From assembly GCF_024199795.1 (NCBI RefSeq), contig NZ_JANADK010000001.1, positions 2,790,001 through 2,854,000 on the forward strand: a DNA stretch of 64,000 nucleotides, written 5' to 3'. The stretch is from Bradyrhizobium sp. CCGB01. Its GTDB lineage: Bacteria; Pseudomonadota; Alphaproteobacteria; Rhizobiales; Xanthobacteraceae. Made by a program: the position numbers and the translations under genes. A model generated the notes under the pieces. The model had not been told where the DNA came from, searched no databases, and saw only the letters and a program-made list of their open reading frames with translations. Of this stretch, positions 1 to 64,000 are shown piece after piece (position 1 is the stretch's first letter; every line of letters begins with the position of its first letter).

Positions 1-813
1 GACTTCATCCGGCCGCTCGTCCGCGACATAGTGGCTGCACCGCGCGATCGAGCCGCCCCTCACATTGGTGGCGAACTCCCTGAGCATCGGCACCATCTGC
101 GCACCGAACCGCTGGTCCCCGCCCAGGCCAAGCACCGGTATCGCGAGCGGTTGCTTCTTGTACGCGAGCGCAGTCGCATGATCGGCGGCGAGGGTGCGGT
201 ACCATTCCATGCCGCCACGCGTGCGGCCAGGAAGCGCCATCGCCTTGGCGTAGATCTCGATGTCCGCCGGATTGAAGGTGCTGTGATCGTAGAACCGCTC
301 TGCCATGAAGGTCGAAACATAGTCATATTCACGGCCATGAATCAGGCGCTCTGGTAGATCCCGGTTCGTATGGAAGCCGAAGTGCCAGAGCCTTGCGGTC
401 GTCGCCTCCCATCCGGTCCAGCCGGGAAGCGGAACGTCGAGCACAGCCAGGTGGGTAACAACTTCCCGATAGATGGCGGCCTGCGGCAAGGCGACCATTC
501 CGCCGATGTCGTGTCCGCACACGGCGTAGCGTTCATGCCCAAGGGCAATCATCACCTCATGCGCGTCGCGCGCCATCGTCGCCTTGTCATAGCCGTCGAG
601 CGGGCAGTCGGAAAAGCCAGCGCCGCGCAGATCCATGGCCACCACGCTGAAATACTCGGCCAGCAACGGCATCACGTGGTGCCATTCCCACCATGTTTCC
701 GGCCAGCCGTGAAGCAGAAGGATCGGCGGGCCCGAGCCTCCTGTGACGGCGTTGATCTTGATGCCATTCACCGGCACCAGCTGCTGGGTAAACCCCTTCA
801 AAGCTGAGATCAT
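1..813 (-). CDS. Alpha/beta hydrolase, epoxide hydrolase/dehalogenase type (3' end cut by window edge)
   Basis: The frame stays open for 271 codons from the ATG at 813 to the window edge, so the C-terminus is missing; relatives are usually about 290-300 residues. HGWPE at residues 35-39 is the oxyanion-hole motif and GHDIGG at 100-105 carries the nucleophilic Asp102. SHY near residue 260 is the likely catalytic His. Enzymes of this pattern hydrolyse epoxides or haloacetates through an Asp ester; the substrate cannot be read from sequence. GGAAAG lies 5 bases before the ATG. It follows the SDR gene by 46 bases on the same strand, so the two are probably co-transcribed. Confidence 0.85.
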   Translation of the reverse strand, partial: MISALKGFTQQLVPVNGIKINAVTGGSGPPILLLHGWPETWWEWHHVMPLLAEYFSVVAMDLRGAGFSDCPLDGYDKATMARDAHEVMIALGHERYAVCGHDIGGMVALPQAAIYREVVTHLAVLDVPLPGWTGWEATTARLWHFGFHTNRDLPERLIHGREYDYVSTFMAERFYDHSTFNPADIEIYAKAMALPGRTRGGMEWYRTLAADHATALAYKKQPLAIPVLGLGGDQRFGAQMVPMLREFATNVRGGSIARCSHYVADERPDEV

Positions 814-859
814 GATCGCTTTCCAGTCAGATGTTGTTCAAACGGAGCTCGTGGCATGT

Positions 860-1684
860 TCACGGCTGCTCGAAATCGGTGGCGATCGCGATGTCGCGCC
901 AGGCGTCGAGATCGCTGCGGAAGGCAGCCAGCTTCCGCTCAGCGATCGCGTGCGCGATCGGGCCGAGCGGCAGATGAAGCGGGGCGTCATCGGCGTCGAC
1001 TGCCTGCAGGATCACCGCGATCGCCTTGTCGGGATCGCCCGCCTGATTGCCGTTGTTGGTTTCGCGATAGTGCCTGCGGGAGCTCGCGGCGTATTCCGGC
1101 ATCTCGTTCGCCGCCACCGTGATCGAGCGGCCAAGGAAATCGGTGCGAAACGGCCCAGGTTCGACGATCAGCACGCGAATGCCGAACGGCTCCAGCTCGC
1201 CGGCGAGCGCTTCGGAAATCCCCTCCACGGCGAACTTGGCGGCGTTGTAATAACCTCCGCCGGCGCTGCCCGCGATGCCGGCGCCGGACGACATGTTGAC
1301 GATCGTTCCGCCCGAACGTCGCAGGACGGGCAGGGCGGCTCTGGTGGTTTCGATCAGACCGAAGACATTCACCTCGAACATCGCCCGATATTCCTCGGGC
1401 GTGCCTTCCTCGATCGCGCCGAACAGCCCGTAGCCGGCATTGTTCACGAGCACGTCAAACCCGCCAAAGGTCTCGACCGCCTTTGCGACCGCTGCCTTGG
1501 CTGCCGTCGCATCGGTCACGTCGAACGGCCAAGTGATCATGCGGCCACCGAAAGGCGCGGCCATTTCCTCGACCATCTTGACATCGCGGGCCGTCGCGAT
1601 GACCCGATCGCCCCGCTGTGCTGCAGCGAGCGCGAGCCGCTGGCCGAAGCCGCTTGAGCAGCCTGTGATGAGCCAGGTTTTCAT
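860..1684 (-). CDS. Classical short-chain dehydrogenase/reductase
   Basis: A 274-residue oxidoreductase of normal SDR length, expected in the cytoplasm with NAD(P). The cofactor motif TGCSSGFG is at residues 7-14, NNAG at 81-84, and the catalytic Ser is in MSSG (131-134) with Tyr146 and Lys150 in YYNAAK. All catalytic residues are present, so it should be active. Substrate is unknown. It sits 36 bases after the damaged hydroxyacid dehydrogenase and 46 before the alpha/beta hydrolase, which suggests one small degradative operon reading away from the LysR gene at 2,718. Confidence 0.88.
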   Translation of the reverse strand: MKTWLITGCSSGFGQRLALAAAQRGDRVIATARDVKMVEEMAAPFGGRMITWPFDVTDATAAKAAVAKAVETFGGFDVLVNNAGYGLFGAIEEGTPEEYRAMFEVNVFGLIETTRAALPVLRRSGGTIVNMSSGAGIAGSAGGGYYNAAKFAVEGISEALAGELEPFGIRVLIVEPGPFRTDFLGRSITVAANEMPEYAASSRRHYRETNNGNQAGDPDKAIAVILQAVDADDAPLHLPLGPIAHAIAERKLAAFRSDLDAWRDIAIATDFEQP

Positions 1685-1720
1685 GACTTCTTCTCCAAGT
1701 TGTTTTCAAACGACGCCACG

Positions 1721-2579
1721 CTAGCCGCCGCGTACCGTCATATCGGCCATGATCGACCAGTCCTTCTCCCCGAGGCCCGCCGAGACAGCTTGGCTGAGCC
1801 CCTCGCGAACAGCTTCAAGCATCGGGAGCGTGCGTCCGATCTCGTTGCTGGCCTCAGTCGCCAGGCGCATGTCCTTGAGAGCGAGCCTGGCTTTGAAACC
1901 CGGCTCGAAAGATCGTTCCTTGATCTGCGTGCTGTAGCTCTCATAGGCGCGGCCCGAGAACAGGGTGCCCAAGATGAGTTCAAAGAAATCCGCGCGGCCG
2001 AGGCCGACGCTCTCGGTCAGCACGACAGCCTCAGCCATCGCCTCGATGGCCATGGCGATCATCATGTTGCAACCGAGCTTTGCCGCATTCGCCCGCGCGG
2101 GGTTCTCCCCCAACTTCCAGACCTTTTTGCTTGAGCGGAGCGAGCAGCGGCTCAATCGCGGCAATTGCATCGGCTTTCCCGGCTGCGAGGATGTTGAGCT
2201 GGCCACTCGCCGCTACGTTCGGTCGACCGAGGACCGGCGCGGACACATAGCCAAGGCCCGCCTCTTCGTGCAGGAGCTCCAGTTCCCGCGCGAATGCGAC
2301 CGAGATCGTCGATGCGACGACATGGGTCAGTCCTGGGCGCGCGCTTGCGAGCAAGCCGGCATCGAGGATTACGTCACGAATGGCAGAGTCGTCGGACAGC
2401 ATCGTAAAGACAGCGTCAGCCTGGAATGCATCCGCGGCGAGTTCGACGAGCCTCACCCTGGGGACGCTATTCTGGGCGACCTTGCTTCGGTTCCAGGCCC
2501 GGACATCATGGCCTGCCTTCACGAGGTTCAGGGCCATTGCCGAGCCCATGCTGCCGAGACCGATAAATCCGATCTGCAT
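1721..2579 (-). pseudogene. Frameshifted 3-hydroxyisobutyrate dehydrogenase-like oxidoreductase
   Basis: The first part (from ATG 2,579) has the NAD-binding motif GLGSMG at residues 7-12 and reads as a beta-hydroxyacid dehydrogenase to about residue 150. It then loses homology. The family C-terminal domain, with NAAKLGCNMM including the usual catalytic Lys, continues in another frame to the stop at 1,721. The switch falls at a run of five A (T on the + strand, 2,124-2,128); one base too many would explain it. The protein would be about 286 residues without it. Either a real mutation or an assembly error in a homopolymer. It is the first gene of the cluster facing the LysR regulator. Confidence 0.8.
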
Positions 2580-2678
2580 GTTCTATCTCCTGTCGATGAG
2601 GGCTGTGCGCGGGATCGGACGCAGGCAGCCGGGCGATGGCAGGAACCTAGGTGCTTAGATTTGTTCTTTGAGTGACAT

Positions 2679-2701
2679 AACTGTACTTTCGGTGTTCAGT
2701 T
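2679..2701. promoter_or_regulatory. Probable LysR operator (dyad)
   Basis: AACTGTAC and GTTCAGTT form an inverted repeat (7 of 8 positions pair) with a 7-base centre, 16 bases before the LysR start and about 100 before the divergent dehydrogenase gene. LysR regulators usually bind such dyads between themselves and the divergent target. The binding itself is inferred. Confidence 0.45.
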
Positions 2702-2717
2702 TTGTGCGGGTGTCGCG

Positions 2718-3578
2718 ATGGAATGGAGTGACGTCAGAATCTTTCTTGCTGTTGCGCGATCGGGCACGCTCGGCGGCGCCGCGCGTTCTCTTCAGACAAG
2801 CCATCCAACCGTAGGCAGGCGCCTTCGCGCACTAGAGCAGGCGATCGGTCACACGCTCTTCCAGCGCACAGCGGACGGGCTTGTTCTGACCGACGAAGGC
2901 CACGGGATCATCGCACTGGCGGAGCAAATGGAAGAAGGCGCGCTGGCCATGGAGCGCCGGCTTGCAGGGCAGGAGCAAAATCTCAAAGGCAGTCTGCGCA
3001 TTACGTCAGCGGACTGGTTCGGGGCCTATGTCCTGCCTCCAATTCTGGCGGATTTCTCGAAAGCCTACCCCAATGTCGATGTCGAAATCCTGACCGGCAC
3101 GCGCCGAGTCAACCTTTCCCAACGGGAGGCCGACGTCGCTTTTCGTATCGTTCCCTTCGATACTGCCGATGTCGTTCAGCGGCGGCTCTTCAGGCTCGAA
3201 TACGGCGTCTACATCGCCGAGGAGGCGGCCGATCCCAAATATGGCGATGGGACCGGTTTTCGGCTGATCACCCATGACACATCCACAGGCAATTTCCCCG
3301 ACATCGTGTGGCTCATCGAGAGTTTCCCCAACGCGAAACCGGTCCTGCGATCGAACAACCGCAACGTTCAGGGGCGCATGTGCAGGCAAGGCGTCGGCAT
3401 CGCCGTTCTGCCCCGCGTGGTCGGCAATCAGATCCCGGGTATCCGCAGGCTGGAACTACCGACGCCGCCGCCAGCGCGGGACATTTGGATGGGATACCAC
3501 CGGGACCTGCGGCGTCTTGAGCGTCTTCGCGCGTTCATCTCGACTGTATCGGACCATCTCGTGAATGCGACCGCATGA
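2718..3578 (+). CDS. LysR-family transcriptional regulator
   Basis: A 286-residue protein, somewhat short for the usual 295-310. The N-terminal helix-turn-helix (about residues 2-60, with AARSLQTSHPTVGRRL as recognition part) is followed by a LysR substrate-binding domain. It is transcribed away from the hydroxyacid dehydrogenase/SDR/hydrolase cluster, the classic arrangement in which LysR controls the neighbouring operon and itself. The inducer is unknown. A dyad operator candidate precedes the start. Confidence 0.88.
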   Translation: MEWSDVRIFLAVARSGTLGGAARSLQTSHPTVGRRLRALEQAIGHTLFQRTADGLVLTDEGHGIIALAEQMEEGALAMERRLAGQEQNLKGSLRITSADWFGAYVLPPILADFSKAYPNVDVEILTGTRRVNLSQREADVAFRIVPFDTADVVQRRLFRLEYGVYIAEEAADPKYGDGTGFRLITHDTSTGNFPDIVWLIESFPNAKPVLRSNNRNVQGRMCRQGVGIAVLPRVVGNQIPGIRRLELPTPPPARDIWMGYHRDLRRLERLRAFISTVSDHLVNATA

Positions 3579-4002
3579 TTCGACAATCTTCGCATGCTGC
3601 GTAACGTATCAATTCCATCGTGCTGGAACGACCAACCCGGCAGTTCGGCGTCCTGCCGGAATGGACGATAGGCCCGCGCCGGATGTCGAAGCCGATCAGT
3701 CGGGAAGATCAAAGTGCCTGGCATGAAGCGCATGGCAAAGCATAAAGAAATTGCCGAGTTCGCCATTTCCATGGCTTCGCTCGAACTCACTCGTCTGATG
3801 GGCGCATCGCCGATAGCGGACGGCGAGCTTGAAGCAGGGTAGTAGCTTCACTAATCGCAGCACGTGGTTTCGGACAGAGCGCGTATGTATTTACCGTAGC
3901 CCGGGCCGCCGCGGCCGTGCCGAAATCACACCTGGGCCATGTCGGAACCAAGCGGTGCCGGTCGTCTTGATTCTAGCCGATCGTCCATCCGGAGTACCGC
4001 GT
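3579..4002. other. Intergenic region, 424 bases
   Basis: No convincing gene. The only suggestive reading is a 39-codon + strand frame (3,723-3,842, starting MKRMAKHKEIAEFA), too short and without recognisable family to call. It may be debris of a larger gene. Confidence 0.4.
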
Positions 4003-4828
4003 TCATGGCCCCCCGCGCCAACTGGAAAGGTTTCCTTCGCCTCTCGCTCGTCACCTGCCCGGTGGCGCTTTCCCTGCAACGTCCGAGTCCGAGAAGATCT
4101 CCTTCAACCAGCTGAACCGGGCGACGGGCCACCGCATCAAGTACCTCAAGGTCGACCCCGATACCGGTGACGAGGTCCCGAACGAGGACATCGTGAAGGG
4201 CTATAAGGTCGACACCGACACGTTTATCGAGGTTACCAAGGAAGATCTTGAGAACGTCGCTTTGGAATCCACCCGGACCATCGAGATCGACGAATTCGTC
4301 GACCGCAGCGGCATCGATCCGCGCTACCTGATCCGCCCCTACTATCTGCGCCCGGACGGCAAGGTCGGCCATGATGCCTTCGCCGTGATTCGAGAGACCA
4401 TCCGTGAGATGGACAAGGTGGCCATCGGCCGCGTCGTGCTGACGAACCGCGAGCACATCATCGCGCTCGAAGCGCGCGACAAGGGCCTAATCGGAACGTT
4501 GTTGCGGTATCCTTACGAGGTGCGGGATCCCGCCGAGTATTTCGACGACATCCAGGACGTCAAAGTCACGAAGGACATGCTCGACCTGGCCAAACACATC
4601 GTGAATCAGAAGGCCGGCAACTTCGAGCCGGACAAATTCGAGGACCACTACGAGACGGCCTTGATCGACCTCATCAACCAGAAGCGGGCCGGCAAGGTCA
4701 TCCGTCCCAAAGCCGACCGCGGACGACGAAGTACCGTCCATCCGGGGTCACCGGGTAACGTGGTCGATCTGATGGAGGCGCTGCGCAAGAGCGTCGGTCC
4801 GACGCCTTCTTCGCTGCGGTCTCCTTGA
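4003..4828 (+). pseudogene. ku: Ku DNA-end-binding protein gene, frameshifted and with altered 3' end
   Basis: From ATG 4,003 the protein starts as bacterial Ku (MAPRANWKGFLRLSLVTCPV), then shifts frame near 4,071, where one base of an expected Tyr codon appears to be missing. The rest of the Ku core continues in the next frame (KISFNQLNRATGHRIKYLKV onward) to VVDLMEALRKSVG and a stop at 4,828. Ku forms a ring on broken DNA ends and recruits LigD in non-homologous end joining. The usual Lys-rich tail is absent in this strand; a tail-like segment lies inverted just downstream. A GGAG ribosome site precedes the start. Not expected to give full-length protein unless the frameshift is a sequencing error. 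Confidence 0.82.
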
Positions 4829-5010
4829 CCGCTTTCTTGCCGGCGATCGGCATCAGCATCTCCTTCTGGCCGGCGGACGCCTTCTTCGCCTTCCTGGGCG
4901 ACTTCTTCGGCGTCGTTGCTATCGGCGAGGAGATCGAGGTCGAGACGGTCGTCGGCGGTGGGCGACGCTTTTTGCTAGATTTCAGGAGTCTCTGCTCACG
5001 CGGTAGACCG
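4799..5010 (-). pseudogene. Inverted Ku C-terminal tail
   Basis: Read on the minus strand, this segment encodes a Lys/Ala-rich tail containing GQKEMLMPIAGKK followed by AVKETAAKKASD. I recognise this as the C-terminal extension of rhizobial Ku proteins, the part missing from the gene that ends at 4,828. The junction with that gene is a perfect odd palindrome, GCGTCGG-T-CCGACGC at 4,791-4,805. An inversion of the gene's 3' end at a fold-back site explains both facts. The remains of a second, convergent ku gene is the alternative. The upstream limit is approximate. Confidence 0.6.
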
Positions 5011-5088
5011 ACCGGCATGCAATAGGGCGACCTCCGGGACGCGAAGAGCTAACCGGAGATCGATCGTGCGATCTGTAGCGCCCGAGGT

Positions 5089-5289
5089 TCAGGCGCAACT
5101 GGGTTGGACGGGTCTATCAACCGTCGGAGGTCTCAAGGGCCCCTCCAGCAGTCGCCGGACTCGCGGAGATCGGAGAGGATCATCGCCAAGCATCGACGAC
5201 GGTTGGCGAGAAGGAGCCTGCGAGAGCTTGGCCATCCACCGACGCTCGATGCGGTTCAATACGTCTCTCGGCAATGCAATGTTATCCAT
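5089..5289 (-). CDS. Small conserved hypothetical protein (66 aa)
   Basis: The ATG at 5,289 is preceded by GAGGAGGTCGCG, a strong ribosome site, which fixes the start. The product begins MDNIALPRDVLNRIERRWMA, a type of short basic protein I associate with rhizobial genomes, with no known function. It follows the 107-residue gene by 13 bases, so the two probably form one transcript. Confidence 0.65.
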   Translation of the reverse strand: MDNIALPRDVLNRIERRWMAKLSQAPSRQPSSMLGDDPLRSPRVRRLLEGPLRPPTVDRPVQPSCA

Positions 5290-5302
5290 CGCGACCTCCT
5301 CC

Positions 5303-5626
5303 TCAAGCGGCGAGAAGTCTTGATGTCGAACAGAGACGGTTGGGCTTGCCTCCGGGTGGATTGCGTGGGCCGCCGTCAAGTTCGCACAATGCTTCGAGTA
5401 TCTCGTCGATGGTGACCGGCGCTTTAAGTCTCGCTGGTGCCCGCAAGGAGGGACAGGAAGCGATTGCCGACGCGTCGGACGCCCAAGACGCCAGAATGGC
5501 GCGTTTCTCGGAGACCGAAAGCGAAAGGTCTGCCAGTACGTCCCTCGGGTGGTCAAACACGGTGCCGGGATGCAGAAGCGCGTTAAAGTCGATGACGTTG
5601 TCGTCGGAAGCGGTCGTCGGCCGCAT
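5303..5626 (-). CDS. Conserved hypothetical protein (107 aa)
   Basis: The second ATG (5,626) is chosen because GGAGG sits just upstream of it; an ATG at 5,638 is possible. The product runs from MRPTTASDDNVIDFNALLHP to a Leu/Ala-rich end. It contains a segment about drawing down cells from a family common in Bradyrhizobium (FDHPRDVLADLSLSVSEKRA), with no assigned function. No signal peptide or membrane span. It lies between Hsp20 and the 66-residue gene on the same strand. Confidence 0.7.
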   Translation of the reverse strand: MRPTTASDDNVIDFNALLHPGTVFDHPRDVLADLSLSVSEKRAILASWASDASAIASCPSLRAPARLKAPVTIDEILEALCELDGGPRNPPGGKPNRLCSTSRLLAA

Positions 5627-5699
5627 GGTATCCTCCATTCTAAGACGAAATCAGCTGCCGCGCGTCGCCCGGACGCGCGGCATTCCTCTGGTGGATGAG

Positions 5700-6158
5700 T
5701 TAGGCCACCTTGGCCTCGATCTGGTGGACGTTGCCGGAAGACGTTGCGCCGGCGATGGAAATTCGGCGCGGCTTCATGGCTTCCGGGATCTCGCGAACGA
5801 GTTCGATAGTCAGCAAGCCGTTGTCGAACGCGGCGCCTTTCACCTGGACATATTCTGCGAGGTTGAACTGCCGCTTGAAACCGCGGCTCGAGATACCGCG
5901 ATAGAGGAAATCACGCTCAGTCTTGTCGGATTTGCTGCCTTCGACCGTCACCACGTTCTGCTCGGCGGTGATGACGATGTCGTCGGGCGAGAAACCCGCC
6001 ACCGCGAGCGAGATCTGATAGCGATCATCCGCCAGCCGTTCGATGTTGTAAGGCGGGTAATTGTCCTCGCTGGCCCGCTGAGCGGTTTCTGCGAGGTCGA
6101 AAAGGCGGTCGAAACCAACGGTCGAGCGCCAGAGGGGGGCGAAATCGTAGGTGCGCAT
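5700..6158 (-). CDS. Small heat-shock protein Hsp20 (class A-like)
   Basis: A 152-residue alpha-crystallin chaperone that holds unfolding proteins in the cytoplasm. It opens MRTYDFAPLWRSTVGFDRLF, typical of rhizobial class A sHSPs. The alpha-crystallin domain (about 35-130) contains YNIERLADDRYQISLAVAGF and ends with GLLTIELVREIPE. ATG 6,158 is preferred over a TTG at 6,164 because AGGAGG is 8 bases upstream of it. The leader is a ROSE RNA thermometer, so translation should rise with temperature. The gene sits between damaged ku and ligase genes but itself looks intact. Confidence 0.93.
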   Translation of the reverse strand: MRTYDFAPLWRSTVGFDRLFDLAETAQRASEDNYPPYNIERLADDRYQISLAVAGFSPDDIVITAEQNVVTVEGSKSDKTERDFLYRGISSRGFKRQFNLAEYVQVKGAAFDNGLLTIELVREIPEAMKPRRISIAGATSSGNVHQIEAKVA

Positions 6159-6262
6159 AGCCAAATCCTCCTAAGAGCAAGATGTCTACGAGCGGCACCG
6201 GACACAACCGGTGCCCGTCTCTTGGCCGGGCCCGTCAGGCGCCCGGACGCCATCGTCAGATG
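6159..6262 (-). promoter_or_regulatory. ROSE RNA thermometer in the hsp20 leader
   Basis: The leader reads, near the start codon, GACATCTTGCTCTTAGGAGG, in which TTGCT faces the AGGAGG ribosome site in a hairpin. Upstream are two further GC-rich hairpins (CACCGG/CCGGTG arms and CCGGGC/GCCCGG arms). The order and wording closely match the ROSE element I know from B. japonicum hspA. At low temperature the ribosome site is masked; heat opens it. Confidence 0.88.
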
Positions 6263-6271
6263 GCGACAAAA

Positions 6272-6299
6272 AAATTAGCAAAGCCGATTTTGGTTTCAA
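6272..6299 (-). promoter_or_regulatory. Probable hsp20 promoter
   Basis: On the minus strand TTGAAA is followed after 16 bases by TAATTT, placing the transcript start just before the ROSE leader. The same bases also read as CTTG-N18-CTAATTT, close to an alphaproteobacterial RpoH site. ROSE genes usually use the housekeeping sigma factor, so I favour that. Confidence 0.55.
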
Positions 6300-6338
6300 G
6301 AGGGGGCTGAAAAAATTTTGCCACAGATCGCCGCGCCA

Positions 6339-7256
6339 TTACAGGTCCTCGCGCAGCCCCTTGAAGAACGGATGCCTCACCTTTCCCTCAGCTGATTTGG
6401 CGCGGTACTCGATCTCTGCCAGCAGCTTCGGTTCGACCCAGATGCCTTTGCGCAACCCGCTTTGCATAGGGCTGTGTCTTCCGGACCAGGGGCTCGAGGC
6501 GCCGCCGCAACTCGGCGGCTGACGTTTTGTCGAAGCCGTGGTCGACCTTGCCGGCATAAACCAGATCCTCGCCCTTGCGCCTACCGAGATATATGCCGTC
6601 CCATTTGCCCTCATCGAGGGCGAAGCGGCGATGGTGAGCGTCTCGCGCTGGGAGCATGTTTTCTTGACCCAATTATTGCTGCGGCCGACCGGGTAGACGC
6701 TGTCCCGCACCTTGGAGACGACGCCTTCCAGCCCGACTTTGCAGGCATGGGCGAACATCTCGCCTCCGTCGATCTCAAAACTCTCGCTGAACTGGACGTC
6801 GCTGCCAGTAACGACCTTCTTCAGTGCGGCCTTGCGCTCGAATAGCGGCACCTTCCGGATGTCCCTGCCGTTGAGATAAAGCAGGTCGAAGGCGACGAGT
6901 ATGATCTTAGTCGAGGTTCCCTTTAGCTCGTTCTGCAAGACGGAGAAATCGGTGCTGCCATCGGCGGCCGGCACCACGATCTCGCCGTCGATGATGGCCG
7001 AGCTCGCCTTGATGTGCCAGGCGTCGTTGGCAACCTTCTTGAAGCGTTTGGTCCAGTCGTGCCCGCGGCGGGTGAATACGGTGACGGCTTCGTTGGCGAG
7101 ATGCACCTGAACGCGATACCCGTCGAACTTGATCTCGTGGATCCAGCGCTCGCCGGATGGCACGCGGTCGATGGAGGCTGCCAGGGCCGGCTCGATGAAA
7201 CCGGGAAGGGGCGCCTTGATGCCAAGCGCTTCGGGCTTCATTCGTTGAAAAGCCAT
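6339..7256 (-). pseudogene. LigD-type ATP-dependent DNA ligase, two frameshifts
   Basis: A stand-alone ligase domain of about 305 residues, without LigD polymerase or nuclease domains. The adenylation motif EIKFDG has Lys43; DGEIVV, FDLLYLNG, EGVVSK and NWVKK motifs follow. Near 6,626 one base seems missing, and the OB-fold segment (FALDEGKWDGIYLGRRKGED...) continues in another frame until about 6,450. There a further two-base loss restores the frame for KGIWVEPKLLAEIEYRAKSA to the end. Together three bases are lost, so the middle about 58 codons are scrambled. It would seal ends with Ku. It starts 3 bases after the 116-residue gene. Confidence 0.8.
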
Positions 7257-7259
7257 GGG

Positions 7260-7610
7260 CTATGCCAGGCGCAAGCTGAACTGCCGCGAGTCCTCCGCGG
7301 CGTAGCGGTTGACAAATTCCTGGAGATGCGAAGGAACATCGGCCCGCTGAAGATTGAAGCGGCGTTGGATCTCGCCTGCTATGTCCTCAGACACATCCTC
7401 GCACCAGCGTTCGGCCGTGTTAAAAGCGACCACCTTGATGGGCCGTCTGTACTCGCCGGCCATGAGGTCCTGAATGACCGTCTCTAGGTCGGCCGTCTCC
7501 ATGTCCGTTTCCCGCCAGGCGCTGCCGGCCCGTCCAAAATCGTCGGCGACCAGATAAACGGTCGGCTCATCGGCGGGGACAATAGACGGGGTCCAACGAG
7601 GCGGACGCAT
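7260..7610 (-). CDS. Conserved hypothetical protein (116 aa) upstream of ligase
   Basis: The ATG at 7,610 has GTGGAG 7 bases before it; a GTG at 7,622 in the same frame is less well placed. The product begins MRPPRWTPSIVPADEPTVYL. It resembles small Bradyrhizobium proteins of unknown role with a C-terminal part like NRYAAEDSRQFSLRLA. No signal or membrane segment. The ligase gene begins 3 bases after its stop, so it is likely the first gene of that operon. Confidence 0.7.
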   Translation of the reverse strand: MRPPRWTPSIVPADEPTVYLVADDFGRAGSAWRETDMETADLETVIQDLMAGEYRRPIKVVAFNTAERWCEDVSEDIAGEIQRRFNLQRADVPSHLQEFVNRYAAEDSRQFSLRLA

Positions 7611-7724
7611 ACGCAACTCCACTCAAGAACCGGGATTCAATTTGATCCGCGCCGATTCGTTCCCCGGGTTGGAACTGCTAGTTGCGCCAGGATTTTATGA
7701 GGAGAGGCAGCTAGCGGAGGAACC

Positions 7725-7949
7725 ATGGCAGTCAATAAACCGACCGGCGACAACGCGCGCAAGGGCGCGGTGAAGAAACGCTCGCAGACCAAAACGACAA
7801 TTGGCGGCGCTACCGGCTATACAAAGCGCGACAGAACGTCGGGCGAGTTTATGGCTGTGAAGAAGCCGAAAACGGCGAAGAAAGCTGCCAAAAAATTCAA
7901 AGGCGTGCGGGTCGAGAGAGCTAAGAAAACCGCCACGCGGAAGCGCTAG
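7725..7949 (+). CDS. Small basic Lys-rich protein (74 aa)
   Basis: The ATG is preceded by GGAGGAACC. The product begins MAVNKPTGDNARKGAVKKRS and ends in a Lys/Arg-rich tail (KKAAKKFKGVRVERAKK). I recognise this opening from rhizobial small proteins, which often lie near stress or DNA-repair genes. The charge suggests nucleic-acid binding, but that is inference. It is divergent from the ligase operon. Confidence 0.75.
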   Translation: MAVNKPTGDNARKGAVKKRSQTKTTIGGATGYTKRDRTSGEFMAVKKPKTAKKAAKKFKGVRVERAKKTATRKR

Positions 7950-8006
7950 GTTTGGTGGCTTAGGTTTGATCGCTGATTGGATGTCGAACGCGCAACTGAG
8001 GCGGTT

Positions 8007-8159
8007 TTACTCGTCGATCTCGCGGAGCTTATCTTCCAGTTCCCGAATTAGCGCCTGGATACGCTCATAGGTCTCCGGGTCGTGAGCAATGCGTCGGACT
8101 ATTTGCCGATAGCGTAGTATCCGCATTTCCAGTTCAACGCGTTCGTTCTTGGACTGCAC
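8007..8159 (-). CDS. Short helical protein (50 aa), GTG start
   Basis: A frame from GTG 8,159 to TAA at 8,007 encodes VQSKNERVELEMRILRYRQI, then a charged helical end (ALIRELEDKLREID). The pattern of heptad-spaced hydrophobics suggests a small coiled coil. No ATG and no strong ribosome site, so the start is uncertain. Similar tiny proteins are common in Bradyrhizobium islands; function unknown. Confidence 0.45.
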   Translation of the reverse strand: MQSKNERVELEMRILRYRQIVRRIAHDPETYERIQALIRELEDKLREIDE

Positions 8160-8503
8160 GGCACCACTTTCAACACCCTTCTTTAAGTCTACCGAGACAC
8201 CCGTTTAGTTTCGATTTAGGCCACCGCAAAAATCAAACTAGACCACTGAGCTCGGAAACAGGCCAGCGCCTTTTTCTCCGCCTACGAGCCGCAGTAGCGC
8301 TTGCGCTCGTGGTAACAGGTCGAAAAAACGGCCCCAGCACAACTAGATGCCGGAGCCGTTGGAAGCCTTGGCGGTTAAGGGGGCGCCAAGGTCTACTAAG
8401 GTCTAGGAAGATTCGGCAATTAGGTCTGTATGCCTTCCGATATAGGCGCCATCAGTCGCGCCTTCTGAGTTCACGGTCGAAGATCGTCAAGTTGCAACTT
8501 GGC
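8160..8503. other. Intergenic region with an IS-end-like motif
   Basis: No gene seen. Bases 8,215-8,250 contain two spaced copies of a TAG-N2-CCAC unit around CAAAAATCAA. The arrangement recurs at 9,399-9,434 in the same orientation (26 of 36 positions alike). It resembles the repeated terminal motifs of IS21-type elements, but no transposase is present. Confidence 0.35.
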
Positions 8504-8668
8504 TTAATGCTCCGATGGCCCGCCGCCACGAGCCTTCCGCGCCATGGCCATCCACTCTTCCGCAAGCTCTAACCAAGCCTGTTTGTCGACTTGGTTCGTG
8601 GCCCTCGCGGCTTCATCCAAGCAATTCTGCGCTTGTTGCACGTACCTCGCAAAATCAGCTTCCTTCAT
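8504..8668 (-). CDS. Small hypothetical protein (54 aa)
   Basis: ATG 8,668 to TAA at 8,504. The product, starting MKEADFARYVQQAQNCLDEA and continuing with a WLELAEEWMAMA segment, has the shape of the rhizobial family in which an amphipathic helix pair ends in WL.LA..W..LA. Function unknown. A TTG at 8,677 is an alternative start; no strong ribosome site is visible. Confidence 0.55.
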   Translation of the reverse strand: MKEADFARYVQQAQNCLDEAARATNQVDKQAWLELAEEWMAMARKARGGGPSEH

Positions 8669-8699
8669 CGCGATCAATGCGTGCGCAGACAGAATGTGC

Positions 8700-8903
8700 C
8701 TATTGAGGTCCGCAGGCTGCTTTCCTCTTGAGTAGGTCGGCGAGGTCCATCTCGAACATCTGCTGGGTCTGCTCGAACAGTTTTAGAAGATCGATTGAAG
8801 CTGGCGTCCCGTCCTGGTCAACAAGCACTCGTTGGCGCTCTATGATGAGCCTGCCACGATCAACGTGGCGCTGCGCCAAAGCGATTCTTTTATCCAGCGT
8901 CAT
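8700..8903 (-). CDS. Small conserved protein (67 aa)
   Basis: The product begins MTLDKRIALAQRHVDRGRLI and is rich in charged helical segments (FEQTQQMFEMDLADLLKRK). I recognise it as a recurring short protein of Bradyrhizobium islands, function unknown. It is followed 31 bases later by the 54-residue gene on the same strand. Confidence 0.65.
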   Translation of the reverse strand: MTLDKRIALAQRHVDRGRLIIERQRVLVDQDGTPASIDLLKLFEQTQQMFEMDLADLLKRKAACGPQ

Positions 8904-8996
8904 TGCCAGTTCCTACCCGGAACCAGCGTGCGACCAGAAGTCAAAAACGGCCAGTTACAAATTCAAACCGCTGCGATCGGAAGCAGACAATGCTGG

Positions 8997-9200
8997 CTAT
9001 TTCGGTGGCTGCAGTCCGGGCGACCGGAGCCATTCGCTCACATGCGAGCCGGTCTCGCACTGGCGGGCCTTCCTCAGAAGGCGCTCCCGCTCAATACCTG
9101 GGGAGGCGTTTCTTGCCTCCTCACGCAAGCGCATGGCCTCTGCCGCTAGCCGTGTTTCCAATGTTTCGATTTGTTTGAAACGACGCCGACGCGGGGTCAT
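8997..9200 (-). CDS. Small conserved protein (67 aa)
   Basis: Begins MTPRRRRFKQIETLETRLAA and ends with SEWLRSPGLQPPK; the central stretch of Arg/Glu-rich helix and the C-terminal EWL-SPGL-P signature are typical of a small Bradyrhizobium family without a known role. An A/G-rich ribosome site (AAAGGAG) precedes it. Likely co-transcribed with the next two small genes. Confidence 0.68.
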   Translation of the reverse strand: MTPRRRRFKQIETLETRLAAEAMRLREEARNASPGIERERLLRKARQCETGSHVSEWLRSPGLQPPK

Positions 9201-9829
9201 GGCGCGCTCCTTTCCATGAGAGGAAGGCGGGAGCGCGTGATGGCGTTCTCATCACCGATAAATGCCACGGACCGTGCGGTGATGGACTAACCGTACAATA
9301 TCGGCACCGCGCGACGACAACTTAGGTTAACGAGCCGGGGACTATATTTTTGCGCGCGGCTCGAACTTTTCGGGAACCGCTCAAAAGGCGGATTTGGCTA
9401 TTAGGACACTGCCAAAATCAACTTAGGACACTTGGGGTCAAATACGGACAGTACCGCTCTGTTGTCCAAACCTAGATGGGCAGCAGCTCGCGACGTTTCC
9501 ATTCGAGCCAATTAATGTACATTTGGTCCAAGTATTCCTTGCGAATCTGGCCGCGAGCGGGAAAATATGCAGCGCGCGCCTATTTGTGGGGGGCTGCGCC
9601 GAACGGCCTCAGCGTCCGCGCCAGCCCCGGACCTGCTTGAAGCCGTTTTGCTTTGGTCACTAGCCTGTGGCACGCCCATTGCAAAGTTGAAGCCAACTGG
9701 GATTTCAGAGCTCAGTTAGAGAATAAGACGCTGCCGGGACGCGTATTTCGAGCCCGGCAGCGTTCTAATTTGGGACGAATGGGGCACCCGCCGCCTCGGT
9801 CGGAGCGCGTTCCCGCCGGAGAGGCCCTC
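9201..9829. other. Intergenic region, 629 bases
   Basis: No gene supported on either strand. It contains the second IS-end-like motif (9,399-9,434) and a strong hairpin near its right end (listed separately). Base composition is lower in GC than the neighbouring core genes. Confidence 0.4.
9728..9763 (-). terminator. Hairpin, probable terminator of the 88-aa gene
   Basis: ACGCTGCCGGG (9,728-9,738) pairs perfectly with CCCGGCAGCGT (9,753-9,763). On the minus strand it follows the stop of the gene at 9,830 and is trailed by a short T-rich stretch (TTATTCTCT). Confidence 0.5.
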
Positions 9830-10096
9830 CTATCGCGCGAGAAGATCCTCGCCAGGCGGGAGCAGCTTCACATATGTGCCGCTCTCGTGAAGCATCAGCC
9901 AGCCGCGTTCGACGGCGTACCGAATCCCAGCGCCGAACTCGCTGCCGCTGGCCTTCAGCTTGAATAGGAATGGCGCGTTGATCCGCTCGATGTAGATGCG
10001 GCCGTCCTGCACCGGCTCGATACTGGCCGCGAGTTCGACGAGCTTTCGGGCAGCCAACTCCCGGTCCGCATAGGGTCGTCCTTCGGCGTGCTTCAT
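9830..10096 (-). CDS. Conserved hypothetical protein (88 aa), paralogue at 17.9 kb
   Basis: The product begins MKHAEGRPYADRELAARKLV and contains IEPVQDGRIYIERINAPFLF and YAVERGWLMLHESGTYVKL. The last part looks like a winged-helix or DNA-binding wing, but I cannot assign a family. A degenerate copy (17,846-18,103) shares most residues, so purifying selection on this frame is likely. No signal peptide. Confidence 0.72.
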   Translation of the reverse strand: MKHAEGRPYADRELAARKLVELAASIEPVQDGRIYIERINAPFLFKLKASGSEFGAGIRYAVERGWLMLHESGTYVKLLPPGEDLLAR

Positions 10097-10218
10097 GCGC
10101 AGCTTTCCATATTTGATCCAGTCTTCCTAACTCCAAATTTGGAGTTCTGCCTAATTCAGCTAGGGTTGCCATGCAACCAATGCGCATTGTTGTGCTTGTA
10201 GGCCCATGAAGGGTTCAT

Positions 10219-10416
10219 TTGGTGCGGGTGATAACTGACAGCGGCGAGCGCCAGATCTGGCTTGCAGCGACGGAGCGCGACAACGCTGTCGACTACGTGC
10301 TCGATGCGATCCCCGAGGGCTGGAGGGCCAGCCTAGTCCAGCGGGAGTTGAGCGCCGAGGATGCGGCGGCCTTGCAAATGAAGCCAGGAGAAGTCCGCCA
10401 GCATCGACTGTCTTGA
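10219..10416 (+). CDS. Small hypothetical protein (65 aa), TTG or GTG start
   Basis: No ATG is available in frame; TTG 10,219 or GTG 10,222 follows GAAGGG at a suitable distance. The product contains AATERDNAVDYVLDAIPEGW, then a PGEVR motif near the C-terminus, matching a small Bradyrhizobium family (IAADD.A.AVD.VLEAVPEGW..) of unknown function. Confidence 0.55.
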   Translation: MVRVITDSGERQIWLAATERDNAVDYVLDAIPEGWRASLVQRELSAEDAAALQMKPGEVRQHRLS

Positions 10417-10534
10417 TAGCCTTGCGGGTGCGCTAGGGTGTACTCATAAACCCGAATCAGCCTTGCGCGGAGGTAGGGCCCGTGTCCGTTTAGTCTTCAA
10501 GACCGGACATCGCCAGTTCGCCCTAGCTAGTCCG

Positions 10535-11333
10535 CTAAGGACCAGAAGCGGTCGTTCCAATTAAGTGGACAAAGGGCCAAACGGAAACGCACGATCTCTT
10601 CTTCAGCAACCATCTTTGCCGGCAACGCGTTTTTGGTTCTAACCAGCAGGCATTTGGCGCTTGATAAGCCTCAGGCGGAAGATAGGCGCGATAATGCTCG
10701 ACGTACCAATCACTTGTGCGCGCACACTGCTGAACGGCCTTGCGCCCGTTCATCGCCCCTCGCCATTCGGAGAGGCCGACGCAGCCGAGCGGCAGCCGGA
10801 ATTCGCTCAGCTGCTCCAAGGCGCCCACCTGCTCGAACCAGGGATAAAGCGCAATGTCCGTCAGGGTAAAGCGATCTCCGAACACATAAGGCCCCCCTCC
10901 GGGGGCGCTTTGCCATTAACTCGTTCTCGAGAAACCACACGCTATCGACCATCTCGGCAGCAAGCTTCCGTCTCGCTTCCTCTTCCCGCGTGAAGATGAA
11001 GCGGTGCGTCGCCGAATAAAGTCGATCATCGACAAACTTGACCCAGATCCGGGCATGCGCCCGATCGGGAAGCGAGGCTGGCATCAATGGCGGGTCAGGG
11101 AAGACCTCGTCGAGATATTCGCTGATGACAGCCGATTCCCATAGCTTGGCCTCCCCGTGCAGCAGCAACGGGACCCTGCCACAGGGCGAGATCCGCACGA
11201 AGCTAGCGGGCTTGTTCTTGAGATCAATCTCGATCGCTTCCGCCAAAACACCCTTCTCGGCGAGCGCTAGACGCACCCGGTGCGCAAAGGGGCACAGCTT
11301 AAAAGAGTAAAACTGAAGCATGGGTCCGGTCAT
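10535..11333 (-). pseudogene. Glutathione S-transferase, frameshift in a G6 tract
   Basis: The thioredoxin-fold half starts MTGPMLQFYSFKLCPFAHRV with the GSH-site cis-Pro segment GRVPLLL and ESAVI. After about residue 148 the frame is lost at a run of six G (10,892-10,897 on the + strand are C). The helical half resumes in another frame with VFGDRFTLTDIALYPWFEQV, an intact N-capping box motif. GSTs conjugate glutathione to electrophiles. The last codons and stop (10,535) lie in the conserved left end of element A, so the gene's own C-terminus was replaced when it became cargo. Slippage or a base-call error in the tract could restore the frame. Confidence 0.78.
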
Positions 11334-11353
11334 GTCTTTGGCCGCCTGACAGG

Positions 11354-11908
11354 TCATTCCGTCACGTCCAATCCACGCGCGATCGCGGCGACCTGCTCGA
11401 GCTTGACAGGTCGGACCAGTGGATCGGCGTGGCGGTGCGCCAGTTGCAACTCGGAGCCTGCCTTACGGTAGACCTCCGTTACGCGCAGCGACCAGTCTTG
11501 CTCGGGCAGCCCTCCCACCTCTGCAGTCTGCCGCTCGATCATGACGAGCACCACCATGTCCTCGCATGCGTAGGTCTGCAAGAGTTCCAGGTCGGTCTTG
11601 CCGTTGCGGAAGTACCGAGCCCGCTCCGCCATGCGCCCCGGGCTCATGTCGAAGCCGCGGCTCGGAGGGCCGCCGAAGGGTTGCATCAGGGTGAAGTCGG
11701 CGGCGATACGAACGAGATCTGACCAGCGCTGCATGTCGCCTCGCATGAACGCCGCATTCTTCTCGGCAGCCCGGGCCACCAGCTCCGCAACGGGTTCGGC
11801 GGCAGCCGCGGAATCGATGGAAAGGGAAGCGACTGCCGCTACCGCGAGCGCGGTACGCCTGGTCATCGCTTGTACCTGCTGGTCCTCATTGCCAATATGC
11901 TCTGACAT
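11354..11908 (-). CDS. SnoaL-like/NTF2-fold exported protein
   Basis: About 184 residues from the ATG at 11,908, chosen because AGGAC lies just upstream. The N-terminus has TRRTALAVAAVASLSIDSAA with AxA-type cleavage (twin Arg present, possibly Tat). The rest, from AELVARAAEKNAAFMRGDMQ on, follows the SnoaL/DUF4440 pattern of a cone-shaped alpha+beta barrel. No catalytic residues can be assigned. The GST gene starts 20 bases later on the same strand, and the divergent LysR gene at 12,043 probably controls both. Confidence 0.75.
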   Translation of the reverse strand: MSEHIGNEDQQVQAMTRRTALAVAAVASLSIDSAAAAEPVAELVARAAEKNAAFMRGDMQRWSDLVRIAADFTLMQPFGGPPSRGFDMSPGRMAERARYFRNGKTDLELLQTYACEDMVVLVMIERQTAEVGGLPEQDWSLRVTEVYRKAGSELQLAHRHADPLVRPVKLEQVAAIARGLDVTE

Positions 11909-11932
11909 TGCACTGTCCTGTTCAGTATTCGT

Positions 11933-11948
11933 GACGGCGATCGCCGTC
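11933..11948. promoter_or_regulatory. Perfect 16-bp palindrome upstream of SnoaL-like gene
   Basis: GACGGCGATCGCCGTC is self-complementary over all 16 bases and lies 25 bases before the SnoaL-like start, within its presumed leader. It may be a second regulator site or an RNA hairpin. Confidence 0.35.
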
Positions 11949-11989
11949 GTGGGTTCCTGGTCGGTTACCTGTCGATTTGGATTGCAACG

Positions 11990-12008
11990 GATGAGAGATG
12001 GTCTCATC
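11990..12008. promoter_or_regulatory. Probable LysR operator in element A
   Basis: GATGAGA (11,990-11,996) and TCTCATC (12,002-12,008) form a perfect 7-bp dyad with a 5-base centre, containing the T-N11-A core typical of LysR sites. It lies between the divergent LysR and SnoaL/GST genes. Function inferred from place and form. Confidence 0.5.
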
Positions 12009-12042
12009 TTGCACATGAAGCCAGTGATAAGAACTCAGGACC

Positions 12043-13029
12043 GTGCTGAACGCAGCTCAGCTCCTTCGCATCGATCTCCGTCTCCTCGTCTTGTTCAGCA
12101 CAGTGCTAGAGGAGGGCCATGTGGCGCGCGCGGCGCAGAGGCTCAATCTCACCCCGTCCGCGGTCAGCCATGGCCTGCGCCGACTGCGGCGCCTCCTGCA
12201 TGACCCGTTGTTTCTAAAGACGCCCAGTGGCGTGAAGCCGACGGACCGGGCGCGGGCGCTCGCGGGTCCCGTTGCCGAGTTGCTCACCCGTGTGGAAGGG
12301 ATCGTTTCAACGGCAGGACCATTCAATCCGAAAACCGCGCAACGCTGCTTCACGATCGGTGCGCCGGATGCGCTGGCGGCCGTCTTTCTCGGACCATTGG
12401 TTGCCTGCCTGGCACGTGAGGCGCCGGGTATCGACGTCCGGCTTCTGCAGCTGATGCCGCAACATCGCGGCAGGCCGACGAGCCAGGTCTGGCAGACCAC
12501 TCTGACGGAGATCGATGCGCAACGGCTCGATATTGCGGTTCTGCCGATCGGCCCGCCACCGCCTCGCTTCGCCGAGCGGCTGCTCTTCGAGGAGGACTTC
12601 GTCATTGCCATGCGAAAGGGGCATCCGCTCGCACGCAAGCCGAGCCTCCCGGCTTATCTAGCTGCGCGGCACATGCTCGTTTCGGCTATCGGCGATGCAT
12701 TGGGGGTCGTGGATGCCAAGTTGGCCGAGAAAGGACATTCGCGGCGTGTTGCGCTGACGGTACCGAATTTCATGATGGCTCTGGTGCAGCTGGCCGAGAG
12801 CGATCTGGTAGCGACCTTGCCCCGTCACCTGGTCGAGCGCCATGCCGCGCATTTTAATTTGGTTACGCGCGCGGTGCCGCTTCCTTGGACGCCTGATCCG
12901 GTGCGCATCATCACATCGCAGGCCGCGATGGCCGATGCCGGCATCGCCTGGCTGTTCGAGACCATCGCGCGCTGCATCGGCCTAGGCAAGGCGCCGCGCT
13001 CGGGAAAGGCGGCGCGGATTCGCAATTGA
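12043..13029 (+). CDS. LysR-family regulator (element A cargo)
   Basis: A 328-residue protein with GTG as start (no earlier usable codon; AGGA lies close upstream). The helix-turn-helix covers about residues 10-68 (VARAAQRLNLTPSAVSHGLR), followed by a NodD/LinR-type ligand domain. It is divergent from the SnoaL-like and GST genes with an operator-like dyad in between, so the element carries a self-contained regulated unit. The ligand is probably the toxic or xenobiotic substrate of the cargo enzymes; that is inference. Confidence 0.85.
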   Translation: MLNAAQLLRIDLRLLVLFSTVLEEGHVARAAQRLNLTPSAVSHGLRRLRRLLHDPLFLKTPSGVKPTDRARALAGPVAELLTRVEGIVSTAGPFNPKTAQRCFTIGAPDALAAVFLGPLVACLAREAPGIDVRLLQLMPQHRGRPTSQVWQTTLTEIDAQRLDIAVLPIGPPPPRFAERLLFEEDFVIAMRKGHPLARKPSLPAYLAARHMLVSAIGDALGVVDAKLAEKGHSRRVALTVPNFMMALVQLAESDLVATLPRHLVERHAAHFNLVTRAVPLPWTPDPVRIITSQAAMADAGIAWLFETIARCIGLGKAPRSGKAARIRN

Positions 13030-13310
13030 GCTCAGGACCTGCTGAGGACGTCGGCCTCCGCTTTCTGAAGACAGGCCTTGCTACCTATGTCGCACCTTGC
13101 ACCAGCGAGCCGGCGATGAGATTTGCCCTGTGTGCTTTTGGGGGGCGACGGGGAAGATGATCACGATGCTGGTGAGGTCCGGCGTGGGCCCAATAGATCA
13201 CTATCGCTTACTAGAGCGGGTGCTTCGGATCCGGCACACGCAGGCACCTTCGCCCTCCCACAGAAGTAGAGCGCTAAATTACTGTCCATCGAGCTTAGCG
13301 GGCCGAGCTT
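13030..13310. other. Non-coding interior of element A right side
   Basis: No credible gene between the LysR stop and the conserved right end. I see no further repeats in it. Confidence 0.4.
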
Positions 13311-13439
13311 GGTCCGCTACGGGTCACAAGCCGCCGACCACGCTCAAGCTGGCAGACTTCCCCTTTGTGTTGGTAAGCGGACGTTTATGAGTATGTGCCC
13401 TAGTACGATTCTGGAGCTTTTCGGCCGCTTGCGCAGCAA

Positions 13440-13625
13440 AGATGTGCTGGCGGGGGAGGTAGCTCTCCGCCGGCTTGCAGCTGTCAAATTACGAACCGCA
13501 GACGCAGCGCATGAGGCGTGTTTCTGCCTCACTGTCGAGCTTCTCGCCACGCGCCCGACTTGGCCGCAACCTCAGCCCTCCAATCGCGATCTTGGCGCCA
13601 TTCGGCCTAGACATTGTCGGCGATG
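13440..13625 (-). pseudogene. Decayed partial copy of the 18.1-18.6 kb hypothetical gene
   Basis: On the minus strand the segment reads RARGEKLDSEAETRLMRCVC, a stop codon, then FDSCKPAESY. This matches the C-terminus of the gene at 18,100 (RGRGEKLDSEIPSTLMRCVC-RPK-FDSCNPAESY). The in-frame TAA replaces the Lys codon. DNA similarity runs from about 13,450 to 13,620. The 5' part of the gene is missing. Confidence 0.65.
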
Positions 13626-13896
13626 CTCGGCTGCGGATCCGATCACACGGTCTCGGCATACCGCGTTTTCATCTGACGTGGTTTTGAGCGATGATCGGTT
13701 CTCGACTGGTACGGAGATTTGGGCGTTGAATCTTCGGGTGACGATATCAGCAGTGTTTGTGGTCGTTCTTGGATCGCTTGCTTCGGCTTGCGTGAGCACG
13801 TTGGCCCATTCAGCTGCTCCTTGAGCTCGTCGTGACCACCTTCGCGGCGACAGATAAAAATTCCTTCACCGTTTATCTTCTTCCGTGCGCAGGCGG

Positions 13897-15180
13897 TTAC
13901 GTGCCACGCGAAATATTTGACAGCTTCAAAATGAAAAGGGGCAGCGTTAGCCATAGCAGTCCGTATGCGTCAAACAGAGCTCCGGTTAGAGACGATTGCG
14001 CAATATAGTAGGCAAAGACGCATGCTGCGACTGTGGTCGCGATCGCCGCAGGGTCTTTGCCGCGTCCCAGACTGGAAATGAGGCCAAGCAGTGATCCGGC
14101 AACAAAGGTCGCGAACAATGCGTACCAAGGGCCTGCCTCGGCATAGCCGGAGATGTTCACAGGTGCAGGCTGATAGCCTGTCGTGGACGTGACATTTGGA
14201 AAGACCTTAGGAAATATTAGTGTTGGCGGGAAGCATCGTTGCTCACCAAAGACTCGACGTAGCCACGATGGATCGATGCCACATCGGCGTTCTGGGTCTG
14301 AGAAGGTTTCTACATAGAAGGGAAAGCCGACGGCCATCCTCAATAAGTTGGAGCGAACCATCCGGATCGCGAAGATCCGAAACGTTGACAGGCGATCTGG
14401 TCGCGTTCCCTCTGGTCGCGATCCCTCCGCAAAGGGTGCGGGCGATACAACGTGTTCAGCAGCGCAAAACTGAGTGATGCTAAGCGCGAGGAAGAGAGCG
14501 GCAGCAATCGGCAGCACGAGAATGCCGCTGCGTAAAACTCCGAATTCTGAGAGTGCGAGCGTCAGCGCCACCATCAAGAGGTAGATGAATGCTGGCGCCT
14601 TCTGCATTGTCGCAAGGTCAAGACTGAGAATGACGACGCTTAGAACGAAAAAGGACAGCAACGCCGGTTTGTCTTTACCCATCACGCCGCGTGCAAGCAG
14701 ATAGCAACTGAGCATCGGGAGGCTCGCAAAGGCGAAGGCAAAGTAGAAGTTTCCAAGCGAACTCTGCAATTCGGCCCGACGCAGGATCTTGGCTTCGTAG
14801 CACGAGGTCAGGTCCCATGGGGCTGTCAGAAGGTTGTGGCCGCCAGACAGCGAAAGGCGATAGAGGCAGTAGGCAGTCATCGCCAACGCGGTGGCGATTG
14901 GAAACCAAATGGGTACCTTTGATTTTTCAGAGAAGATGGGGCGATCGATCAAGCCTCCTGCCAGCACCGCGGCTGTCGGCAGCGCGACCACAAAGACTAG
15001 CAGCAGCATCCAATACGTCAGAGAGCCGAGGGTGGCCCCCGAAATGATATTGGGTTCATGGCCCACGTACGCCATGAGCTGGTCGCGGCCGAATGAGAAA
15101 GGGAAGATCGCCGCGCCGACTCCCGTCGTAAGGATATAGGCGCCCACTGCAATAGAAATTGCTAGGTAAGTGCGCTTCAC
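13897..15180 (-). CDS. Multi-spanning membrane protein, O-antigen polymerase-like
   Basis: A 427-residue protein from GTG 15,180 (GGAAGAG upstream). At least ten hydrophobic spans are visible, with a large, Cys- and Pro-containing loop (about residues 255-345) before the last three spans. This layout resembles Wzy-type oligosaccharide repeat polymerases, but I see no decisive motif. Its GC content and codon use are lower than in core genes, as is usual for surface-polysaccharide genes gained by transfer. No other polysaccharide gene lies beside it. Confidence 0.7.
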   Translation of the reverse strand: MKRTYLAISIAVGAYILTTGVGAAIFPFSFGRDQLMAYVGHEPNIISGATLGSLTYWMLLLVFVVALPTAAVLAGGLIDRPIFSEKSKVPIWFPIATALAMTAYCLYRLSLSGGHNLLTAPWDLTSCYEAKILRRAELQSSLGNFYFAFAFASLPMLSCYLLARGVMGKDKPALLSFFVLSVVILSLDLATMQKAPAFIYLLMVALTLALSEFGVLRSGILVLPIAAALFLALSITQFCAAEHVVSPAPFAEGSRPEGTRPDRLSTFRIFAIRMVRSNLLRMAVGFPFYVETFSDPERRCGIDPSWLRRVFGEQRCFPPTLIFPKVFPNVTSTTGYQPAPVNISGYAEAGPWYALFATFVAGSLLGLISSLGRGKDPAAIATTVAACVFAYYIAQSSLTGALFDAYGLLWLTLPLFILKLSNISRGT

Positions 15181-15860
15181 AGCTCTTCCCGCATAGTCTG
15201 TGGGCGCGCGCTAAACGCTGCGCTTATTGCTCGAATGTGGCCCGGTTGTTCTGTAAACAGTGTCGCGACCCTTGAGGGTAAAGAAGGCCTTCGAAAGGCG
15301 AAGCGGCAACCCTTGGGGAAATCCACGGGGAGCTACGGGACTGCAGCACTGTTGGCGGTATCCTCTAGTCGTCCGCGCTGGTGGTTCTTGGCGCGCAGCG
15401 CGGTCCGCTCTCCAGTCATTTCCTCCACGTAGTCCTCAATGGTTAACTGCTTCTCGCGGTTGCCGAAGCGCCCGGGCTTTCGTGCCGACGATGAGGTAGC
15501 GCGAAGTCGATCGAGCTCAGCGAGGTCTGCCTTCAAGCGTTCGTCTTCTGCTCCTCATCGATCTTGCGCTTCCGTCCATTATGGTGAGCTTTCGCGGCCG
15601 CGCGGTTCTCTGCCCTGGGCATGACGTCATCGAAACGCGGCGCCAGCGAGAGTAAAATTGTCGTTTATAGTGGCTGGAAACCAGCGCGAGCTGCTGTACT
15701 TCATGGGTGGGAACAGGTCGCTCGGGCTGCCGATCCGGCTGTGACAAGGAGCGCCGAACGACCGAGATCGGACCTTGCCGCAACCTTGGAACTATATGCA
15801 CGCTACTCGCACAAGTGTTGTTGCCACAGTTTTGCACCACAGCAGGATCAGCATCTGCCA
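15181..15860. other. Region of doubtful coding content
   Basis: The clearest reading is a minus-strand frame at 15,333-15,536 (67 codons, TTG start) containing KPGRFGNREKQLTIEDYVEE and EMTGERTALRAKNHQRGRLE. Its start overlaps, by TGA/TTG, the end of another minus-strand frame ending in KAHHNGRKRKIDEEQKTNA. The two could be halves of one frameshifted gene. I do not recognise a family. Confidence 0.35.
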
Positions 15861-16154
15861 ATGGGCGCACGTGGTCGAATGAAACGAGACGTGGAAGAGC
15901 TCTGGCGGCTAGAGCAGATCTGCCTAGCTGAGGCCGCGCTTGCCTCGATGCATTGCGAGCGGATCGGACTACTGAAGGTCGCCGAGGATTGTAGGCGCTC
16001 GGCGGCCGAGATCGAGGCGCGGGCCGCCCTTCAGAGTCAAGCTCGCAGTTTTTTTGGGGATATCGTGGATACGCAGACACCAATGGGCCCGGTCGCGTGG
16101 GCGTGCGGTTTGATCAGCTTGGCGCTGTTTGTCGCGCTCTATCTTCCTTGGTAA
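15861..16154 (+). CDS. Small protein with C-terminal membrane anchor
   Basis: From ATG 15,861 (or ATG 15,879) about 97 residues follow: MKRDVEELWRLEQICLAEAA, a helical charged middle with a DCRRSAAEIEA segment, and one C-terminal span (WACGLISLALFVALYLPW). The first part resembles a widespread Bradyrhizobium small-protein family (RLE..CL.QA); the tail anchor is plain in the sequence. Function unknown; start uncertain. Confidence 0.5.
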   Translation: MGARGRMKRDVEELWRLEQICLAEAALASMHCERIGLLKVAEDCRRSAAEIEARAALQSQARSFFGDIVDTQTPMGPVAWACGLISLALFVALYLPW

Positions 16155-16340
16155 GCCGATCGCGAGTCCATCACAAAGGCCCGCCGGTTCACGCTGGCGA
16201 GTTTTTATCGCTGACGCTTAACGAACGAAAACTCGTTAGGACCGGCGATTCCTTTGTTGATATTTTCCCTGATGACGTGATTTTAGATCGGCTTTAAAAT
16301 CGTTCCTGCTTTGGAACGCGGCGGGTTTTGGAGCTGGGTC

Positions 16341-16523
16341 ATGCGAGGCTTTCGTGCTTATCTAATCGGCGAAGACGGTCACATAGTGTCTCGAGTTGAC
16401 ATTGAGGCGCAGGACGAAGCGGTTGCGAGAGAGCGAGCCAAGCAGCTGGTGGACGGGCACGCCGTAGAGCTTTGGGAAGGTGCGACCAGGCTCGCTAGGT
16501 TTGAGCCCATTACGAAGCACTAA
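16341..16523 (+). CDS. Small conserved protein (60 aa)
   Basis: The ATG at 16,341 has GGAG 7 bases upstream. The product starts MRGFRAYLIGEDGHIVSRVD and contains ERAKQLVDGHAVELWEG, a well-known short family in Bradyrhizobium. The RAYLIGEDGHI opening and the VDGH-VELW box are its signature; no function is known. Confidence 0.8.
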   Translation: MRGFRAYLIGEDGHIVSRVDIEAQDEAVARERAKQLVDGHAVELWEGATRLARFEPITKH

Positions 16524-16608
16524 ATGCGTTAAGGCCGCCAGTTGGCCCGGAGGGACTACCGCCGAATCTTCCAGTGCGGATTTTACGGGTTGGGTGTAAT
16601 TACACGGG

Positions 16609-16776
16609 ATGGAGCGGACACCGGAAGAGCGTTGGGAACTACAGTTCTCTCTGATCACGAAAGTGGAGCAGTGCCGAAGGCTTGCGCGCCAAATCAACGA
16701 TCCGGTTATTGCCCAGCGCCTACTTGCTCTCGCTGACCAATACGTTCGCCAAATCCAAACCGGCAGCGACGAGTAA
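16609..16776 (+). CDS. Small hypothetical protein (55 aa)
   Basis: ATG 16,609 to TAA 16,774-16,776. The product starts MERTPEERWELQFSLITKVE and continues as one charged amphipathic helix (RRLARQINDPVIAQRLLALA). The even spread of charged and hydrophobic residues argues for a real gene. Not recognised. Confidence 0.5.
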   Translation: MERTPEERWELQFSLITKVEQCRRLARQINDPVIAQRLLALADQYVRQIQTGSDE

Positions 16777-16837
16777 TGCCGCCTCAGTTAGCAGCCTAGG
16801 TCGCGAAGAGGGAGTGCGTCGCGGGCGACCTTGGGAT

Positions 16838-17089
16838 TCACCTATCTTCCCCCTTATCCGAACCGGCTTCTCCTGCATCCCAACCCTTCTCTGTAGGCTG
16901 ATAACGTTCTCCCTGTTTCACCAGCCAGCCGCCTTCAACCATCTTCTCTGCCAAAGCCTTCGAGCATGCCAGCTGGTTGCTGCCGGGGTAATACAGGCCG
17001 TCTCTGCGCTCGACCATAAAGCCGTAGACGCGCACCAGGCGAAGCGCTTTCAGCATGCCGGGAATGAGAACTACGGTCGTGCTCGTCAT
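16838..17089 (-). CDS. Hypothetical protein with winged-helix-like end (83 aa)
   Basis: ATG 17,089 chosen (GAG upstream; an upstream in-frame start at 17,131 adds 14 residues). Contains YGFMVERRDGLYYPGSNQLA and ALAEKMVEGGWLVKQGERY. The last part has the form of a recognition helix and wing. No family recognised with confidence. Confidence 0.5.
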   Translation of the reverse strand: MTSTTVVLIPGMLKALRLVRVYGFMVERRDGLYYPGSNQLACSKALAEKMVEGGWLVKQGERYQPTEKGWDAGEAGSDKGEDR

Positions 17090-17215
17090 TGCTCTCAAAG
17101 CAACGCCACCACCGAACGTTCCCGAAGCCACTCGGCAAAACCTGCGTCAAATTTATCGATTTCAGCGGCTCGGAACGAGCGCGAGCCGCTGCGGGTCGTG
17201 GGTGTGTAGAAATAT

Positions 17216-17393
17216 TCACCCGTCGCTGCGCTTCACACCCTCCGCAACCGCACGCTCGACCTCAGCGGCGAGCACGCTTAGGTGATCGGCAGCCGGGTGA
17301 ACAGTTCGCGCTTCTTTGGATCGGTCGCCAGATCGGCGCGCACACGGCTGCATCCGTGCGGAGCTTTTCCAACGGGGCCTGCATGTCTTCCAT
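17216..17393 (-). pseudogene. Decayed small gene with two frameshifts
   Basis: Pieces of one short Bradyrhizobium family lie in three frames: MEDMQAPLEKLRTDAA (from ATG 17,393), then DLATDPKKRELFTRL, then ADHLSVLAAEVERAVAEGVK to a TGA at 17,216. Joined, they give about 58 residues of the LI.DLATDP.KRELF..LA type. No function known; the gene is broken. Confidence 0.55.
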
Positions 17394-17635
17394 GCAGCTA
17401 CTCCGTTCCCCGAGGGATCAATATAGCCACCGTCCGAAAGCTAACAGAACAGATTGCCGCTCTTTCCTAGGCTGTTGCTTGGCCTTCCTCAAGGTCCAAG
17501 CACCTCCAACGGCCCGGCCTCCACACCCCAAAAAGCCCCTACGGCCGGGGCCGTCATTAGCAGGCGCCCTCTTGAGAATGGCACCCCGGGGTAGATAAGC
17601 CGTTGCGAGTTTGGTGCAGGTTCCGAAGGACAGCC

Positions 17636-17806
17636 TTACCGTTCCTTCTTGCCTGCCTTCTTTTTACATTTCAGGACGTCGGCCTGGCTTTGGAACGCGC
17701 GTGCTAGGGCCTGCAGCTCCTCTGAAACCTCGGCATCTACGGTGGTCTTTGCGGCGCGAGCAGCTTTTTCAGCTTGCTTACGCAACTGTTTGATCTCCTT
17801 CGACAT
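17636..17806 (-). CDS. Small basic helical protein (56 aa)
   Basis: ATG 17,806 to TAA at 17,636. The product starts MSKEIKQLRKQAEKAARAAK and ends in KCKKKAGKKER. It is one amphipathic helix followed by a Lys tail. The regular charge pattern supports a real gene. Function unknown. Confidence 0.55.
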   Translation of the reverse strand: MSKEIKQLRKQAEKAARAAKTTVDAEVSEELQALARAFQSQADVLKCKKKAGKKER

Positions 17807-17845
17807 AGGTCAGTCCCCATGTGCCCGTTTGTTTGCACTACCCAA

Positions 17846-18103
17846 TTATAGCATTTCGCCCCCGTTGAGCAGCCGGACATACGTGCCGGACTCGTGCAGC
17901 TCGAGCCAGCCGCGCTCGATCGCGTATTTGAGCCCGGCGCCGAACTCGCTGCCGCTGCCCTTTAGATTGAACATGAACGGCGCGTTGATGCGCTCGATAT
18001 AGATATCGGCCAACCTGGACCGGCTCGATGCCAGCGGCGATCTCCACCAGCTTGCGCGCGGCCGCCTCCGGGTTCGCATAGGTCGTCCTTCGGCGTGCTT
18101 CAT
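17846..18103 (-). pseudogene. Frameshifted paralogue of the 88-aa gene at 9,830
   Basis: It begins MKHAEGRP and ends DIYIERINAPFMFNLKGSGS followed by EFGAGLKYAIERGWLELHES, nearly as in the 9,830 gene. The middle (TYANPEAAARKLVEIAAGIE) is in another frame, so two indels flank about 26 codons. The mutated part still matches the intact copy, so decay is recent. Confidence 0.68.
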
Positions 18104-18564
18104 CGGCGTGTCCCATTAGCCGCCTGCGCGGCGGTGATGTGTGCGCGGTGAGGGTAGCTCTCCGCTGGATTGCAGCTGTCAAATTTCGGACGGCAGACGC
18201 AGCGCATCAGCGTGCTCGGGATCTCGCTGTCGAGCTTCTCGCCGCGGCCGCGCCTGGCTATCAAATCCGCGCGCCAGTCGCGATCGCGGCGCCATTCGGC
18301 AAAGGCGCTATTGGGGATGTCGGGCAACAGTTCGGACCAGGCGGTCTCGAAGGCCTCGCGAGCGGCTTCGAAGGTCTCGGCCGTCCCGCTGCAGTGCTGG
18401 CCGGGCTCGAGACCGGGATAAAATCCGCAGGACCAGCCCCACTGATCGGCGGCTGTCAGCACGCCGGCTCGCGTGCCGATCGTGCCGACACGAAGGTCGC
18501 CGAAATAGATATGCCAGGTCTTCTGGTGCGTATTGTCGCTACGGCGTCGGGTGAGGGCGGTCAT
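18100..18564 (-). CDS. Conserved hypothetical protein (154 aa)
   Basis: From ATG 18,564 the product contains TRRRSDNTHQKTWHIYFGDL, RVGTIGTRAG and WGWSCGFYPGLEPGQHCSGT, a signature I know from many Bradyrhizobium genomes, and ends with a CVC-K-FDSC Cys cluster that could bind a metal. The frame is open up to 18,747, so a longer form is possible. It overlaps the decayed 85-residue gene by four bases. A degenerate copy of its end lies at 13,440-13,625. Function unknown. Confidence 0.72.
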   Translation of the reverse strand: MTALTRRRSDNTHQKTWHIYFGDLRVGTIGTRAGVLTAADQWGWSCGFYPGLEPGQHCSGTAETFEAAREAFETAWSELLPDIPNSAFAEWRRDRDWRADLIARRGRGEKLDSEIPSTLMRCVCRPKFDSCNPAESYPHRAHITAAQAANGTRR

Positions 18565-19092
18565 GCCCGAATAATAGGAGTTTGCCAGAATAACAGCCAG
18601 CGTCTGCAGCCCTGCGGGCACAAAAGGAGCGAGCCCAAGGGATTGGTCGAGATAGTCGCCACGCGATGTTAGTCTAAGCCGCCTCATAGACTGGTCGCAT
18701 TTAATCCTATCGATAGTCTGCGAGACAAATGCAGCGTCCACACTCAAACGCGGCAGCTCCTGCGGAAGGATTTTCGGCGGAGATAATCGCCGCTATTTTC
18801 TCTCGGTTAGACAAAGCAGGCTTTCGGCAGGCCGCGATCAGCTAGGGAACGTAACGCCAGTGTGTCCGAGCTTGTGGCGGCTCGGGGAAGCTGCGGATCT
18901 CCCCCAATCGCGGGGACTTGTCGCGTTTGTCGATAAGATCGGCAGGAGTGGACCCGACCTTGCGCCGTGTTCGCGTACAATCTGCACTGGGGCGAAGCGC
19001 TTCCCTGTTTGGAAATGCTAGCTAAGCAATTGATATTGCTAGGGGCGAGTTCGAACGTTTTTTCCAAATGCGCCCTGAAATCACTCACTAAT
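18565..19092. other. Intergenic region before the tRNA fragment
   Basis: No further gene supported. The first 183 bases are an in-frame extension of the preceding minus-strand gene; the rest is plain AT-richer sequence. Confidence 0.4.
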
Positions 19093-19142
19093 CAAGCAGG
19101 TTTTGATTCCGCCATTCGGAGGTTCGATCCCTCCCGCCCCAG
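19093..19142 (+). other. 3' fragment of tRNA-Gln(UUG), probable island attachment site
   Basis: The fragment contains the anticodon loop TTTTGAT, the T arm GGAGG-TTCGATC-CCTCC, the 3' acceptor strand CGCCCCA, the discriminator G and CCA. These match the 3' half of alphaproteobacterial tRNA-Gln, which starts TGGGGCG. No D arm or 5' acceptor strand is present upstream. Such a remnant is what integration into a tRNA 3' end leaves at the far junction, so the island should lie to the left. Confidence 0.6.
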
Positions 19143-19149
19143 CCAGCGC

Positions 19150-20037
19150 CTATCCCTCGTACTGATCCGGTCCCATGGCCCACAGCGACTGATCGTGGCC
19201 GGCCGCGTAGTTGCGGTTGTTGCTAGCAGGATTGCGATTGACCATCGGGCGCATGAACATCGGGTGGGTGGCGCTGCGCACCTCGTGCTCCACGGTGAAC
19301 AGATGCTTGCCGCTGTCGAGATCGACGATGTCGCAGAACCGGTACTGGTATTGATTGTCCTCGCGCGAGATCAGGTCGCGCGCCAGCAGCTTGCGATAAG
19401 GGCCGGAGAAATCGGTGATGTACATCTGCACATGGTGGCCGTCATAGCCGCCCTGGGGCCGGTCGGTCTCGCGGAACAGCAGATGCTGGTCGCGGCCGGT
19501 CTTCACGGCCGCAATCAGGCCGTCGCCGTTCCGCAAATCCGCGGGCATGCCCATGATCTCGGGGTAGAAGGCGCCGATCGCCTTTGCGGTGCCGATGGGC
19601 ACGTCGAACTCGACATAGGGAATGCCGAGCGCGATGCGCCCGAAGCGCGCGGCGTCGGGCTCGTAACAACGCATGCGGTTGCCCCAGGGACAAACCGCCT
19701 CGACATGATCGTTGTGTTCGGTGAAGGCGAACGCCGTGCCCTCGAGCTTCTTGGCGACTGACGCCAGCCGCGCCAGCAGCGCCTCGCGGCCCTCGATGAC
19801 CAGCCCGGTATGGCCGCGCAGCACCTGCGGCTTGCCGCTCGGCAGATGAAACTGGCTCCGTCCGGCGTTGATCCACATGTTGGTGTCTGAGACCATCAGA
19901 TAGGGATCGCGGGTGAGCCCGAGCCCCGTGACGTAGAACAGCGTGGCGAGGCGCTGGTCCGGGACCTGGATGTTGACGTGCTCGAAATGAATGGCGTTGC
20001 CGAGATCTTCTGCGGATCGATCGAATTGTTGCGGCAT
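19150..20037 (-). CDS. VOC (glyoxalase/bleomycin-resistance) superfamily protein
   Basis: A 295-residue protein from ATG 20,037 (MPQQFDRSAEDLGNAIHFEH). The first VOC module spans about 17-130 (HFEHVNIQVPDQRLATLFYV) and the second about 140-260. His in HFEHVNI and Glu residues in the C-terminal half could bind a metal. VOC enzymes include dioxygenases and epimerases; the reaction here cannot be told. It is divergent from the CoA-transferase, with 179 bases between. Confidence 0.82.
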   Translation of the reverse strand: MPQQFDRSAEDLGNAIHFEHVNIQVPDQRLATLFYVTGLGLTRDPYLMVSDTNMWINAGRSQFHLPSGKPQVLRGHTGLVIEGREALLARLASVAKKLEGTAFAFTEHNDHVEAVCPWGNRMRCYEPDAARFGRIALGIPYVEFDVPIGTAKAIGAFYPEIMGMPADLRNGDGLIAAVKTGRDQHLLFRETDRPQGGYDGHHVQMYITDFSGPYRKLLARDLISREDNQYQYRFCDIVDLDSGKHLFTVEHEVRSATHPMFMRPMVNRNPASNNRNYAAGHDQSLWAMGPDQYEG

Positions 20038-20216
20038 GGATGAGCCCTGGCTTGAGGACGGACGGGGGCATACTAGAGCACAATTTCCGCCCGCCGAAAC
20101 TGTTCGCCGATCACATCTTGAGAGCAGAGCAGCATGCCCGCTCTGCCGCCTTGCCGTGGCAGCCAGTCCCTGTAATCTGGCGAAAACATGCGGCAAGCAA
20201 TGCAGGGAAGGGATCG

Positions 20217-21404
20217 ATGGGAGGAGTTCTGGAGGGCGTGCGCGTCCTCGATTTCGGGCGTTATATCGCGGGGCCCTATTGCGCGACCTTGCTGGCCGAA
20301 TTCGGCGCCGAGGTCATCCGCGTGGAAAAGCGCGACGGCAGCGAGGACCGCTTCGTGGCGCCGGTCGGCGAGAACGGCGAAGGCGCGCTGTTTCTCCAGG
20401 TCAACCGCAACAAGAAGTGTATCACGCTCGATCCGATGAAGGCGGAGGGGCAGGAGGTGATGCGCCGCCTGATCGCGACCGCGGACGTCGTCGTTGCCAA
20501 TCTGCCGCCGCAGACCCTGCACGCGATGAAGCTCGATTACGACTCGCTGAAGGCGATCAAGCCCGACATCATCCTGACGACGGCGACCGCATTCGGCGGA
20601 CCGGGCCCCTGGTCCGACCGTGTCGGCTTCGACGGTGTCGGGCAGGTCATGTCGGGCTCGGTGTATATGACCGGTGCCGGCGATCCGCCGTATCGGGCCG
20701 CGGTGAACTGGGTCGATTTCGGCACGGCGCTGCATTGCGCATTCGGGACGCTGGCTGCGCTGATCGAGCGCGGCAAATCCGGACGCGGGCAGATCGTCGA
20801 GGGCGCGCTGCTCGCAACCGCGCTGTCCTTCACCAATGCGACGTTGATCGAGCAGGCCGTCATCAACGTCAATCGCGTGCCGACAGGCAATCTCGGCCAG
20901 ACCGCAGCTCCGGCGGATATCTACCGCACCAAGGACGGCTGGGTGCTGTGCCAGGTCACGGGCCATCCGCTGTTCAAGCGCTGGGCGAGGCTGATGGGCG
21001 AGGAGGAGCTTTGGCTGAATGATCCGCGTTTTGCCGACGACATCAGCCGCGGCAACAACGGCCCTGTCATCAGCGAGCGGATGGCGCGCTGGTGCGCCGA
21101 GCGCACCACGCAGGAGGCGGTCGACACCCTGGGTAAGGCGATGATCCCGACCGGGCCCGTGCTGAGCCCGCAACAGGCGCTCGATCATCCGCATATTCGC
21201 GCCGCCGGCTTCATGCAGGATGTCGATTATCCCGGCCTGCCGAAACAGGCCCCGGTCGCTCGCGCTGCGGTGCGGCTGTCGGAAACGCCGGGCGAGATCG
21301 CATCGCGCCCGCCGACGCTCGGCGAGCACACCGATCTCGTCCTCACCGAGCTCGGCTATGACGCGGCTGCGATCGCGGCGCTTCGGCAGGGCGGTATCAT
21401 CTAG
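20217..21404 (+). CDS. CaiB/BaiF (class III) CoA-transferase family protein
   Basis: A 395-residue protein, normal for the family. ATG 20,217 has GGAAGGG upstream. The N-terminal motif LEGVRVLDFGRYIAGPYCAT and the later RTKDGWVLCQVTGHPLFKRW are typical. Class III enzymes move CoA between organic acids through an Asp that forms an acyl anhydride, normally in an SL-D segment after GQ-V. Here that segment reads GQIVEGALLAT, so Ala200 appears where the Asp should be. It may be inactive as a transferase or use another residue. Confidence 0.87.
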   Translation: MGGVLEGVRVLDFGRYIAGPYCATLLAEFGAEVIRVEKRDGSEDRFVAPVGENGEGALFLQVNRNKKCITLDPMKAEGQEVMRRLIATADVVVANLPPQTLHAMKLDYDSLKAIKPDIILTTATAFGGPGPWSDRVGFDGVGQVMSGSVYMTGAGDPPYRAAVNWVDFGTALHCAFGTLAALIERGKSGRGQIVEGALLATALSFTNATLIEQAVINVNRVPTGNLGQTAAPADIYRTKDGWVLCQVTGHPLFKRWARLMGEEELWLNDPRFADDISRGNNGPVISERMARWCAERTTQEAVDTLGKAMIPTGPVLSPQQALDHPHIRAAGFMQDVDYPGLPKQAPVARAAVRLSETPGEIASRPPTLGEHTDLVLTELGYDAAAIAALRQGGII

Positions 21405-21414
21405 TCGGCATAAG

Positions 21415-22665
21415 TCAGGAATTCCTCGGGCTTCGGATCGCGACGCCGGGTTCGATGGTCAGCGACTCCAGACGACGTTCGGCGGGGCGTGCAACCAACA
21501 GATACAGGACCAGGGCGAGAAGCGCTGCCGCCGCCATCACCGCGGTCATTGAGAGCGCGGTCCGGCCGTCGAAGCGAACCGCCACCAGCCCGCTGGCTAT
21601 CGCGCCTGCGGTCAGCTGGATGCTGCCGGCGGCGGCGCTGACGGCGCCGGCGATCTCAGGGAGGCGCTGCATCGTCGCGCTCATCACGTTCGGCAGGCTC
21701 AGGCCGAAGCCAAGCGCGACCGTCATCAGAAGCGTGACTACGAGAGCCGTCGGCATCCAGCCGGCCAATGTCATCGCAAGCAAGGCGACGCTGGCTGCGG
21801 CCGACAGCGTCAGCCCGGTTGCCAGCATGCGTGCCGAACTTGCGCCGCGCCGGCCGAGCTGGCCGTCGAGCAGGGCGCCGCCCATCACGGCCGCCGAGCA
21901 GGCACTGAAGATCAGCCCGTATTGTTCGGGGCGCAGCCCGACGGCGCCGACGAAGTACAGCGAGGCGCCGGTAACATAGGCAAACACCGTGGCGCCTCCG
22001 GTGGCGCCGACCAGGATGAAAGGCAGCGAAACCGGATGCGTCAGCACGCGCCGATAGCTGTCGATCACGGCGGATGGCACGAGGCGGCCGGAAGGGGCGA
22101 TCGTCGCGGTTTCGGCGAAGCGAAACATCACGACCATCAGCAGCATGAAACCGATTCCGGCCTGGGCCGCATAGATCGACTGCCAGCCGGCAGCCGCCAG
22201 CAGGGCGGCGCCCGCCGTCGGCGCGATCACGGTGGCGACGTTGACGGCGACCATGACGTTGGCGATCTTGCCGCGTGCGGCGTCGCCGTCGAACAGATCG
22301 CGGATGATGGCAAAGGTCGTGGCGGTTGCGGCGGCGCCGATGCCCTGAACGAAGCGGCACAGCAGCAGGACCGGCAGCGAAGGGGCAAGCGCGCAACCGA
22401 CGCTGGCGGCGACGAACAGCGCGAGGCCGAATGCGAGAACCGGCTTGCGGCCAAGGCGGTCCGAGACCGGTCCGTAGATCAGCGGCGCGATGGCCAGGCT
22501 GAGCATGAACGCGCTCATCGTCAGTCCGACATCCGATGCGCTCGCGCCAAGCGTGACGCCGGTGGCGGTGAGTGCCGGCAGATTGATGTCGATGCCGGAA
22601 TACGGCACGGCCGCAAGAAGGCCGAGCAACAGCGTGAATGCGAGGGATTGAGGCTCGATTCGCAT
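21415..22665 (-). CDS. MFS drug/sugar efflux transporter, Bcr/CflA type
   Basis: A 416-residue inner-membrane protein with twelve spans, starting MRIEPQSLAFTLLLGLLAAV. The motif between spans 2 and 3 (GPVSDRLGRKPVL) is the standard MFS signature. It probably exports a small molecule by proton antiport. It follows the glycosyltransferase gene by 79 bases with a strong hairpin in between; the pair suggests export of a glycosylated product. Start chosen at ATG 22,665; a longer frame exists but overlaps the upstream gene. Confidence 0.88.
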   Translation of the reverse strand: MRIEPQSLAFTLLLGLLAAVPYSGIDINLPALTATGVTLGASASDVGLTMSAFMLSLAIAPLIYGPVSDRLGRKPVLAFGLALFVAASVGCALAPSLPVLLLCRFVQGIGAAATATTFAIIRDLFDGDAARGKIANVMVAVNVATVIAPTAGAALLAAAGWQSIYAAQAGIGFMLLMVVMFRFAETATIAPSGRLVPSAVIDSYRRVLTHPVSLPFILVGATGGATVFAYVTGASLYFVGAVGLRPEQYGLIFSACSAAVMGGALLDGQLGRRGASSARMLATGLTLSAAASVALLAMTLAGWMPTALVVTLLMTVALGFGLSLPNVMSATMQRLPEIAGAVSAAAGSIQLTAGAIASGLVAVRFDGRTALSMTAVMAAAALLALVLYLLVARPAERRLESLTIEPGVAIRSPRNS

Positions 22666-22703
22666 GGACGAATACCCGATGAGGTGTGATGAGGTTTCGC
22701 GAG

Positions 22704-22736
22704 GCGATGGAGCGCGGCCGCTCCGCGCTCCATCGC
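22704..22736 (-). promoter_or_regulatory. Strong hairpin between glycosyltransferase and MFS genes
   Basis: GCGATGGAGCGCGG (22,704-22,717) pairs perfectly with CCGCGCTCCATCGC (22,723-22,736) around a 5-base loop. It begins 9 bases after the glycosyltransferase stop. No T run follows, so it is more likely an attenuator or mRNA-stability hairpin than a terminator. Confidence 0.55.
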
Positions 22737-22744
22737 TCGTGCGA

Positions 22745-24097
22745 TCAGGCACGCCGGCCGACACGTCGCCCCTGGCTCGCTGCGGCCGCGCGGAGGCGCG
22801 ATACCTCCGTCTCGTCGGTCACGAGTTCGCTGAGGACACGAAGGATTTCCGCCGGCGTATCGATCTCGGCGAACTCGTCCGCGATCTGCGTTGCGCGCAA
22901 TTGATAGCGCGGCTGGTCGAGCACCGCTCGCACCGCGTCGCGCAAGGCCTCTGGAGTCGGTTCGTTGGTCGCGAGGTTGATGCCGACGCCGGACCAGGCG
23001 ACCCGCGCGTTGACGTCGGCCTTGTCCTCGGTCATTCCCGCGGTGACCAGCGGGATGCCGAAGCTCATGGCCTGGTTGACGCTGCCATAGCCGCCATTGG
23101 TGACGAGTACGTCGACGTTCGGCAGCAGCCATTCGAACGGCAGATAGCTGGCGATGCGCGCGTTCGACGGGATCCTGCCGGGGATGGCGTCGACCGGGCG
23201 GCCGCCCGCGGTCGCGATCACCAGGATGTCGGGCTCGTCGGCGAGCGCGGCCAGCGTCGGGGCGATCAGCAGATTGAAATTGTGATTGGCCACCGTTCCC
23301 TGCGTCACCAGAACGATCTTGCGTGTGCCGTCGAGCTGCTCGGCCCATGACGGCGGCGGGACCTGGTTGGCAATGATCGGAGGCGTGCCGACGAATTGCA
23401 CCGAGGACGGAATCTCGCGAGGAAATTCGAAGCTCGGCACCGACAATTGCAGGTAGGCGTCCGCGAGAGCGACCACGGAATGGAAGAGCGGCATCGCTAT
23501 CGGTCCGACGCCGAGGCTCTTCAGGGCCCGGTTCAGTCGCAGTGACACCGGCTGATCGACCGCCGCATCATAGTCCCGCGCCATGGCCGCGTAATGATCG
23601 CGCTCCTCGTCGGTCTTTGCAGGCGGCAAGCCGAGGAAATTGGGCGCGCCATCCTCGCGCGCCCAATGCAGGAACGAGGTCCCGCAGAGCGCGATGGGGG
23701 GCCGCTGCGAGCGCGGTCCGAGCAGCATCGGCAGCACACCGAACAGCATGTCGTCGCAGACGATGATGTCCGCGGGGAATTGCCGCAACACCTGCAACAG
23801 TCCCTGGTGCTGGTGCGGAACGGCGTCGACGAAGATGCGCTCGCAGGCAACACGGAACCACTCCAGCCCCGGAGGGATGGATTTGAGCTCGGGGACCCGC
23901 GAGAAGACGTCGCTCGGATCGAAGTCCGCGCCCTCCGGAAGCGGAAAAAATCTGACGCCGCTGGCTTCGACGCGGGCACGAAAGGCGGTGCCCGTCATGA
24001 AAGCAATCTCATGGCCTTCGGCGACCAGGATCTGCGTGATCGCCAGCATCGGATTGAGATGACCCGTCGCAGGCGTCGAAGCGATAAGAATCTTCAT
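22745..24097 (-). CDS. GT1-type (MGT/UGT) glycosyltransferase
   Basis: A 450-residue GT-B enzyme, normal length. The N-terminal MKILIASTPATGHLNPMLAI is the acceptor-side Rossmann start and VLVTNGGYGSVNQAMSFGIP (near residue 340) is the nucleotide-sugar site, where the family usually has H-GG-NS. The expected His is Asn here (TNGG). It transfers a sugar to a small lipophilic acceptor such as a macrolide or hydroxy-fatty acid; the exact acceptor is unknown. First gene of an operon with the MFS exporter. Confidence 0.88.
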   Translation of the reverse strand: MKILIASTPATGHLNPMLAITQILVAEGHEIAFMTGTAFRARVEASGVRFFPLPEGADFDPSDVFSRVPELKSIPPGLEWFRVACERIFVDAVPHQHQGLLQVLRQFPADIIVCDDMLFGVLPMLLGPRSQRPPIALCGTSFLHWAREDGAPNFLGLPPAKTDEERDHYAAMARDYDAAVDQPVSLRLNRALKSLGVGPIAMPLFHSVVALADAYLQLSVPSFEFPREIPSSVQFVGTPPIIANQVPPPSWAEQLDGTRKIVLVTQGTVANHNFNLLIAPTLAALADEPDILVIATAGGRPVDAIPGRIPSNARIASYLPFEWLLPNVDVLVTNGGYGSVNQAMSFGIPLVTAGMTEDKADVNARVAWSGVGINLATNEPTPEALRDAVRAVLDQPRYQLRATQIADEFAEIDTPAEILRVLSELVTDETEVSRLRAAAASQGRRVGRRA

Positions 24098-24504
24098 GGG
24101 AGATGACCTCTTGATGATCGATGCACGGTCGCCGCAAGGCGGCCGCTCGAGTGAGCAGAGGCAATTGAAGGGATCGCCGTTACGCCGAGGCTTCCGATGG
24201 CCGCCAAATGGTTACGCCGGCAACGCATCGTGGCGCGGCCAAGGCCGGTGTCCAAGGCCGGAGTCCAGCCCCGGCAGCATGCAGGCGGCGACCATGTCGC
24301 CGCACAAGGATTACAAATGTAACGCGAGCGGCCGGCCGTGAAACAGAGCGGTAACGCTGCGCTCCTAATCTGCCAAATTATCAGCCTGGAGGACTGCTGG
24401 CATTCAGCGGCGATTTTGGCCGGGCGCGATTATTGAAGACCGACATATCGCGCGGCTTTGACCGCGCAAAATTCGTTGAGGCGGAATTCTTCGAGGAAGA
24501 CGCC
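24098..24504. other. Divergent intergenic region, 407 bases
   Basis: No gene seen. It should hold promoters for the minus-strand glycosyltransferase operon and the plus-strand cytochrome gene. I find no clear operator. Confidence 0.4.
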
Positions 24505-25455
24505 ATGCAGAACATTGTCGCCTTGATTGCGATGGCTGCGCTCATCGCATTCCTGGTTTGGTCAGGCGTTCGCGCCTTGCGGGCAAGGAATCCCCTGGTG
24601 AAATGGGGCGGAGTGGTGCTGGCAGCAACGCTCGCCGTCGCGCTGTCAGGCGTAAGCGCGTTGACCGCAGCGGGCATCGTCAAGCAGCATTCGCGGTCTG
24701 CGCCGGTCCCCGATCTCGAGGTCGAGGTGACGCCGGAACGAATTGCCCGCGGCAGGGCAGTCGCCGACGGCTTTTGCGCCGGATGCCATTCGAAGAGCGG
24801 CGTTCTGTCGGGTGGCGGCGATGTCGGCAAAGATCTGCCCCTTCCCATCGGCTCCTTCGTGCCCGCGAATTTGACTCCCGCCGGGGCCCTGAAGCATTGG
24901 TCCGACGGCGAGATCTTTCGTGCCATTCGCAATGGCATCGACGCGCGGGGACGATGGCTCGCGATCATGTCCTTTACCAACGCCGGCCGGCTCAGCGACG
25001 ACGACACCAGGGCCGTCATCGCCTACATCCGCGGCTTGTCACCGAGCGGCGAACAGACCCCGGATCCTCCGGATCGTTTCAGCTTGCTGGGCTTGGCGAT
25101 GCTGGGCGCCGGAATGTTGCCGGATGCCAAGCCGGTCTTCACCGGTGTGGTCATCGCGCCGCCGAAGGAGCCGACGGCGCGCTACGGCAGGTACTTGCTG
25201 TCCTATCAGGACTGCCGTGAATGTCACGGCAAGGATCTCTCCGGTGGGGTGCCCGGCCAGTTGCCGCCGCTCGGACCCGACCTCGCTATCGTCAAGGACT
25301 GGAGCCAGGCGCAGTTCGTCGCAACCATGCGCACAGGTGTCGATCCGAACGGACATCGGCTCACCGAGCAAATGCCGTGGCAGCCGATCGGGCGGATGGA
25401 CGATGACGAACTCGCCGCGATCTACCAGTACCTCGTGAACCTGCCGCGCTTCTGA
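24505..25455 (+). CDS. Membrane-anchored dihaem cytochrome c
   Basis: A 316-residue protein with two N-terminal hydrophobic segments (about 3-20 and 36-58) and two haem sites, CAGCH (91-95) and CRECH (237-241). GAGGAAG precedes ATG 24,505. Haems face the periplasm, so it probably shuttles electrons from a periplasmic dehydrogenase to the respiratory chain. It lies upstream of a dihaem peroxidase and a two-component system, which may form one redox-linked locus. Confidence 0.85.
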   Translation: MQNIVALIAMAALIAFLVWSGVRALRARNPLVKWGGVVLAATLAVALSGVSALTAAGIVKQHSRSAPVPDLEVEVTPERIARGRAVADGFCAGCHSKSGVLSGGGDVGKDLPLPIGSFVPANLTPAGALKHWSDGEIFRAIRNGIDARGRWLAIMSFTNAGRLSDDDTRAVIAYIRGLSPSGEQTPDPPDRFSLLGLAMLGAGMLPDAKPVFTGVVIAPPKEPTARYGRYLLSYQDCRECHGKDLSGGVPGQLPPLGPDLAIVKDWSQAQFVATMRTGVDPNGHRLTEQMPWQPIGRMDDDELAAIYQYLVNLPRF

Positions 25456-25890
25456 CCCATCCCGGAGAATGACCTGGTGTGGCCGGTCTCGCCCCGGCTG
25501 CACTCATCGCTTATGCGTGCGCTCGAACAGCGGCGCCCCGGCTCTGCGCGCGCTGTTGAAGGCGACGTCGCGCTCCAGGAAAATTTTCACAGCCTTCTTG
25601 CTGCCAGTCGCGCAGCCGTCGTCATCGCCGAACGGTCCTTTCGTCACTGACGAACAATCACGTCGGCGGGCACACTGGAAATCGCCCAAAAGTAGCATTA
25701 GCTGGGATCACAATGCTTCACGTCTGCGACATTCAGCGGGATTGGCCGCAGAAATACCGGGTTGCAGCGTCATCGACATGCAATGGACGGCGTCGGCGCA
25801 TGGCGATGTTTTGGCTGTCCCGGATATCATTTGAGCGATTGCAGATCTTGAACGCGACCCTGTTGGTTACGCCAGATTTGAGAGAGTAGT
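25456..25890. other. Intergenic region, 435 bases
   Basis: No supported gene. A 64-codon minus-strand frame (25,504-25,698) lacks a ribosome site and any recognisable family. The region should hold the promoter for the response regulator. Confidence 0.4.
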
Positions 25891-26616
25891 ATGCTTGCAG
25901 ATGTTGGCCACATCGTCGTTGTCGACGACGACCCCACCTTGCGTCAGATGGTGATCAGATATCTGGAGGAGCACAACGTCCCGACCAGGGCGGCCTCCAC
26001 CAGGTCCGAGTTGAACCACTATCTCGAAGCCGGTCAGCCCAGCCTGATCATTCTCGACCTTCGCCTCGGCCAAGACGACGGTCTGGATCTGTTGCGGGAG
26101 ATCCGTTCGCATTCCGACGTGCCGGTGATCATCACGACCGGTCACCGCCCCGACGAGATCGATCGTATCGTCGGGCTCGAGCTCGGCGCCGACGACTACA
26201 TCATCAAGCCTTTCTCCCTGCGAGAGCTGCTGGCCCGCGTCCGGGCTGTGTTGCGGCGGCAGGAGATGGGTCGTGCTGCGCGGGCCCGCGATCCCGAGCG
26301 CGGAGGCTATCGATTCAGCGGATGGAAACTGGAACGCCGCGGCCGAAAGCTCGTCGATCCCAGCGAAACGCCGGTCCCGCTCAGCAAGGGAGAGTATGCT
26401 TTGTTGCTGGCCTTCCTCGAGGCGCCGCAGCGACCCCTGTCACGCGAGCATCTGCTGCAGGCGACCCGCATCCATGAAGACATTTTCGATCGCAGCATCG
26501 ACGTCCAGGTGCTGCGGCTGCGGCGCAAGCTGGAGGCCGATCCGAGTGCGCCGCGAGTCATCCAGACCGAGCGCGGCGTCGGCTATGTGTTCGCGGTTCC
26601 TGTAGATCCGTTCTAA
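25891..26616 (+). CDS. OmpR-family response regulator, VirG-like
   Basis: A 241-residue regulator, the same length as Agrobacterium VirG. The receiver has acidic D12-D14, phospho-acceptor Asp56 (SLIILDLRLG), Thr83 and Lys106 (DDYIIKPFSLRE). The C-terminal winged helix (about 140-236) contains LSKGEYALLLAFLE and DRSIDVQVLRLRRKLEADPS, close to VirG. It should bind DNA when phosphorylated. The matching VirA-like kinase is encoded 1.9 kb downstream at 28,529. Confidence 0.9.
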   Translation: MLADVGHIVVVDDDPTLRQMVIRYLEEHNVPTRAASTRSELNHYLEAGQPSLIILDLRLGQDDGLDLLREIRSHSDVPVIITTGHRPDEIDRIVGLELGADDYIIKPFSLRELLARVRAVLRRQEMGRAARARDPERGGYRFSGWKLERRGRKLVDPSETPVPLSKGEYALLLAFLEAPQRPLSREHLLQATRIHEDIFDRSIDVQVLRLRRKLEADPSAPRVIQTERGVGYVFAVPVDPF

Positions 26617-26722
26617 ACGCGGCGGCGGGATTGCAACTGTAACCCCTTTGCCGGTGGCGGTGATCTCGGCGTAACGGCCGGCCCGCACATTTCTCCCATC
26701 AACAGCGTGTGGGAGATTTGAG

Positions 26723-27349
26723 ATGAAGACGCATTCTCGCAATGTGGTCCGTGTTGTCCCGGATGCCATGGAGCGCGAGCGGCGCAGCCGTTTCGCGTGG
26801 TCTGACGGCCGCGGCGTGTCCGGTCGCCGTACTGACTGCACCGCGAGCCAGCGCTTGGCGGATCAGGGCCTCGCGGACATCGGCTCGCGGCCGGCGGCGA
26901 CGGCTGCGCAGCCAGACCGGGAGGTCAGCAAATTTTGGTCTGGGGTCTTTGCCCTCATCGAAGGGTTTGCCCTCTATGGTGCCGCGTTGCATCCGACCGC
27001 GGCCATGCCGGTTCACGCAATACTGGAGGCCAGGAGGCATTGGCAGCCGCGCCCAGAGGCTGGCGCGCCCGTGGCGCCGGTGCGGAACAGCGGCAGCGAC
27101 GGGGCCGAGAGCAATGTCGTCGAACTCGATCGCGTCCGGCCGTTCAATGCGCAACGGGAGCGGCGTTGGCGTTGGCTGCGCTCGGCCGGTGGGACGTTGA
27201 CCGACTTGCTGTCGCATTCGCGGCGGGAGCGCGAGATCGACAGGGCGGTTGCCGCTCTGGCGAAGCTCGACGACCAGACATTGCGCGATCTCGGAATCCA
27301 GAGCCGTTCGGATATCGAATGGACGGTGAGGTACTGTCATGATTGCTGA
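26723..27349 (+). CDS. DUF1127-end protein (208 aa)
   Basis: ATG 26,723 has GGGAG upstream. Most of the chain is low in recognisable features. The last 35 residues (HSRREREIDRAVAALAKLDD, then LRDLGIQSRSDIEWTVRYC) are a DUF1127 domain, a short Arg-rich motif of alphaproteobacteria linked with small-RNA or phosphate/stress regulation in some cases. It lies between the response regulator and the peroxidase, so it may belong to the same regulon. Confidence 0.78.
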   Translation: MKTHSRNVVRVVPDAMERERRSRFAWSDGRGVSGRRTDCTASQRLADQGLADIGSRPAATAAQPDREVSKFWSGVFALIEGFALYGAALHPTAAMPVHAILEARRHWQPRPEAGAPVAPVRNSGSDGAESNVVELDRVRPFNAQRERRWRWLRSAGGTLTDLLSHSRREREIDRAVAALAKLDDQTLRDLGIQSRSDIEWTVRYCHDC

Positions 27350-27506
27350 CACGATCTATTTCGCCTTCGCCGGGCTGGGCCTATGTCACGCCGCGTGCCG
27401 CTCGATGATCCCGAGCGGCCTCAGGGCCGGCATGTTCGGTCTCGTTCCCCGGATCTGGCGATGGCCGCGTTCACGAAATCATCGCGCTTCGATCAAAAGC
27501 CCTTGA
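27339..27506 (+). CDS. Possible small protein (55 aa) overlapping the DUF1127 gene
   Basis: ATG 27,339 overlaps the stop of the preceding gene by 11 bases, with GAGG 7 bases upstream. The product starts MIADTIYFAFAGLGLCHAAC, a short hydrophobic stretch, then a basic tail. Translational coupling is plausible. No family recognised. Confidence 0.38.
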   Translation: MIADTIYFAFAGLGLCHAACRSMIPSGLRAGMFGLVPRIWRWPRSRNHRASIKSP

Positions 27507-27548
27507 ATTGACGCAGTTGCGTATCGCTTCCACCCCATATCACTGACA

Positions 27549-28532
27549 GTGCGACAATTGATCGGATTTCGTGGAGCAGGACCAGGCGCCGGCTATCGAG
27601 GCGGCTTGATCGCCATTTGCGCGGTGCTGTTGTGCTGCGTGGAAGTCACTCCCGCGCCGTCGCAGTCGCCGCCCCCGTCGGCACTGGACCGCGGCGAGCC
27701 AATCACGCCGATTCCTGCGGCTCGCGCCAACGATCCGCTCAAGGTCCAACTTGGCGAGAAGCTGTTTAGCGATCGCCGGATATCGCATGACAATTCCCGC
27801 ACCTGCCAATATTGCCACGATGTCGCGACGAACGGCGCGAGCCAGAAGCCGCACGATGTTGCCCTCGACGGGATGGAGCTTCCGCTCAACACGCCCACGG
27901 TCTTCAACTCGACGCTCAATTTTCGTTTCACCTGGGAAGGGAAATTCCGCACCGTCGAGGCTGATATCAAGGCGTCGCTGGAAAGCCCGCACACCATGGG
28001 CAGCAGCGCGGCGGAGGCTGCCGAGAAGCTCGATGCCGATCTTGATATGCGAGGTCGTTTCCTCGCGGCGTATGGCCGCCGCCCGGAGGGTGGCGATGTC
28101 ATCGATGCGCTTGCGAGCTACCAACGCACGCTGCTCACGCCGGGCGGCAGGTTCGATCGCTGGCTGCAGGGCGACGATGCAGCGCTGTCGGCCGATGAAT
28201 TGGACGGATACCGCCTGTTCAAATCGCTGGGCTGCTCGGCCTGCCATCAGGGCGTCAACGTCGGCGGCAATCTGTTCGAGCGCCACGGCATATTCCACCC
28301 TCTCGCTTCGCCCGAGCCCAAGATCCTGCGCGTGCCGAGCCTGCGCAACGTCGCGACCACGCCGCCGTATTTTCATGACGGCAGCGCGCCGACACTCGAC
28401 GACGCGGTTCGCAAGATGGCGCTGGCCCAGTTGAACGCGACGTTGACGGACCAGCAGGTCAAGGCGCTTGTCGCCTTTCTCGGCAGCCTGACCGGGACCT
28501 ATCGCGGCGCGACCGTGGGAGGCGCGCCGTGA
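27549..28532 (+). CDS. Dihaem cytochrome c peroxidase/MauG-family protein
   Basis: A 327-residue exported protein with signal segment about 18-40. Haem sites are CQYCH (86-90) and CSACH (229-233), with PRHDVAL-like (KPHDVALDGMELPLNTPTVFN segment) and VPSLRNVATTPPYFHDGSAP, the CcpA/MauG signature. It reduces H2O2 or oxidises a protein cofactor in the periplasm. GTG 27,549 start. Its stop overlaps the kinase start by four bases (28,529-28,532), so the two are translationally coupled. Confidence 0.88.
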   Translation: MRQLIGFRGAGPGAGYRGGLIAICAVLLCCVEVTPAPSQSPPPSALDRGEPITPIPAARANDPLKVQLGEKLFSDRRISHDNSRTCQYCHDVATNGASQKPHDVALDGMELPLNTPTVFNSTLNFRFTWEGKFRTVEADIKASLESPHTMGSSAAEAAEKLDADLDMRGRFLAAYGRRPEGGDVIDALASYQRTLLTPGGRFDRWLQGDDAALSADELDGYRLFKSLGCSACHQGVNVGGNLFERHGIFHPLASPEPKILRVPSLRNVATTPPYFHDGSAPTLDDAVRKMALAQLNATLTDQQVKALVAFLGSLTGTYRGATVGGAP

Positions 28533-31030
28533 GATCCGCTCCACTCGTTGCCTGCGTCGCGTTCGTGCTCGCGCTTCTCACCTGGCTGCTGTTGAACGGG
28601 CTGAACATCAATTCGGCGCGTTATGATAGCCAGCTGCAGGCGCTGGGGGATTTCAGCCGGTTCGAACGCGGGATGACCAGGGAGGTCCTCACCGCGCGTG
28701 CCGGCCTGTCGCGCAATTACGACGCGCTGGTGCATCTGGTGAATGCCTATGACGATGCCTTGTCGCGGCTGCGCGACACCGCGGGCCTCGACCCCGAGCA
28801 GACCATGGCGATCGATGTCCTGTCGGCACGCGCCGGCCGGCAGGAGAGCCTGATCGAGCGGTTCAAGAGCAGGAACGCGTTGCTGCAAAACTCCTTTGCC
28901 TATTTCGGCCTGTTCAGCGACAAGCTGGCCGCGTCGGATGACCGGCGGCTGGTGACGGCCGCCTCCGCACTGGCGGCGGCGATGCTGCGCCTGACGCTCG
29001 ACACGTCGGACACCGCCGCGCGCCAGGTCGAGGATCGGCTGGAAGAGCTGGCGCAGCTTCAAGCGCCGCGGGCGGAAGCGGACTCGGTCCGGGCGCTGCT
29101 CACCCACGGGCAGATGCTGCACGATCTTCTGCCTGATATCGACACCATCCTGAAGACGCTCGTCGCCGAATCCAACAACCGCGAGCAGGATGCCATGATG
29201 ACGGTGATCTTGAAGCGCCAGCTCGCCGCGCGCGCCTCGGCGCGCAAGACGCGTTTGCTGCAGTATATCACCTCGCTGCTGCTACTCTCGGGCATCATCT
29301 ATTTCGGATCGTTGTTGCGCAAACGGGCCGTGACACTGCGCCGCCGTGCCGCGTTCGAGCATGTGATCGCCAACATCTCGATGCTGTTCATCAATTCGAG
29401 CAACGAGAGGATCGCCACGGATGTCGAGATGGCGCTTCACCAGCTTGCAGGATGCATCGGTGCGGATCGGGCTTATTTTGCCTGCGTGCTCGGCACGACC
29501 ATGCAGACCTATCGGTGGTCCCGGGATGGCATCGAGTTGGAGCCGGGTTGGCCGGAGCGGGTGCTGAGCCTCGCGCCGCGATTGGACGGCGGTGAGGACG
29601 GCATCGTCTATATCCCCAAGGTGAACGCTTCGCATCCCCACGACACGATGAACCTGCTTGCCGAAGCCGACGTCAGCGGCTGGCTCTGCATCATGGCGGC
29701 CTACGGAAACCGCGATGGAATTCTCGGCTTCGATGCCGTGCGCGGAGGCGCGCTCACATATTGGCCCGAAGTCTCGCTGTTTCGCATGGCCTTTGACGCC
29801 ATCGGCAATGCGATCCGACGAGCTCGGCTCGAAGGCGAGAAGGAGCGCCTGCAGAAAAGTCTGCAACACGCGCGTCGCATGGAGACCGTTGGAACCTTTG
29901 CCAGCGGCATCGCCCACAACTTCAACAACATCGTCGGTGCAATCCTCGGCTATGCCGAAATGGCCGATGCGCGAGTCCCGTCAGGAAGCGGGCCGGCCGC
30001 GAGTCTTGCGGAAATCCGCCGTGCCGGTGAGCGGGCGCGTGAGCTGGTCGAACAGATTCTCAGCTTCGGGCGCCGCGGCGAGGGCAGGCGGGAGCGCGTT
30101 TGCGTCAAGACCCTGGTCGACGAAACCAGGTCGCTGCTGGCCGCATCATTGCCGTCGCACGTCAAGGTCGAGGTCGTTGAGATGGCCGAAACGGCCGTCG
30201 TGATCGGCGAGCCTGCCCAATTGCAGCAGGTCATCCTGAACCTGTGCAACAACGCGGCGCAGGCGATGAATGAGCCGGGCCGCGTCGAGCTCCGCATCGA
30301 GGTGCGCGATCTCGCGAAGCCGTTGTTGGTCGGGCGCAACGAAGTCGGCCGTGGCCGTTTCACCGTCATTTCGATCGCCGATCCCGGGCCAGGCATGGAT
30401 GAGGCGACGCTGGAGCGGATATTCGAGCCGTTCTTCACGACCCGCCCGGACGGCAACGGCCTTGGACTTGCGACGGTTCGCGAGATCGTCGAGCAACATG
30501 GCGGCGCCATCGCCGTGCAGAGCAAGCCGGATGCCGGCGCGCGCTTTGAGATCTGGCTGCCGTCCGGCGAGTCCGACGAGCCGCAAGCACTTCAACACGG
30601 CTCCGATCCGGCGTTGCGCGGCGCCGGCGAAACCGTGCTCGTGATCGACACCGATCGCCGCCGCCTGTTGCGCTACGAGGAAATCCTCGCGGCACTGGGT
30701 TATGAACCCGTCGGCTTCACTGGGCTGGCGGAGGCGATTGCCGCCTGCCGCGCCGCGCACACCCGTTTCGACGCGGCGCTGGTGTGTCATCTGCCCGGAG
30801 GCTCGTCACTCGATCTCGCGGCGGCGCTGCATGACGCTGCGCCGGCGCTGCCGATCATCCTGGCGGCGCCCTCGACACGCGACTTGGCGATGCCGTCGCT
30901 CAAGACATCTGGCATCACCGAACTCGTTCACCACCCGCTGGCATCGGCGGAGCTCGCCGGCGTCCTGGCGCGGAGCATTGTCTCCCCGGCCACGAGCAGT
31001 CGATTGAAGCGAGCCGCCAGCGCGACATAG
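28529..31030 (+). CDS. VirA-like hybrid sensor histidine kinase
   Basis: An 833-residue inner-membrane kinase, the length of Agrobacterium VirA. A first span (about 7-24), a helical periplasmic sensor domain (25-245), a second span (about 250-266), and a GAF-like linker precede the kinase core. His463 is in VGTFASGIAHNFNNIVGAIL, very close to VirA; N, G1 and G2 boxes follow. The C-terminal receiver (about 705-820) keeps the fold (ALGYEPVGF) but has Cys-His where the phospho-Asp should be, as a VirA-like inhibitory receiver. The start overlaps the peroxidase stop. The partner is probably the VirG-like regulator at 25,891. Confidence 0.88.
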   Translation: MRSAPLVACVAFVLALLTWLLLNGLNINSARYDSQLQALGDFSRFERGMTREVLTARAGLSRNYDALVHLVNAYDDALSRLRDTAGLDPEQTMAIDVLSARAGRQESLIERFKSRNALLQNSFAYFGLFSDKLAASDDRRLVTAASALAAAMLRLTLDTSDTAARQVEDRLEELAQLQAPRAEADSVRALLTHGQMLHDLLPDIDTILKTLVAESNNREQDAMMTVILKRQLAARASARKTRLLQYITSLLLLSGIIYFGSLLRKRAVTLRRRAAFEHVIANISMLFINSSNERIATDVEMALHQLAGCIGADRAYFACVLGTTMQTYRWSRDGIELEPGWPERVLSLAPRLDGGEDGIVYIPKVNASHPHDTMNLLAEADVSGWLCIMAAYGNRDGILGFDAVRGGALTYWPEVSLFRMAFDAIGNAIRRARLEGEKERLQKSLQHARRMETVGTFASGIAHNFNNIVGAILGYAEMADARVPSGSGPAASLAEIRRAGERARELVEQILSFGRRGEGRRERVCVKTLVDETRSLLAASLPSHVKVEVVEMAETAVVIGEPAQLQQVILNLCNNAAQAMNEPGRVELRIEVRDLAKPLLVGRNEVGRGRFTVISIADPGPGMDEATLERIFEPFFTTRPDGNGLGLATVREIVEQHGGAIAVQSKPDAGARFEIWLPSGESDEPQALQHGSDPALRGAGETVLVIDTDRRRLLRYEEILAALGYEPVGFTGLAEAIAACRAAHTRFDAALVCHLPGGSSLDLAAALHDAAPALPIILAAPSTRDLAMPSLKTSGITELVHHPLASAELAGVLARSIVSPATSSRLKRAASAT

Positions 31031-31152
31031 CGCCCGCGGCGGCTGTGCCCGCCGTTTCAGCGGTAACGCGATATCACCGCGGGCGAAATGGCCGGGTAGC
31101 CGCAACCTCCTATCCAGTGCACGCGTGTCCGCAATGTCACCGTTATAGGAGA

Positions 31153-31443
31153 ATGATGATGTCGATCAGACTCGGCGCGACCATGGTCGCAGCTAATTTG
31201 TTGTTTTGGCCGGTTTCGAGCCTCAAGGCGGGAGAGAGCGCCGGCGCCCGCACGACGATCGTCTCGCCCGGCGATCTCGCCCCGACAAGGTTCGCGGACC
31301 TGTTTCGGCAGGCTCCCATCGGGCACCGCCAGCCGCGGCCTAGCGACCTGTCCGGGCCTCTGCAAGCCTCGGCGATCGACGTCGAGTTGCGACAGATCGA
31401 CGAGGAGATCGATCGCAAGCTGATGATCTGCCGCGGCTGCTGA
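31153..31443 (+). CDS. Small exported hypothetical protein (96 aa)
   Basis: Three ATGs in a row follow AGGAGA; the first (31,153) is taken. A hydrophobic start (ATMVAANLLFWPVSSLKA) looks like a signal peptide. The mature part has DLFRQAPIGHRQPRPSDL and ends in a Cys-X2-Cys-like LMICRGC. Unknown family; it may be periplasmic. It opens a run of small genes with strong ribosome sites. Confidence 0.68.
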   Translation: MMMSIRLGATMVAANLLFWPVSSLKAGESAGARTTIVSPGDLAPTRFADLFRQAPIGHRQPRPSDLSGPLQASAIDVELRQIDEEIDRKLMICRGC

Positions 31444-31539
31444 TCATGCCGGAGGGCGGCTCCGCGACGCCGCGGAGCCGCTCGTGGAACGCCAGCGAGC
31501 GTGCGTTGTTCCCTCTTCGATCTGGACAGGAGGATCGAC

Positions 31540-31728
31540 ATGGGTGACGAACGCTTTGCCACATTGCTGGGCCGCGCCGCCATGGACGTATGGGGCGACA
31601 TGCCGCGTGACGTCCAGGAGGCGCTGTTCGAGACCGCGATGAAGGACCGCGCCGAGGATCGCGAAGCTCTGGCGCGGCTGCTGCACGATCGCCATCCGCG
31701 CACCGCGCATCCTGCCAAGCCGAACTGA
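31540..31728 (+). CDS. Small conserved protein (62 aa)
   Basis: AGGAGG stands before ATG 31,540. The product starts MGDERFATLLGRAAMDVWGD and contains DMPRDVQEALFETAM. It is acidic and helical. I recognise it as a rhizobial small protein without a named function. The DUF2934 gene follows 15 bases later. Confidence 0.72.
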   Translation: MGDERFATLLGRAAMDVWGDMPRDVQEALFETAMKDRAEDREALARLLHDRHPRTAHPAKPN

Positions 31729-31743
31729 CAGGAAGGAGCTGAG

Positions 31744-31911
31744 ATGGTGAAACCGACAGAAGATCTCATCCGGAGCCGCGCGCATGCGCTCTGGGAATTG
31801 GCAGGCAGGCCGGAAGGGCGGCAGGACGAGTTTTGGCGCGAAGCGGAGCGGGAGCTTTCGGCCGATCCAGCCAACAACGCCGAAGAAGCCTCCGATACGT
31901 TCACGGAATAA
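31744..31911 (+). CDS. DUF2934 small protein (55 aa)
   Basis: GAAGGAG precedes ATG 31,744. The product (MVKPTEDLIRSRAHALWELA, then GRPEGRQDEFWREAERELSA) is the DUF2934 pattern: RA..LWE..G.P.G....HW..AE..L. These short proteins are common in rhizobia next to stress genes; function unknown. Confidence 0.82.
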   Translation: MVKPTEDLIRSRAHALWELAGRPEGRQDEFWREAERELSADPANNAEEASDTFTE

Positions 31912-32041
31912 CGGAGCCTCGAGGTTCCCTTCCGCTTAGGAACAGCCGGTGCCCTGCGCGATTAGGCAAGCAAGAAGCATCGCAAAATGGCGGAACCCGG
32001 CTCCGCCAAGCATGAGCCGGCACTTCGGGAAGGAGATTGTC

Positions 32042-32344
32042 ATGCTCAGGAGATCAATGCTGGTTGGCGCCATTCTGGCCGTCAGCTCGACCATTGCTTT
32101 GGCAGGTCCCTGCAACACCGCCAACCGCGACGCAGGCTCGGGGCCGGCCACCACCGGTCAGGCGACGGGGACGACTGGCATCGCCTCGCCAAATGCCAAG
32201 GAGCATCCGCCGACATCAGCCATGAACAAAGCCAGCGAGAGCACGGCGACTTCGTCGCAGGACGCCCAGCGTCAGATGCAGGGACAGCCGACGGCTGCCG
32301 AACAGCCGAAGTCGACGACCGGTACCGCCGACAAGGATTGCTGA
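32042..32344 (+). CDS. Small exported hypothetical protein (100 aa)
   Basis: AAGGAG precedes ATG 32,042. A clear signal peptide (MLRRSMLVGAILAVSSTIAL, cleavage after LA-G) is followed by a Gln/Ser/Thr/Ala-rich low-complexity chain ending in DKDC. Such proteins occur in Bradyrhizobium with stress genes; role unknown. Its TGA stop is in the same frame as the next gene, which lacks a normal start codon. Confidence 0.75.
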   Translation: MLRRSMLVGAILAVSSTIALAGPCNTANRDAGSGPATTGQATGTTGIASPNAKEHPPTSAMNKASESTATSSQDAQRQMQGQPTAAEQPKSTTGTADKDC

Positions 32345-32389
32345 GTCATCGGCATTTCCAAACGGGACGCGAAGTCGCCGGAAGGCGAA

Positions 32390-32968
32390 ATCCGGCATGC
32401 GATCCACCTCTGCATCGACATGCAGAACATCTTTGCGCCCGGCGGTCTCTGGCAAACGCCGTGGATGGACAAAGTCCTGCCGGCAATCGCGTCGATCGTC
32501 TCGCGCCATCAGGCCAGGACGATCTTCACGCGCTTCATCACGCCGCAGGAGCCGGAAGATCGTCCTGGGCAGTGGAAGGCTTATTTCCAACGCTGGCGTC
32601 AGGCAACGCGCAACCATCTTCCGCCATCCGCGCTCGATCTCGTGGCGGCGCTGGCACGCTACGTTCCGCCGGCCCGCATCATCGACAAGCCGGCCTATTC
32701 CGCCTTCAGCAATCCGCGCCTTGCGGGCCTGCTGGTTGAAGAGAGCGTCAGCACGGTGGTGATGACGGGTGCGGAGACCGATGTCTGCGTGCTCTCGACG
32801 GTGCTGAGCGCCGTCGATCTCGGCTTCCGGGTGGTGATCGTCGAGGATGCGCTGTGCAGCTCGTCCGACGTCGGCCACGATGCGCTCATGACGATGTACC
32901 GCACCCGCTTCCACGGTCAGGTCGATCTCGTGACCGCGGAAGAGCTGGCGGAGTTCTGGCGCGACTAG
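32390..32968 (+). CDS. Isochorismatase-family cysteine hydrolase, no standard start codon
   Basis: The fold starts at AIHLCIDMQNIFAPGG, where the Asp is the first catalytic residue. The Lys is in IDKPAYSAF and the nucleophile Cys is in ETDVCVLSTV. The family hydrolyses isochorismate, nicotinamide or similar amides. The first in-frame ATG (32,420) lies after the Asp. Upstream to the TGA at 32,342-32,344 there is no ATG, GTG or TTG; ATC 32,390, with GGAAGG four bases before it, is only the best guess. A start-codon mutation, a small frameshift or TGA read-through from the preceding gene are possible. Confidence 0.78.
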   Translation: MRHAIHLCIDMQNIFAPGGLWQTPWMDKVLPAIASIVSRHQARTIFTRFITPQEPEDRPGQWKAYFQRWRQATRNHLPPSALDLVAALARYVPPARIIDKPAYSAFSNPRLAGLLVEESVSTVVMTGAETDVCVLSTVLSAVDLGFRVVIVEDALCSSSDVGHDALMTMYRTRFHGQVDLVTAEELAEFWRD

Positions 32969-33056
32969 GGATCTTGTGGTCCCGCGCGCGCCTGCTTTGG
33001 AACTGCGTGCAGCACCTTGGGTTGGTCGGGTTGCACCGATTGATCGAGGAGCACGC

Positions 33057-34133
33057 ATGACGGAAGTCGACGTTCGCAAGGGGATGCCGCCCGTCAAGCT
33101 GTCGCGCGAGGCGTTCGAGAAGCGCTACAGAGACCAGTTCGTCGATCCGGCATTTGCGCCGCTCCAGCGCGAGCTCGACGCCATCGTCGGCGCCGCCTGG
33201 GATGCCTACACTCATTCGCGCAAGGCGCCGGTGACGCGGAAGGCGGGGGCAGGTTTCGCCGATCCCGATTACGATCTCGCCGTGGACTGGCTCGCCGCGC
33301 GCGCCGCAATTCTGGAGGCGCAGCGCCGGCACGACGACGCAGGCGCGACGCCGCGCATCCTCATCGTCAACGGCTCGGCGCGCAGCGAGCATACCTGTCC
33401 CGGCGAGATGTCCAAGACCTGGCGCCTGGTCAAGCTGGCCGAGCCCGTCTTCATGGAGATGGGCTATGCCGTCGACATCCTCGATCTCTCCCGCCTGACC
33501 TCGGAGTTCGGCAGGACCATCCATCCGTGCAAGTCGTGCGTCTCCACCGCGATGCCGCTCTGCCATTGGCCGTGCAGCTGCTATCCGAACCATTCGCTGG
33601 GCCAGGCCAGCGACTGGATGAACGAGATCTACCCGCTCTGGGTCGCGGCCCACGGCATAATGATCGTGACGCCGGTGAACTGGTATCACGTGCCGGGCGG
33701 GCTGAAAGCGATGATGGATCGCCTCGTCTGCGCGGACGGCGGCAATCCGGATCCGACATCCACGCACGGCAAGAAGGCCGACGAGGCCAAGGCGATGGAG
33801 CTGAAGGGCTGGCCCTATCCGCGTCATCTCGCCGGCCGCCATTTCGGCCTCGTCGTTCACGGCGACAGCGTCGGGGCCGAGGGCGTGCGTCGCACCCTGT
33901 CCGATTGGCTGACCGACATGCACCTGATCTCGGCGGGCCGCTTCGGCGAGATCGACGGTTACGTCGGCTACATGGAGCCATATGCGATGTCGCATCGCCA
34001 CCTCGACGAGGACCGCGAGTTTCAGCAGGAGGTGCTGAACGTGGCGCGCGCCCTCGGCAACGCTGTCAGGCTGGCGCGAAGCGGGCGCCTCGACGAGCCC
34101 GGGGCCGGCCTCGAAGACCCGAACCCCAAATGA
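33057..34133 (+). CDS. Flavodoxin-fold NAD(P)H-dependent oxidoreductase with Cys cluster
   Basis: A 358-residue protein; GAGGAG precedes ATG 33,057. An N-terminal extension of about 100 residues comes before the FMN-reductase domain, which has the phosphate loop NGSARSEHTCP. HPCKSCVSTAMPLCHWPCSC has five Cys in 18 residues, unusual in plain flavodoxin-like reductases and suggestive of an iron-sulfur or metal site. TPVNWYHVPGGLKAMMDRL is the flavin-stacking part. It probably reduces a quinone or nitro compound. It follows the hydrolase by 88 bases. Confidence 0.82.
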   Translation: MTEVDVRKGMPPVKLSREAFEKRYRDQFVDPAFAPLQRELDAIVGAAWDAYTHSRKAPVTRKAGAGFADPDYDLAVDWLAARAAILEAQRRHDDAGATPRILIVNGSARSEHTCPGEMSKTWRLVKLAEPVFMEMGYAVDILDLSRLTSEFGRTIHPCKSCVSTAMPLCHWPCSCYPNHSLGQASDWMNEIYPLWVAAHGIMIVTPVNWYHVPGGLKAMMDRLVCADGGNPDPTSTHGKKADEAKAMELKGWPYPRHLAGRHFGLVVHGDSVGAEGVRRTLSDWLTDMHLISAGRFGEIDGYVGYMEPYAMSHRHLDEDREFQQEVLNVARALGNAVRLARSGRLDEPGAGLEDPNPK

Positions 34134-34214
34134 CGACGCCAGGAACGAAGCCGGCCGCCTTGGCTTGTCTGGATAGTGCAGAGAAGCGTGGACGCAGCAG
34201 TCAGGAGAGACGAG

Positions 34215-34544
34215 ATGCCGAAATCCGAGGACATGACCCGTTGCATCGAGCTGTGTCTGAGCTGCTACCGGACCTGCCTCGGCGTGGCCATGAACCATTG
34301 CCTCGAGACCGGCGGCAAGCATGTCGAGCCGAAGCATTTCCGCCTGATGATGGCCTGCGCCGAAATGTGCCGGACATCCGCGCATTTCATGCTGATCAAC
34401 ACGCCGCATCACCGGCACACCTGCGGTGAATGCGCGGAGATCTGCACGGAATGCGCCGGGGATTGCGAGCGGATCGGCGGCATGGAGGAGTGCGTCGCGA
34501 TGTGCCGCTCGTGCGCCGAATCCTGCCGCGCCATGGCCGCTTAA
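34215..34544 (+). CDS. Cys-rich four-helix copper-binding protein (DUF326 type)
   Basis: A 109-residue protein; AGGAGAGACGAG before ATG 34,215. CIELCLSCYRTC, CAEMC, CGECAEICTEC and CRSCAESC give thirteen or more Cys spaced to line a helix bundle, as in copper-storage proteins of the Csp type. No signal peptide, so a cytosolic form (Csp3-like) is likely. It may buffer copper or protect thiols under stress. Confidence 0.87.
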   Translation: MPKSEDMTRCIELCLSCYRTCLGVAMNHCLETGGKHVEPKHFRLMMACAEMCRTSAHFMLINTPHHRHTCGECAEICTECAGDCERIGGMEECVAMCRSCAESCRAMAA

Positions 34545-34566
34545 GAGTCGCTTGAGGAGAAAATTC

Positions 34567-34740
34567 ATGCTGGAAGAGAAGCTCACGGAATCCATCATCG
34601 GCGAACTCAAGCGTCAGGCTGCCAACCGTCCGCAATCGTTGAAAGTCGAGGGCTCTTCCGAAGAGCTGGTCGTCAACGGCAAGATCAATCTCGCCGAGCT
34701 GGTGATGGTGATCGCCGGTTCGGTCGCTGGCGGACCGTAG
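34567..34740 (+). CDS. Small hypothetical protein (57 aa)
   Basis: GAGGAG precedes ATG 34,567. The product starts MLEEKLTESIIGELKRQAAN and contains LVVNGKINLAELVMVIAGSV. A helix followed by two strands is likely. Unknown family; in a run with its neighbours, 22 bases after the copper-type gene. Confidence 0.65.
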   Translation: MLEEKLTESIIGELKRQAANRPQSLKVEGSSEELVVNGKINLAELVMVIAGSVAGGP

Positions 34741-34776
34741 CACTGCTGCAGCACCATCCAGACGAGGGCCGAACCG

Positions 34777-34992
34777 ATGTACGCGCTGTTCGAAGGCAAC
34801 AAGCAGATCGGCGATCCCTTCCCCTCCGAGAAGGAGGTGTGGGAAGCCGCATTGATCGAGGGACTGGTCACCGACGTTCCCGTTGCGGACGAGGAAGGCG
34901 GCCAGCTTCTCCCCAAGGGGTATCACGTCGCGCGGGTGGAGGAGACCTGCGAGCCGCAACCGGACTGGAAGCTGCCGCGCGAAATCTCGTGA
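34777..34992 (+). CDS. Small hypothetical protein (71 aa)
   Basis: GAGGG upstream of ATG 34,777. The product starts MYALFEGNKQIGDPFPSEKE and has a YHVARVEE segment. Acidic, no signal peptide; I know similar short proteins from Bradyrhizobium stress clusters but no function. 36 bases after the 57-residue gene. Confidence 0.65.
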   Translation: MYALFEGNKQIGDPFPSEKEVWEAALIEGLVTDVPVADEEGGQLLPKGYHVARVEETCEPQPDWKLPREIS

Positions 34993-35095
34993 GGCTCCCG
35001 CCTCCGTGCCCGTTCGACCGTCGGCGCCTGCTGCGCGGCGGTGGCGCGTGAACGCAACCGCGCGCGGAGATTTCCGTTGAGGACTCCGGCGGTCG

Positions 35096-35118
35096 TCAAT
35101 ACCATGGCAAGGTATTGA
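35096..35118. promoter_or_regulatory. Inverted repeat before the LacI gene
   Basis: TCAATACC (35,096-35,103) and GGTATTGA (35,111-35,118) form a perfect 8-bp dyad with a 7-base centre, 29 bases before the LacI start. It could be an operator for autoregulation. It does not resemble the operator at 36,277. Confidence 0.35.
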
Positions 35119-35147
35119 TCAAACGAGCATTCGACCGAAGTGGCGGG

Positions 35148-36203
35148 ATGGTAGCAGGTTCAAAGAGGGCGCGCGGAGGCAGCGGCCGCGTCAAGCTCGA
35201 GGAGGTCGCCCGCAAGGCCAATGTCTCGACCGCGACCGTCTCGCGCGCCTTCAACGAGCCCGACAAGGTCTCCGAAGAGGTCAGGCTGCGGGTCAAGGAC
35301 GCCGCCCGCGCGCTGAATTGGATTCCGAATGCGGCCGGACGGGCGCTGGCCTCGAGCCGGACGCATATCGCCGGCGCCATCATCCCGACCCTGGACGACG
35401 AAATCTTCGCCCACCAGATCAGCGGCATGCAGACCGTTTTCAGCGAACGCGGCTTCACGCTGTTCCTGGGCTGCTCGAACTATGATCCGGACGAGGGCCT
35501 GAGGCAGGCCGAAGCCATGCTTGCGCGCGGTGTGGAAGCACTTGCCGTGGTCGGTGAAAATCATCCACCCGAGCTTTTCGACGCGCTCAACTCGCGCGGC
35601 ATTCCCTATGTCGTGACCTACTCCTACAACAAGCTGTCGTCGCATCCGTGCATCGGCTTCGACAATCGCGCCGCGTTCAGCCGCATGACCGAGCATCTGC
35701 TGTCTCTTCGCCATCGCCGGTTTGCCGCCATCTTTCAGCCGGACACCAACAACGACCGCGTGAAGGAAAGGCTTCGCGGCATCCGCGAAGCGCTCGCGGC
35801 CGCGGGATTGGAAATCGCGGCGCAGGACCTGATGATGGGCCCCTCGACGCTGGAGTTCGGGGCGGCCAGTTTTGCCAGATTGATGACGCAGGCGGCCGGC
35901 GTTCGGCCGACCGCGATCGTCTGCGGCAACGACAATCTCGCGCTCGGTGCGTTGATGGCTGCGCGGGAGCTTGGCCTCGACGCACCTGCGGATTTTTCGA
36001 TCACCGGATTCGACGATCTTGCGATTTCATCGCGCTTTGCTCCCAGGCTCACGACGATGAAGGTCGACAATCAGCAGATCGGCATCCTCGCGGCCAACGA
36101 GCTGCTCGCCGTGATCGCGGGCCGGCAAGCGCACGCGCAGTCCCGGGAAGTCGTGCCTGTTCTGAAGATCCGCGAGAGCGCTGGCGAGGCCAAAGCCCGC
36201 TGA
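35148..36203 (+). CDS. LacI-family repressor
   Basis: A 351-residue protein from ATG 35,148; a TTG at 35,115 would add 11 residues. The helix-turn-helix is KLEEVARKANVSTATVSRAF, followed by the hinge helix NAAGRALASSR that opens the minor groove. The sugar-binding core has the usual ITGFDDLAISSRFAPRLTTM near the end. It is followed at 36,277 by a textbook LacI-type palindrome in the promoter of the binding-protein gene, which is its likely target. Confidence 0.9.
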   Translation: MVAGSKRARGGSGRVKLEEVARKANVSTATVSRAFNEPDKVSEEVRLRVKDAARALNWIPNAAGRALASSRTHIAGAIIPTLDDEIFAHQISGMQTVFSERGFTLFLGCSNYDPDEGLRQAEAMLARGVEALAVVGENHPPELFDALNSRGIPYVVTYSYNKLSSHPCIGFDNRAAFSRMTEHLLSLRHRRFAAIFQPDTNNDRVKERLRGIREALAAAGLEIAAQDLMMGPSTLEFGAASFARLMTQAAGVRPTAIVCGNDNLALGALMAARELGLDAPADFSITGFDDLAISSRFAPRLTTMKVDNQQIGILAANELLAVIAGRQAHAQSREVVPVLKIRESAGEAKAR

Positions 36204-36264
36204 TTCCTTACGGTAGATGACGGCCGTCCTTCGATAGCACGCATGGTCGGCGCAAGAGGGCTGC

Positions 36265-36293
36265 TTGACTCCTGGCATGTAAGCGCTTACATA
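36265..36293 (+). promoter_or_regulatory. Promoter of the sugar-binding protein gene
   Basis: TTGACT (36,265-36,270), 17-base spacer, TACATA (36,288-36,293): a near-consensus sigma-70 site. The LacI operator covers its spacer and -10, so binding would block polymerase. Confidence 0.7.
36277..36292. promoter_or_regulatory. LacI-type operator
   Basis: ATGTAAGCGCTTACAT is a perfect 16-base palindrome with the central CG typical of LacI/GalR sites. It lies 71 bases before the binding-protein start and 74 after the LacI gene's stop. Confidence 0.78.
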
Positions 36294-36363
36294 GCGCCCG
36301 TTTTAAACGCCATGAGAGCAACCGGCGGGCTCCTCGCCGGGATGGGACGGAGAGGAAACGACA

Positions 36364-37761
36364 ATGCGCGATAGCCTTTTGCGGTGGGCCAGAAACTGTT
36401 CGATGGCGGCCTCGCTGCTGTTGCCCGTGATGGGAGCGGCGAGCCCCGCGGCCGCCGAGGAGAAGCTCGTCGTCTGGTGGAACAAGGGCTACTACAAGGC
36501 CGAGGAAGACGCGCTGCTCGACGTCATCAAGAAGTTCGAGGCCAAGACCGGGGTCAAGGTCGAGCTGTCGCAATATGCGACGCAGGACATGATGCCGAAG
36601 CTGGTGGCCGCGCTCGATGCCGGCAGTCCGCCCGACGTCACCTATGCGGACACCTACCATTTCCAGGGCGCCGGCAAGTGGGCGTCCGAAGGCAAGCTGG
36701 TCGATCTCACCTCGGTCCTCGCGCCGATCAAGGGCGAGTTCTCCCCGCAGTCGCTCGAAACGGTCATGCTGTACAACGACAAGACCAAGGCGAAGGCCTA
36801 CTACGCCTTCCCGCTGAAGCAGGCGACGCTGCATCTGCACTATTGGAAGGACATGCTCGAGGAGGGAGGTCTCAAGGAGACCGACATCCCGAAGGACTGG
36901 AACGGCTTCTGGTCGTTCTGGTGCGACAAGGCGCAGCCGGCGGTGCGCAAGGCATCCGGCAAGCGCATCTACGGCATCGGCCATCCCATGGGCGTCGACG
37001 CCACCGACAGCTTCATCTCGTTCCTGGTGTTCATGGATGCCTACAACGTCGTGCTGGTCGACGACAACGGCAAGCTCCTGGTCGACGATCCCAAGGTGAA
37101 GGCGGGTCTCGTCGCCGCCATGAAGGACTATGTCGAGATCGCCGCGAAGGGCTGCACGCCGCAATCGGCGACGAGCTGGAAGGATCCCGACAACAACGTC
37201 GCCTTCCACAACAAGACGACCATCATGACGCACAATTCGACGGTCTCGCTTCCCGGCAAATGGCTCGACGATTCCAGCAACGAGACGCTGACCGCCGAGC
37301 AGCGCGACGAAGCCAAGAAGAACTATTCCGAGCGCATCCGCACCATGGTCTGGCCCAACAAGCCGGATGGCACGCCGGTTCACACCCGCGCGTCCGTGGT
37401 GGTCGGCCTGATCTTCGAGCAGGCCAAGAACAAGGATCGCGCCAAGGAGTTCGTCTCGTTCCTGCTGCGCGATGAGAACCTCCAGCCCTATATCGAAGGC
37501 GCGCTCGGCCGCTGGTTTCCGGTCAAGACGTCGGCACAGAAGTCCGCCTTCTGGGATGGCGACGTTCATCGCCGCGCGGTGCGCGACCAGTTCTTCGCCG
37601 GCGTCGGCGGCTACGAGATGAGCAAGAACTACAAGTTCACCACGCTCAACAACGAGAACGTCTGGATGAAGGCGGTCAACGCCATCGTCACCAACAAGGT
37701 GCCGGTCGACAAGGCCGTCGACGACATGATCGCGCGCATCAAGGAAGTGGCCGGCAACTGA
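36364..37761 (+). CDS. ABC sugar (carbohydrate) substrate-binding protein, CUT1 type
   Basis: A 465-residue periplasmic protein; GAGAGGAAACGACA before the ATG. The signal peptide ends around LLPVMGAASPAAA-EEK. The mature start KLVVWWNKGYYKAEEDALLD and VIKKFEAKTGVKVELSQYAT is typical of family-1 sugar-binding proteins (MalE-like). It captures a sugar or sugar acid for an ABC importer, but no permease or ATPase gene lies next to it in this window, so it is an orphan or uses another importer. Controlled by the LacI operator just upstream. Confidence 0.9.
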   Translation: MRDSLLRWARNCSMAASLLLPVMGAASPAAAEEKLVVWWNKGYYKAEEDALLDVIKKFEAKTGVKVELSQYATQDMMPKLVAALDAGSPPDVTYADTYHFQGAGKWASEGKLVDLTSVLAPIKGEFSPQSLETVMLYNDKTKAKAYYAFPLKQATLHLHYWKDMLEEGGLKETDIPKDWNGFWSFWCDKAQPAVRKASGKRIYGIGHPMGVDATDSFISFLVFMDAYNVVLVDDNGKLLVDDPKVKAGLVAAMKDYVEIAAKGCTPQSATSWKDPDNNVAFHNKTTIMTHNSTVSLPGKWLDDSSNETLTAEQRDEAKKNYSERIRTMVWPNKPDGTPVHTRASVVVGLIFEQAKNKDRAKEFVSFLLRDENLQPYIEGALGRWFPVKTSAQKSAFWDGDVHRRAVRDQFFAGVGGYEMSKNYKFTTLNNENVWMKAVNAIVTNKVPVDKAVDDMIARIKEVAGN

Positions 37762-37853
37762 TCGCCAGCCACGCATGTTACGCTCACGCGTCGCAGGACG
37801 CGTGAGCGGCAGGCTCCTGCCTGTCAATGATTTCAACGCCTGGGAGCCGAGCT

Positions 37854-38789
37854 GTGACTGCAACCATCAAGGGCATCATTCCGGTGATGCTGACGCCGTT
37901 CACCGAAGCCGACGCGATCGACTATGCCGGCCTCGAAAAGCTGATCGAATGGTACATTGCCAATGGTGCGGATGCGCTGTTCGCGGTGGCCCAGTCGAGC
38001 GAGATGCAGTTTTTGAGCCTGGAGGAGCGCGTCGCGCTGGCGCGCTTCGTGGTGCGGCAGGCGGCGGGCCGGGTGCCTGTCATCGCGTCGGGCCATGTCA
38101 GCGAATCCCGCGACGATCAGGTGGCCGAGCTGACCTCGATCGCCAAGACCGGCGTGGACGGATTGGTGCTGGTGACGAACCGGTTCGATCCGAAGGGGCA
38201 GGGCGGCCCCGTCTTCATGGACAATCTGCGCAGCCTGCTCGCTGCGCTGCCCACTGATCTCCCGCTTGGCCTTTACGAGTGCCCCGCGCCGTTCCGCCGG
38301 CTCCTGTCCGACGACGAGCTGAAGTTCTGCGCCGGAAGCGGACGCTTCGCGATCCTCAAGGACGTGTCCTGCGACCTCGACACCGTGAAGCGTCGCGTGG
38401 CGCTGACCAAAGGCTCGTCGCTTGCGATCGTCAACGCCAATGCGGCGATCGCCTTCGACGCCATGAAGTCAGGATCTGCCGGCTTCACCGGCGTGTTCAC
38501 GAACTTCCACCCCGACCTCTACAAATGGCTGCTCACCGACAGCTCCAGGCATCCCGCACTGGCGGACGAGCTCTCCGTCTATCTCGCACTCGCGGCGATG
38601 GCCGAGCCGATGGGATACCCCAAGCTGGCAAAACTGTACCATCAGCGGCTCGGCACGTTCGCGTCCATCCGCAGCCGGGCCGTCGATTTCGACATCCGCG
38701 AGCGCTTCTGGGCGCTGGACGCGCTGCTCGACAAGATCGAGCAGGGGCAGGCGAGCTTCCGCGCCAGGATTGCGGCCGCGCGCCGCTAG
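37854..38789 (+). CDS. DapA-family (N-acetylneuraminate lyase/dihydrodipicolinate synthase) aldolase
   Basis: A 311-residue TIM barrel from GTG 37,854 (GGGAG upstream; an ATG 27 bases earlier is less well placed). Tyr141 (LYECPAPF) and Schiff-base Lys169 (FAILKDVS) are in place. VTATIKGIIPVMLTPFTEAD is the usual opening. In this setting it probably cleaves or dehydrates a keto-sugar acid rather than making lysine. It follows the sugar-binding protein by 92 bases and is likely in the same operon. Its stop overlaps the convergent M20 gene by four bases. Confidence 0.87.
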   Translation: MTATIKGIIPVMLTPFTEADAIDYAGLEKLIEWYIANGADALFAVAQSSEMQFLSLEERVALARFVVRQAAGRVPVIASGHVSESRDDQVAELTSIAKTGVDGLVLVTNRFDPKGQGGPVFMDNLRSLLAALPTDLPLGLYECPAPFRRLLSDDELKFCAGSGRFAILKDVSCDLDTVKRRVALTKGSSLAIVNANAAIAFDAMKSGSAGFTGVFTNFHPDLYKWLLTDSSRHPALADELSVYLALAAMAEPMGYPKLAKLYHQRLGTFASIRSRAVDFDIRERFWALDALLDKIEQGQASFRARIAAARR

Positions 38790-39952
38790 TTCGACGCCAG
38801 CGCTGCCTTGGCGACCTCGGCCATCCAGCTCGATGCGACCGGCAAGATCGCGTCGTTGAAATCGTAGCGCGGGCCGTGCAGCTCGGCGCCGTCGCGCAAT
38901 TCACCGTTGCCGATCCAGACGAAGGCGCCGGGGCGCTGCTTGAGGTAGAAGGCAAAATCCTCGCCGGCCATGCTGGGCGCGAGGTCGCGGCGAACTGGCG
39001 CCTGCACCTTCCCCGCGGCGAGGCGCGCGAGGCCCGCCTCATCAGGCGTATTGGTCACCACGCCGACGCCCATCACGATCTCGGGCGTGACCTTGACGCC
39101 GAAGGTCGTCGCGATCCCGGCGCAAATCTCGCCGATCCGCTTCACGATCATGTCCTTCACAGCCTCGCGATGGTGGCGCAGCGTGCCGCGGATCGTGACG
39201 CGGCCGGCGACCTGGTTGGGCGCGGTGCCGCCGTCGATCGTGCACAGCGACAACACGGCGGTGTCGAGCGGATCGACGCTGCGCGACACGATCGATTGCA
39301 TGGCGACGATCAGGTGCCCCGCCGCCATCACCGGATCGCGCGTCAGATGCGGCATGCCGGCGTGACCGGCATGGCCGTCGATGGTGATGGTGACGCGGCC
39401 GCCGGAGGCCATGACGACGCCGTCATGGACCGCGATCGTGCCGGCCGCCAGGCCCGGCCAGTTGTGAAAGCCGAACACCTGATCCATCGGAAAGCGCTCG
39501 AACAGCCCGGCTGCGACCATCGCGCGCGAGCCGCCATAGCCTTCCTCGGCCGGCTGGAAGATGAAATCGACGGTGCCGCTCCAGCTCGCGTCGGCGGCGA
39601 GCAATGCGGCGGCGCCGAGCAGCGAGGCGGTGTGCCCGTCATGGCCGCAGGCATGCATCACGCCGGGAGTTTTCGACGCGTAGGCAAGGCCCGTATCCTC
39701 GGTGATCGGCAGCGCATCCATGTCGGCGCGGAGGCCGACGCGGCTCTGCGCATGGCCGCGCGTCAAGGTCGCGACGATGCCGTGGCCCCCGATACCGGCC
39801 TCAAAGGGAATGCCGAGCTCGGTAAGCTTCTCCTGCACGAAGGCAGAGGTCTCCTTCTCCTGGAGCGACAGTTCGGGATGCGCATGCAGATGCCGGCGCC
39901 ATTGGGTCAGTTTCTGGTGCAGCTCGGGGGTCAAGGCGGGCATCTTTCGCAT
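38786..39952 (-). CDS. M20D-family amidohydrolase
   Basis: A 388-residue zinc hydrolase, normal length. Metal ligands appear in HACGHDGHTASL and the Glu pair in QPAEEGYGG; LRADMDALPI is the family's first Asp. It should remove an acyl or amino-acid group from an amide (IAA-amino acid hydrolase/hippurate hydrolase type). Cytoplasmic, no signal peptide. It is tail-to-tail with the DapA-like gene and 73 bases before the next minus-strand gene. Confidence 0.9.
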   Translation of the reverse strand: MRKMPALTPELHQKLTQWRRHLHAHPELSLQEKETSAFVQEKLTELGIPFEAGIGGHGIVATLTRGHAQSRVGLRADMDALPITEDTGLAYASKTPGVMHACGHDGHTASLLGAAALLAADASWSGTVDFIFQPAEEGYGGSRAMVAAGLFERFPMDQVFGFHNWPGLAAGTIAVHDGVVMASGGRVTITIDGHAGHAGMPHLTRDPVMAAGHLIVAMQSIVSRSVDPLDTAVLSLCTIDGGTAPNQVAGRVTIRGTLRHHREAVKDMIVKRIGEICAGIATTFGVKVTPEIVMGVGVVTNTPDEAGLARLAAGKVQAPVRRDLAPSMAGEDFAFYLKQRPGAFVWIGNGELRDGAELHGPRYDFNDAILPVASSWMAEVAKAALASN

Positions 39953-40025
39953 GGTGTGGGCTTGTCATCACCATAGCCGATTATCCGCCCGCTGCATCAA
40001 GCCCCTCGGAATGCCTCGCGTGCAA

Positions 40026-41114
40026 TCACGGCGAAAGCTTTGCCAGCCCGTTCCAGTCGAAGCTGATGCCGTGGCCCGGGCGGTCCGGCGCGAGGGCCTT
40101 GCCGTCCTCGAGCACCAGCGGGTGCTCGATATATTTGTCCAGGCCGAAGCCGTGGGCTTCCAGATACGACCGGTTCGGGCAGGCCGCGAGCAGGTGCACG
40201 GTGATGTCGTGCGCGCCGTGGCTGGTCACCGGCAGGTTGAAGGCCTCCGCCAGCCGCGCGATCTTCATGAACGCACTGACGCCGCCGCAATTGGTGACGT
40301 CGGGCTCCGGATAGGACACGGCGCCGGCGACGATGTAGTTCTTGAACTCCCACAGCGAGCGCAGATTCTCGCCGGCCGCGATCGGCACGCCGCCGGCCTG
40401 CATGATGCGCGCGTGTCCGGCGACATCGTCGGGAATGATCGGCTCCTCGAGCCAGGTGAGATCATGGGGAACGAAGGCGCGGGCGGCGCGGATCGCTTCC
40501 TCGACCGTCCATTTCATGTTGGCGTCCGCCATCAGCGGAAAACCGTCGCCGAGATGCTTTCGCATCGCCGCAACGCGCGCGACGTCGGATTTGAGGTCCG
40601 GCCGGCCGACCTTCATCTTGATGGCGCGAAAACCCTTGGCGAGATTGCCGTCGGTCTGTTTCAGCAGCGCCTCGACCGAGAGATCGAGGTCGATGCCGCC
40701 GGCGTAACACGGCACGCGCGCATCGAAGCCGCCGAGCAACTGGTACAGCGGCAGTTTCGCGCGCCGCGCTTTCAGGTCCCACAGTGCGATGTCGAGCGCG
40801 GACAGTGCCAGCACCGCCGGCCCGCCGCGTCCGCCATAATGCAGGCCCCACCAGACATGATGCCAGATCGCCTCGGTGTCGTCGGCCTCGCGGCCCTCGA
40901 CCAGCGGCGGGATCTCGCGCTTCAGGATGTCGGCGACCGCGCCGCCATTGCGCCCCACGGTATAGGTGTAGCCGACGCCCTCGGCGCCATCGGCATCGCG
41001 GATGCGGCAGGTGATCAGCTCGAATGCCGCGATCTCGCCATGGGTGGAGTCGGAGAGCGTGACGGGGAGGGGGATCCGGTAGAGTGCGGATTCGATCGTC
41101 GCGATGCGTGCCAT
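40026..41114 (-). CDS. Enolase-superfamily enzyme, mandelate racemase type
   Basis: A 362-residue protein from ATG 41,114 (GGGAGGCCAC upstream). Catalytic residues are in place: Lys166/Lys168 (AIKMKVG), metal ligands Asp197, Glu223 and Glu249, and His299 (TSHGAHD). This is the mandelate-racemase/sugar-acid-dehydratase arrangement: proton abstraction next to a carboxylate. With the binding protein and the DapA-type aldolase it would fit a sugar-acid dehydration and cleavage route; the substrate is inferred only in class. Confidence 0.9.
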   Translation of the reverse strand: MARIATIESALYRIPLPVTLSDSTHGEIAAFELITCRIRDADGAEGVGYTYTVGRNGGAVADILKREIPPLVEGREADDTEAIWHHVWWGLHYGGRGGPAVLALSALDIALWDLKARRAKLPLYQLLGGFDARVPCYAGGIDLDLSVEALLKQTDGNLAKGFRAIKMKVGRPDLKSDVARVAAMRKHLGDGFPLMADANMKWTVEEAIRAARAFVPHDLTWLEEPIIPDDVAGHARIMQAGGVPIAAGENLRSLWEFKNYIVAGAVSYPEPDVTNCGGVSAFMKIARLAEAFNLPVTSHGAHDITVHLLAACPNRSYLEAHGFGLDKYIEHPLVLEDGKALAPDRPGHGISFDWNGLAKLSP

Positions 41115-41150
41115 GTGGCCTCCCTGTTTTTTCTTTTTTGTTTCGTCGTC

Positions 41151-41212
41151 CGTAGGGTGGGTTACGCCGAGCCGATGCACTTCGTGCATCTGCAGGGCTA
41201 ACCCACCCTACG
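41151..41212. repeat. REP-like palindromic repeat
   Basis: CGTAGGGTGGGTTA (41,151-41,164) and TAACCCACCCTACG (41,199-41,212) are perfect inverted copies. The loop contains a second hairpin, GATGCAC-TTC-GTGCATC. I know the GTAGGGTGGGTTA unit as a dispersed repeat of rhizobial genomes. It lies between two same-strand genes and may act as a terminator. Confidence 0.75.
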
Positions 41213-41215
41213 AGA

Positions 41216-42409
41216 TCACCGCATCGTCGCGAGCTGCACGGCGAGCGCGCAGGCGCGGTCGTATTCGTCGAGGTTGATCCATTCGTCGATCGTGTGCGCC
41301 TCGTTCTGGCCGGCGCCGAAGGTCACGGTCGGAACGCCGTGGCGCACCATCCAGTTGGCATCGAGGCCGCCATTGGCGGTGCGGACGTTCGGCGTGCCGC
41401 CGACCGCGGACACCGCTTCGACCGCGCGCTTGATGACGGGCTGGCTGTCCTTCATGCGGAACGGGAAATAGTCGGTCTCGGCCTTGAACTTGACCTTGCC
41501 GGACTTGCCTTGCGCGTTCGTCACCTTCTTGGCCGCCTTCTCGAACGCGGCCTTGTAGGCTTTCGTGATCTCCTTGAAGAACTTTCCGTCATGGCTCCGG
41601 CTTTCGCCGCGCACATGCACGTAGTCGGTGACGACGTTGGTGGCATCGCCGGCCGGGCGGCCCTCGCCGCCGGTGACGGGGCCGACATTGCTAGTGCCCT
41701 GCCGCTTGCCCTTCACCACCTTGCCGAACCAGCCGCCGGCTTTCACGTCAGCGAGCGCGAGCGCCATGATCATGGTCGAGGAGATGCCGCGCTCCGGCGC
41801 GACGCCGGCATGCGAGGCGCGGCCCATGATCTCGACGGTCCAGCGGTCCGCGCCGACGGCGCCGATGATGACGTTGGAGGCCGAGCCGCCGTCATAGTTG
41901 AAGGCCATCACCGGTGAGCCCAGCTCGTCCAGCTTGACGTGGCGTGCGCCGTAGAGCCCGCTCTCCTCGCGCACGCAGAACAGCAGCGTGATCGGGGGAT
42001 GGTCGAGCTTCTGCTTTTCGAGCTCGGCGGCCAGCGTCACCAGCACGCCGCAGCCGCAGCGGTTGTCGCCGCCGAGCGCGGTCTTGGCCTCGTTGACGAT
42101 CTTGCGGCCGGATTTCTTCGGCTTGGCACCGGCGCACAGCGGCACGGTGTCCATGTGGGTCATGAACATGATGCGCGGCTGGTTGTGCAGCGCGCCGCGG
42201 CCGGGCAGGTCGACGATGAGGTTGCCGGTCTCGGTCGGCACGGGAATGCGGGTGTTGGCGTCATCGAGCCGGATCGCCTTGGCCGGCACGCCGCTCTCCT
42301 TCAGCGCGGCGGTGAGCTCACGCCCGATCGCCGCCTCCTGTCCGGTGACGCCCTCGATGGCGAGGAAGCGCATGAGGCGGTCGGTGGCGGCTTTGGTGTC
42401 GACAGGCAT
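41216..42409 (-). CDS. M20/M42-type metallopeptidase
   Basis: A 397-residue protein with MTHMDTVP, GGDNRCGCG, REESGLYGARH and NYDGG metal-site motifs of the di-zinc aminopeptidase (PepT/M42) group. It likely cleaves amino-terminal residues from small peptides in the cytoplasm. It precedes the enolase-type gene by 101 bases with the REP hairpin in between, and follows the MFS gene by 32 bases. Confidence 0.87.
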   Translation of the reverse strand: MPVDTKAATDRLMRFLAIEGVTGQEAAIGRELTAALKESGVPAKAIRLDDANTRIPVPTETGNLIVDLPGRGALHNQPRIMFMTHMDTVPLCAGAKPKKSGRKIVNEAKTALGGDNRCGCGVLVTLAAELEKQKLDHPPITLLFCVREESGLYGARHVKLDELGSPVMAFNYDGGSASNVIIGAVGADRWTVEIMGRASHAGVAPERGISSTMIMALALADVKAGGWFGKVVKGKRQGTSNVGPVTGGEGRPAGDATNVVTDYVHVRGESRSHDGKFFKEITKAYKAAFEKAAKKVTNAQGKSGKVKFKAETDYFPFRMKDSQPVIKRAVEAVSAVGGTPNVRTANGGLDANWMVRHGVPTVTFGAGQNEAHTIDEWINLDEYDRACALAVQLATMR

Positions 42410-42441
42410 GATTCATTCCTTTGGCCAATGGGCCCGCCATC

Positions 42442-43689
42442 CTATGAGCGTGGCGAGGTGTAAGCCAAGAAGATCAGCGCGCCCAATCCCAGCATGGCAG
42501 CCATGAACAGCAGCACCGCCGGCAGCCCGGCGAGCGCCGCTACCGCGCCGGTGACCGACTGCATCAGCGCCGCGCCGAGGAAGAAGGCGAGGTTGATCGC
42601 CGCGAGCGCCTTGCCCGCGGTCTGCGCGTCGACGAGTTGCCGCGACATGCCGAACAGCAGCGGCTGGGCGGACGTGGCCAGGCCGATCAGCACGAACAGC
42701 ACGAGATCGTATTGCGGCGGCATCACGGGAACGCCGAACAGCATCGAGACCGGATAGTGCGGCGCCCCGAGCGCCATCAGCGCCAGCAGCAGCGCCCCGA
42801 CCATATGCGTGCTCGCCACCAGCGCGCGGCGGCGGTTGAGCCTGCGGTCGATCATGCCGATACACAGGGGACCCGCGATCATCGCCAGCGTGAACGCGCC
42901 GAGCTGGTTGCCGGCCTCGACCCGCGACAATCCCTTGATCTCCATCAGCCATGGCCCGCCCCACAGGCCGCGCAGCACCAGCGAGGTCGCAAGCGACACC
43001 AGCGCCAGCGCGATCAGCCCGCGCAACGGCCGCGACAAGCCGAGCCTGAGCACCTCGATCATCTGCGACAGCGGCGAGGAATCGTCCTTGTGCTCGGCCG
43101 GCTGGCTCGGCACCAGCAGGAACACCGCGAGCGCCACCAGCACGCCGCCGAGCGCGGAGATCCAGAACCCGGCGCGCCAGCCGTAAGCGTCGACCACGAA
43201 GGCGAGCGGGCTCGCCGACAGCAGCATGCCGATATTGCCGATCGAGAGGATCGCGCCCGACCACAGCCCGAATCGCGCCGCCGACAATTGCTTGGCGGCG
43301 AGCGTCATCGGGCACATCAGCATGCCTGATGTCGCGATGCCGAGCAGCACCTGCCCGACCGCGAAGCTTTCCGGCCCGGTCGCAAAGCCCGACGCGATCG
43401 CGCCGATCACGGTTCCCATGAGCAGGCTCAGCGACACCGGCCGGACGCCGAAGCGATCCATCGCGGCGCCGACCGGGATCTGCGCCGCGGCAAAGGCAAA
43501 GGGATAGACCGAGGTGAGGCTCGCCAGCGCCTGCGGCTCCATGTGGAAATCCGCGGCCATCAGATCGAGGCTGACCGCGGGGATGGTGCGCAGCAAGGTC
43601 GAGAGCATGTGCCCGCAGGCCAGCGCCAGCAGCGCAAAGATCAACGCGCGGGTGCCATCGCCCGCTTCTTCCGTGGCAACCGCAGTCAT
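42442..43689 (-). CDS. MFS transporter
   Basis: A 415-residue inner-membrane protein with twelve spans, start MTAVATEEAGDGTRALIFAL. The usual signature between spans 2 and 3 appears as GAAMDRFGVRPVSLSLLMG. No close subfamily is evident; it may carry a sugar acid or peptide. It heads the minus-strand set (MFS, peptidase, enolase-type). Confidence 0.85.
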   Translation of the reverse strand: MTAVATEEAGDGTRALIFALLALACGHMLSTLLRTIPAVSLDLMAADFHMEPQALASLTSVYPFAFAAAQIPVGAAMDRFGVRPVSLSLLMGTVIGAIASGFATGPESFAVGQVLLGIATSGMLMCPMTLAAKQLSAARFGLWSGAILSIGNIGMLLSASPLAFVVDAYGWRAGFWISALGGVLVALAVFLLVPSQPAEHKDDSSPLSQMIEVLRLGLSRPLRGLIALALVSLATSLVLRGLWGGPWLMEIKGLSRVEAGNQLGAFTLAMIAGPLCIGMIDRRLNRRRALVASTHMVGALLLALMALGAPHYPVSMLFGVPVMPPQYDLVLFVLIGLATSAQPLLFGMSRQLVDAQTAGKALAAINLAFFLGAALMQSVTGAVAALAGLPAVLLFMAAMLGLGALIFLAYTSPRS

Positions 43690-43910
43690 CAGCGTCCCGT
43701 CCCGGCAAGGGTTTGGGCCGGGTTACACGATTGGGGGGAGGGTGCCAATGGCGGGAGGGGCGCTGTTCACGCAGGGGCGCCCAGACGTGATGTCAGGGGT
43801 CCTCGACGTCGTTCCGATTGCAATTGCTCTCGCAACTTCACACACTGTGCATCGGAAAAGCCGCGGACGCGCCAGCGTCTGAAGACGGCTTCCGCTTTGG
43901 GGAGATCACC

Positions 43911-45185
43911 ATGATGGCTATTTCGTCTGCGTCGCGCAGCTTGTTGCTGGCCGGCGCTGTCTTCGGTGCGTTCACGCTGTCCGCCGCGGCGCAGCAGCCC
44001 GCTACTCCACCCGCCGCCGGCGCTGCACCTGCCGCCCAGCCGCTTCCGCCCGGTTCGCCCTTGATCGGGCGTCCGGACGGTGAGGCCGCCGCCAAGCTCG
44101 CCCCCGTCGCGCCGCCGCCGATTCCGGCGCAGGCCGAGAAGCTGCCGCTCGCCAAGCTCAAGGTGCCCGCCGGCTTCAACGTCGAGGTCTATGCCTCGGG
44201 CATGGCCAATGCGCGCTCGCTCGCGCAGAGCGACAAGGGCACGGTGTTCGTCGGCAGCCGCCTCGTCGACAAGGTCTATGCCATCGCCAACAAGGACGGC
44301 AAACGTGCGGTCAAGGTGATCGCATCCGGCCTCTATCGTCCGAACGGGGTCGCCTTCAAGGACGGCACGCTCTACATCGCCGAGCTGTCGAAAGTCTCGA
44401 AGATCGACAAGATCGACGACGTCATCGACAACCCGCCGAAGCCGACCGTCATTTACGACAAGCTGCCGAAGGACGAGGCGCATGGCTGGAAGTTCATCGG
44501 CATCGGCCCCGACAACAAGCTCTATGTTCCGGTCGGCCAGCCCGGCAACAACGTGCTGCACGACGCCGATCACGGCCAGATCCGCCGCATGAATCTCGAT
44601 GGCTCGGGCGCGGAAGTTTACGCGGTCGGCGTGCGCAACACGGTCGGCTTCGACTGGAATCCTGACACCAAACAGCTCTACTTCACCGACAACGGCCGCG
44701 ACTGGCTGTCGGAGACGGTGCCGGAGGACGAGCTCAACCGCGTCACCAAGGCCGGCGAGGATTTTGGTGCGCCATTCTGCTACCAGGGCAACATCATCGA
44801 CCAGGAGCTCGGCTGGGGCAAGGACTGCAAGAACTACACCGCTCCGGTCGGCCTGATGGGCCCGCACACCGCGGCGCTCGGCATGCGCTTCTACACCGGC
44901 AGCATGTTCCCGAAGCCATACAGGAACGCGATCTTCGTCGCGCGCCACGGCTCCTGGAACAAGTCGCAGAAGCAGGGCGGTGACGTCGTCGTCGTCAGGC
45001 TGAACAAGGACGGCAGCGTGAAGTCGATGGAGCCGTTCCTGACCGGCTTCCTCGAGGACAACAAATATGTCGGCCGCCCCGTCGACGTGATGCAACTGAA
45101 GGACGGCTCGCTGCTCGTCTCCGACGACTGGAACGGCGCGGTCTACCGCATCAGCTACGGCAAGCAGAAGCTCGCGGCGCAGTAG
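43911..45185 (+). CDS. Periplasmic PQQ-dependent sugar dehydrogenase (sorbosone dehydrogenase-like)
   Basis: A 424-residue exported protein; GGGGAGATCACC before the ATG pair (43,911, 43,914). The signal ends near TLSAAAQQPA, followed by a Pro/Ala-rich linker to about residue 80. The six-bladed propeller carries repeats such as GLYRPNGVAFKDGTLYIAEL and GVRNTVGFDWNPDTKQLYFT. It should oxidise a sugar in the periplasm and pass electrons to a cytochrome, fitting the dihaem cytochrome that follows 125 bases later. Confidence 0.87.
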   Translation: MMAISSASRSLLLAGAVFGAFTLSAAAQQPATPPAAGAAPAAQPLPPGSPLIGRPDGEAAAKLAPVAPPPIPAQAEKLPLAKLKVPAGFNVEVYASGMANARSLAQSDKGTVFVGSRLVDKVYAIANKDGKRAVKVIASGLYRPNGVAFKDGTLYIAELSKVSKIDKIDDVIDNPPKPTVIYDKLPKDEAHGWKFIGIGPDNKLYVPVGQPGNNVLHDADHGQIRRMNLDGSGAEVYAVGVRNTVGFDWNPDTKQLYFTDNGRDWLSETVPEDELNRVTKAGEDFGAPFCYQGNIIDQELGWGKDCKNYTAPVGLMGPHTAALGMRFYTGSMFPKPYRNAIFVARHGSWNKSQKQGGDVVVVRLNKDGSVKSMEPFLTGFLEDNKYVGRPVDVMQLKDGSLLVSDDWNGAVYRISYGKQKLAAQ

Positions 45186-45206
45186 GGTCGCGGTCATAAC
45201 TGCCGT

Positions 45207-45288
45207 CATTGCGGGCGCAGCGAAGCAATCCAGAAATCCCAACGCGGAAGCACACTGGATTGCTTCGTCGCCTCATTCCTCGCAATAG
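45207..45288. repeat. Intergenic palindromic repeat
   Basis: CATTGCGGGCGCAGCGAAGC and AATCCAG (45,207-45,233) are mirrored by CTGGATTGCTTCGTCGCCTC and a CGCAATAG end (45,255-45,288). The GCGAAGCAATCCAG unit is a familiar dispersed repeat of Bradyrhizobium and Rhodopseudomonas. It can fold into a long hairpin between two same-strand genes. Confidence 0.7.
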
Positions 45289-45310
45289 CGGAATACGCGG
45301 AAGGAAGCCC

Positions 45311-45880
45311 ATGCACAAAACACTCATCGCCGCTTTGGTGCTGGCCTCCTTCAGCGTCTCCGCAAACGCCGAAACCGTCCAGGAGCGCGCCGCGCCCTGC
45401 CTTGCCTGTCACGGCGAGCGCGGCACCTCCGAGACCGAGAACACGCCCTCGCTCGGCGGTCAGCAGGCGCCTTACGCGCTGATCCAGCTCTTCATGTTTC
45501 GCGAGAAGCTGCGCGTGTTCGAGTCGATGAACGAGATGGCGAAGCCGCTGACCGACGACGATCTGCGCACCTTCTCCGATTTCATCGCCACGCTGCCGAA
45601 ACCCGCACCGCCGACTGACGCGGCCGATGCCTCACGGATGGCGCGCGGAGAGGCTTTGTCGAAGCAGAACCGCTGCAACACCTGCCACAACACCGATTAC
45701 TCCGGAAAGGAGAACGTCCCGCGCATCGCCAACCAGCGCGAGGACTATCTCGGCAAGACGCTCGCCGAATACAAGGACAACACCCGCCACGGCTACGACG
45801 CCACCATGGCCGACGTGATGCAGACCGTCGGCAAGGACCAGATTGCCGACCTTGCGTATTACCTCGCACATTACCGGTGA
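45311..45880 (+). CDS. Periplasmic dihaem cytochrome c (c4/c553 type)
   Basis: A 189-residue exported protein from ATG 45,311. The signal peptide is cleaved about after ANA (residue 20). Haem sites are CLACH (30-34) and CNTCH (122-126), one in each half, as in cytochromes c4. It probably accepts electrons from the sugar dehydrogenase just upstream. Confidence 0.87.
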
Positions 45881-45950
45881 GAGGCGGGATCGTCGCATGT
45901 GCCGAACGAACTCGGCCTGCGTGGTCGCCCGGCGATGCGGAGCATCGTTC

Positions 45951-46047
45951 GGAGACGCCCGCTTTGGCGGGCTCCTCACCATGAGGGTATCTCGCCGCAA
46001 AACATGCCCTCATCCTGAGGGCCCGCCGAAGGCGGGCGTCTCGAAGG
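45951..46047. repeat. Intergenic palindromic repeat
   Basis: GAGACGCCCGC plus TTTGGCGGGC... and CATGAGGG are mirrored by CCCTCATCCTGAGG and GGCGGGCGTCTC. This is another common rhizobial dispersed repeat. It lies between two convergent genes and may end both transcripts. Confidence 0.65.
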
Positions 46048-46068
46048 ACAGGCAGCAGCAGACCTCGG

Positions 46069-46425
46069 CTACAGCGCGGCTTCCTTCAGAAGCGCAGTCG
46101 GGTAAACGGGCTTTGTGAAGAACTTCGCGCCGGCAGGCAGAGGCCGCGGAAGCGGATTGCCCGAGATCACGATGATCCGCACCGCGGCATCATGCTGCTT
46201 GGCATAGTAGGCGAGGTCGACGCCATCCATCTTCCCGACCAGATTGATGTCGGTAATGATCAGGGACGGGTGCCTCTTCTTCAGCGCCAGGGTCGCGGTC
46301 TCTGCGTCCTCGCATTGCAGCACGTCGAAGTTCCGCTGTTCGAGCAGCAGCGCGAGCATCTCGCGCTGAATGTCATCGTCCTCGACGACGATCGCGGTCG
46401 GGCGAAACGGTTTTGACTGGCCCAT
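46069..46425 (-). CDS. Single-domain response regulator
   Basis: A 118-residue receiver without an output domain. Acidic pocket EDDD (15-18), phospho-acceptor Asp59 (SLIITDINLV), Ser88 and Lys105 (FFTKPV) are all present, so it can be phosphorylated. Such CheY-like proteins act through protein partners. No kinase gene is adjacent. Confidence 0.87.
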   Translation of the reverse strand: MGQSKPFRPTAIVVEDDDIQREMLALLLEQRNFDVLQCEDAETATLALKKRHPSLIITDINLVGKMDGVDLAYYAKQHDAAVRIIVISGNPLPRPLPAGAKFFTKPVYPTALLKEAAL

Positions 46426-46531
46426 GATTGCACCTCGCTCTTCTTATCAAATGTTAATTTGCAGGGTGCAGTTCCGTTCCGTGCAACATGCCCTAAGTTC
46501 GCTTGCGGATTTCTGTCAGCCCCGTTGTCAC

Positions 46532-48031
46532 TCAGTCGGCCGGTCCCACGCGGAGACGATGCAACCGATGCAGCTCCTTCGCCGCGTCCTTCATCAGGCC
46601 GTCAGCCGCCTCGCGTTCCTGTCCGACGATGAATCCCGCTGCGAAGGCCTGTGCGCGGCGGTTCGCGGGAGGCGCCGCCAACGCGGCTTCCGTCGCCAGC
46701 TCGCGATGCGCCATGAAGTCGTTCAGTGATCCCAGGGCGGATTGAATCTGCTTCAGCCGGCCGGAGAGATCCGCGAGCACCTGCTGGTCGCGATTCCCAT
46801 ACAGGCTCTTGAAGAAGTCGACGGCATAGCGAATCTTCTTGATCCTGATCCGCAGCTTGTGGCGCTGCTGCGGGGTGAGATCGTTCAGGTGCTTGCCCTG
46901 CTTTCGCGCCTTCCTGATGCGTCGATCGAGCAGGGCGGCGGCGTAGGTAGCGATCGTGCGGTCCTGATCGGTGCGAGATCCCCCGGACTCGATCCATTCC
47001 ATCACATCGATCAGCAAGCGGCGATAGCGGGCCGACGCAGTGGCGTCGCGGGCGCGCCGGAAGGCGGCCGCGCGTTGCCCGGAGAATTTCTTGCGAATCG
47101 CACGAGCGCCGCGTCGCGGGACGCCCTGGGCGGCAATCGGCTGAAGGCTCTCCTTCAGGAACACGTCGATCTCGCGCGCCGGCGCCAGCTCGCCTGTGAG
47201 CCATTTGAGTTCGGTCTTCACCCGGGCCGTGCTTGCGCGCAGCAGGATATCGTCAAAGAGGGAGATCGCTGCCCGCAACCGCCGCAGGCCGACGCGCATC
47301 TGGTGGACCCCTTCGGAATCCATGCCGCGCACCGGATCTGCGTTCCCCGTGATGTGACGAAGTGTCGAATGCGCGATGACGCGGAAGGCGTCTTGCGGTG
47401 ACAGTCCGGATTTGAGCTGGACCGGTTCGGCGTGTTGTACGCCGCCGCCACTGCCCGTCGCGAGTTGAAAACCGCGCTCGGCCTTCGAGCGAAGATCGAG
47501 CTCTGCGTCCGTTTTGCGTTCGACGGTCCGTGCCAGCCGGAACAGATCGGCGGTTTGCCCGGACTTCAATTCCAGCTCGAGTTCGGCGATGGGCCGCGAG
47601 CGACGGCCGGCGGCGATCCGGCCGCGATCGACCGCGAGCTCGATCCGGCTCTTTCGGACTCGCCTTGCCTGGGTCGTGCGATGAACGTTGGTCTGAAAGG
47701 CCGGCTTGAGCTTGTGAGGAAGTTTTCCGGTCGCGAGGTCCTTGAGCGGCGTATCTTTCGTCTTCGTGAGATCCGGCCGTGCGCCCGCAATCTCGTTCTC
47801 CCACTCGCCACGCGTCAAGCTTCCCGATCGGGCCGCTTTCACGGTCTGCACATAGTGTCCGTCGACGTTGCGAACCCGAAGGGTGAAACCATGTCGCCTG
47901 AGCTTGTGCTTGCTCGTGTCGAAATAGGTCGACACGAGCGTCTGATCGCGGCGTCGCCCGGCACCGTTATGCAGGATGGACGACAGTTTTCGCGGCGCAA
48001 CGAGGAATTTCAGTTCCGTTTCAGCGTTCAT
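46532..48031 (-). CDS. CYTH-CHAD domain protein
   Basis: A 499-residue protein. The CYTH domain (about 1-200) has the ETELK (ExExK) motif at residues 4-8 and YFDTSKHKLRRHGFTLRVRN. The CHAD domain (about 220-490) has VHQMRVGLRRLRAAISLFDD and HKLRIRIKKIRYAVDFF. CHAD binds polyphosphate and CYTH proteins are triphosphatases, so a role in polyphosphate handling is expected. No signal peptide. Its gene stands alone. Confidence 0.92.
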   Translation of the reverse strand: MNAETELKFLVAPRKLSSILHNGAGRRRDQTLVSTYFDTSKHKLRRHGFTLRVRNVDGHYVQTVKAARSGSLTRGEWENEIAGARPDLTKTKDTPLKDLATGKLPHKLKPAFQTNVHRTTQARRVRKSRIELAVDRGRIAAGRRSRPIAELELELKSGQTADLFRLARTVERKTDAELDLRSKAERGFQLATGSGGGVQHAEPVQLKSGLSPQDAFRVIAHSTLRHITGNADPVRGMDSEGVHQMRVGLRRLRAAISLFDDILLRASTARVKTELKWLTGELAPAREIDVFLKESLQPIAAQGVPRRGARAIRKKFSGQRAAAFRRARDATASARYRRLLIDVMEWIESGGSRTDQDRTIATYAAALLDRRIRKARKQGKHLNDLTPQQRHKLRIRIKKIRYAVDFFKSLYGNRDQQVLADLSGRLKQIQSALGSLNDFMAHRELATEAALAAPPANRRAQAFAAGFIVGQEREAADGLMKDAAKELHRLHRLRVGPAD

Positions 48032-48163
48032 CGGGAGCGTTTCCGTTGCCCCGATTCAAAGCGGGGTCAGCGCGGGAGTTCCGGTGCGGGAAGATTTCAG
48101 TTCGTGATCTGCGGTCATCAGAATTTCACGGAACCCGGCTCGGACATGCTCGAGGGGCCGGCA

Positions 48164-48481
48164 TCAAGGCATGTCCCGCAGCAGCTTGAATGCCTGATCC
48201 AGCAGTGCCCGGACGCCATCCCGCTCCGCAGTCGCGGTGCGCGTGAAGAACCCGTGTTTCCAGGCATTCCGGTTGCCGCGAGGCGCTCGTGATCCCGGTG
48301 CGCCGCCATGCATGCGGCAACGCGATCTGCCTCGCATGGCCGGCGCGCAGCAGGGGCCGCCATGGCGGGTCCTTGCGCCGCAGCGGCGGCTTGCGCGCAT
48401 CGGGCCGGTATTGCGGACGTGATTGCTGCTCATGCGATGCCACCGCGCGCTGCGCCGGGCCTGTCGTCGCTGCAACGACAT
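48164..48481 (-). CDS. HGG-motif small basic protein
   Basis: About 105 residues. The core CGARTRHGGPC, MRGRSRCRMHGGAPGSRAPR and GNRNAWKHGFFT is the well-known HGG motif family of alphaproteobacteria. The Cys and His could form a zinc knuckle. The start is uncertain (several Met). It overlaps the end of the 222-residue gene, its usual neighbour. Confidence 0.65.
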   Translation of the reverse strand: MSLQRRQARRSARWHRMSSNHVRNTGPMRASRRCGARTRHGGPCCAPAMRGRSRCRMHGGAPGSRAPRGNRNAWKHGFFTRTATAERDGVRALLDQAFKLLRDMP

Positions 48482-49098
48482 TCCTGCGGAGCCATCGTCT
48501 GCGCATTCGGAAATGGGTCTGTCATCCCTGCCTCCGCGACAATCACGCTGGCGTGCTGTGTGACATGGCCCACGATCGCCTTGCCACCTTCCTGCACCGA
48601 CAAATTCTTCACCGTGATGGCGCGCTCATCGCCGCTGCGATGGCGGCCGAGCGCCTCGATCTGCGCTGCGAAGGTGCGTGCCAGCCGGGACAGTGCGCGT
48701 GTAATGCTCTCCTGCTGCGGAAGATCGTCGGTGCAGGCAAGGCGACAGGCGGAGCGCATCGCCGCCATGTGGACGCACACCATCTGCGCCGCCAGCATGG
48801 ACTCGATGGAACCCCTCGGCGCGATGCTCTTCATCGTCGAGATCATGAAGGCGAGATTGGCCTCGTCCGGCTTGTGTCCGATCGCGCTTGCCTTCACCAA
48901 TTGCTTGAGGATGCCGTGCAGCGCATCGCGGTCGACGGCGCCGAGTGCGTCGGCCAGCAGCCGCTCGCCGGCTTGCGGGTCGGGATGGTCGATCGCGATG
49001 CGGCGCTTGTAGAGCTTGATCCGCGGGCTCGCGATGAATCCGCTGCGATCGTTTGCCGCAACCGGCGGCGTGGCGTGGCGTTTTGCGGATGCCGTCAT
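48430..49098 (-). CDS. Conserved hypothetical protein (222 aa), partner of HGG protein
   Basis: The chain contains IAIDHPDPQAGERLLADALG, then AVDRDALHGILKQLVKASAI, a helix-rich region and EGGKAIVGHVTQHASVIVAE. I know this combination from many Bradyrhizobium genomes, always beside an HGG-motif gene, possibly of phage origin. No function known. The last about 50 bases overlap the HGG gene, hinting at coupling. Confidence 0.72.
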   Translation of the reverse strand: MTASAKRHATPPVAANDRSGFIASPRIKLYKRRIAIDHPDPQAGERLLADALGAVDRDALHGILKQLVKASAIGHKPDEANLAFMISTMKSIAPRGSIESMLAAQMVCVHMAAMRSACRLACTDDLPQQESITRALSRLARTFAAQIEALGRHRSGDERAITVKNLSVQEGGKAIVGHVTQHASVIVAEAGMTDPFPNAQTMAPQECRCSDDRPGAARGGIA

Positions 49099-49503
49099 GG
49101 GCTGTGTCCTTGGCTGGCGCAGGCGCGCGCGATCGTTCGCTTGCCGCGCGCGATTGCGAATTTCGGGATGTCGATGAAGGGTTTACGCGCAACTGCGTCG
49201 GCGTGGCCCTGGCCATTCCGGTGGTGACGCTGACGATTGTTGCGATGATGGCATTCTGCCAGTGTTTTGCCCGACGAGTCAAAGGACATTGCGAAGCGCG
49301 CAAGTCCTTGTTCTTGCACGCGCCGCCTACTGTGCATGGGGTTGTCTTCGCATTTTCTATCTGGATGCGGCTCCCGCCTGCCGCGCGGCGGAATGCCGGC
49401 GTGGAAACGCGATTGCGAAATCCGGCGCGGCCGCTAATCATGACGGTCGAATACGCCGCATCGACATATGCAAGAGCGCGGCGCGGGTCCGGGGAGAGAA
49501 CGA
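49099..49503. other. Divergent intergenic region, 405 bases
   Basis: No gene supported. It separates the minus-strand 222-residue gene from the plus-strand TctC gene and should hold both promoters. Confidence 0.4.
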
Positions 49504-50478
49504 ATGCAACGAACGCTTCGCCTGCTGGCGATTGTCGCCGGATTGTGCGTGACGACCGAGGCTCTCGCGCAAAAATATCCGGTGCGCCCGGTCAAGATCA
49601 TGGTCGGCTTCAGTGCCGGCGGACCGGTCGACGTCGTCGCGCGCATCGTCGCCGACCGCTTGAGCAACAGGCTCGGGCAGCCCTTCGTGGTCGAGAACCG
49701 CGCCGGCGCCAACGGCATGATCGCCGCCGAGGGCGTGGCACGGGCGGACGCGGACGGCTACACGATCCTCGCCTGCAACTCGTCCACCATCACGCTGAAC
49801 AAGACGCTGTTCAAGGAAGCTCGTTACGACCCGCAAGGCGATTTCGCGCCGCTCACCACCGTCGTGTCCGCGCCGCTCGTCCTCGTGGTCAATCCCGAGA
49901 ATCCCAAGACGGCGAATATCAACACCGTGGCCGATCTCGTCGCGGCGGCGAAAGCCGCGCCGGGCGCGCTCGCCTACGGCTCGGGCGGCAACGGCAACCT
50001 CGCTCATCTCGCCATGGAGCTGCTCAGCCAGAAGGCCGGTATCAAGCTGATCCACGTGCCCTATCGCGGCGGTGCGGCGTCGGAGGTCGGCATCCTCGCG
50101 CAGGAGGTGCTGGCGGTGTTCGATCCCCTGTCCGCGGTGCCGCTGGTGAAGGCCGGAAAGCTGCGCGCGCTCGCGGTGTCCTCGGCCGAACGGCTGCCGT
50201 CGCTGCCTGACGTGCCGACCATCGCAGAAGCCGGCTATCCCGGCTTCGACATCTCGTTCTGGGTCGGCTTCTTCATGCCGAAGGCCGTACCCGCGCCGAT
50301 CCAGGAAACGCTGCATCGTGAGATCATCGCCGCCGCCAAGGATCCGGTGCTGCAGGAGCGGCTGGAGACGCAAGGCGTCGTAAGCGTGCTCAGCCCGGCC
50401 GACTACGCCGCCAAGATCGCGAAGGAGACCAAGGAGCTTGCCGAGGTCGTCGCGGCCGCGAACATCAAGGCGGAGTAG
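49504..50478 (+). CDS. TctC-family (Bug) periplasmic binding protein
   Basis: A 324-residue exported protein; GGGGAGAGAACGA precedes ATG 49,504. The signal ends near TEALA-QKYP. PVRPVKIMVGFSAGGPVDVV is the family opening, and the GGNGNLAHLAMELLSQKAGI segment lines the carboxylate site. These proteins capture organic acids for tripartite importers; no TctA/TctB gene is near. Convergent with the ABC fusion gene. Confidence 0.9.
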   Translation: MQRTLRLLAIVAGLCVTTEALAQKYPVRPVKIMVGFSAGGPVDVVARIVADRLSNRLGQPFVVENRAGANGMIAAEGVARADADGYTILACNSSTITLNKTLFKEARYDPQGDFAPLTTVVSAPLVLVVNPENPKTANINTVADLVAAAKAAPGALAYGSGGNGNLAHLAMELLSQKAGIKLIHVPYRGGAASEVGILAQEVLAVFDPLSAVPLVKAGKLRALAVSSAERLPSLPDVPTIAEAGYPGFDISFWVGFFMPKAVPAPIQETLHREIIAAAKDPVLQERLETQGVVSVLSPADYAAKIAKETKELAEVVAAANIKAE

Positions 50479-50484
50479 GGGACG

Positions 50485-53025
50485 CTACAGCCACAAAATC
50501 TGCTTGCGATAGCCGAGATCGTTGAGCAGCGGCGCTGCCGGACCCTGGTGGAACACGGCGCCGCGCTCCAGCGCGAAGACGCGGTCGGCGAGCGCCAGCA
50601 CGAGGTCGAGATTGTGCTCGACGATCACGATCGACATGTGGCGGCGCAGCTGGTCGAACACCCCGAACAGCTCCAGCGTCACGGCCGGCGCGAGGCCCTC
50701 GAACGGCTCGTCGAGCAGCAGCAGGCGGACATTGCCAGACATCGCGCGGGCGACCGCGACCATCTGCTGCTCGCCGCCCGAGAGGTAGTCGGCGGCGATG
50801 TTCATGCGCTCCTTCAGGCGCGGGAAGTAATTGAGGATCTGCTCCTCGTCCCAGACCACGCCGTCGCTGCCATCGGTCTTGCGCGCGAGGCGCCCGAGCG
50901 CGAGGTTTTCGCGCACGGTCATGCCGGCGAACAACCCGCGGCCCTGCGGCACATAGCCGACGCCGCGCCGGGCGATGTCGGGGGCGGGCAGGCGCGCGAT
51001 GTCGCTGCCGTGATAGTCGATGCTGCCTGAGGCCGCCGGCACGAGGCCGGAAATGGTCTTGAGCAGCGTCGACTTGCCGGCGCCGTTGCGGCCGAGCAGC
51101 GCGACGATCTCGCCTTCGCGCACGTCGAGCGCGGCATCGTTGAGAATGTGGCTCTTGCCGTAGAAGGTGTTGACCCGGTCGAGGCGCAGCACGGTCTCGT
51201 GCTCGCCGGCCTCCTCGAGGCTGCGTCGATGCTCGACGGGAGGAATGCCCTTGCCGGTGTAGATTTCCTGCACCCGAAGATCGGCCCGCACCGCCTTGGG
51301 ACAGTCGGACATCAGCACTTCGCCCTGGTTCATCACGGTCACGACCTGCGAGAAGCCGAGCACGCGGTCGATGTCGTGCTCGACGATCAGCACGGGAATG
51401 TTGGCCGCGATGTTCTTGACGAGGTTGCAGACCCGCTCGCGCTCGGCGGCGGCGAGGCCCGCGAGCGGCTCGTCGAGCAGCAGCACCTGCGGCTTGCTGC
51501 CGAGCGCGATGCCGAGATCGACCAGCCGCTGCCCGCCATAGGACAGCTCGCCGCCCTCGATTGCCTCGATGCCTTCGAGGCCGAGGAACTTTGTCAGTGC
51601 CGCGGCTTCGGCGTGGATGTCTTCGTACGCGTCGATGTCGTTCCAGATGTTGAAGCGCATGGAACGGCGCGCCTGCAGCGACAGGCGCAAATTCTCGTAG
51701 ATCGTCAGCCCGCGAAACAGGTTGGTGATCTGGAACGAGCGCGCCAGCCCCTGATGGCAGATCAGATTCGCGGGCACGCCGGCGATGTCGCGGCCCTGCA
51801 GGCGGATCGTGCCCTGCTCCGGCGCATAGAGGCCGGAGATGAGGTTGAACAGCGTGGTCTTGCCGGCGCCGTTCGGTCCGATCAGCGCGTGGATCTCGCC
51901 GGCCGCGACCGTGATGCTGGCATTCTCGACCGCGCGGATGCCGCCGAACTTTCGCGAGACACCGCTGACTTCCAGCACCGTTCCCTTCAGCGTCTCGGGC
52001 CGCAGGAAATCGGGCAGCGGCAGGCCGTCATAGATCTTGCGGCGGCTCATCGCGGCCGTTTCTTCCGCGGGCGGGCGGAGGCGGCGCATGATCAGCGCGC
52101 CGATGCCGACGAGGCCGCCGGGCGAATACATCACGAAAGCCACGAAGGTGAGACCGAACCAGAACAGCCAGTCCGAGGTCCAGATCGAGAACAGTTCCCT
52201 GAACAGGATGAAGAACAGCGCCCCGAGCGCGGGGCCGAGCAGGCTGTGCATGCCGCCGATCACGACCATCGCCAGCAGCTCGCCGGCGAAGGGCACCGAG
52301 ACCGCTTCGGCCGAGACGAGATAGTTGAGGAATCCGATCAGCGCGCCGGCAAGGCCGGTGACGACGGCGGAGATCACGAACACCGCGAGCTTGTAGCGCT
52401 CGACCGGGTAGCCCTGAAAGCTCGCGCGCAGCTGGTTTTCGCGGATCGCGACCAGCACATGCCCGAACGGCGAGCGCACGAGGCGCATCAGCACGTAGAG
52501 CACGGCGAGGCCGATCGCCGCGACCACGATGTAATAGTTGAGGGCACTGTCGAAGCTGATAGCGCCGATGCCGCCGCGCTTGAGGCCGCCAAGCCCGTCC
52601 TCGCCGCCGGTGAGGCTCGTCCAGCGGAAGGCCGTGGTGTAGACCAGCGCGGCCAGCGCCAGCGTGAGCAGAGAGAAGTAGACGCCGCGCCGGCGCAGGA
52701 TCAGCATCCCGATCACGGTTGATGCGATGGCGACCACGACCATCGATCCCAGCAGCGGCAGCCAGATCTCGCCGGGGAAGTAGCGAAGCTGGATCAGACC
52801 GGCAGCGTAAGCGCCGATGCCGAACCAGGCGCTGTGGCCGAACGAGACGAGGCCGGTATAGCCGATGCAGAGATTGAGCCCCATGGTCGCGATCGCGAGC
52901 CCAACGATCCATGTGCCGGTGTTGAGCGACAGACCGAACGCCTTCAGCAGGAAGGGCAGCGCGACGACCGCGACAGTCGCGATCAGCAGCGGTTTCAATC
53001 TGGCGATGGTGGAAGTGCTCCTCAT
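50485..53025 (-). CDS. Triple fusion: branched-chain-type ABC permease (LivM) + ATPase (LivG) + ATPase (LivF)
   Basis: An 846-residue chain. Residues 1-315 are a LivM permease ([20 protein letters not shown]; about eight spans). Residues about 345-595 are a LivG ATPase (Walker [10 protein letters not shown]; signature LSYGG; Walker B VLLLDEP). Residues about 610-846 are a LivF ATPase ([23 protein letters not shown]). The three are normally separate proteins. No stop or frameshift lies between them. It imports an amino or organic acid with LivH and the binding protein encoded upstream; the LivH stop overlaps its start by four bases. Confidence 0.93.
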
Positions 53026-53897
53026 TCGAACTTCTCGATGCGCTCGCCGAGCAGGCCGCGCGGGCGCACCAGCAGCACCAGGAACATCAGGATGTAGATC
53101 GAGGCCTCGCCGGCGGCTGGTTCAAAGTGAATGGCAATGCCGCGCACCACGCCGACGAGCAGGGCGGAGATGACGACGCCCCAGAAACTGCCGAGCCCAC
53201 CGATCACGACAACGACGAAGGCCACCGTCATGATCTCCGCGCCCATCGCCGGATGCACGGTGGTGATCGGCGCGAAGAAGGCGCCGCCGAGCGCGGCCAT
53301 GCCGACGCCGAGCATCACGATCCCTGTCATGTAGGGCTGCAGGCGGATGCCGAGCGCGGCGACCATGTCCGGCCGCTGGATGCCGGCCCGCACGACGCGG
53401 CCGAACGAGGTCTTTTGCAGCAGCAGCCAGATGCCGAGCAATATCGCGGCAACGACGGCAAGGATCAGGAGACGATACCGGGAAAACAGGAAGTCGCCGA
53501 CGATGACCGAGCCGCGAAAACTCTGCGGGATCTCGGTCGACACGGGTGCAGCGCCCCAGATCATGCGGATCGCCTGTTCTGCGACCATCGCGAGGCCAAA
53601 GGTGACGAGCAGGCTCAAGATCGGATCGGCCGTGTAGAAGCGGCGCAGGATGACGCGTTCAAAGAGGATGCCGAGCAGGGCGACCGCGAACGGGGAGATC
53701 ACCACGGAAGCGCCGAAGCCGAGGCGCTTCGTCAGCTCGACGCAGACATAGGCGCCGAGCGCATAGAAGGCGCCATGCGCAAGATTGACGATGCCGCCGA
53801 CGGAGAAGATCAGCGACAGCCCGAGCGCGATGAGCAGGTAATAGCCTCCGAGCACGAGGCCATTCACCACCTGTTCCAGCAGGAACTCGAACTGCAT
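53022..53897 (-). CDS. LivH-type branched-chain ABC permease
   Basis: A 291-residue inner-membrane protein with about eight spans. The LivH signature LALGLSLIFSVGGIVNLAHG is near residue 22. It pairs with the LivM part of the fusion to form the channel. Starts 27 bases after the binding-protein gene and overlaps the fusion gene by four bases, an obvious operon. Confidence 0.92.
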   Translation of the reverse strand: MQFEFLLEQVVNGLVLGGYYLLIALGLSLIFSVGGIVNLAHGAFYALGAYVCVELTKRLGFGASVVISPFAVALLGILFERVILRRFYTADPILSLLVTFGLAMVAEQAIRMIWGAAPVSTEIPQSFRGSVIVGDFLFSRYRLLILAVVAAILLGIWLLLQKTSFGRVVRAGIQRPDMVAALGIRLQPYMTGIVMLGVGMAALGGAFFAPITTVHPAMGAEIMTVAFVVVVIGGLGSFWGVVISALLVGVVRGIAIHFEPAAGEASIYILMFLVLLVRPRGLLGERIEKFE

Positions 53898-53924
53898 GTT
53901 GCGTCCTTGCCGCGCGTGCGCGCG

Positions 53925-55169
53925 TCAGGCCTTCATCTCGCAGGGATTCTGTTCCCGGGTCGGATAGATCGTCTCCAGCGGATCGTTCGCCGCCGGCACC
54001 ACATCGCCGAGCACCAGCATGTCCCACTGGTCCTTCATCTGGTCCTTCGGCTTGACGGTGAACGGATAGGCCTCCTGCACGAGCTGGTGATCCCAGCTGC
54101 GGAAATAGGCTTTTCGCGCCTTGCCAATGTCGAACTGCGCCTGCTTCTCGAAGTAGGCGATCAGCTCGTTGCTGTCGGTCGACTTCGTCGTGTTGATCGC
54201 CTCCGCCAGCAGCTTCAGCGTCACATATTCGATCCAGGCGTGGTTCTCCGGCGGCTTGCCATATTTTTTGGTGAAGGCCGCGACGAAGGCCTGCGACGTC
54301 GGATTGTTCAGCGTGTGATACCAGACCGTCGGCCAGGTACCGCTGAGATTGCCCGCGCCCGCGGCCCAGGCATCGCCGGTGTTGAGATTGAAGCCGACCA
54401 GCGGATAGGGGAAGCCGAACTCGGCATATTGCTTGACGAGATTGGTGACCTGGTTGCCGGCGAGATTGCAGCAGACCACGTCGGGCTTGGCCTGCCGTAC
54501 CTTGAGGAGATACGGGCTGAAATCGGTGACGTCGGTGGCGATCAGCTCGTCGCCGATCAGGTTCGCCTCATGCGCGCCAAAGAACGATTTTGCGGCTTTC
54601 AGCAGGTCGTGGCCGAAGATGTAGTCGGCCGTGAGCGTGAAGAACTTCTTGCCCTTCACCATGCCCTTCTGCGACAGCGCGGTGCCGACCGCGTTGACCA
54701 TCACGGTGTTCGGGATGTCGCAGTGGAACGAGTACTTGTTGCAGTTCTTGCCGCGCAGCGCGTCCGAGCGTGCGCCGGTCGAGAAGAACACCTTCTTGTT
54801 GCGCTCGGCGACCTGCATGATGGTGAGCGAGGAGGCCGAGGAGATCTCGCCGAGCAGCACCGCTGCGCCGTCCTGCTCCAGCATGCGCTGGGCTTTCGTG
54901 GCGGCGGTCGCGGGATTGATCGAGTCTTCCGAGAGCAGGTCGATCTGCTTGCCCATGATGCCGCCGGACGCATTGATCTCTTCGGCCGCGAGCCTCACGC
55001 CCAGCTGCGCGTAGCTGCCGATCACGCCGAGAAAGCCGGTCAGCGGCGTCAGGTGCCCGATCCGGATCTTCTCGGCCTGTGCCCTGACGATGGATGGAAA
55101 CCCAAGTGCGGACACGCCAGCGAAGGCTGCGCCCGTGCGTAACAACGTCCGTCGGCTGGTGCGGATCAT
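53925..55169 (-). CDS. Amide/branched-chain ABC substrate-binding protein (LivK-like), Tat-type signal
   Basis: A 414-residue protein from ATG 55,169 (GGGGAGGAG upstream). The N-terminus MIRTSRRTLLRTGAAFAGVS has a twin-Arg and a long hydrophobic region, so Tat export is likely. The fold follows the Leu/Ile/Val-binding family (IRIGHLTPLTGFLGVIGSYA, then GEISSASSLTIMQVAERNKK). The ligand is probably a small amide or organic acid used by the ThDP/SDR cluster across the IclR gene. First gene of the importer operon. Confidence 0.9.
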   Translation of the reverse strand: MIRTSRRTLLRTGAAFAGVSALGFPSIVRAQAEKIRIGHLTPLTGFLGVIGSYAQLGVRLAAEEINASGGIMGKQIDLLSEDSINPATAATKAQRMLEQDGAAVLLGEISSASSLTIMQVAERNKKVFFSTGARSDALRGKNCNKYSFHCDIPNTVMVNAVGTALSQKGMVKGKKFFTLTADYIFGHDLLKAAKSFFGAHEANLIGDELIATDVTDFSPYLLKVRQAKPDVVCCNLAGNQVTNLVKQYAEFGFPYPLVGFNLNTGDAWAAGAGNLSGTWPTVWYHTLNNPTSQAFVAAFTKKYGKPPENHAWIEYVTLKLLAEAINTTKSTDSNELIAYFEKQAQFDIGKARKAYFRSWDHQLVQEAYPFTVKPKDQMKDQWDMLVLGDVVPAANDPLETIYPTREQNPCEMKA

Positions 55170-55210
55170 GTCTGTCTCCTCCCCGGGGTGCATCGTGTGC
55201 CTCCCTTTCA

Positions 55211-55224
55211 AAACCGGATATCCG
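55211..55224. promoter_or_regulatory. Palindrome in the importer operon promoter region
   Basis: ACCGGATATCCGGT is a perfect 14-base palindrome 42 bases before the binding-protein start. The IclR-family regulator encoded next door is the natural candidate to bind it. TCACAATA beside it also appears before the ThDP enzyme gene near 56,335. Confidence 0.5.
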
Positions 55225-55314
55225 GTATTGTGAGAGACGTTCTTTTAATGCTGGAGGATAATCCCGAACGCCATTGCCGGTGTCAACCGGCAAAATCGCC
55301 GCTCGGGTTGCGGC

Positions 55315-56280
55315 TCAGGCTTTTTGCGTGAGCGCCTTTTGCGCCGAGCCCTTGGCGCCGAATTCGGCCGACAGCCGGTCGGCAGCGGCCTGCACGACCT
55401 GCGCGCTGGCGTGCAGCGCCTGGTTGGAGAGCCGCCAGATCGGGCCGGAAATGCCGAGCGCACCGATCACCTGTCCGGTGAAATCGGTGACGGGCACGGC
55501 GACGCAGCGCACTTCCGGATTGAACTCGCCGTCGTCGAAGGCAACGCCGGTGCGCTGCACCTCGGCAATCTCGCGCATCAGCGCGGCGGGATTGCTGATG
55601 GATTTGGGCGTCGAGGGTTTGAGTTCCACGCGATCGATGAACCTCTTGAGCTGCTCGGGACGGAGCGAGGCCAGAATGATCTTGCCGAGCGCGGTGCAAT
55701 GAGCCGGCCGCACCACGCCGACACGATCGGTCAATTGAAACGCGCCGGGACCGCTGGTGCGCGCGATCACGACCACCGCATCGCCCATCCGCACGGCGAA
55801 ATGGCTGCTTTCGCTGGTCTGGAGCGACAGCTCCTCCAGCACGGGCGTTGCGACATTGACCATCTCGATCTCGTCGAGCGCGGATGCCGCGAGCGCAAAC
55901 AAAGGGCGTCCGATGCGGTAGCGCTTGTTGTCCTTCTCCTGGCGAAGATAGCCGAGCGAGACCAGCGTCTTTGCCAGATGAAACGTGGTCGAGTTGTGCA
56001 GGCCGACGAGCTTGCTGAGTTCCGCAAGCCCAATCCCCTCGCGATGGCGCGCCACCTCCTCGAGGATCGAGAAGGCGCGGCCGAGCGACTGAACGCCGCC
56101 GCCGCGCTGCTTGTCCTCGGCGTCATCGTCGCTTTCGGGTGTGGGGCTGGGGACCAGTTTCGCAATCGCGGCCTTGCGCGGGCTTGCGGGCTTCTCGCCG
56201 GTCGTCGGCTTGGTGCGCGATCTCAAGGACAAGGCCCCTTCTTTCAAATCCGTCGTGACTCGATGCTGCGACAGTAGCAC
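55315..56280 (-). CDS. IclR-family transcriptional regulator
   Basis: A 321-residue protein, with a Ser/Lys-rich extension of about 60 residues before the winged helix (VQSLGRAFSILEEVARHREG; LAELSKLVGLHNSTTFHLAK). The effector domain follows (about 150-310). It lies between the importer operon (same strand, downstream) and the ThDP enzyme operon (divergent), so it probably controls both. Confidence 0.9.
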   Translation of the reverse strand: MLLSQHRVTTDLKEGALSLRSRTKPTTGEKPASPRKAAIAKLVPSPTPESDDDAEDKQRGGGVQSLGRAFSILEEVARHREGIGLAELSKLVGLHNSTTFHLAKTLVSLGYLRQEKDNKRYRIGRPLFALAASALDEIEMVNVATPVLEELSLQTSESSHFAVRMGDAVVVIARTSGPGAFQLTDRVGVVRPAHCTALGKIILASLRPEQLKRFIDRVELKPSTPKSISNPAALMREIAEVQRTGVAFDDGEFNPEVRCVAVPVTDFTGQVIGALGISGPIWRLSNQALHASAQVVQAAADRLSAEFGAKGSAQKALTQKA

Positions 56281-56450
56281 GCAACCACGCAGCCGTCGGA
56301 GCCGAGCCCGCGTTTCCTCAGGTCAACAGACTATCACAATATAAATTGACGTACAGCATTATGAGAAATAGGGTGCCCGCGGCTCAGCGACGACCGTCCC
56401 ATTCTCTGCATCGGTCCATAAGAAGTCGTGGGTCGGCAGGAGACGGGTTG
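56281..56450. promoter_or_regulatory. Divergent promoter region (IclR / ThDP enzyme)
   Basis: TCACAATATAAATTGACG near 56,333-56,350 carries a TTGACG -35 on the plus strand. TCACAATA is repeated near the importer operon palindrome. This is the most likely place for an IclR site. Confidence 0.35.
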
Positions 56451-58250
56451 ATGTCGAAGAACATGCTCAATGGCGCCCAGGTCATTGTCGATTATCTGAT
56501 CCAGGAGAAGGTGCCGCAGGTGTTCGGGCTATGCGGCCACGGCAACATCCAGTTCATCGATGCGCTGTACGAACGCTCCCAGGAGATCAAGACGATCTCC
56601 GTGCATCACGAGAGCGTCGCCGGCTTCATGGCCGACGTCTACTACCGCGTCTCGGGCAGGCCGACGGCGACCTTTACTTCGTGCGGGCCGGGCTCCGCCA
56701 ATTTGCCGATCTCGCTCGCCAACGCCTTCCTCGACTCCGTGCCGTTCATGGCGATCACCGGCAATGTGCCGACCAGCCAGTTCAATCGCGGCGCGTTCCA
56801 GGAGATGTATCGGCACTATCAGGCCGACTTCCCCTCGACCGTGCGCACGATGTGCAAGAAGGTGTTTCAACCGACGCGCGGCGAGATGGTGCCGCTGGCG
56901 GTGCGGCAGGCCTGGAAGACGATGGTCACGGGGCGACCGGGGCCCGTGGTGGTCGATGTGCCCTTCGACGTCTTCATGGAATCGGCGGCCGAAGAGGCGC
57001 CGAAGGCGATCGAGTGGAGCGCCAACATCTCCAGCCGCTGCGGCGCCGATCCTGAAGGTGTCGAGAAGGCGGTCGACATGCTGCTCGCGGCGGAACGGCC
57101 GGTGATGCTGGTCGGGCAGGGCGTACGCTATGGCGGCGCGGCCGACGAGCTGCGCAAGCTCGCCGAGCGGCTTCAGATTCCGGTGGCGGCATCAGCGAGC
57201 GGGCTAGGCGCGCTCGACGTCAATCATCCGCTGGCGCTCGGCCTCGTCGCACGCGCCGGCCACTATCAGGCCAACCACGCCGCGCGCCAGGCCGACGTGC
57301 TGCTCGCGCTCGGCGTCCGCTTCGACGATCGAACCTCGAGCTCGTGGATTCCCGGCTATTCCTTCACCATCCCGCCGACGCGGCTGATCCACGTCGACAT
57401 CGACCCCGAGGAGATCGGCCGCAACTATCCCGTTGCGCTCGGGCTGATGGCCGACGTGCGCACGTTCCTGCGCCAGGTCCACGCCGAGCTCGATCGCCGC
57501 GACAACCTCTTCAAAAAGTCCGATGCGCGCAAGAAATGGCTGGCGCAGATCGATGGCTATCGCAAGGAGTGGGACAAGTTCGTCGCGCCCGGCTTCTCCG
57601 ACGACACCACCCCGATCAATCCGCAGCGCGCGGCGGCCGAGATCGACAAGGCGCTGCCGGAAGACGCGATCCTCGTGTCGGACATCGGCGTGCATCACAA
57701 CTGGCTGCTCGGCTTCTGCAAGCCGAAGCGGCCGGATTCGCTGATTGGCTCGATGGGCTTTGGTCCGATGGGCTTTGGCGTTGCCGGCGTGATGGGCGCG
57801 AAATTCGCGGCGCCCGATCGCCCCTGCGTATCGGTGTGCGGGGACGGCGCCTTCTTCATGCACGCGAACGTGCTGGGCACGGCGGTCGAGTACAATCTGC
57901 CCGTGGTCTGGGTGGTCTGGAACAATTACGCCTATGCCTCGATCCGTGGACTTCAGCGCGGCTACCTCGGCGGACGCGAGCTTGCGACCGACTTCAGGCA
58001 TCCCGAGACGGGCGAGCGTTACAATCCGGACTTTGCGGCGATGGCGCGCTCTTGCGGCGTCGAGGGCGTGCGGGTCGACCGGCCCGGCGATCTTGGCGAA
58101 GCGATTCGCAAGGGCATCGCCGCGAACAGGCCTTATCTGATTGACGTCGACATCGCCGCCGACGTCAATCCGTCTGGCGCCGGCGTCTGGGAATTGCCGG
58201 GCCTGGGCCAAAGCAAGGCCGGCATCGGTACGCGCTTCCAGCCGGGCTGA
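56451..58250 (+). CDS. ThDP-dependent enzyme, acetolactate synthase-like
   Basis: A 599-residue enzyme; GGAGACGGGTTG before ATG 56,451. Glu54 (SVHHESVAGF) activates the cofactor; the middle FAD/NAD-fold domain has the usual DVLLALGVRF; ThDP/Mg is held by GDG at 464-466 and the Asn about 28 residues on (VWNNYAYASI). Members make or cleave C-C bonds next to a keto group. Substrate is unknown, though the organic-acid importer, SDR and cupin around it suggest a carboxylic-acid route. Confidence 0.9.
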   Translation: MSKNMLNGAQVIVDYLIQEKVPQVFGLCGHGNIQFIDALYERSQEIKTISVHHESVAGFMADVYYRVSGRPTATFTSCGPGSANLPISLANAFLDSVPFMAITGNVPTSQFNRGAFQEMYRHYQADFPSTVRTMCKKVFQPTRGEMVPLAVRQAWKTMVTGRPGPVVVDVPFDVFMESAAEEAPKAIEWSANISSRCGADPEGVEKAVDMLLAAERPVMLVGQGVRYGGAADELRKLAERLQIPVAASASGLGALDVNHPLALGLVARAGHYQANHAARQADVLLALGVRFDDRTSSSWIPGYSFTIPPTRLIHVDIDPEEIGRNYPVALGLMADVRTFLRQVHAELDRRDNLFKKSDARKKWLAQIDGYRKEWDKFVAPGFSDDTTPINPQRAAAEIDKALPEDAILVSDIGVHHNWLLGFCKPKRPDSLIGSMGFGPMGFGVAGVMGAKFAAPDRPCVSVCGDGAFFMHANVLGTAVEYNLPVVWVVWNNYAYASIRGLQRGYLGGRELATDFRHPETGERYNPDFAAMARSCGVEGVRVDRPGDLGEAIRKGIAANRPYLIDVDIAADVNPSGAGVWELPGLGQSKAGIGTRFQPG

Positions 58251-58293
58251 TCGCGCGGGCTCAACAATCAAACAGGAATGTCGGGAGATCGGA

Positions 58294-58998
58294 ATGACGC
58301 TCGCAGGCAAAAAGGTCGTCGTGGTCGGCGGCTCCTCTGGAATCGGGCTGGCCACGGCAGAGCTTGCCAAGAGTCAAGGCGCGGACGTCATCATCGCCTC
58401 GCGCAGCGCCGCAAAGCTTGATCCCGTCGCCGAGCGGCTGAAGGTGACGGCTATCGCTGCCGACGTCACCAGCGACCAGAGCGTCGCTGACCTGTTCCGC
58501 CGCATCGGCGCCGTCGATCATGTCGTGCTCACGGCCGCGCAATTGCGCACTGGCCCGTTCAGGACGGTTGCGATGGACGACGTGCGCGCCACCATGGAAG
58601 GCAAGTTCTGGGGCGCCTGGCGCGTTGCGCGCGAGGCCGAGATCCGTCCGGGCGGCTCGCTGACGCTGGTCACCGGCTTTCTCAGCGTCGGGCCGCGGCC
58701 GAACTCGGCGATCATCAGCGCCGCGAACGGCGCGCTGGAATCGCTGACCCGCGCGCTCGCGCTCGAGCTTGCGCCGGTGCGGGTGAATGCGGTGTCGCCC
58801 GGCGTGATCGACACGCCGATCCGGGCGGCGATGCCGGAAGCTGTGCGGAAGGAGATGCTGGCGAAGACGGCCGCCGCGCTGCCGGTCGGCCGCGTCGGTG
58901 CGGCCGAGGACATCGCCTGGCAGATATTGAGCTTCATGGCGAACGGCTTTGCCACGGGCTCGATCGTCTATGTCGACGGCGGCGCGCTGGTGAACTAG
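58294..58998 (+). CDS. SDR-fold protein lacking the catalytic Tyr and Lys
   Basis: A 234-residue protein from ATG 58,294. The nucleotide loop VVGGSSGIGLA is present. Where classical SDRs have Y-x3-K, this one reads SAIISAANGALESLTRALAL: Tyr is replaced by Ile and Lys by Asn. VNAVSPGVIDTPI keeps the SDR C-terminal pattern. It may have another catalytic way or be a partner/binding protein. 43 bases after the ThDP gene, 11 before the cupin, so the three form an operon. Confidence 0.85.
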   Translation: MTLAGKKVVVVGGSSGIGLATAELAKSQGADVIIASRSAAKLDPVAERLKVTAIAADVTSDQSVADLFRRIGAVDHVVLTAAQLRTGPFRTVAMDDVRATMEGKFWGAWRVAREAEIRPGGSLTLVTGFLSVGPRPNSAIISAANGALESLTRALALELAPVRVNAVSPGVIDTPIRAAMPEAVRKEMLAKTAAALPVGRVGAAEDIAWQILSFMANGFATGSIVYVDGGALVN

Positions 58999-59009
58999 GG
59001 AGCACGATC

Positions 59010-59393
59010 ATGGCCGAGCAAAGCAATGCCGCCTTCATCCGCAACATCGCCGAGGTGCCCTGGCGCGAATTCCCAAATCACTTCGGCGGCGCGCTGTCGA
59101 AGCCGCTGGTGATGCCGGAGACCGCGGGCTCGCGCCACATCGATTATCGCATCTCCATGTACCAGCCGATGGCCCATGTCGCACGCCATCACCACAAGGT
59201 GCAGGAGCAGGTCTATCACGTGCTCGAAGGCGAGGGGCTGATGGAGATCGCGGGCAAGAACCATGTCGTGCGCAAGCACGACGTGATCTTCCTGCCGCCC
59301 GGCGTCGAGCACGCGATCTCGAATTCCGGTCTGACGGATCTCGTGTTCCTGGTGGTGACGTCGCCGGTGACCGACGACGACAAGCCGGTGTGA
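59010..59393 (+). CDS. Cupin-domain protein
   Basis: A 127-residue single-domain cupin. Motif 1 (HVARHHHKVQEQVYHVLEGE) supplies His/His/Glu and motif 2 (FLPPGVEHAISNSG) the last His, so a metal site is complete. It may be an isomerase, a dioxygenase or a sensor of the pathway. The gene follows the SDR by 11 bases. Confidence 0.87.
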   Translation: MAEQSNAAFIRNIAEVPWREFPNHFGGALSKPLVMPETAGSRHIDYRISMYQPMAHVARHHHKVQEQVYHVLEGEGLMEIAGKNHVVRKHDVIFLPPGVEHAISNSGLTDLVFLVVTSPVTDDDKPV

Positions 59394-59397
59394 GCGG

Positions 59398-60345
59398 TCA
59401 GCGATCGCTCGATGCGAAACGGACGGCGCGGGCCTTCGCGCTTTTTCCGGCCGCGCGCACCGCAATGATGATGCGCGCCTTGCCGTGGGTGCTCTTCCGG
59501 ATCACGGAGGCAAGACGCTTGCGTGCACGGTTGGCGGTCGATCGCGCCGCCATTTGCTCGGCCTTGCGAATGATGGCGGCAGCGGAGGGTGTCAGGTTCA
59601 CCGGAACCCAGGCGACGTCCTTCGTCTTGGACAGGCTGCCGACGCCTTCGCATGGCGCTTCGCGCGGCAGGTCGATCCGGATCGCGAGGGCGTCCGCGCG
59701 CTCGGTCCAGTCCTCGGCCCTGGTGCCGGTGATGATGCGGACATAGTCGCGCGTCTCGCGCGGCAGCTCGCTTTCCCTGGCAAGCCACTTCTGGATGCGG
59801 CCGGGGCCGGCGTTATACGCGGCCGCGGCAAGGCCGAGATTGCCGAAATCGTCGCGGAGCTTGCGCAGGAATCTGGCTGATGCCGGCAGCGCCTTCATCG
59901 CATCGAAGGGATCGTCAAGCCCGACTTCGGCGGCAGTCTCCGGCATGAACTGCGCAACGCCCTGTGCGCCGGCCTGGCTGACCTCGTTCGATTTGAAGCG
60001 GCTCTCCTGCCAGATCAGGCGGGCGAAGAACGGCACCGGAATGCCGCTCGTTTCGGCGGCCTGGCGAAGTGCGTGGCAGAATCGTTCGGTCGGCGAAGCA
60101 GGCGCCTGCACGACAGCTTCGACTGCGCGCGGCGGCTCGGGTGTCTCTTCATAGGCCGCGCGCGCGTTGGTCAGCTCGATGGCTTGCACGCTCGCGAGGA
60201 AGAGCTCGACAACTGGAACAAGTGGCGAGGCTTGAGTGTTTTGAAGAACAACGCGGTCGAAAGTTGATGTCTGCCGGGACGGCGACGGATCGAGGTCGCA
60301 CATCAGAATCAGAAACGCGGCGCAAGCCGCGACGACAAATCGCAT
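59398..60345 (-). CDS. Lytic murein transglycosylase (SLT domain)
   Basis: A 315-residue exported protein; signal segment at the start (FVVAACAAFLILMCDL). The SLT domain (about 90-215) has the catalytic Glu in LIWQESRFKSNEVSQ, then AQGVAQFMPETAAEVGL and AYNAGPGRI. It cuts glycan strands to leave 1,6-anhydro ends. The last 90 residues are basic. It is divergent from the L,D-transpeptidase gene, also a cell-wall enzyme. Confidence 0.9.
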   Translation of the reverse strand: MRFVVAACAAFLILMCDLDPSPSRQTSTFDRVVLQNTQASPLVPVVELFLASVQAIELTNARAAYEETPEPPRAVEAVVQAPASPTERFCHALRQAAETSGIPVPFFARLIWQESRFKSNEVSQAGAQGVAQFMPETAAEVGLDDPFDAMKALPASARFLRKLRDDFGNLGLAAAAYNAGPGRIQKWLARESELPRETRDYVRIITGTRAEDWTERADALAIRIDLPREAPCEGVGSLSKTKDVAWVPVNLTPSAAAIIRKAEQMAARSTANRARKRLASVIRKSTHGKARIIIAVRAAGKSAKARAVRFASSDR

Positions 60346-60524
60346 TGCTGGGGCAACCTCGAACTGTGGGTGAACGGCCAGCGATGCGCCGGCAATAAGG
60401 AGTTCTTAACCGTCCGATTGCGGCAAAGCTGCGGTCTCGCCGGTTCCGTCGGTGTTACTACGGTGTTCCCGAAGTGAAACTCTCCGCGGTTTTTGCGGAG
60501 CGTTGGTGAATTGGGACGAGCGAC

Positions 60525-61556
60525 ATGACGCGGTGGATGCTTGGTGCGGTGATTGCGCTGTGGGTGACCTGTCCGGCACTCGCGAACAATCTCGATGCCA
60601 CCGCAGTGAACGACGCCGCGCGTCCGGCAAAACAGCCTGCGACCGACAAGGTCAACGCATCCGTTGTGAAGCTTCAGGTCATGCTGGACCGTGCGCAATT
60701 CTCGCCCGGCGAGATCGACGGCAAGCTCGGCGAGAACGCGCAAAAGGCGCTGAGAGCATTTGCCGAGCAGAACGGTATCGCATCCGACAAGACAATAGCG
60801 CCGGAGCTCTGGGAGAGATTGAGCGCGGCGAGTGAAGGTCCCGTTGTCGTCGAGTACAAGATCGCCGACACCGATGTGAAGGGACCGTTCCTGAAGGTGT
60901 TGCCGGGCAAGCTGGAGGACATGAAGTCGCTGCAGGCGCTGAGCTACACCAGCCCGCTCGAGGGGCTCGCCGAGAAATTCCACATGAGCGAGGATTTGCT
61001 TCGATCGCTCAATCCAGGCAAGTCCTTCGACAAGGCCGGCGAGACGATCATCGTTGCAAACGTTTCGGCACGGCGAGAGCTGCCACGCATTGTGCGGGTC
61101 GAAGTCGACAAGAAGAATGGGACATTGAAGGCGTTCGACGGGTCCGATCGTCTGCTCGCGTTCTATCCGGCATCAATCGGCAGCCCGGATCGCCCGACGC
61201 CGAGCGGCACGCTCAAGGTCACCAGCACCAGCGAGAAGCCGACCTACCGCTACAATCCCGACTACAAGTTTCACAGCGTCAAGTCCAAGAAGCCGTTCGA
61301 CGTCAAGCCGGGCCCGAACAATCCGGTCGGGGCGTACTGGATCGGCCTGTCGGCGCAGGGGTATGGTATCCACGGCACGGCGGAGCCCGACAAGGTCAGC
61401 AAGTCCGCGTCGCATGGCTGCATCAGGTTGACGAATTGGGACGTGCGCACGCTCGGCGACAACCTCAAGCGCGGCACGCCGGTCGTTTTCCTCGATGCGC
61501 CCACGGATTCGTCATCGAAGCAAGGGAAGCCTGCCGCCAGGCGCGCCGCGAACTAG
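60525..61556 (+). CDS. L,D-transpeptidase (YkuD) with peptidoglycan-binding domain
   Basis: A 343-residue exported protein; signal MTRWMLGAVIALWVTCPALA. A PG_binding_1-like domain (about 45-95, LQVMLDRAQFSPGEIDGKLG), a LysM-like stretch and the YkuD domain follow. The catalytic Cys299 is in SHGCIRL, with HGTAEP upstream of it. It forms 3-3 crosslinks. Its TAG stop is within the CTAG where element B is inserted. Confidence 0.92.
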   Translation: MTRWMLGAVIALWVTCPALANNLDATAVNDAARPAKQPATDKVNASVVKLQVMLDRAQFSPGEIDGKLGENAQKALRAFAEQNGIASDKTIAPELWERLSAASEGPVVVEYKIADTDVKGPFLKVLPGKLEDMKSLQALSYTSPLEGLAEKFHMSEDLLRSLNPGKSFDKAGETIIVANVSARRELPRIVRVEVDKKNGTLKAFDGSDRLLAFYPASIGSPDRPTPSGTLKVTSTSEKPTYRYNPDYKFHSVKSKKPFDVKPGPNNPVGAYWIGLSAQGYGIHGTAEPDKVSKSASHGCIRLTNWDVRTLGDNLKRGTPVVFLDAPTDSSSKQGKPAARRAAN

Positions 61557-61743
61557 GGCGTGTACTCATAAACCCGATCAGCCCACGCGGAGGTAGGGCT
61601 CGTGTCCGTTTAGTCTTCAAGACCGGACATCGCCAGTTCGCCCTAGCTAGCCCGCTAAGGGCCAGAAGCTGACTTAACGGTCTGCAAACCCTAGTCGTCA
61701 GAGAGCTGCCAGCTAAGAGGGTCCTCGTGCTACTTTAGCGGGC

Positions 61744-61974
61744 ATGTCACCCTTCAGCATTCGCTCCACCCTTATGCTCGTCCTCGTCGTCGGGGGCACG
61801 TCAAGCGCCTACATGTTCCTCGGCCTCAGCCTCGTCGTGGTACTGATAGCGTTGGGCCTAGCCTGCCTTGTATACGTTCCATTCGCTAAGAGCTACGGAT
61901 GGGGCAATGAGGGGCGTCTCACGAGACATCTCAGTCGTCCGCCATTCGAAGACGAAAGCCGCAGAGCCAGTTAG
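61744..61974 (+). CDS. Small two-span membrane protein (76 aa), cargo of element B
   Basis: From ATG 61,744 the product starts MSPFSIRSTLMLVLVVGGTS and has two spans (LMLVLVVGG... and LSLVVVLIALGLACLVYVPF) and a charged tail. No good ribosome site. Not recognised. Confidence 0.45.
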   Translation: MSPFSIRSTLMLVLVVGGTSSAYMFLGLSLVVVLIALGLACLVYVPFAKSYGWGNEGRLTRHLSRPPFEDESRRAS

Positions 61975-62007
61975 GCGCCAGAGCGTTCGTACCCTGGAGG
62001 AACAGGG

Positions 62008-62295
62008 ATGACTGTTTCAGAGGAAGTCCGAGTTTGGCGGTTTCGAGTGCGAGGCTTTGCGGTTGCTGGAGTTGTATGTCTCGCCCTGATTTTCTTGCTG
62101 AAGATTTTCGATCCAACCGAGTTCGTGAAAAGCTTCATTCGTCCGCTTGTTCTGCTTCTGATTTTCCTTTGGTTGTGCGGGCTATATTGCACCTACCGGT
62201 ATTGGACAGATTTTAGAGAAGATGAAGTCCGGCGCGGCGGATCAGAGCAAACCGCTCGCGCAAAATGGCTTAAACTGCACCCACCCCTTGGCTAA
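62008..62295 (+). CDS. Small two-span membrane protein (95 aa), cargo of element B
   Basis: GGAGGAACAGGG precedes ATG 62,008, a strong start. The product starts MTVSEEVRVWRFRVRGFAVA, with spans about 16-33 and 45-63, then a charged C-terminal part. Not recognised. With its neighbour it is the only cargo of the element. Confidence 0.6.
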   Translation: MTVSEEVRVWRFRVRGFAVAGVVCLALIFLLKIFDPTEFVKSFIRPLVLLLIFLWLCGLYCTYRYWTDFREDEVRRGGSEQTARAKWLKLHPPLG

Positions 62296-62393
62296 ATGCT
62301 GGATAGGCCGCTTTGGGTCACAAGCCGCCGATCACGCTCAATGTGGCAGACTTCCGCTTTGCATTCGCAAGCCGACGTTTATGAGTACACGCC

Positions 62394-62669
62394 CTAGTCT
62401 TTCGGGAAGTCCTTACGCATCGCGATCTCTGCGGCGTCGCCAGGCGACAGCACGGTCTGGTCGAACGCGGCTTGCGGCCTCGTCATGATGTCGTAGAGCG
62501 AGATACCCTTGATGGGCTTTCCCATGAGCTCGCGAACGCAGTCGGCGAGCGTGCCGTTGTAGACCAGATAGGGCGGACCTCTGTCCTTCTGTCTCTCGCC
62601 CTTCAGCGACGGCCACTTCTTCAACTCGGCCGGCGCGTCATAGGCGATCGGCGATCCCTCTTTGAACAT
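62394..62669 (-). CDS. Conserved hypothetical protein (91 aa)
   Basis: ATG 62,669; similarity-like reading continues upstream (TLPETK) without a normal start, so the true start may be earlier. Contains LADCVRELMGKPIKGISLYD, a segment I know from small Bradyrhizobium proteins of unknown function. Its TAG stop (62,394-62,396) lies in the right-end CTAG of element B. Confidence 0.65.
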   Translation of the reverse strand: MFKEGSPIAYDAPAELKKWPSLKGERQKDRGPPYLVYNGTLADCVRELMGKPIKGISLYDIMTRPQAAFDQTVLSPGDAAEIAMRKDFPKD

Positions 62670-62749
62670 GCGCTTGGTCTCAGGCAGTGTGAAATGCCTG
62701 AAAACCTTACGGCCTGCCCGGTAAACGCTTGTTAAAGAATTAGTTCAAA

Positions 62750-63607
62750 TCAGCCGGCAACGAAGGCGAGCAGGGTGCCGTTGGCCCTGGCCGGCGGTAC
62801 GCAGATCGCAGCTCCGCTGCGCACGGCCACTGAGCCCAGCGCCTTCTCGGTCGCCGCGAGATCGCCGCTGACGAGCACCAGCGCCGCGCCGCCGCGCTCG
62901 GAGAGACCCGTGAGCGGCACGCCGGGATAGCGTTTGCCGAGCTGGTCCAAGGTCAAATAGACGAAGTCGGCACGATCGCCGCCGGAGGGCACGGTGACCG
63001 CGCCGTCCGCCTCGGCCTTCGGTTCGCGGTCGATCAGCCGTCCGAGATGCGCGGCCTCCTTCGCGGGCTCCGACGTTGCGATCAGCGTCTGCTTGATCCG
63101 CCTTGTTGCATTGGCATGCTTCATCAGTTCAGGGATCCACACGGTTTCGCGGGTCTTGTGCTGGCAGGCGAAGATGCGCACGCCGCCGGGCGCTTCCGCG
63201 GTCGGCCACATGAAGGTACGGAATTTTGCTGCCGACACCGTACCGTTCGGCAGCGTCACCGGCCGTTCGAAATCGGTCGGGCCGATCGGCGTGAGGCCGC
63301 GTGCGCGGATCTCCTCCGCGCCGGCTGCGGAATCGACCGCGGTGAAGGCGATGCGCTCGATGCCTTCGCCGCGCTTGTCGAGGAAGGCGCGCGCGGGCGC
63401 GTTGTGCTCGGTCGCAGCCAGCACGCCGAGCAGCTCCATATAGTCGGGGTCGAACATGATGGTGTAGTTGCCGGTGCCCATATGGGCACTGTGGGTGCCG
63501 CGCGGCGAGACGGTGAAGCCGAGTTGCCGGTAATTCTCGGCGGCCTTGTCGAGGTCCTGAACCATGACCACCGCGTGGTCGATACCGATGACGTTCTTGA
63601 GGGCCAC
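62750..63607 (-). CDS. Glyoxalase-like VOC protein
   Basis: A 285-residue cytoplasmic protein, start MALKNVIGIDHAVVMVQDLD. The first VOC module (about 5-120) has GIDHAVVMVQDLDKAAENYR and the second follows. His10 and later acidic residues may bind a metal. The family (glyoxalase-like domain) has no settled reaction. Confidence 0.85.
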   Translation of the reverse strand: MALKNVIGIDHAVVMVQDLDKAAENYRQLGFTVSPRGTHSAHMGTGNYTIMFDPDYMELLGVLAATEHNAPARAFLDKRGEGIERIAFTAVDSAAGAEEIRARGLTPIGPTDFERPVTLPNGTVSAAKFRTFMWPTAEAPGGVRIFACQHKTRETVWIPELMKHANATRRIKQTLIATSEPAKEAAHLGRLIDREPKAEADGAVTVPSGGDRADFVYLTLDQLGKRYPGVPLTGLSERGGAALVLVSGDLAATEKALGSVAVRSGAAICVPPARANGTLLAFVAG

Positions 63608-63760
63608 TGTTCTTTCCCCGCGACAATTGCAAACTGACTTTGCGTCCGCATAGGCGGCCCGCTGGCCTTGTCTACGCCGGATGGGCGGTCAAGTCATTTT
63701 CAAATCGACGGGAAATGCGGAATTTCATTCCGCGAAATGCGCGGTCGACGCGCGTTGGCG

Positions 63761-64000
63761 TCAGCGCGCCTGCTCGATATAGGCGGCGAGGATGGCGCGC
63801 TCCTCGCTGGTCATCTCGGTGATGTTGCCCGGCGGCATCGCACTGGACCATGCCGCCACGCGGCCGATCAGGCGGATGTTGCGATGGATGTGCTCGGGCG
63901 CATCGAGCAAAATGCCTTTGGGCGCGGTCACGACGCCGGCCCAGACCGGCTCGGCCGCGTGGCACATGCTGCAGCGGGACATCACGATCTCCTCGACATT
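63761..64000 (-). CDS. Cytochrome c domain, PuuD-like (5' end beyond window)
   Basis: The frame is open to the right edge; only about 79 codons are in the window. RCSMCHAAEPVW is a haem site and AMPPGNITEMTSEERAILAA is the C-terminal signature of the cytochrome c domain of urate hydroxylase PuuD. The membrane part would lie to the right. Upstream reads NVEEIV, consistent with the PuuD linker. Confidence 0.7.
   Translation of the reverse strand, partial: NVEEIVMSRCSMCHAAEPVWAGVVTAPKGILLDAPEHIHRNIRLIGRVAAWSSAMPPGNITEMTSEERAILAAYIEQAR

Follow-up and report, generated by a model that had tools for sequence, protein, structure and literature searches.

Copies A (10433-13403) and B (61553-62397) of the window, the whole 64,000-nucleotide stretch analyzed from Bradyrhizobium sp. 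CCGB01, are inserted units with inverted ends, and they do belong to a large family of small mobile units that occurs in Bradyrhizobium and related bacteria. The explanation that we favor, with a probability of roughly 0.86, is that both are transposase-less members of a cargo-carrying transposon family of the IS5 type (IS427 lineage) that are moved in trans. On the best reading, this family comprises IS427-lineage transposons with passenger genes together with transposase-deleted derivatives, i.e., mobile insertion cassettes. Since the cargo is an ordinary bacterial gene that differs between most of the copies examined, the units resemble a general gene-moving vehicle. The features of the two copies are as follows.

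10433-10451, plus strand: left terminal repeat of A, CTAGGGTGTACTCATAAAC, 19 bp (putative TA target at 10434-10435; paralogous empty site)
10433-10551, plus strand: L-type end module of A, comprising the terminal repeat and subterminal sequence; inner limit near GGACCAGAAGCGG
10710-11357, minus strand: glutathione S-transferase-like protein of A, 215 aa (Pfam GST_N families PF13409, PF13417, and PF02798)
11354-12016, minus strand: 220-aa ORF of A, no assigned family
12043-13029, plus strand: LysR-type regulator of A, 328 aa (Pfam LysR_substrate PF03466 and HTH_1 PF00126)
13308-13403, minus strand: R-type end module of A
13383-13403, minus strand: right terminal repeat of A, CTAGGGCACATACTCATAAAC
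61553-61573, plus strand: left terminal repeat of B, CTAGGGCGTGTACTCATAAAC, 21 bp
61553-61671, plus strand: L-type end module of B
61744-61974, plus strand: small ORF of B, 76 aa, with a hydrophobic stretch
62008-62295, plus strand: small ORF of B, 95 aa, with hydrophobic stretches
62306-62397, minus strand: R-type end module of B
62377-62397, minus strand: right terminal repeat of B, 21 bp

The initial annotation had drawn the same limits and inverted ends, and both held. The 21-bp end pattern, with up to three mismatches, occurred three times in the window, compared to 0.02 occurrences expected from shuffles; the left end of A is absent from this count because of its gap, CTAGGGTGTACTCATAAAC being 2 bases shorter than the 21-bp ends. 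The inverted ends of B (CTAGGGCGTGTACTCATAAAC) match perfectly. The TAG of its left repeat doubles as the stop codon of an upstream L,D-transpeptidase gene (60525-61556), and the outer CTA of its right repeat doubles as the stop codon of a convergent ORF (62394-62669). The left ends of A and B could be aligned over ∼118 bp and the right ends over ∼92 bp, in agreement with the subterminal similarity reported initially; when the module alignments were analyzed for structure, L gave six base pairs and R gave none. As had also been noted, the interiors of A and B showed no relationship, and no transposase ORF was found in either. The glutathione S-transferase and LysR assignments for the cargo of A stood, and the SnoaL-like identity proposed for the 220-aa ORF was not confirmed, as this ORF had no match in Pfam, NCBIfam, or PDB sequences; part of it is conserved at the DNA level across many genus genomes. 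The two small proteins described for B correspond to the 76-aa and 95-aa ORFs, which we read as putative membrane proteins.

Pairs of such ends, one end of every pair being exact, were counted in 105 public DNA stretches that contain this end; 27 pairs faced inward, 1 faced outward, and 3 lay in the same direction. Among 44 units without an intact transposase, 35 paired an L-type end module with an R-type one, 8 were untypable, and 1 scored L-L; two of the 44 kept a C-terminal transposase remnant. The cargos of different units seldom matched, and the class III adenylate cyclase and ABC_sub_bind (PF04392) families recurred as cargo. These counts bear out the earlier proposal of a nonautonomous family with fixed ends and mostly unrelated cargo. 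The cargo border is fixed at AGCGGACA, which is inverted on the two sides and lies where the L and R modules end toward the cargo; related ends stopped being similar near it in 32 of 39 pairs. One further unit of the CCGB01 genome (1098184-1099127) and the element L025 have the same cargo and ends with different flanks in two genomes. A search for plasmid DNA resembling the end modules of A gave no match.

Empty sites were then considered. The joined flanks of 16 elements were compared with 146 genus genomes, and junction-spanning matches for 10 of them were present among the matches listed. Alignments were made for nine elements (B, L136, L167, L168, L128, L135, A, L072, and the own-genome unit 1098184-1099127). 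An empty site was found in all nine relatives aligned for B, and A had a paralogous empty site within its own genome. The empty sites of B, L136, L167, L168, L128, and L135 read CTAG or CTAA, and TA was retained in the empty relatives of six of the nine elements; the site of A reads CCAG and that of L072 reads CCAA (CA, not TA), and the three relatives aligned for 1098184-1099127 had no TA at the junction. L072 itself is bordered by CTAG at one end but by CTAA at the opposite end, and further units are flanked by CTAG/CTAA or CTAG/CTAC. Such flanks fit a duplication of TA and do not fit one of CTAG; thus, the duplicated target is most likely TA, as the initial annotation had supposed. A 4-bp CTAG duplication is disfavored by the outer bases of L072, L067, L152, and L191, which differ between sides, although single units may still have one.

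The search for an autonomous IS with these ends, which had been suggested at the outset, yielded IS5/IS427 transposase-bearing units whose terminal repeats share a 20-bp core with those of A and B. Their transposase belongs to the IS5 family (NF033580, 297.6 bits versus a cutoff of 110; PF13340 and PF01609 matches; IS5_3 model) and shares ∼62% identity with proteins that bear an IS427 family annotation. In Bradyrhizobium, it is a single ORF of ∼254 aa with cargo in front. These ends lay at the transposase C terminus in all 30 loci, which were chosen by that transposase, and the stop codon lay inside the right end in 28 (27 by the script rule plus L100 on reading, L101 and L105 being the exceptions). 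In 24 of 27 loci, the transposase was preceded by a left end at an upstream distance of 1.1 to 9.5 kb. R-module sequence just upstream of the transposase was detected in 8 of 30 loci at an E value of ≤1e-3 (best, 4e-8), the match being weak or absent in the other 22. The right end of the transposase units is mostly GGACTCAT, whereas TACTCAT is present at either end of A and of B; this difference speaks against the favored explanation, in which one enzyme would have to recognize both forms.

A compact element of ∼0.85 kb was sought in the 30 genus loci, with at least 540 bp of upstream DNA per locus. No left end with four or fewer mismatches lay within 900 bp of the transposase, and a single 5-mismatch match was located ∼0.2 kb from the transposase of L122. 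The idea that A and B derive from a compact IS within the genus was rejected, none being seen among the 30 transposase loci. Of 19 plasmid regions, 5 had the left end and the transposase separated by only 62 to 83 bp, and in the cargo-bearing copies the gene sits between the left end and the transposase; the compact copies make a compact IS the probable ancestor. A near-identical 8.2-kb transposase unit was found in four genomes. Its left flank was 100% identical over 4 kb between two genomes, and the last 60 bp were identical in all four; therefore, the unit represents one insertion in a shared region and was discarded as evidence for recent transposition.

The CCGB01 genome has 13 places that match the cognate transposase, none of them in the window. 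The closest match showed 38% identity, and a C-terminal remnant matched at 67%; with no close transposase in the genome, mobilization in trans would be without a resident enzyme in this strain. It contains 10 inward L-R pairs whose ends lie within 7 kb, compared to a mean of 0.34 under random placement, and weak similarity to L or R was seen at 60 distinct sites, some of which lack a terminal repeat. Copy C (2746319-2752058) has 876 bp in common with A, including 777 bp of the left flank of A, and was not accepted as a third independent insertion, since this flank is shared as a segmental duplication.

These results suggested a working model. The full form would consist, in order, of the left end, the L module, passenger gene(s), the R module, the transposase, and the right end, which contains the transposase stop codon. 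A and B would represent the deleted form, with the R module joined straight to the right end and the transposase gone, presumably through transposase loss. An IS427-lineage transposase acting in trans would bind both 20-bp ends and move everything between them, with insertion at TA, mostly inside CTAG, and with TA as the probable duplicated target. This IS5/IS427 transposase is the candidate mover of A and B.

Mobilization was initially ascribed to an IS630-like (Tc1/mariner-type) enzyme acting at TA sites. TA target duplication is a property of the IS630 family, and a TA duplication here is also compatible with such elements; however, the transposase found between ends of this kind fits the IS5_3 model, and every one of the 30 loci picked by it ends in this repeat. 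Because the transposase that accompanies these ends is an IS5 enzyme, we consider IS630-like mobilization highly improbable. It also seems quite improbable that the ends represent ancient intergenic repeats that flank genes by chance and were spread by recombination rather than transposition. The many weak own-genome sites, some lacking a terminal repeat, and the flank and ends that copy C shares with A are in keeping with such a history, but the length-matched empty sites of B and other elements, the large excess of inward L-R pairs over random placement, and the different flanks of 1098184-1099127 and L025 argue against it.

Alternatively, each cargo may have entered an intact IS427-like element later by a separate insertion, in which case there would be many accidents and no cargo-carrying family. 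The initial annotation had named this as a finding that would count against its proposal, and the compact plasmid copies speak for it. Since such copies exist and cargo lies between the left end and the transposase, it may hold for a deep ancestor; in A and B themselves, no transposase was seen. The cargo also occupies one place within the element, and its border lies near the same motif despite unrelated cargo (the 32 of 39 pairs given above), so that we regard separate insertion as unlikely overall. Returning to the transposase-deleted IS427-lineage family, a more ambitious version is a cassette system without an integrase, in which swaps at AGCGGACA would have allowed one lineage to gather and spread very many unrelated chromosomal genes. 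We put this forward tentatively, as a possibility with the odds against it; such swaps could have driven the expansion of the class III adenylate cyclase and ABC_sub_bind families.

If the favored explanation is correct, the copies examined in Bradyrhizobium and other Alphaproteobacteria belong to a single transposon lineage, most of them with a different host gene, and this lineage would be a largely unrecognized route of gene duplication and transfer in plant symbionts. Insertion prefers CTAG, which is infrequent among tetranucleotides and includes a stop codon; thus, many insertions fall exactly at gene ends, with the stop of the flanking gene retained. Because the cargo border is fixed, the way in which transposons gain their cargo becomes open to direct tests.

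The initial statement that no family of this kind had been described was too strong, as two such kinds are on record, namely, mobile insertion cassettes (MICs) and transporter ISs (tIS). MIC231 of Bacillus cereus carries passenger genes. MICs are IS derivatives without a transposase gene that a cognate transposase can activate (PMC3129680, PMC3281130), and reports on MIC231 are cited in two further papers (PMC2266710, PMC6542083). Like MICs, the units here lack a transposase and have the ends of an IS lineage, namely, the 20-bp core in common with the IS5/IS427 units; A, B, and others carry passenger gene(s), insertion was precise with target duplication (empty sites for the nine aligned elements, TA in six), and A and B would be moved in trans by the cognate transposase, to which the CCGB01 genome has no close match. 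Unlike MIC231 and others, (i) the parent is IS5/IS427; (ii) most units compared differ in cargo; (iii) the two end modules, L and R, differ from each other in most units; and (iv) the family spans a genus and beyond. tIS, described as IS copies with additional passenger genes that have no part in transposition (PMC3129680, PMC9330008), resemble the transposase-bearing relatives, which have both a transposase and passenger genes, and not A or B; unlike in tIS, modules delimit the passenger region, which extends up to 9.5 kb.

IS427-group elements are 832 to 865 bp long with 2-bp repeats in all but one, according to a table in PMC3281130. The IS5 transposase, the short ends, and the 2-bp duplication, with TA as the best reading of empty sites and flanks, are shared with that group; its members are compact, some with two overlapping ORFs, whereas the Bradyrhizobium units have one ORF with cargo in front, and the ∼0.85-kb size was not seen in the genus loci. 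TIMEs and their mosaic derivatives (Tn3 family) are likewise nonautonomous ends mobilizing varied DNA (PMC4133298); they have 38-bp Tn3 ends and 5- to 6-bp duplications, and complex ones resemble composite transposons, whereas the cargo here is enclosed by an L module on one side and an R module on the other. No published account of this lineage was found in the literature searched, which covered a minority of subscription journals and mostly listings and abstracts. The fixed junction with exchangeable genes resembles integron cassettes. Integron gene cassettes are exchangeable genes at a fixed junction; in contrast, each unit here has one cargo region and would move by a DDE transposase. What is new here is the scale, the paired L and R modules, and the fixed cargo border at AGCGGACA.

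Units A (10433-13403) and B (61553-62397) were found where the initial annotation had placed them, and their inverted ends were borne out: B has perfect ends of 21 bp on both sides, and A has one end of 19 bp and one of 21 bp. Sequence shared by A and B extends for about 118 bp on the left side and about 92 bp on the right, with unrelated interiors between. The end pattern was observed three times in the window, against 0.02 expected. B carries ORFs of 76 and 95 aa. For A, the GST and LysR genes were confirmed, but the proposed SnoaL-like gene was not, the ORF being one of 220 aa without a family.

Transposase-bearing elements with these ends were found at locus L069 (genus genome G026) and elsewhere. 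The L069 transposase (254 aa), whose last codons and stop lie within the right end, belongs to the IS5 family (NF033580, 297.6 bits against a cut-off of 110; Pfam DUF4096 and DDE_Tnp_1), which disfavors the IS630-like mobilizer suggested initially. Plasmid proteins annotated as IS427 family are about 62% identical to it. At E ≤ 1e-60, transposase matches occurred in 59 of 146 genus genomes, and a protein search gave 3186 relatives among 7996 scored candidates. An end was present at the transposase C terminus in 30/30 loci, with the stop codon inside the end in 28; the frame reads through in L101, and the stop lies just ahead of the end in L105.

No left end (≤4 mismatches) was found within 900 bp upstream of the transposase in 30 genus loci (at least 540 bp examined in each); L122 showed a single five-mismatch left-end match about 0.2 kb from the transposase. 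In longer stretches, the left end lay 1.1 to 9.5 kb upstream in 24 of 27 loci (it was not seen in L230, L233, and L241), and transposase-bearing units therefore also carry passengers. Four of these 24 loci (L070, L071, L229, and L231) are one 8.2-kb unit, 99.96 to 99.99% identical across four genomes, which was counted as one insertion because the left flank is common to all four. In genome G005 this unit has a differing right flank, perhaps from another insertion beside it. On plasmids, 275 records matched and 19 regions were opened; the left end was 62 to 83 bp from the transposase in 5 of the 19 and 350 to 2898 bp away in 11, and none was found within 5 kb in the other 3. Genes annotated in the plasmid gap include those for Crp/Fnr, DUF1254, VOC, SMI1/KNR4, and a Tdi1-domain protein. 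Most simply, the ancestor would have been a compact IS427-like element into which cargo came between left end and transposase.

Side-by-side reading of the ends of transposase-less units distinguished two types, the L and R modules (terminal repeat plus subterminal part), which were typed with profile HMMs built on 36 seeds picked by eye. Of 44 units, 35 were L-R, 1 was L-L, none was R-R, and 8 were undecided. Among the 24 units with a seed end, 12 were seeded at both ends and hence L-R by construction, and the 12 with one end unseeded were all L-R; the 20 units without a seed end comprised 11 L-R (L162 weak), 1 L-L (weak), and the 8 undecided. In transposase-bearing units, the end distal to the transposase scored as L in 17 of 19 (by a small margin in T239 and T248) and did not in T232 and T245. 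In 8 of 30 loci, a reversed R module directly precedes the transposase at E ≤ 1e-3 (best, 4e-8); in the other 22 this match is weaker or absent. The R module is partly palindromic and gives weak opposite-strand matches too. Two of the 44 units (L141 and L154) retain a C-terminal transposase remnant. We infer that the R-type end would be the transposase-upstream region, fused to the right end once the transposase gene was lost. Many L modules (e.g., 61553-61671) contain palindromic ATGTCCGCTT...AAGCGGACAT repeats that look like the origin of short spurious ORFs (MSALPPKAD-like), which we take to be common in Bradyrhizobium annotations. In L159, L174, and L061, the ends of two units abut or almost do, and such units could move jointly through their outer ends.

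With module models trained partly on A and B, 60 distinct sites were matched in the CCGB01 genome at E ≤ 0.1, many of them weakly. Inward L-R pairs within 7 kb numbered 10, against a mean of 0.34 under random placement (maximum of 3 across 2000 trials); three of the ten depend on a match with E above 0.01, and copy C, an A-related duplication, is among the ten. The remaining arrangements were outward L-R (4), same-direction (7), inward L-L (1), and inward R-R (1). Three units are clear, with more decayed terminal repeats:

Clear units elsewhere in the CCGB01 genome
2770087-2772081, unit carrying sulfatase
7172724-7174690, unit carrying ABC_sub_bind
8026264-8029635, unit carrying LysR and others

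No close transposase was found in this genome, and its units therefore look like residents left by earlier activity. Copy C (L008, 2746319-2752058) has 777 bp of the A left flank and 99 bp of A duplicated, plus 70 bp of the A right end; its 5.6-kb interior is quite unlike A, with one ORF read as IS110-like and one as cold-shock-like.

Titled genome contigs scanned for exact copies of CTAGGGCGYGTACTCATAAA yielded 105 stretches, mostly alphaproteobacterial: many Bradyrhizobium, with Tardiphaga, Mesorhizobium, Sinorhizobium, Nitratireductor, Roseibium, Zhengella, and many MAGs, a few labeled otherwise (such as Anaerolineales and Limisphaerales). Where a second end (≤3 mismatches) was present, pairs were 27 inward, 1 outward, and 3 in the same direction, an underestimate, as many stretches are incomplete. 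End matches at ≤2 mismatches occurred in 131/146 genus genomes, a count that alone proves little because a backwards control pattern often matches as well; the orientation test does carry weight.

Empty sites were sought by comparing the joined flanks of 16 elements with 146 genus genomes, two candidate places being scored per genome. Among the matches listed, a junction-spanning match was present for at least 10 (A, B, the own-genome unit 1098184-1099127, L136, L167, L168, L128, L135, L212, and L072); none was listed for L014, L162, L209, L069, L071, and L067, where absence means little. Nine of the ten (all except L212) were aligned. The sequence in the position of the element was CTAG or CTAA for six of the nine: for B, aligned in 9 of at least 14 genomes, CTAG in 7 and CTAA in 2, and likewise CTAG or CTAA for L136, L167, L168, L128, and L135. 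The other three read differently: an empty paralogous site for A (own genome, 7113678-7113801) has CCAG, the empty relative of L072 has CCAA, and neither TA nor CTAG was at the junction in three relatives aligned for unit 1098184-1099127. Duplication of TA fits better than that of CTAG, since outer bases differ between the two sides of L072 (left CTAG, right CTAA) and of further units (CTAG/CTAA and CTAG/CTAC), but it is not proven unit by unit.

B sits exactly at a CTAG terminating two convergent ORFs, both stops being kept after insertion. Of 72 junctions with sufficient flank, 27 had an ORF of at least 80 codons stopping at the TAG or TAA of the junction, against 590/3980 CTAGs (14.8%) in fetched loci under the same rule. 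Because the control takes in unit ends and loci that overlap, and the junctions take in related sites (e.g., L155 and L164), the excess at ORF ends is suggestive. CTAG is scarce in the window (55 versus 216 expected from base composition).

The cargo is diverse. At E ≤ 1e-30, 62/265 genus genomes matched A to some extent; relatives of the LysR stretch (75 to 81%) occur in 12 of the 62, and relatives of the middle ORF (about 70 to 76%) in many. In genome G039, the stretches for GST, middle ORF, and LysR follow the order of A, and the 7.5 kb read there showed neither an L nor an R end; a scan of 36 loci gave L-like or R-like matches only at L409 and L415. The A cargo therefore looks like a captured chromosomal gene cluster. 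The chromosome holding the window is 9.3 Mb. Pfam searches covered 49 between-end ORFs (four from plasmids), the longest or most gene-like per unit plus a few more, with no match for seven of the 49. Cargo includes isochorismatase, Cache, dodecin, PNPOx, GNAT, amidohydrolase, caspase domain, LCM methyltransferase, cytochrome c, EamA with TetR, L,D-transpeptidase, MFS, Na/Pi cotransporter, ArsA, TctC, O-methyltransferase, sulfatase, and PF00144 serine hydrolases; class III adenylate cyclase (L168, L193, L228, L064, and L242) and ABC_sub_bind (L152, L153, L195, L246, and L399) recur. Comparison of 64 interiors, omitting pairs in which both units are transposase-bearing, gave four pairs with ≥65% DNA identity over ≥500 bp. 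Unit 1098184-1099127 shares its cargo with L025 (94%), and the adjacent bases differ. L154:4395-5644 (Rhizobiales isolate) and L182:5042-6172 (Mesorhizobium) have an ankyrin-cytochrome c cargo in common and similar ends, at about 82% DNA identity, which suggests intergenus transfer or long persistence. L155:3716-6095 and L164:2208-2952, from two Bradyrhizobium strains, have one insertion site and related ends; one contains a 596-aa caspase-domain gene and the other, of 745 bp, does not, and cargo was possibly lost or gained in place.

Related ends from different units were compared in 39 pairs. In 32, similarity ends ≤18 bases from the start of GGGCCA (L) or TGACCC (R), at or just short of the end of the next AGCGGACA (for example, A/B/L249, L064/L075, L209/L212, and B/L127/L260). 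The seven exceptions are L152/L153 (related cargo), L154/L141 (transposase remnant), L135/L061 (7 bases early), and four stopping 19 to 27 bases in. With anchoring on the outer word alone and six ends without it set aside, the mean majority frequency over the eight AGCGGACA positions was 0.72 for L (30/34 ends) and 0.71 for R (27/29 ends), against 0.37 and 0.36 further inward. As read from these alignments, GGGCCA or TGACCC with AGCGGACA marks a module border and is a candidate recombination site.

The initial annotation knew of no described family of this kind. That does not hold for the kind itself: mobile insertion cassettes (MICs) and transporter ISs (tIS) are already described (PMC3129680, PMC3281130, PMC9330008, and PMC6542083). 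For the lineage, the literature listings searched gave no account of this IS427 lineage in Bradyrhizobium. The more novel question raised by the family is how cargo is exchanged at a fixed border. A comparable case is that of the TIMEs of the Tn3 family (PMC4133298).
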